Origin: Planctomycetota bacterium
Lineage (GTDB): Bacteria; Planctomycetota; Planctomycetia; Pirellulales; Pirellulaceae
Direction: 5' to 3'
Length of the DNA stretch: 12,493 nt
NCBI GenBank assembly: GCA_019347795.1
Contig: JAHWKS010000056.1
Location: 1-12,493, forward strand
This document shows positions 1-12,493 of this stretch, one piece after another; position 1 is the stretch's first letter; each line of letters opens with the position of its first letter. A program made the position numbers and the translations under genes. A model generated the notes under the pieces. The model did not search any database, had not been told where the DNA came from, and worked only from the letters and a program-made list of their open reading frames with translations.

Positions 1-71
1 TGTCTTTCCTCAATACGGGCGGAGTGGCAGTACGCCGCGCATTATATCGTTAGACGACGGCGCCCGGCTAC

Positions 72-1394
<1,323 letters not shown>

Positions 1395-1548
1395 GACAGT
1401 TTTCCCGTGCCGGTGAGAGAGGAGACTCACAATATTCCACAGGAAACATAGCTTAGAGACGGCGGCATCGATTTGGACTCGGTTGGCGAGCCCGGCACTG
1501 GCGTGTCCCGGCGGGCGAAAAAAGTTCTGAAATTTTCCTCCGGGAAGC

Positions 1549-1577
1549 TTGACTATCGGCCTCCGGCGCGGTAACTT
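1549..1577 (+). promoter_or_regulatory. Probable sigma70-type promoter of the plus-strand six-gene operon
   Basis: TTGACT at 1549-1554 is followed after exactly 17 bases by TAACTT at 1572-1577, a good match to -35/-10 elements with ideal spacing. Transcription would start near 1584, about 30 bases before the lipoprotein ATG and ahead of its Shine-Dalgarno (AGGGGG, 1602-1607). It lies in the 220-bp gap between divergent cpaF and the lipoprotein gene. Prediction by eye only. Confidence 0.5.
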
Positions 1578-1614
1578 CACTCCACTCAAAAATCTAATCC
1601 TAGGGGGCGGTAGC

Positions 1615-2106
1615 ATGAACTCCTCCCTGTCCGAAACTGCGGAACCTGTTGCCAATTCTCTTGGGCTCGCCCCCCCCCGCAGTTTTCGTCTTCGTACTCT
1701 CTGGGCGGCGGTGTTTCTCACCGGGTGTTCGTCGTCCTCTGCTTCGGTAACTCTGGGGCCAGAAACGGACGAACTCATTGTTCCCGTTTCCCTTGGGCTC
1801 CGTGAACCCACGCGCATCGAGGCGGGCGAGATGGACGATTCCCGATGGTTGCAACGTCGCCTGAGGCTTGAGAACCGCGGCGACGAAACCATCGCCATCG
1901 ACCGCATTGATGCCGATTGCCACTGCGTAACATTTGAGAACGCTCTTGTAGCGCTCAAGCCTGGCGACAGCATTGAAGCAAATCTGGTTATCGATCTGCG
2001 AGACGACAGGTCGTTCAAGGGTCTTCTCGGAGTTCCAGCGAGAGGGTTCGATGCGCAAGACCGCGAGATTTTCTCAGTGGTGGTTTGCACACGTGCGCCG
2101 CCATAG
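1615..2106 (+). CDS. Exported lipoprotein with a DUF1573-like domain
   Basis: A 163-residue predicted lipoprotein and first gene of the operon. The N-terminus has an Arg-containing n-region, a short hydrophobic stretch and a lipobox LTGC (35-38), so Cys38 would be lipidated. The rest resembles the DUF1573 (ASH/immunoglobulin-like) fold: [18 protein letters not shown] matches the family pattern of N-x-G followed by strands and a Cys motif, here DCHC rather than SCGC. The ATG at 1615 is chosen because AGGGGG (1602-1607) sits 7 bases upstream; an in-frame ATG at 1549 would overlap the predicted promoter. A run of nine C (1670-1678) falls in codons 19-22, before the lipobox, where slippage would shift the frame. 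Molecular function is unknown; DUF1573 proteins are usually exported envelope proteins in planctomycetes and Bacteroidetes. The domain call is moderate, the lipoprotein call fairly good. Confidence 0.75.
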
Positions 2107-2145
2107 CGCCGACCTCGCCGAGTCTTGGGAGAAAATGCCGTGGGA

Positions 2146-3099
2146 ATGACTCGCCGCAAATCGCCGCGCGGGCGCGCGTTTACCCTGGTCGAACTGGTCG
2201 TGGTTCTCGCCATTATCGCGCTGTTGATGGCCTTGATCCTCCCCGCAGTCCAGTCAGCACGTGAGACGGCTCGCCGCGCGTCCTGCGCAAACAATGTCCG
2301 ACAGATTGGATTGGCGATTCAAAACTTCGAGGCGGCGCACCGTCACTTTCCACGCGCCTATTGCGGAAAAGTCTTCAGCCAACCTGATTGGTGTCTGTCG
2401 CCGTCCGGACAGATTGTCGGTTTCCTTGGCGATCAGTCCACGGCCGCGGATATTCGCGCCACAAGTCACTCGCTTCGGGATTCGGATTGGGATCGGTTGC
2501 CGATCAACGCCTTTCCCGTACTCTGGTGTCCCTCCGACGCGTTAGCCGAGGGCCGCGCGTCGAGCTATCGTTTTTGCCGCGGCGTTCTGCCGCTTTGGCC
2601 GAAAGACCCAGGAGGCGTCTTCCGAAGATTTCAACCGACACGCGCCAGTGACGTGACAGATGGTTATTCGCAGACGGCTTTTGTATCAGAACGCCTGATT
2701 GGGACCACTCGCGGCGCCGACGAACGCCGGGATGCGTTGGTTTCCCGTTCGCAGTCTCACGCGCGGCTAGCTGCTGATTGTGTCGCGATCAACGGGGGTG
2801 CGCCGGTAGGATTTCTGCAGTCGCCGCACGCGCCCCTCGGCAGCCGCTGGTTAAGCGGAAACTGGTTGCACGTAAGCTACTATCACTTCTCTCCGCCAAA
2901 CACCGCCTGGCGGGATTGCGTGGGCGATGGCGCCCACGTGGGGATGGCTCTCTTGTCAGCACGCAGTAACCACATCGGCGGCGTCCACGTGGGCTTCGGC
3001 GACGGGCGATCCGAATTCGTCGGCGATTACATCGACCTCGGCGTGTGGCGAGCTTGGGCAACTCGAGCGGGAGGCGAAGCAATTTCCCCTCGTGGGTAG
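2146..3099 (+). CDS. DUF1559 prepilin-like protein (type II pseudopilin N-terminus)
   Basis: A 317-residue protein of the DUF1559 (SBP_bac_10) family, greatly expanded in planctomycetes. The N-terminus is a class III prepilin signal: basic leader (residues 1-11), cleavage expected between Ala11 and Phe12, FTLVE with the key Glu16 (position 5 of the mature form), then a hydrophobic helix to about residue 35 and the conserved [15 protein letters not shown] segment. The C-terminus carries the family hallmark [10 protein letters not shown]...[15 protein letters not shown]. Residue -1 is Ala, not the common Gly. Start: GTG at 2140 lies 6-7 bases after GGGAGA and could be used; TTG at 2125 is also in frame; ATG at 2146 is taken as the conventional start. 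It follows the lipoprotein gene by 39 bp and precedes the next gene by 15 bp, so co-transcription is likely. The family is confident; DUF1559 protein function is not established. Confidence 0.92.
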
Positions 3100-3114
3100 G
3101 TTTAAGGTTCTAGT

Positions 3115-4221
3115 ATGTTTGCTATTCCGGCCTTTCTTATCGTCGGGACGCTCGCCGCATCGCCGGATCAGTCGAGCGAGTTGGCCCGAGCGTCGGCATC
3201 CCTGGAATCGTACTTGACCCGTATCGCGGTCCTGCGAATCCGATATACGGAAACACACGCGCCCTCTGGCACGACGGACCTGCCAGCAGATCCTTTTGCC
3301 GAACCGAAGTTGTACGAAGAACTAAACTCAAACCGGGATATGCGGCGCCATCACGTGCTGCTGTACGCTGGGACTTCGCTGCGAATGGTCCATATCGACC
3401 GGAACTTGGATTCCACGGATGACGCTGGCGCGCATAAGGAGGAACTCGCGCTCCACAAGGGCAAGATAACCACGCTGGACCATACAAGAAAGCATTTCAA
3501 TCGGAGGTCCCCGTCCGTCGCTGTTCCGTTTCCATTTCTGCCGGTGGATCCTTTGGGGGTTCGGACGCTCGGTACGGTCGATACGCCAATTAGCGAATTT
3601 CTAAACCTACCTGGCGTTACGTCCTACGAGGGAACCGACGAGGTCGATGGAGAGACTGTCATTATCGTCAAAGTGGGCCCGAATATTCCCTCGCCGCCGC
3701 GACCAAGCACCTGGCCTGACAGTGCGTATTTGCGACTTTTCCTCGCTCCCGCTCATCGGTATTTGCCGGTGCGGACGGTCCTAGGCGGGGCGCTACGAAG
3801 AATGCCCGATGGAGAGTTTGAGATGTCGCTCGCTGAGTTTAAGCCAGTGCGCGACGCGGCCCGCGGCGACCACACTGTGCCGTTCCCACACAGCATGAGA
3901 ATCAGCTACCCGAACGGGAGATGGACATCATGGTCAATTCAAAGCGCTCTGATTAATCCCCCCGTTTCGAGCAGCGAGTTTGTATTGACCGCGCTCCCTG
4001 GTTACTCGGTTGCGGAGGAGGGACGCATGGCTGGTCTGCGTGGGGGCCCGGAACGTCGGGAGGAGCGAGTTCAGGAGTCGGTCGAAGAAGCACGGCGATT
4101 GCTTACAACCGTCGAACCGCCGCGCTCGTTACCAGCGCGAGGAATGTATCTGTGGGGTGTTGCAATTGGTGCAGGAGCCGCTTTGGCGCTGTTGCTCGTT
4201 TTCTTTTATTGTTGGAGGTAA
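3115..4221 (+). CDS. Secreted protein of unknown function with C-terminal membrane anchor
   Basis: A 368-residue protein I cannot assign with confidence. It starts with a short hydrophobic segment (residues 1-15, ending LAASP) that looks like a signal peptide with an unusually uncharged n-region. It ends with one hydrophobic helix (about 345-366) followed by CWR, so the bulk would face the periplasm and be tail-anchored. The first domain (about 20-150) begins LARASASLESYLTRIAVLRIRYTE in style, recalling planctomycete proteins with a LolA-like beta-sheet fold; this is only a resemblance. The region before the anchor is Arg/Glu-rich (about 310-335) and probably a helical stalk. It starts 15 bp after the prepilin gene and stops 2 bp before the Cys-rich peptide gene, so it is almost certainly in the same operon. 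It shares signal-peptide plus C-terminal-anchor topology with the C39 peptidase two genes downstream. The ORF is well supported, the function is not. Confidence 0.8.
   Translation: MFAIPAFLIVGTLAASPDQSSELARASASLESYLTRIAVLRIRYTETHAPSGTTDLPADPFAEPKLYEELNSNRDMRRHHVLLYAGTSLRMVHIDRNLDSTDDAGAHKEELALHKGKITTLDHTRKHFNRRSPSVAVPFPFLPVDPLGVRTLGTVDTPISEFLNLPGVTSYEGTDEVDGETVIIVKVGPNIPSPPRPSTWPDSAYLRLFLAPAHRYLPVRTVLGGALRRMPDGEFEMSLAEFKPVRDAARGDHTVPFPHSMRISYPNGRWTSWSIQSALINPPVSSSEFVLTALPGYSVAEEGRMAGLRGGPERREERVQESVEEARRLLTTVEPPRSLPARGMYLWGVAIGAGAALALLLVFFYCWR
4214..4218 (+). promoter_or_regulatory. Strong Shine-Dalgarno deciding the start of the Cys-rich peptide gene
   Basis: GGAGG, 5 bases before the ATG at 4224 and inside the last codons of the preceding gene. 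It excludes the longer in-frame reading from 4152, which would overlap the upstream gene's membrane helix. It also makes the start directly before the predicted signal peptide the best choice. Confidence 0.75.
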
Positions 4222-4223
4222 CG

Positions 4224-4652
4224 ATGATCATCTACCGAATCTTGTTTGCGGCATGCATGACTAGTATCTTCATGCTTGGGATAACGAGGGGCAAAACCGC
4301 TGGCGAGTTTTCCGCACTTAGTGCAAGTGAGACGGGGATGCTTTTCGGTGGTGCTGTCTGTGAGGAGCTCGACGGCCTTTCCGAGTGCGAACAGTGTGCG
4401 CAGGTTGAAGGCGAACCGGAAGAGGAAGACGATGTTTCAATCAGATGTTCGACTATCGGCGACAGGTACGTATGCTGGCCGATCTCGGGGCCATGCGTCG
4501 ACTGTACTCTCGTCAATGAACAAAAATGCGGCGGAGACGAGTTGCACTTTGAAGGATTAGAATGTGACGGCTTGGGCGTGCCCGTGCGCGCCTGCACACG
4601 GATAAAGAATGACGGGAGTTCGGTTAGCTGTGAAGACGAGTGCCCTGAGTGA
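4224..4652 (+). CDS. Secreted acidic Cys-rich peptide precursor with double-glycine leader
   Basis: A 142-residue small protein not recognised by family. Residues 1-20 form a Sec-type signal peptide (YRILFAACMTSIFMLGI hydrophobic core). Residues 32-43, LSASETGMLFGG, match the bacteriocin/double-glycine leader pattern LSxxE-x3-[LI]-x-G-G position by position (Leu -12, Ser -11, Glu -8, Leu -4, Gly-Gly -2/-1). Cleavage after Gly43 would release a 99-residue mature chain with 12 cysteines (46, 55, 58, 75, 84, 91, 94, 102, 114, 124, 136, 140) and an acidic loop EPEEEDD (64-70). This suggests up to six disulphides, made outside the cytoplasm. The next gene is a C39-type peptidase, the class that cuts double-glycine leaders, and overlaps by 4 bp (GTGA). 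The leader match and the partner gene are seen in the sequence. The processing, and whether the product is a toxin, signal or structural subunit, are inferred. Confidence 0.82.
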   Translation: MIIYRILFAACMTSIFMLGITRGKTAGEFSALSASETGMLFGGAVCEELDGLSECEQCAQVEGEPEEEDDVSIRCSTIGDRYVCWPISGPCVDCTLVNEQKCGGDELHFEGLECDGLGVPVRACTRIKNDGSSVSCEDECPE

Positions 4653-5320
4653 AACTGATGCGGGTTGCTCACTGGAAGATGAATTTCCGACTCAACTATC
4701 CTGCGCGCCGTCTACTTTGTCGAATTGCCGCCGTCTCATACGCCGTCACGTGGAGTGCTGTCGGCGTCGGGGAGGATAGCACGAGGGCCGATGCGCAGGT
4801 GTGCGGAGCGAACAGTTTGGCTCTCGCTGCTGCGTACGTAGCAGATATTCACGCGTCAGACATTTACTCGTTGCTTTCAGCCGAACGCGCACCCTTTTCG
4901 TTAGGCGATCTCGAAGACGCCGCGCGTAAAGCCGGTCTTCGCTCTTCCGTTTTGCGATGGAAGAACAAGGAGGCGGCGAGATTTCATTGTCCAGCGATTC
5001 TGCATGTTCGCGGTCAATCCTCTTCGACTCAGTGCGACCACTTCATTGTCTGTTTTGGTGAGAGCGAAGAGTTCCTCTGCGTCGCAGATTACCCGCGACC
5101 GCCAACTTTGGTCCCGCGCGACCACGTATTCGAGTACTGGGAAGGAGACGCTCTCTATGTGGACGATGCGACAGGCCGGCGGATAACACATCTTCAGATT
5201 AACTCGCAAGACTTCACGCGCCAACTGGCATTGGTAGCGATTGCTGTGTGCGTCGTTGCGTTGGCCGCAATACGGGGAGTCGCGTATTGGCGTCGTCAAG
5301 CGCGTCTTGACGATATTTAG
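4649..5320 (+). CDS. Stand-alone, tail-anchored C39-type cysteine peptidase
   Basis: A 223-residue predicted double-glycine-type (C39) peptidase. The N-terminus (1-41) has basic residues and a hydrophobic core ending near VGVGED, a likely signal peptide. The papain-like domain follows: VCGANSLALAA with catalytic Cys52, DHFIVCFG with His131, and VADYP with Asp147, giving a plausible Cys-His-Asp triad at normal spacing. A single C-terminal helix (about 193-214) is followed by RRQARL, so the positive-inside rule places the catalytic domain in the periplasm. There is no ABC-transporter part, unlike classical C39 exporters. The usual oxyanion Gln six residues before Cys is not obvious; Gln50 is two before it. 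The start is GTG at 4649, overlapping the previous stop by 4 bp; ATG at 4658 is an alternative. The inferred substrate is the double-glycine precursor encoded just upstream. The family call is good; activity is untested. Confidence 0.83.
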   Translation: MKLMRVAHWKMNFRLNYPARRLLCRIAAVSYAVTWSAVGVGEDSTRADAQVCGANSLALAAAYVADIHASDIYSLLSAERAPFSLGDLEDAARKAGLRSSVLRWKNKEAARFHCPAILHVRGQSSSTQCDHFIVCFGESEEFLCVADYPRPPTLVPRDHVFEYWEGDALYVDDATGRRITHLQINSQDFTRQLALVAIAVCVVALAAIRGVAYWRRQARLDDI

Positions 5321-5367
5321 ATTTTAATGCCACTACGTTTTGTAATTACGTAAATCAGAGTGGCCGA

Positions 5368-5493
5368 ATGCGACACGCTGCACTCTTCCTGCTGCCGGTG
5401 ATCCTCGCCATCAGCGTGGCGATCGCTTTGGTCGGTCAAGCCGGTGGTTGTGCCTGCGAAACTCGATGCTCCGAAAAAGCTTCTCAAGGTTGA
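5368..5493 (+). other. Signal-peptide reading frame of the broken DUF1573 gene
   Basis: A 41-codon frame starting at ATG 5368 whose first 26 residues form a typical Sec signal peptide (Arg2 n-region, long hydrophobic core, LVGQAG end). After about position 5445 the frame becomes low-plausibility Cys-rich sequence and stops at 5491-5493, while the next frame continues with VVPAKLDAPKKL. It is best read as the displaced N-terminus of the downstream DUF1573 protein. A free-standing small secreted peptide is possible but less likely. Confidence 0.5.
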
Positions 5494-5899
5494 TGGGAGC
5501 GAGGTCCCGCGGGGGCAGCCGGCGGAGGTTGTGTTTCAACTGAGCAATGAAGGAAACCTTGATGTTCAGATTAAGGAGGTTTCCAGTAGCTGTTCGTGTT
5601 TGGTGCCATCACAGATGAAGGGCCGTACAATTAGAGCCGGCGAGCAGATGCCGTTTAAGGTGCTTGTTTCCATCCCGCAGGCCGGAACACAGACGCGGAC
5701 TTTAATGGTGTTCCACAATGGACGCGGCAGTCCATTAGTGTTACAAGTTCAGGTTTCTGGCGCTGTACGTGTTCCATTTGTCGCGAAAGTCGTGAACCCG
5801 GTGACTTTTTTTGACGATCTATCACAGATGCGCGGCGAACAGAGTATCGTCGTGAAGACGGTCGAGAATCTCGGAGAGCCTCCGTGGTTGAATGCTTAG
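5444..5899 (+). CDS. DUF1573 domain segment (second frame of the interrupted gene)
   Basis: A 151-residue frame if read from GTG at 5444. It contains a recognisable DUF1573/ASH-type domain: VFQLSNEGNLDVQIKEVSSS (family pattern of N-x-G-x3-L-x-I-x2-V), followed by the Cys motif SCSC instead of the usual SCGC, then RAGEQMPFKVLVSIPQ. A second beta-rich segment begins at PFVAKVVNPVTFFDDLS. As it stands it has no signal peptide or lipobox, although such domains are normally exported and a perfect signal peptide lies just upstream in another frame. No Shine-Dalgarno is visible before 5444. The frame ends in PPWLNA and the following sequence continues naturally in the next frame. It is probably part of one broken or mis-sequenced gene rather than an independent cytosolic protein. 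Confidence 0.6.
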   Translation: MVVPAKLDAPKKLLKVDGSEVPRGQPAEVVFQLSNEGNLDVQIKEVSSSCSCLVPSQMKGRTIRAGEQMPFKVLVSIPQAGTQTRTLMVFHNGRGSPLVLQVQVSGAVRVPFVAKVVNPVTFFDDLSQMRGEQSIVVKTVENLGEPPWLNA

Positions 5900-6401
5900 C
5901 GCGCAACATCCGAGCATTAAAATCACGCGGCAGGAGGTAGAGGAGGCGCCAACAGCCGACGCGGGACTCGTTCGCCGGACGTACGAGTACGCGGTGAGTT
6001 GGCGCGAAGTTACCGACGAGCGCATCGTCCGGGCGAGGATCTACACACATCCCACCTCTGAGGCTGAGCCAAGGGCGTATATCGGTACCGTTCTGGCGTT
6101 GGCCAACCCCCCGCAATTTCACCCGAAAGCGGTGTATTTGGAAGATGGTCGCGTGGAACAGGATGTTGTGATCTTCCGCGCGTCCGGGAACGGCTTCGCT
6201 CGGTCGTGGAGAATCGCTGACCAAGCCATATTGCCGGACTGGTTCTTCACTGAGTGGAGCATGGAAGACGGAAAGCTGATGTTGCGAGTTGCCTTGAAGG
6301 ACGGCTATCAGATCGGCGACGCGGCGCATTTTCGAATTCCCCTTGTCCGCGACGACGGCGCCGCGGACGAGTTACAAATCGCCGCATTTCCGGCCCGCTG
6401 A
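5892..6401 (+). CDS. C-terminal segment of the interrupted DUF1573 protein
   Basis: A 169-residue frame beginning at ATG 5892, which overlaps the preceding stop codon by 8 bases (ATGCTTAG). It is predicted to be beta-rich, with SIKITRQEVEEAP, RRTYEYAVSWREV and an ending PLVRDDGAADELQIAAFP, as in the strand-rich C-terminal halves of planctomycete DUF1573-type proteins. It has no signal peptide, no membrane helix and no clear Shine-Dalgarno. Translational coupling through the overlap is possible. The continuity of ...EPPWL / LSAQHPSIKI across the junction favours a frameshift inside one longer protein. It ends 16 bp from the stop of the convergent fhcB gene, so it closes the operon. The function is unknown. 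Confidence 0.55.
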   Translation: MLSAQHPSIKITRQEVEEAPTADAGLVRRTYEYAVSWREVTDERIVRARIYTHPTSEAEPRAYIGTVLALANPPQFHPKAVYLEDGRVEQDVVIFRASGNGFARSWRIADQAILPDWFFTEWSMEDGKLMLRVALKDGYQIGDAAHFRIPLVRDDGAADELQIAAFPAR

Positions 6402-6417
6402 CGTTGCCCGTCCGAGT

Positions 6418-7755
6418 TCAATGCGGACAGATCATCGGCCTGAGACGATCAACGATTGCGTCGAGCACTTCCGCGTCGCTGGGGTAGTCGCTGGGGAGGA
6501 TGGTTCGCAGCGGGATGGGCGTTTCATCCATCCGGTAGGCGGTTCCCGGGAGGTGGACGCCGTAGACGGCGGTGGTGAAGGCGACGGTGGGCGGGAAGGG
6601 GCAGGTTTCGGTCGGGTAGTCGAGGACGATTGTCGGGATGCGGCGGAGCTGCTCTTGTGCCGCGGGCGATAGTTGCTCCACCCCTTCGCTCCCCACGAGG
6701 AGGCAGGCGTCAGTTTCGCCTCGCTCCAGCACTTCGTTCGCGGAATATTCGCCGGGGTTGTAGCGCGGGTAGCCGCGGGCGAGGTTCACGCTGAAGGGAA
6801 ACCCCGTCGTCCAGCAGAGGACGCTGTCGGCGCCCGCCACGTCGCCCGGCATGCGCATCCGCCGGGCGTAGAACCGCGTGTGCCGGTTGAGGTCGGTCAC
6901 CAGCCGCAACAGCGCCTCCACATTCGCGTGCGGAGTACCGTGCCGGGTGAGTCCCAGCCCGAAGTAGACGATGCCCGATCGGCACGACGTCATGCGGTCG
7001 GCCAGTTTTCGCAGGTCCTCGATGCCGGGACTGTCGGGAACATCGACTCCCGCAACCATGGCCCGCAAGGTCCAGAGGGCGTCGAAGTCGCCGCCGGGCG
7101 GGATCTGGAGGAACCAATCGACCTGCTCGGTCGTCTCCGTCGGCCGCACGTCCACGGCGACGACGTACCGATCCGCGCGTCCTCCCGGCAGAAACATCCC
7201 CGGCGGATCGACCGAGTACCGCTCGAAGTGCCGCGGATGGCTCTTCACCGGGTTGGAGCCCCAGAAGAGCACCAGGTTGCAGCGGTTCTTCGCTTCGCCG
7301 AGGCTGCACGTGCTTTCCCCCGCCTGCTGAAAGGCCATGATCGACGGGGCATGGCAGCGAGAGGCCGTGGTGTCGATGGTCGCCCCGATTCGGTCCGCCA
7401 GCCGCACCGCCGCCCGCTGCCCGGGCGTGCTGCTCCGCGAGAGTCCGTAGATGAGCGGCGCCCGGGACTGCGACAGAATGCGGGCCGCCTCCTCAACCGC
7501 CGTCTCGAAGCTGGCCGCCTCTCCCGCCATCTGCGTCGCGGGGGGCTGCTGCGTGTTTTGCGCCAAGAGCCACGGCTCGGCCAACTCGCAGGCGCCCTCC
7601 GTTTCGACGACCCGGCCCTCGCGAACGGTGATCCGCAGATCGTCGCACACGCACCCGCAGATAGTGCAGGCGACGTTCTCAATCATTTTCTCCGACGACG
7701 GAGGCCGCGGCGCCGCTTCGGATTCCATGTCGTTTCCGTTCCGCATCGGCGCCAT
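6418..7755 (-). CDS. fhcB: Formylmethanofuran dehydrogenase / formyltransferase-hydrolase subunit B
   Basis: A 445-residue protein of the FwdB/FmdB/FhcB family. In bacteria that use tetrahydromethanopterin for C1 transfer, FhcB is part of the Fhc complex, which converts formyl-H4MPT via a methanofuran analogue to formate. Visible features are the N-terminal motif CTICGCVCDDL with Cys30, Cys33, Cys37 and a later Cys56 (a 4Fe-4S-type arrangement), ASRCHAPS with Cys134 at the position of the metal-ligand loop in archaeal homologues, and FWGSNPVKSHPRHFERY. Bacterial FhcB is generally regarded as non-catalytic; I cannot decide that here. The start is uncertain among ATGs at 7755, 7746, 7728 and 7686, none with a strong Shine-Dalgarno; the conserved part begins just after 7686. 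No fhcA, fhcD or fhcC lies in the window. It lies 27 bp downstream of a secreted-protein gene and probably shares its transcript. Confidence 0.92.
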   Translation of the reverse strand: MAPMRNGNDMESEAAPRPPSSEKMIENVACTICGCVCDDLRITVREGRVVETEGACELAEPWLLAQNTQQPPATQMAGEAASFETAVEEAARILSQSRAPLIYGLSRSSTPGQRAAVRLADRIGATIDTTASRCHAPSIMAFQQAGESTCSLGEAKNRCNLVLFWGSNPVKSHPRHFERYSVDPPGMFLPGGRADRYVVAVDVRPTETTEQVDWFLQIPPGGDFDALWTLRAMVAGVDVPDSPGIEDLRKLADRMTSCRSGIVYFGLGLTRHGTPHANVEALLRLVTDLNRHTRFYARRMRMPGDVAGADSVLCWTTGFPFSVNLARGYPRYNPGEYSANEVLERGETDACLLVGSEGVEQLSPAAQEQLRRIPTIVLDYPTETCPFPPTVAFTTAVYGVHLPGTAYRMDETPIPLRTILPSDYPSDAEVLDAIVDRLRPMICPH

Positions 7756-7782
7756 GATACCCGGTTTCGGGACGATTTGCTT

Positions 7783-8622
7783 CTAGGGCAAGGCGATCCC
7801 GAGCCGAGACTCGGTGTAGGGCCCTGCGGTTCGGCTTTCGCCGGAGCGGTAGAAGTTGGGGACGGACCAGACCTCGCGGCCGTCGAGCTGAACGGTTTCT
7901 GCGTGCGATGACATTCGCGCCAATGCGAATCGCCACTTTGCCGGAGCGCCGTCGCCGTCACGATGAGCCTCCAGCATGAGGAGCAACTCCGGATCGTTGC
8001 TGACGACGAAAGCGAAGATCGCTCCGTCGAGAATGCCCGCCTTCCCATCGGCGTAGCGGTACAACGGCTGCGGCAGCAATCGCAGTTGCGACGACGCATC
8101 GGTGCGGGGATGAAAACAGCGGGCGTCGAATCGCCGCGCGAGCTGTCGCATCTGCGTCAGTCGCAGCGGCTCGCTCGCGGCCGGCGCAGGAGCCTCGGGA
8201 AGCGGCGACGCCGTGCTCCCTTTCCCGGGCGACCACAACACGACGTCGTTGCGGCGACAAATCAGCGGCGACGGGTGAAACGACGTCGCTTCGCAATACG
8301 CCAGCGCATCGGGCTTGCGGATCGAGATCGAAAGCGCCGCCACCGGCCGCTCCCCGTCGAGCCAGAGAAACGTGGCGCCGTCGGTGGAGCCGCGCTCCCG
8401 CTCGGGATTGCTGTAGCGGAGCACCGGCGCCTCGTGCAGGCGGAACGGCGCCTCGTTTCCGCCGGCGGCGTGGAGCGAAAACTCCGCCGCCAGGTCTTGC
8501 ATGAACTCCAGTCGTCTCAGACGCTCCGCGTCTGCGTCGCCGGGATTGGCTTCCGCCTGTCCGAGCGGAGTGACAAGCACCGCCATCGCCGCGAGCAAAG
8601 CTGCCGAGCACATACGCCGCAT
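7783..8622 (-). CDS. Conserved planctomycete-type secreted protein of unknown function
   Basis: A 279-residue protein with an N-terminal signal peptide (MRR, then a hydrophobic core ending GQAEA). The mature part has two halves. The first, APVLRYSNPERERGSTDGATFLWL, continues with a beta-rich region ending in RRNDVVLWSPG. The second, LRLTQMRQLARRFDARC, continues with LRLLPQPLYRYADG, DGAIFAFVVSNDPELLLMLEA and WRFALARMSSH. I recognise this pattern as a family common in planctomycetes and without known function; that is memory, not a search. ATG 8622 is chosen for the Arg-rich n-region. GGGGAGG (8623-8629) is too close to it but ideally placed, 9 bases, before ATG 8613, which may be the true start; a TTG at 8631 is also in frame. 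It is the first gene of a two-gene unit with fhcB. SNPERERG resembles a repetitive peptide often seen in planctomycete ORFs. Confidence 0.8.
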   Translation of the reverse strand: MRRMCSAALLAAMAVLVTPLGQAEANPGDADAERLRRLEFMQDLAAEFSLHAAGGNEAPFRLHEAPVLRYSNPERERGSTDGATFLWLDGERPVAALSISIRKPDALAYCEATSFHPSPLICRRNDVVLWSPGKGSTASPLPEAPAPAASEPLRLTQMRQLARRFDARCFHPRTDASSQLRLLPQPLYRYADGKAGILDGAIFAFVVSNDPELLLMLEAHRDGDGAPAKWRFALARMSSHAETVQLDGREVWSVPNFYRSGESRTAGPYTESRLGIALP

Positions 8623-8651
8623 CCTCCCCAAAGATAGAAGTGGCGATAATT

Positions 8652-8667
8652 CCCGCGATTCCGCGGG
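8652..8667. repeat. Perfect 6-bp inverted repeat upstream of the secreted-protein gene
   Basis: CCCGCG (8652-8657) and CGCGGG (8662-8667) flank the loop ATTC, 30 bases upstream of the start at 8622. It could form a small hairpin in the leader of the minus-strand transcript or act as an operator. GC-rich palindromes of this size also arise by chance. Confidence 0.35.
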
Positions 8668-8813
8668 CGCCGGACGACAAGCCGCTAATCATGGCATTAT
8701 GTCTTTATTTCCCGCGGCTGCAAGCTGCGGCGGAATCGCCTCGCCACTGAGCGACGCCGACGGCATCGTCGCCCAATAACCCCCGGCGTGGCTCCAATAA
8801 GGCAACGGGCGAC

Positions 8814-8840
8814 AAAACCTGCCGCCTCGCGGCCCGTTTT
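8814..8840 (-). terminator. Possible bidirectional intrinsic terminator after the toxin-antitoxin pair
   Basis: AAAAC (8814-8818), CT, GCCGC (8821-8825), loop CTC, GCGGC (8829-8833), CC, GTTTT (8836-8840). The stem has 5 GC pairs extended by A/T arms, and either strand would end in a short U tract. It lies 116 bp downstream of the toxin stop, on the minus-strand side, and would separate toxin transcription from the next minus-strand unit. The stem is short and the U tract has only four bases, so confidence is modest. Confidence 0.42.
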
Positions 8841-8914
8841 CATCTACGGCCGTTGCTGTCTTCAATGTGGGGCACCCGAATCGCGCGGTAGATAGTGCAA
8901 ACCGTCGATCTCGT

Positions 8915-8930
8915 GGTGTTGCCCAACACC
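8915..8930. repeat. Short inverted repeat GGTGTTG/CAACACC
   Basis: Perfect 7-bp arms (8915-8921 and 8924-8930) separated by CC, 26 bp beyond the toxin stop codon. The 2-base gap is too small for a stable hairpin loop, so a dimeric protein-binding site or the core of an interspersed repeat is more likely. Nothing else supports a role. Confidence 0.35.
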
Positions 8931-8956
8931 GCAGCTCAGCAGCGGCTTGTTCGGCT

Positions 8957-9301
8957 TCAGGGGCTCGCCGGTGGTTGAAGGATCGCGACCACCGCGGACA
9001 GCACACGCGCGAAGACAGCCGGGGTAAGCACACCGACTGAGCGGATCATCAACCCGGAATGAGCCGTAAACAACTTCCCAGGTCGGGCAAAGCTGGCAAC
9101 CCGCAGGCCGCCCGATGCGAAGCCGGCCGGGTCGAGCGGTATTGCCGCCGGATCACCGTAGGGGCTACTGGTGATTTGGCAGAGGATCCGATCGCCACGC
9201 CCGGCGTCCGCGAGACAGACGGCGGGCCGGACCTTCGACCGCGACAGGTCTGAAAAAGGGAACGGGACCAAGACTACTTCCCCGGCTGTAGGTGTGACCA
9301 C
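8957..9301 (-). CDS. mazF: MazF/PemK-family toxin (endoribonuclease) of a type II toxin-antitoxin pair
   Basis: A 114-residue protein with MazF/PemK features: GEVVLVPFPFSDLS (about 7-20), the signature SKVRP (22-26) with the conserved Arg25, and QITSSPYGD (42-50) with the conserved Thr/Ser of the active-site region. Members are usually sequence-specific mRNA interferases, inhibited by the cognate antitoxin. Length is normal. The start is GTG at 9301, and the gene overlaps the 3' end of the antitoxin gene by 28 bp, so translation is probably coupled. It is intact. The target sequence cannot be deduced. The family call is confident; activity is inferred. Confidence 0.88.
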   Translation of the reverse strand: MVTPTAGEVVLVPFPFSDLSRSKVRPAVCLADAGRGDRILCQITSSPYGDPAAIPLDPAGFASGGLRVASFARPGKLFTAHSGLMIRSVGVLTPAVFARVLSAVVAILQPPASP

Positions 9302-9492
9302 GCCGCGTCCTCCTCCGGCCGGAGCCAGTCTGCCGCCAGGGCCGCCTCGGCGAGCAACGCGGCCTCGCCTGGTACGGCGGCCGGTTCTTCCAGCACTGTC
9401 ACTAACGCACGGCGAGGACCGGCCACGTGGACCTCACCGAGCAACTGAACCCGACCCGCAGCATCAACAATCGCCTCAACTGTTTGGATCAT
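9274..9492 (-). CDS. Antitoxin partner of the MazF-like toxin
   Basis: A 72-residue protein directly upstream of and overlapping the toxin gene. The N-terminal half, MIQTVEAIVDAAGRVQLLGE, resembles the short DNA-binding or dimerisation part of antitoxins of the type beginning M-x-T-I-E-A-x-V-D-x-x-G. The C-terminal EAALAADWLRPEEDAAW (about 52-68) is an acidic amphipathic segment typical of the toxin-wrapping tail (sExALAeDWxrpEEdeAW-type ending). ATG 9492 is chosen because GGAGG (9499-9503 on the minus strand) lies exactly 6 bases upstream; an in-frame ATG at 9507 would swallow that site. Antitoxins of this kind normally repress their own operon, and a promoter with a repeated 5-base element lies 70-100 bp upstream. 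It is not a classical MazE by sequence. The role is inferred from context and tail composition. Confidence 0.82.
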   Translation of the reverse strand: MIQTVEAIVDAAGRVQLLGEVHVAGPRRALVTVLEEPAAVPGEAALLAEAALAADWLRPEEDAAWSHLQPGK

Positions 9493-9560
9493 TCGACACC
9501 TCCACAAGCATTCTACCGAACTGTAGCCCCCAAGCCAGGGCGACGATCCACGTCACCGCT

Positions 9561-9593
9561 TACTATACTGTACTAATGTGCAAAATATGTCAA
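9561..9593 (-). promoter_or_regulatory. Probable promoter/operator of the toxin-antitoxin operon
   Basis: Read on the minus strand there is a perfect -35 TTGACA (9588-9593) followed by an AT-rich stretch with TATAGT (9562-9567, spacer 20) or TACAGT (9567-9572, spacer 15) as candidate -10. Neither spacer is ideal. On the plus strand 9561-9575 is three tandem five-base units, TACTA TACTG TACTA, lying on the -10 region, a suitable place for antitoxin binding. The region contrasts sharply in AT content with its surroundings. Confidence 0.5.
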
Positions 9594-9689
9594 GAGCCAC
9601 CGGCAGAATCGCCTCGCCACAATTCGTCGGAACAGATACGATACAGAGGTCGCATTGCCCTCGTCGGCTGTCTTCGCTCACCGCGCTTC

Positions 9690-10451
9690 ATGAACTTCCG
9701 CGTTGAACTGGACGTCTATCGTGGTCCGCTGGACCTGCTGCTCTATCTGGTGCGGAAGCATGAGGTGGATGTGGCGGAGGTCCCGTTGGCGGCTGTCGCC
9801 GACCAGTTCCTTGCGCACCTGGAGGTGCTCTCCGAGCTGAACATCAACGACGTGGGGGACTTCGTCGAGATGGCCAGCACGCTGATCGAGATCAAGTCCC
9901 GCATGGTGCTCCCCCGGGCCGGCGAAGAGGCGGAGGAGATCGACGAGGCCCGCGAGGAGCTGGTGCAGCGGCTCCTGGAGTACAAGAAGTTCAAAGACGC
10001 CGCCAGCATGCTCGAGGAGCGCGGCCGGCGCTGGCAGCAGCGGTACGCCCGGCTGGCCGACGACCTGCCGCCGCGGAAGCTCGACCCGGCCGAGCAGCCG
10101 ATCCACGAAGTGGAGATGTGGGACCTGGTGAGCGCCTTCGGCCGGATGATGCGGGAGCAGGCGGCGATGACGCCCCCCACGATCGTCTACGACGACACGC
10201 CGATCCAGGTCTACATGACCAGAATCCACGAGCGGCTGGTCGCCAGCCGCCGGACGTGCTTCAGCGAAATGTTCCAGCCGGGGATGCACAAGTCGGCGAT
10301 GATCGGCGTCTTCCTCGCGATCCTGGAGCTGGTCCGCCACCACCGCATCCATGCCGAGCAGGACGACGTCCACGGCGAAATCTGGGTCACCCCGGGCGAA
10401 ACCTTCGAGGAGGGTCTGGAGATCGCGGACGTGGACGGTTATGGCGAGTGA
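9690..10451 (+). CDS. scpA: Segregation and condensation protein A (kleisin subunit of SMC-ScpAB)
   Basis: A 253-residue ScpA kleisin, which bridges SMC heads together with ScpB in bacterial chromosome condensation and segregation. Diagnostic features are the N-terminal VYRGPLDLLLYLVRKHEVDV (SMC neck-binding helical domain), EMASTLIEIKSRMVLPR (about 71-87), a charged middle with EELVQRLLEYKKFKDAA, and a winged-helix C-terminus (about 205-245: MIGVFLAILELVRHHRI...GEIWV). Length is normal. ATG 9690 gives the usual ScpA N-terminus (MNFRVELD); the frame is open further upstream (for example ATG 9576) but that part crosses the antitoxin promoter region and is not protein-like. No strong Shine-Dalgarno precedes 9690. 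No scpB is in the window. It converges with mutT, with 9 bp between the stops. Confidence 0.93.
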   Translation: MNFRVELDVYRGPLDLLLYLVRKHEVDVAEVPLAAVADQFLAHLEVLSELNINDVGDFVEMASTLIEIKSRMVLPRAGEEAEEIDEAREELVQRLLEYKKFKDAASMLEERGRRWQQRYARLADDLPPRKLDPAEQPIHEVEMWDLVSAFGRMMREQAAMTPPTIVYDDTPIQVYMTRIHERLVASRRTCFSEMFQPGMHKSAMIGVFLAILELVRHHRIHAEQDDVHGEIWVTPGETFEEGLEIADVDGYGE

Positions 10452-10460
10452 AGTTTGGAG

Positions 10461-10844
10461 TTATGGAGAGCGCGTGAGTAGCTTGAGCAACTCGCGGTTT
10501 CCATCTGGGAAGGCGTAGTCCGAAAGCGATTCTCGCTTAACCCAGCGAAACGGCTCTCGCGGCGTCTGGTGCGGATCGCGAAGGCGGCAGACGAAGAATC
10601 GCAGGTTCACGGCGCCGTGTTCGTACCGATGGACGTGCGGCGGGTATTCTCCGATGACCTCTGCCTCCAGCCCCGTCTCTTCCCGGCATTCCCGCACCGC
10701 GGCCTCGATGGCCGTTTCGCCCGCTTCGACCTTGCCGCCGGGGAACTCCCACAGCCCCGCCAGCGCGGCGCCCGCGGGACGTTGGCCGATGAGGAAACGC
10801 CCCTCGTGCTCCACGACCGCGATTGCGATCAGGGTCGCGTTCAT
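10461..10844 (-). CDS. mutT: MutT-like Nudix hydrolase (8-oxo-dGTP diphosphatase type)
   Basis: A 127-residue Nudix protein of MutT size. The Nudix box GX5EX7REUXEEXGU is complete at residues 37-59 (GKVEAGE ... RECREETGL), preceded by GLWEFPGGK, the hallmark of MutT-type enzymes that hydrolyse oxidised dGTP to the monophosphate and so prevent A:T to C:G mutations. The C-terminus has FRWVKRESLSDYAFPDGN, as in MutT/NUDT1-like proteins. ATG 10844 overlaps the TGA of plsC (ATGA), so translation is probably coupled; it is the last gene of the cmk-plsC-mutT unit. Substrate preference cannot be proven from sequence; other (d)NTPs are possible. Confidence 0.92.
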   Translation of the reverse strand: MNATLIAIAVVEHEGRFLIGQRPAGAALAGLWEFPGGKVEAGETAIEAAVRECREETGLEAEVIGEYPPHVHRYEHGAVNLRFFVCRLRDPHQTPREPFRWVKRESLSDYAFPDGNRELLKLLTRSP

Positions 10845-11512
10845 TTCGACGATTGGAATCGAAGACGCCGAGCTTCCCCGTGGCTGGCGCGGATGCGGCG
10901 TTCGACTTCGGCCAGGAAGGCGGCGTCGTCGAGCGCCGAGGCGTCGCCGGGCAGGATCGGCTCGCCGATGTGGACGCAAACGCGCGCCGGCCGCGGCAGC
11001 CAGCGATGGCGCGGCAACGCATCGAAGGCGCCGTCGACGGCCACCGGCAGCACCGCCGCCTCGGCGCGGCGGGCCAGCGTGAGGAAGCCCGCCTTGAGCG
11101 GCGACACCTCGCCATCGTGCGTGCGCGAGCCTTCCGGAAAGATCAGCACCATCTCCCCCCGCTTCAGGCGACGCAGCGTCTCTTTCAAGCCGGCCAGGCC
11201 GTTCCCTTCGCGGTCCAGCGGGATCGCGTCGTAGAACTCCATCACTTGCTTCAGCACGGGAATGCGGAACAGCGAGTCCCGCGCGACGAAATTCATCGGC
11301 CGATCGCTGCACAGCCCGATGAGAAGCGGATCGAAGTGGCTTTGATGGTTCGCGCAGACCAGCACCGGACCCTGGCTGGGAATCCGATCCCGCCCCTCGA
11401 TCCGCATCCCGAACGCGACGACCGACGCCAGCCGCACCAGCACTCGCGATGCGGAGTACACCCACCGCTGCACCGGCGGGCGGGAGACGGGTTGGAGGGG
11501 AGGCTTGAGCAT
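10841..11512 (-). CDS. plsC: 1-acyl-sn-glycerol-3-phosphate acyltransferase (PlsC family)
   Basis: A 223-residue membrane-associated acyltransferase that would convert lysophosphatidic acid to phosphatidic acid in phospholipid synthesis. Motif I HX4D is present as NHQSHFDP (His56, Asp61), motif II as FYDAIPLDREG (about 93-103), motif III as FPEGSRT (125-131), and motif IV as LPVAVDG. A basic, moderately hydrophobic N-terminal helix (about 14-35) could anchor it to the membrane. The ATG at 11512 gives a normal length; longer in-frame reading would overlap cmk and is composition-poor. It follows cmk by 17 bp and its TGA overlaps the mutT ATG. Pairing of cmk with a PlsC-type gene is common in bacteria. 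Acyl-donor and exact substrate specificity are not visible. Confidence 0.92.
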   Translation of the reverse strand: MLKPPLQPVSRPPVQRWVYSASRVLVRLASVVAFGMRIEGRDRIPSQGPVLVCANHQSHFDPLLIGLCSDRPMNFVARDSLFRIPVLKQVMEFYDAIPLDREGNGLAGLKETLRRLKRGEMVLIFPEGSRTHDGEVSPLKAGFLTLARRAEAAVLPVAVDGAFDALPRHRWLPRPARVCVHIGEPILPGDASALDDAAFLAEVERRIRASHGEARRLRFQSSK

Positions 11513-11529
11513 CGGCGGAATGTTTGGAC

Positions 11530-12198
11530 CTATCGCTTCGCTTGTTGTTTCTCTTGGGCGGCTTGCACAATCTGCTCCATCCGGCTGACCACCTCCTCCG
11601 GCGTCATGCCGTCGGTGCACAGCTCCACGGCGTCTTCGGCTTTGATCAGCCGCCCGACGGGGCGAGTCTGGTCGCGGCGGTCGCGCTCCGTCTGCTCGGC
11701 GAGGATTTCTTCGAACGATGCCGACTGCCCCCGGTTCCGCAAATCCTCGACGCGGCGCCGGGCCCGCTCCTCGGGCGAGGCGGTGAGAAAGATTTTACAC
11801 GCTGCGTCAGGAAATGCGACGGTCCCTTGATCCCGCCCCTCGGTGACGAGATTGCCGCCTTCGCCGATGTGGCGCTGCTCTTCGACCAGGCGCCGCCGCA
11901 CGTCCGGATTGTCGGCCGCGTAGCGAATCGCGGTGGTGACCGCAGGCGTGCGGATCTCCTCGGTCACGTCCTCTCCATTGAGGAAGACTCGCTCCTCTGA
12001 AAACGTGATCGTCGTTTCGGCAGCCACCCGGCCGATCGCCTCGGCGTCACTCGGGTCCACCTGCCGCCGCATCGCCGCCAGAGCCACCGCACGGTACATG
12101 GCGCCGGTGTCGAGAAAGCGGAATCCCAGCCGCTCCGCCAGCCTGCGGGAAAGCGTGCTCTTCCCTGCTCCCGCGGGTCCGTCAATCGCAACGATCAT
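11530..12198 (-). CDS. cmk: Cytidylate kinase
   Basis: A 222-residue (d)CMP kinase using ATP, needed for CTP/dCTP supply. The P-loop is GPAGAGKS (7-14), followed by FLDTGAMYRAV (28-38), the CMP-binding insert region (VFLNGEDVTEEIRTP), EGRDQGTVAFPDA, and the LID-type Arg-rich stretch RRRVEDLRNRG and RDRRDQTRPVGRL with DAVELCTDGMT. GRDQGT has Gln where many enzymes have Ile or Met, a variant I associate with planctomycete Cmk. Length is full and the ATG at 12198 gives the canonical MIVAIDGPAGAGKS start. It is the first gene of the cmk-plsC-mutT operon; its promoter should be in 12199-12493, where I see no clear -35/-10. Confidence 0.95.
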   Translation of the reverse strand: MIVAIDGPAGAGKSTLSRRLAERLGFRFLDTGAMYRAVALAAMRRQVDPSDAEAIGRVAAETTITFSEERVFLNGEDVTEEIRTPAVTTAIRYAADNPDVRRRLVEEQRHIGEGGNLVTEGRDQGTVAFPDAACKIFLTASPEERARRRVEDLRNRGQSASFEEILAEQTERDRRDQTRPVGRLIKAEDAVELCTDGMTPEEVVSRMEQIVQAAQEKQQAKR

Positions 12199-12266
12199 AG
12201 GCGGTCAGGATTGATTTCGCCGCTGCACGGCAAGATGAGGCGCGGAGTTCAACCACCCGATTCTAC

Positions 12267-12360
12267 GGCGCCGGGGGCCAAGTGCGTAGCTTTACTGCCC
12301 AGTGTCGAGGCGAAAACGTAACATAACGATTCAGAAGCCCCCGGCGCCAGCAGGCGCCGG
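12267..12360. repeat. Three-part inverted repeat allowing two exclusive hairpins upstream of cmk
   Basis: GGCGCCGGGGGC (12267-12278) is the perfect 12-base reverse complement of 12337-12348. The inner eight bases of the latter (12341-12348, CCGGCGCC) also pair perfectly with GGCGCCGG (12353-12360) across a 4-base loop AGCA. The two pairings cannot form together. This could be transcript-level control of cmk or a mobile GC-rich repeat; the base matches are exact, the function is open. Confidence 0.45.
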
Positions 12361-12366
12361 CCGGGG

Positions 12367-12388
12367 AGCGCTCGGCTGACCGAACGCT
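12367..12388. repeat. Imperfect hairpin next to the cmk leader repeat
   Basis: AGCG(C)TCGG and CCGA(A)CGCT flank the loop CTGA, eight pairs with one central mismatch. It sits 6 bases beyond the preceding hairpin, so two stem-loops stand side by side. It may be part of the same repeat unit. No U tract follows on either strand, so it is not called a terminator. Confidence 0.35.
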
Positions 12389-12493
12389 TGGCTCACGAGG
12401 GAAACAGGAGGCGAGGAGGATCTCTGCGGCGCGGGCCCGCGTTTGCGATTCGCCCCCTCAGGAGATGCATCGCATGGCCCCCCAAACTTCGAG

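Follow-up and report, generated by a model that had tools for sequence, protein, structure and literature searches.

The window analysed here, a 12,493-nucleotide stretch of a planctomycete contig of the order Pirellulales (JAHWKS010000056.1), belongs to a 5.9-Mb assembly that is 72% complete and carries on its plus strand a small precursor gene followed by a gene for a stand-alone C39 peptidase. The precursor gene (4224..4652; ATG at 4224, TGA stop at 4650-4652) has the ribosome-binding-site-like sequence GGAGG five bases 5' of its start codon (4214..4218) and encodes a 142-aa protein made up of a membrane or signal segment, a double-glycine leader and a Cys-rich, acidic core. Its hydrophobic segment (about residues 6-20; 4239..4283), preceded by one Lys/Arg and by no Asp/Glu, is followed by the leader motif LSASETGMLFGG (residues 32-43; 4317..4352), and cleavage is predicted after residue 43, between positions 4352 and 4353. 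The N-terminal part as a whole reads MIIYRILFAACMTSIFMLGITRGKTAGEFSALSASETGMLFGG and leads into a 99-residue core, the predicted mature protein (4353..4649), which has 12 Cys and 6 Lys/Arg against 25 Asp/Glu; this acidity speaks against a classical cationic bacteriocin. The first-pass annotation had recognized a double-glycine leader at residues 32-43, and those residues do carry a hydrophobic residue at -12, an acidic one at -8, a hydrophobic one at -4 and Gly-Gly, behind the hydrophobic segment. No Pfam or NCBIfam family matched the precursor at E<=1, and a search of 5.8 billion proteins that requires shared five-residue words returned ten word-sharing candidates, none at E<=1.

The peptidase gene (4649..5320, plus strand; 223 aa) overlaps the precursor gene by 4 bp and has a GTG start, with an ATG at 4658 as a possible alternative. 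Its C39 domain spans 4790..5170 and includes the codons for Cys52 (4802-4804), His131 (5039-5041) and Asp147 (5087-5089); a C-terminal membrane segment (residues 192-208; 5222..5272) precedes a basic tail. Directly upstream of the precursor, on the same strand, lies a gene for a 368-aa protein with a C-terminal membrane segment (3115..4221) that lacks a Pfam match. Neighbours of similar size and build occur at other C39 loci, and a comparison with 461 neighbouring ORFs returned no sequence relative of this protein but itself; its single-sequence fold model (mean pLDDT 37) was discarded. Further upstream is a DUF1559 prepilin-like protein (2125..3099, plus strand; PF07596 E 7.3e-38, PF07963 E 2.5e-6), and downstream of the peptidase is an ORF with a DUF1573 domain (5444..5899, plus strand; PF07610 E 6.8e-14). 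The DUF1573 region is split across frames between 5367 and 6401, with a signal-like start at about 5367, the DUF1573 ORF, and an ORF at 5892-6401 without a family; the gene is broken, or else the assembly contains errors here. The DUF1559 and DUF1573 genes, like the relatives of the window, point to Planctomycetota. On the minus strand, a 445-aa ORF (6418-7755) without a Pfam match at 1e-3 presumably resembles a formylmethanofuran dehydrogenase subunit, and a PemK/MazF-like toxin gene (8957-9507; PF02452 E 9.9e-7) adjoins a 77-aa gene without a family, with which it possibly forms a toxin-antitoxin pair.

C39 peptidases are understood to be cytosolic parts of ABC exporters, with the leaders they recognize being cut before or during export. 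The window peptidase matches PF03412 at E 2.6e-10, scoring 40.7 bits where the cut-off is 22, and this is its sole Pfam domain; the fused transmembrane and ATPase domains of a C39-ABC exporter (PCAT/AMS) are absent. Its relatives comprise P0002, P0003 and three weaker sequences (P0001 is the window's own protein), all six members of the resulting alignment A2 match PF03412 at E<=0.001, and profile searches of genome contigs for further relatives yielded none in the first round (A1) and two loci in the second. Cys52, His131 and Asp147 sit in columns invariant across the window protein, P0002 and P0003, and the corresponding residues were found in the aligned C39 domains of 136 loci described below at 123/125 (Cys), 135/136 (His) and 130/135 (Asp), in agreement with the first reading of the overlapping gene as a C39 peptidase. 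A structural model built from six sequences (pLDDT 80 on average and above 90 over most of the C39 domain) has PCAT1 and ComA as its top matches in the PDB, with LahT also among the best, and superimposes on 6mpz, a double-glycine protease with its leader, at a TM score of 0.70 normalised to the target and an rmsd of 2.1. The model also contains an N-terminal helix (residues 17-38) at low confidence. No exporter gene was seen near the pair, as had been pointed out earlier, and the single PF03412 match in the 72%-complete assembly is the window C39 gene itself.

Matches to PF03412 were found in 143 of 396 genomes of the order. The 116 order-level loci that were compared consist of 100 chosen among the matches listed (open frames below 650 aa with E values no weaker than 5.8e-9; anything weaker was passed over, as were a few that were listed), 15 of 19 from another search, and the window; the four omitted from the 19 were the window, which was added separately, and three frames of 764, 818 and 822 aa. 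A further 20 loci from outside the order, ten from the same class and ten from other classes, were picked by hand and are not a random sample; they include L187, whose frame is 723 aa long. The total is thus 136 C39 loci, mostly stand-alone, all from Planctomycetota, and many stopping at contig ends. These were scanned for ORFs of at most 320 aa, within 4 kb, bearing the motif [LIVMF][STNDAGE]xx[EDNQ]xxx[LIVMA]xG[GAS], a hydrophobic 12-mer located 8-40 residues ahead of the cut and at least four Cys behind it. The motif was fixed at order level after examples had been seen, and was frozen before it was applied outside the order.

At order level, this strict scan identified a precursor on the strand of the C39 gene at 21 of 116 loci, the window included, and on the opposite strand at none of the 116. 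It also returned no match on either strand of 399,975 bp of control DNA (20 stretches of 20 kb, drawn from 19 of the genomes in the set), indicating a pairing beyond chance. With the frozen motif, 4/10 same-class loci (five ORFs) and 0/10 loci from other classes had a precursor. In total, 27 ORFs at 25/136 loci, from 20 genomes and nine families, were obtained with the window counted in; because relatives and paralogues are present among the loci and the precursors, the counts are not independent events. The scan overlooks some evident precursors (e.g., those of L031, L144 and L190), and in the isolate Singulisphaera sp. GP187 (Isosphaerales) the leader VSQDEAAGIHGA-QC was recognized by eye upstream of a C39 gene. 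Co-occurrence of double-glycine-leader ORFs with C39 homologues, whose absence from related genomes the first-pass annotation had named as grounds for abandoning its proposal, is therefore present at these 25 loci and in Singulisphaera. The precursor cores are Cys-rich and 50-166 residues long. When 10 of the 27 strict precursors were scanned, none received a Pfam or NCBIfam assignment above cut-off: NF033456 touches the leader of L170 (residues 32-44) at E 5e-4, below its cut-off, TIGR04149 touches L052 at E 0.11, and L130 has weak matches to unrelated families. Five loci (L072, L098, L170, L173 and L176) have two precursor-like ORFs each, which suggests duplication and diversification of Cys-rich proteins. 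In the precursors of L099, L117 and L119, Ala-Gly replaces Gly-Gly (e.g., VDTHETVSLMAG-C), so that the strict scan overlooks them; the C39 genes adjoining them are 75-87% identical.

The leader consensus also emerged from a procedure that makes no use of the motif. Small, N-terminally hydrophobic, Cys-rich ORFs near C39 genes were collected (79 ORFs from 66/136 loci), and 61 of these could be aligned solely on the earliest suitable G[GAS] that precedes a Cys; some of the 61 are apparently spurious and some are paralogues, all were kept, and they overlap the strict matches, so that the two tests are not independent. Hydrophobic residues (LIVMF) occupy -12 in 38/61 (shuffle mean 16.6), Asp/Glu occupies -8 in 30/61 (5.6) and LIVM occupies -4 in 42/61 (14.6), while all three positions agree in 25/61, against 0.5 expected; in 5000 shuffles, not one of these four counts was attained. 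Ser, Thr or Asn is found at -11 in 49% of the anchored ORFs. The same procedure gave 12 ORFs in control DNA, two of them anchored, and, at the C39 loci, 13 ORFs on the opposite strand, five of them anchored, in neither case with any ORF that has all three positions.

Two kinds of stand-alone C39 peptidase can be distinguished at these loci. An active site of the CGAA type occurs at 37 loci, in 36 of which a Gln lies six residues upstream of the catalytic Cys, a residue that has been proposed as the oxyanion holder. No Gln was found at that position in any of the 23 scorable peptidases with a strict partner, where Trp is the commonest residue (9/23) and the window protein has Arg. A strict double-glycine partner is present at 25 of the 99 other loci but at none of the 37 CGAA-type loci (Fisher p 2.6e-4), and lax G[GAS] anchoring finds a partner at 54/99 versus 2/37; the two latter are L062 and L106, and L106 has the active site CGAACLY and a neighbour with TTMLGG. 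Among the 74 of 99 non-CGAA loci without a strict partner, some lack one because of contig ends and some have degenerate leaders. In LahT, the Gln is placed 4.3 A from the thiohemiacetal oxygen and the catalytic His is put forward for the oxyanion role (PMC6363468), so that loss of the Gln need not abolish activity. By their active-site sequences, the Gln-less partnered peptidases form a separate subfamily, in which the missing Gln is a point against certainty and not a fatal one. At six loci (L032, L037, L038, L039, L044 and L172), C39 ORFs of 316-405 aa accompany precursors whose leaders keep just hydrophobic-x-Gly-Gly/Ala; in such half-motif precursors (e.g., L032, L037, L038 and L172) the remnant is the C-terminal half of the leader and comes soon after the hydrophobic segment. 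Some half-motif loci adjoin a MauE-like gene (PF07291 E 6.3e-22 in L032), and of 76 loci classed as neither strict nor CGAA, 13 have a CxCFG-type pattern nearby.

The precursor and the C39 peptidase of the window are read here as a post-export protein-maturation cassette, with cleavage predicted after Gly-Gly outside the membrane, a reading to which we assign a probability of roughly three in four. The precursor would be inserted via Sec and remain tethered by its N-terminus, in which a signal or signal anchor some 15 residues long is followed by a spacer; the Cys-rich part would then lie outside the cytoplasmic membrane. The peptidase, held outside by its own signal or membrane segment, would then recognize a leader with a hydrophobic residue at -12, a small or polar one at -11, an acidic one at -8, a hydrophobic one at -4, Gly at -2 and Gly, Ala or Ser at -1, and cleavage behind the leader would release the Cys-rich domain. 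The mature product may be a Cys-rich protein that is secreted or stays at the surface, and its disulphides may already have formed when it is released. Removal of the leader after export had been suggested from the window's sequence alone, and the recurrence of the pair, the leader consensus and the membrane segments described below lend it comparative support.

A hydrophobic segment is present in 27/27 strict precursors, as the scan criterion dictates. It is preceded by at least one Lys/Arg in 27/27, start codons having been picked with a preference for Lys/Arg, and by no Asp/Glu in 26/27. Its end lies 18-28 residues before the cut in 26/27 precursors and 12 residues before it in the remaining one. 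The strongest competing explanation, to which perhaps one chance in eight might be given, is that signal peptidase simply removes the N-terminus as a conventional signal peptide, in which case the LSxxE...GG likeness would be incidental and the C39 protein would act elsewhere, perhaps in the manner of FapD. Close to where the hydrophobic segment ends, 9/27 precursors do have a signal-peptidase-like A/V/S/T-x-A site, a laxer small-x-small site occurs in 25/27, and the target of the exported C39 peptidase of the Fap system is reported as unclear (PMC5557850, PMC6173800). Against this stand the position-specific nature of the consensus, well beyond the hydrophobic segment at that 18-28-residue spacing, and the blank outcome of the strict scan both in 400 kb of control DNA and at the 37 CGAA-type loci. 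Since the spacer is of this length in 26/27 and an A/V/S/T-x-A site is absent in 18/27, many precursors are probably tethered until the Gly-Gly cut, though, to judge from the sites present, signal peptidase may act earlier on some of them.

For the peptidases, a hydrophobic segment lies ahead of the active-site Cys in 21 of 25 with a strict partner; in the remaining four (L076, L100, L175 and the window) no N-terminal segment exceeds the threshold, that of the window peptidase being weak, with a 12-mer mean of 1.82. The peptidases of L071, L110, L126 and the window have a C-terminal hydrophobic segment with a basic tail, which by the positive-inside rule places the preceding domain outside. 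L099 and L118 are natural fusions in which a signal-like start, a large domain, a membrane segment, a basic loop, a hydrophobic segment and the C39 domain follow one another; this membrane hairpin puts the C39 domain outside and indicates the likely topology of the peptidase. These topological conclusions apply to peptidases other than multi-segment ones such as that of L113. The earlier proposal that both proteins are exported is thus upheld as regards hydrophobic segments in the precursors and in most partnered peptidases, while passage through Sec is a prediction and the N-terminal segment of the window peptidase falls short of the threshold.

It is improbable, and clearly more so than signal-peptidase processing, that a conventional C39-ABC exporter encoded elsewhere exports the precursors and cuts them from the cytoplasm, with the stand-alone C39 protein as an accessory. 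Two genomes with strict precursors (G001 and G051) do have additional C39 matches in frames that are of exporter size, by size alone (780 and 755 aa), and the incompleteness of the window assembly leaves room for such a gene. But in five near-complete genomes with strict precursors (G068, G072, G119, G149 and G167; 93-99% complete) the single PF03412 match at E<=0.001 is the stand-alone gene, and thus no C39-ABC exporter that could do the cutting was detected there. The precursors, moreover, have their hydrophobic segment, itself a scan criterion, at the spacing given above before the cut, whereas classical double-glycine leaders are not known to be preceded by one. That the precursors are lipoproteins or prepilins, with Gly-Gly belonging to another processing site, is very improbable: the core of L121 begins with Cys right after Gly-Gly and many others have Cys at +2 or +3, but 12-28 residues separate the end of the hydrophobic segment from the cut, whereas in lipobox and prepilin precursors that segment adjoins or follows the cut, and the lipoprotein reading was rejected with Cys at +1 in 1/27.

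Post-export maturation by the adjacent peptidase therefore remains the preferred reading of the window. Beyond the window, there are good grounds, slightly weaker than those for the pair itself, to expect a route widespread among planctomycetes, in which a divergent, Gln-less C39 subfamily would cleave Sec-inserted, membrane-tethered precursors behind their canonical double-glycine leaders and so set them free at the outer side of the cytoplasmic membrane. If this is true, the order of events would be reversed relative to C39-ABC exporters, and canonical substrates would be supplied for exported C39 peptidases. Likely substrate and enzyme are here adjacent and recurrent, with the classical recognition motif, so that what exported C39 peptidases cut becomes directly testable through the gene pair; the pairs also suggest that planctomycetes secrete Cys-rich proteins of various kinds. 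In the literature searched, in which subscription journals are poorly covered, no paper was recognized that describes, for planctomycetes, an exported C39 peptidase together with a double-glycine precursor exported by Sec. To the first-pass annotation no system in which the steps follow one another in this way was known; a partial precedent is FapD, the one exported C39 peptidase found, which was reported without a known substrate. FapD is encoded in the functional-amyloid operon (fap) of Pseudomonas and is a periplasmic C39 peptidase with a Sec signal peptide and a required catalytic Cys (PMC5557850, PMC6173800). Its authors saw no canonical C39 leader in the Fap proteins, and name FapE and FapF, which have GG/GA motifs, as candidate targets while leaving the target open (PMC5557850, PMC6173800).

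Compared with FapD by its published description, the planctomycete peptidases share the stand-alone and, as predicted for them, exported state, but their loci have canonical leaders in adjacent precursors where the Fap proteins have none; a general Pfam scan of 16 window ORF segments, which was not a targeted search for FapF or FapC, gave no Fap-named match. With class II bacteriocin, microcin and RiPP precursors (NF033456, TIGR04149) the planctomycete precursors have the double-glycine leader motif in common, but differ in the hydrophobic segment before the leader and in their long Cys-rich cores, acidic in the window. Likewise, the peptidases resemble PCAT1, ComA and LahT (PDB 4ry2, 6v9z, 3k8u and 6mpz) in fold, in the Cys, His and Asp residues and in the -12, -4 and Gly-Gly positions of the leader, whereas they lack an attached or nearby ABC transporter and the Gln at -6, are predicted to be membrane-tethered or exported instead of cytosolic, and are paired with precursors that have a membrane segment of their own.
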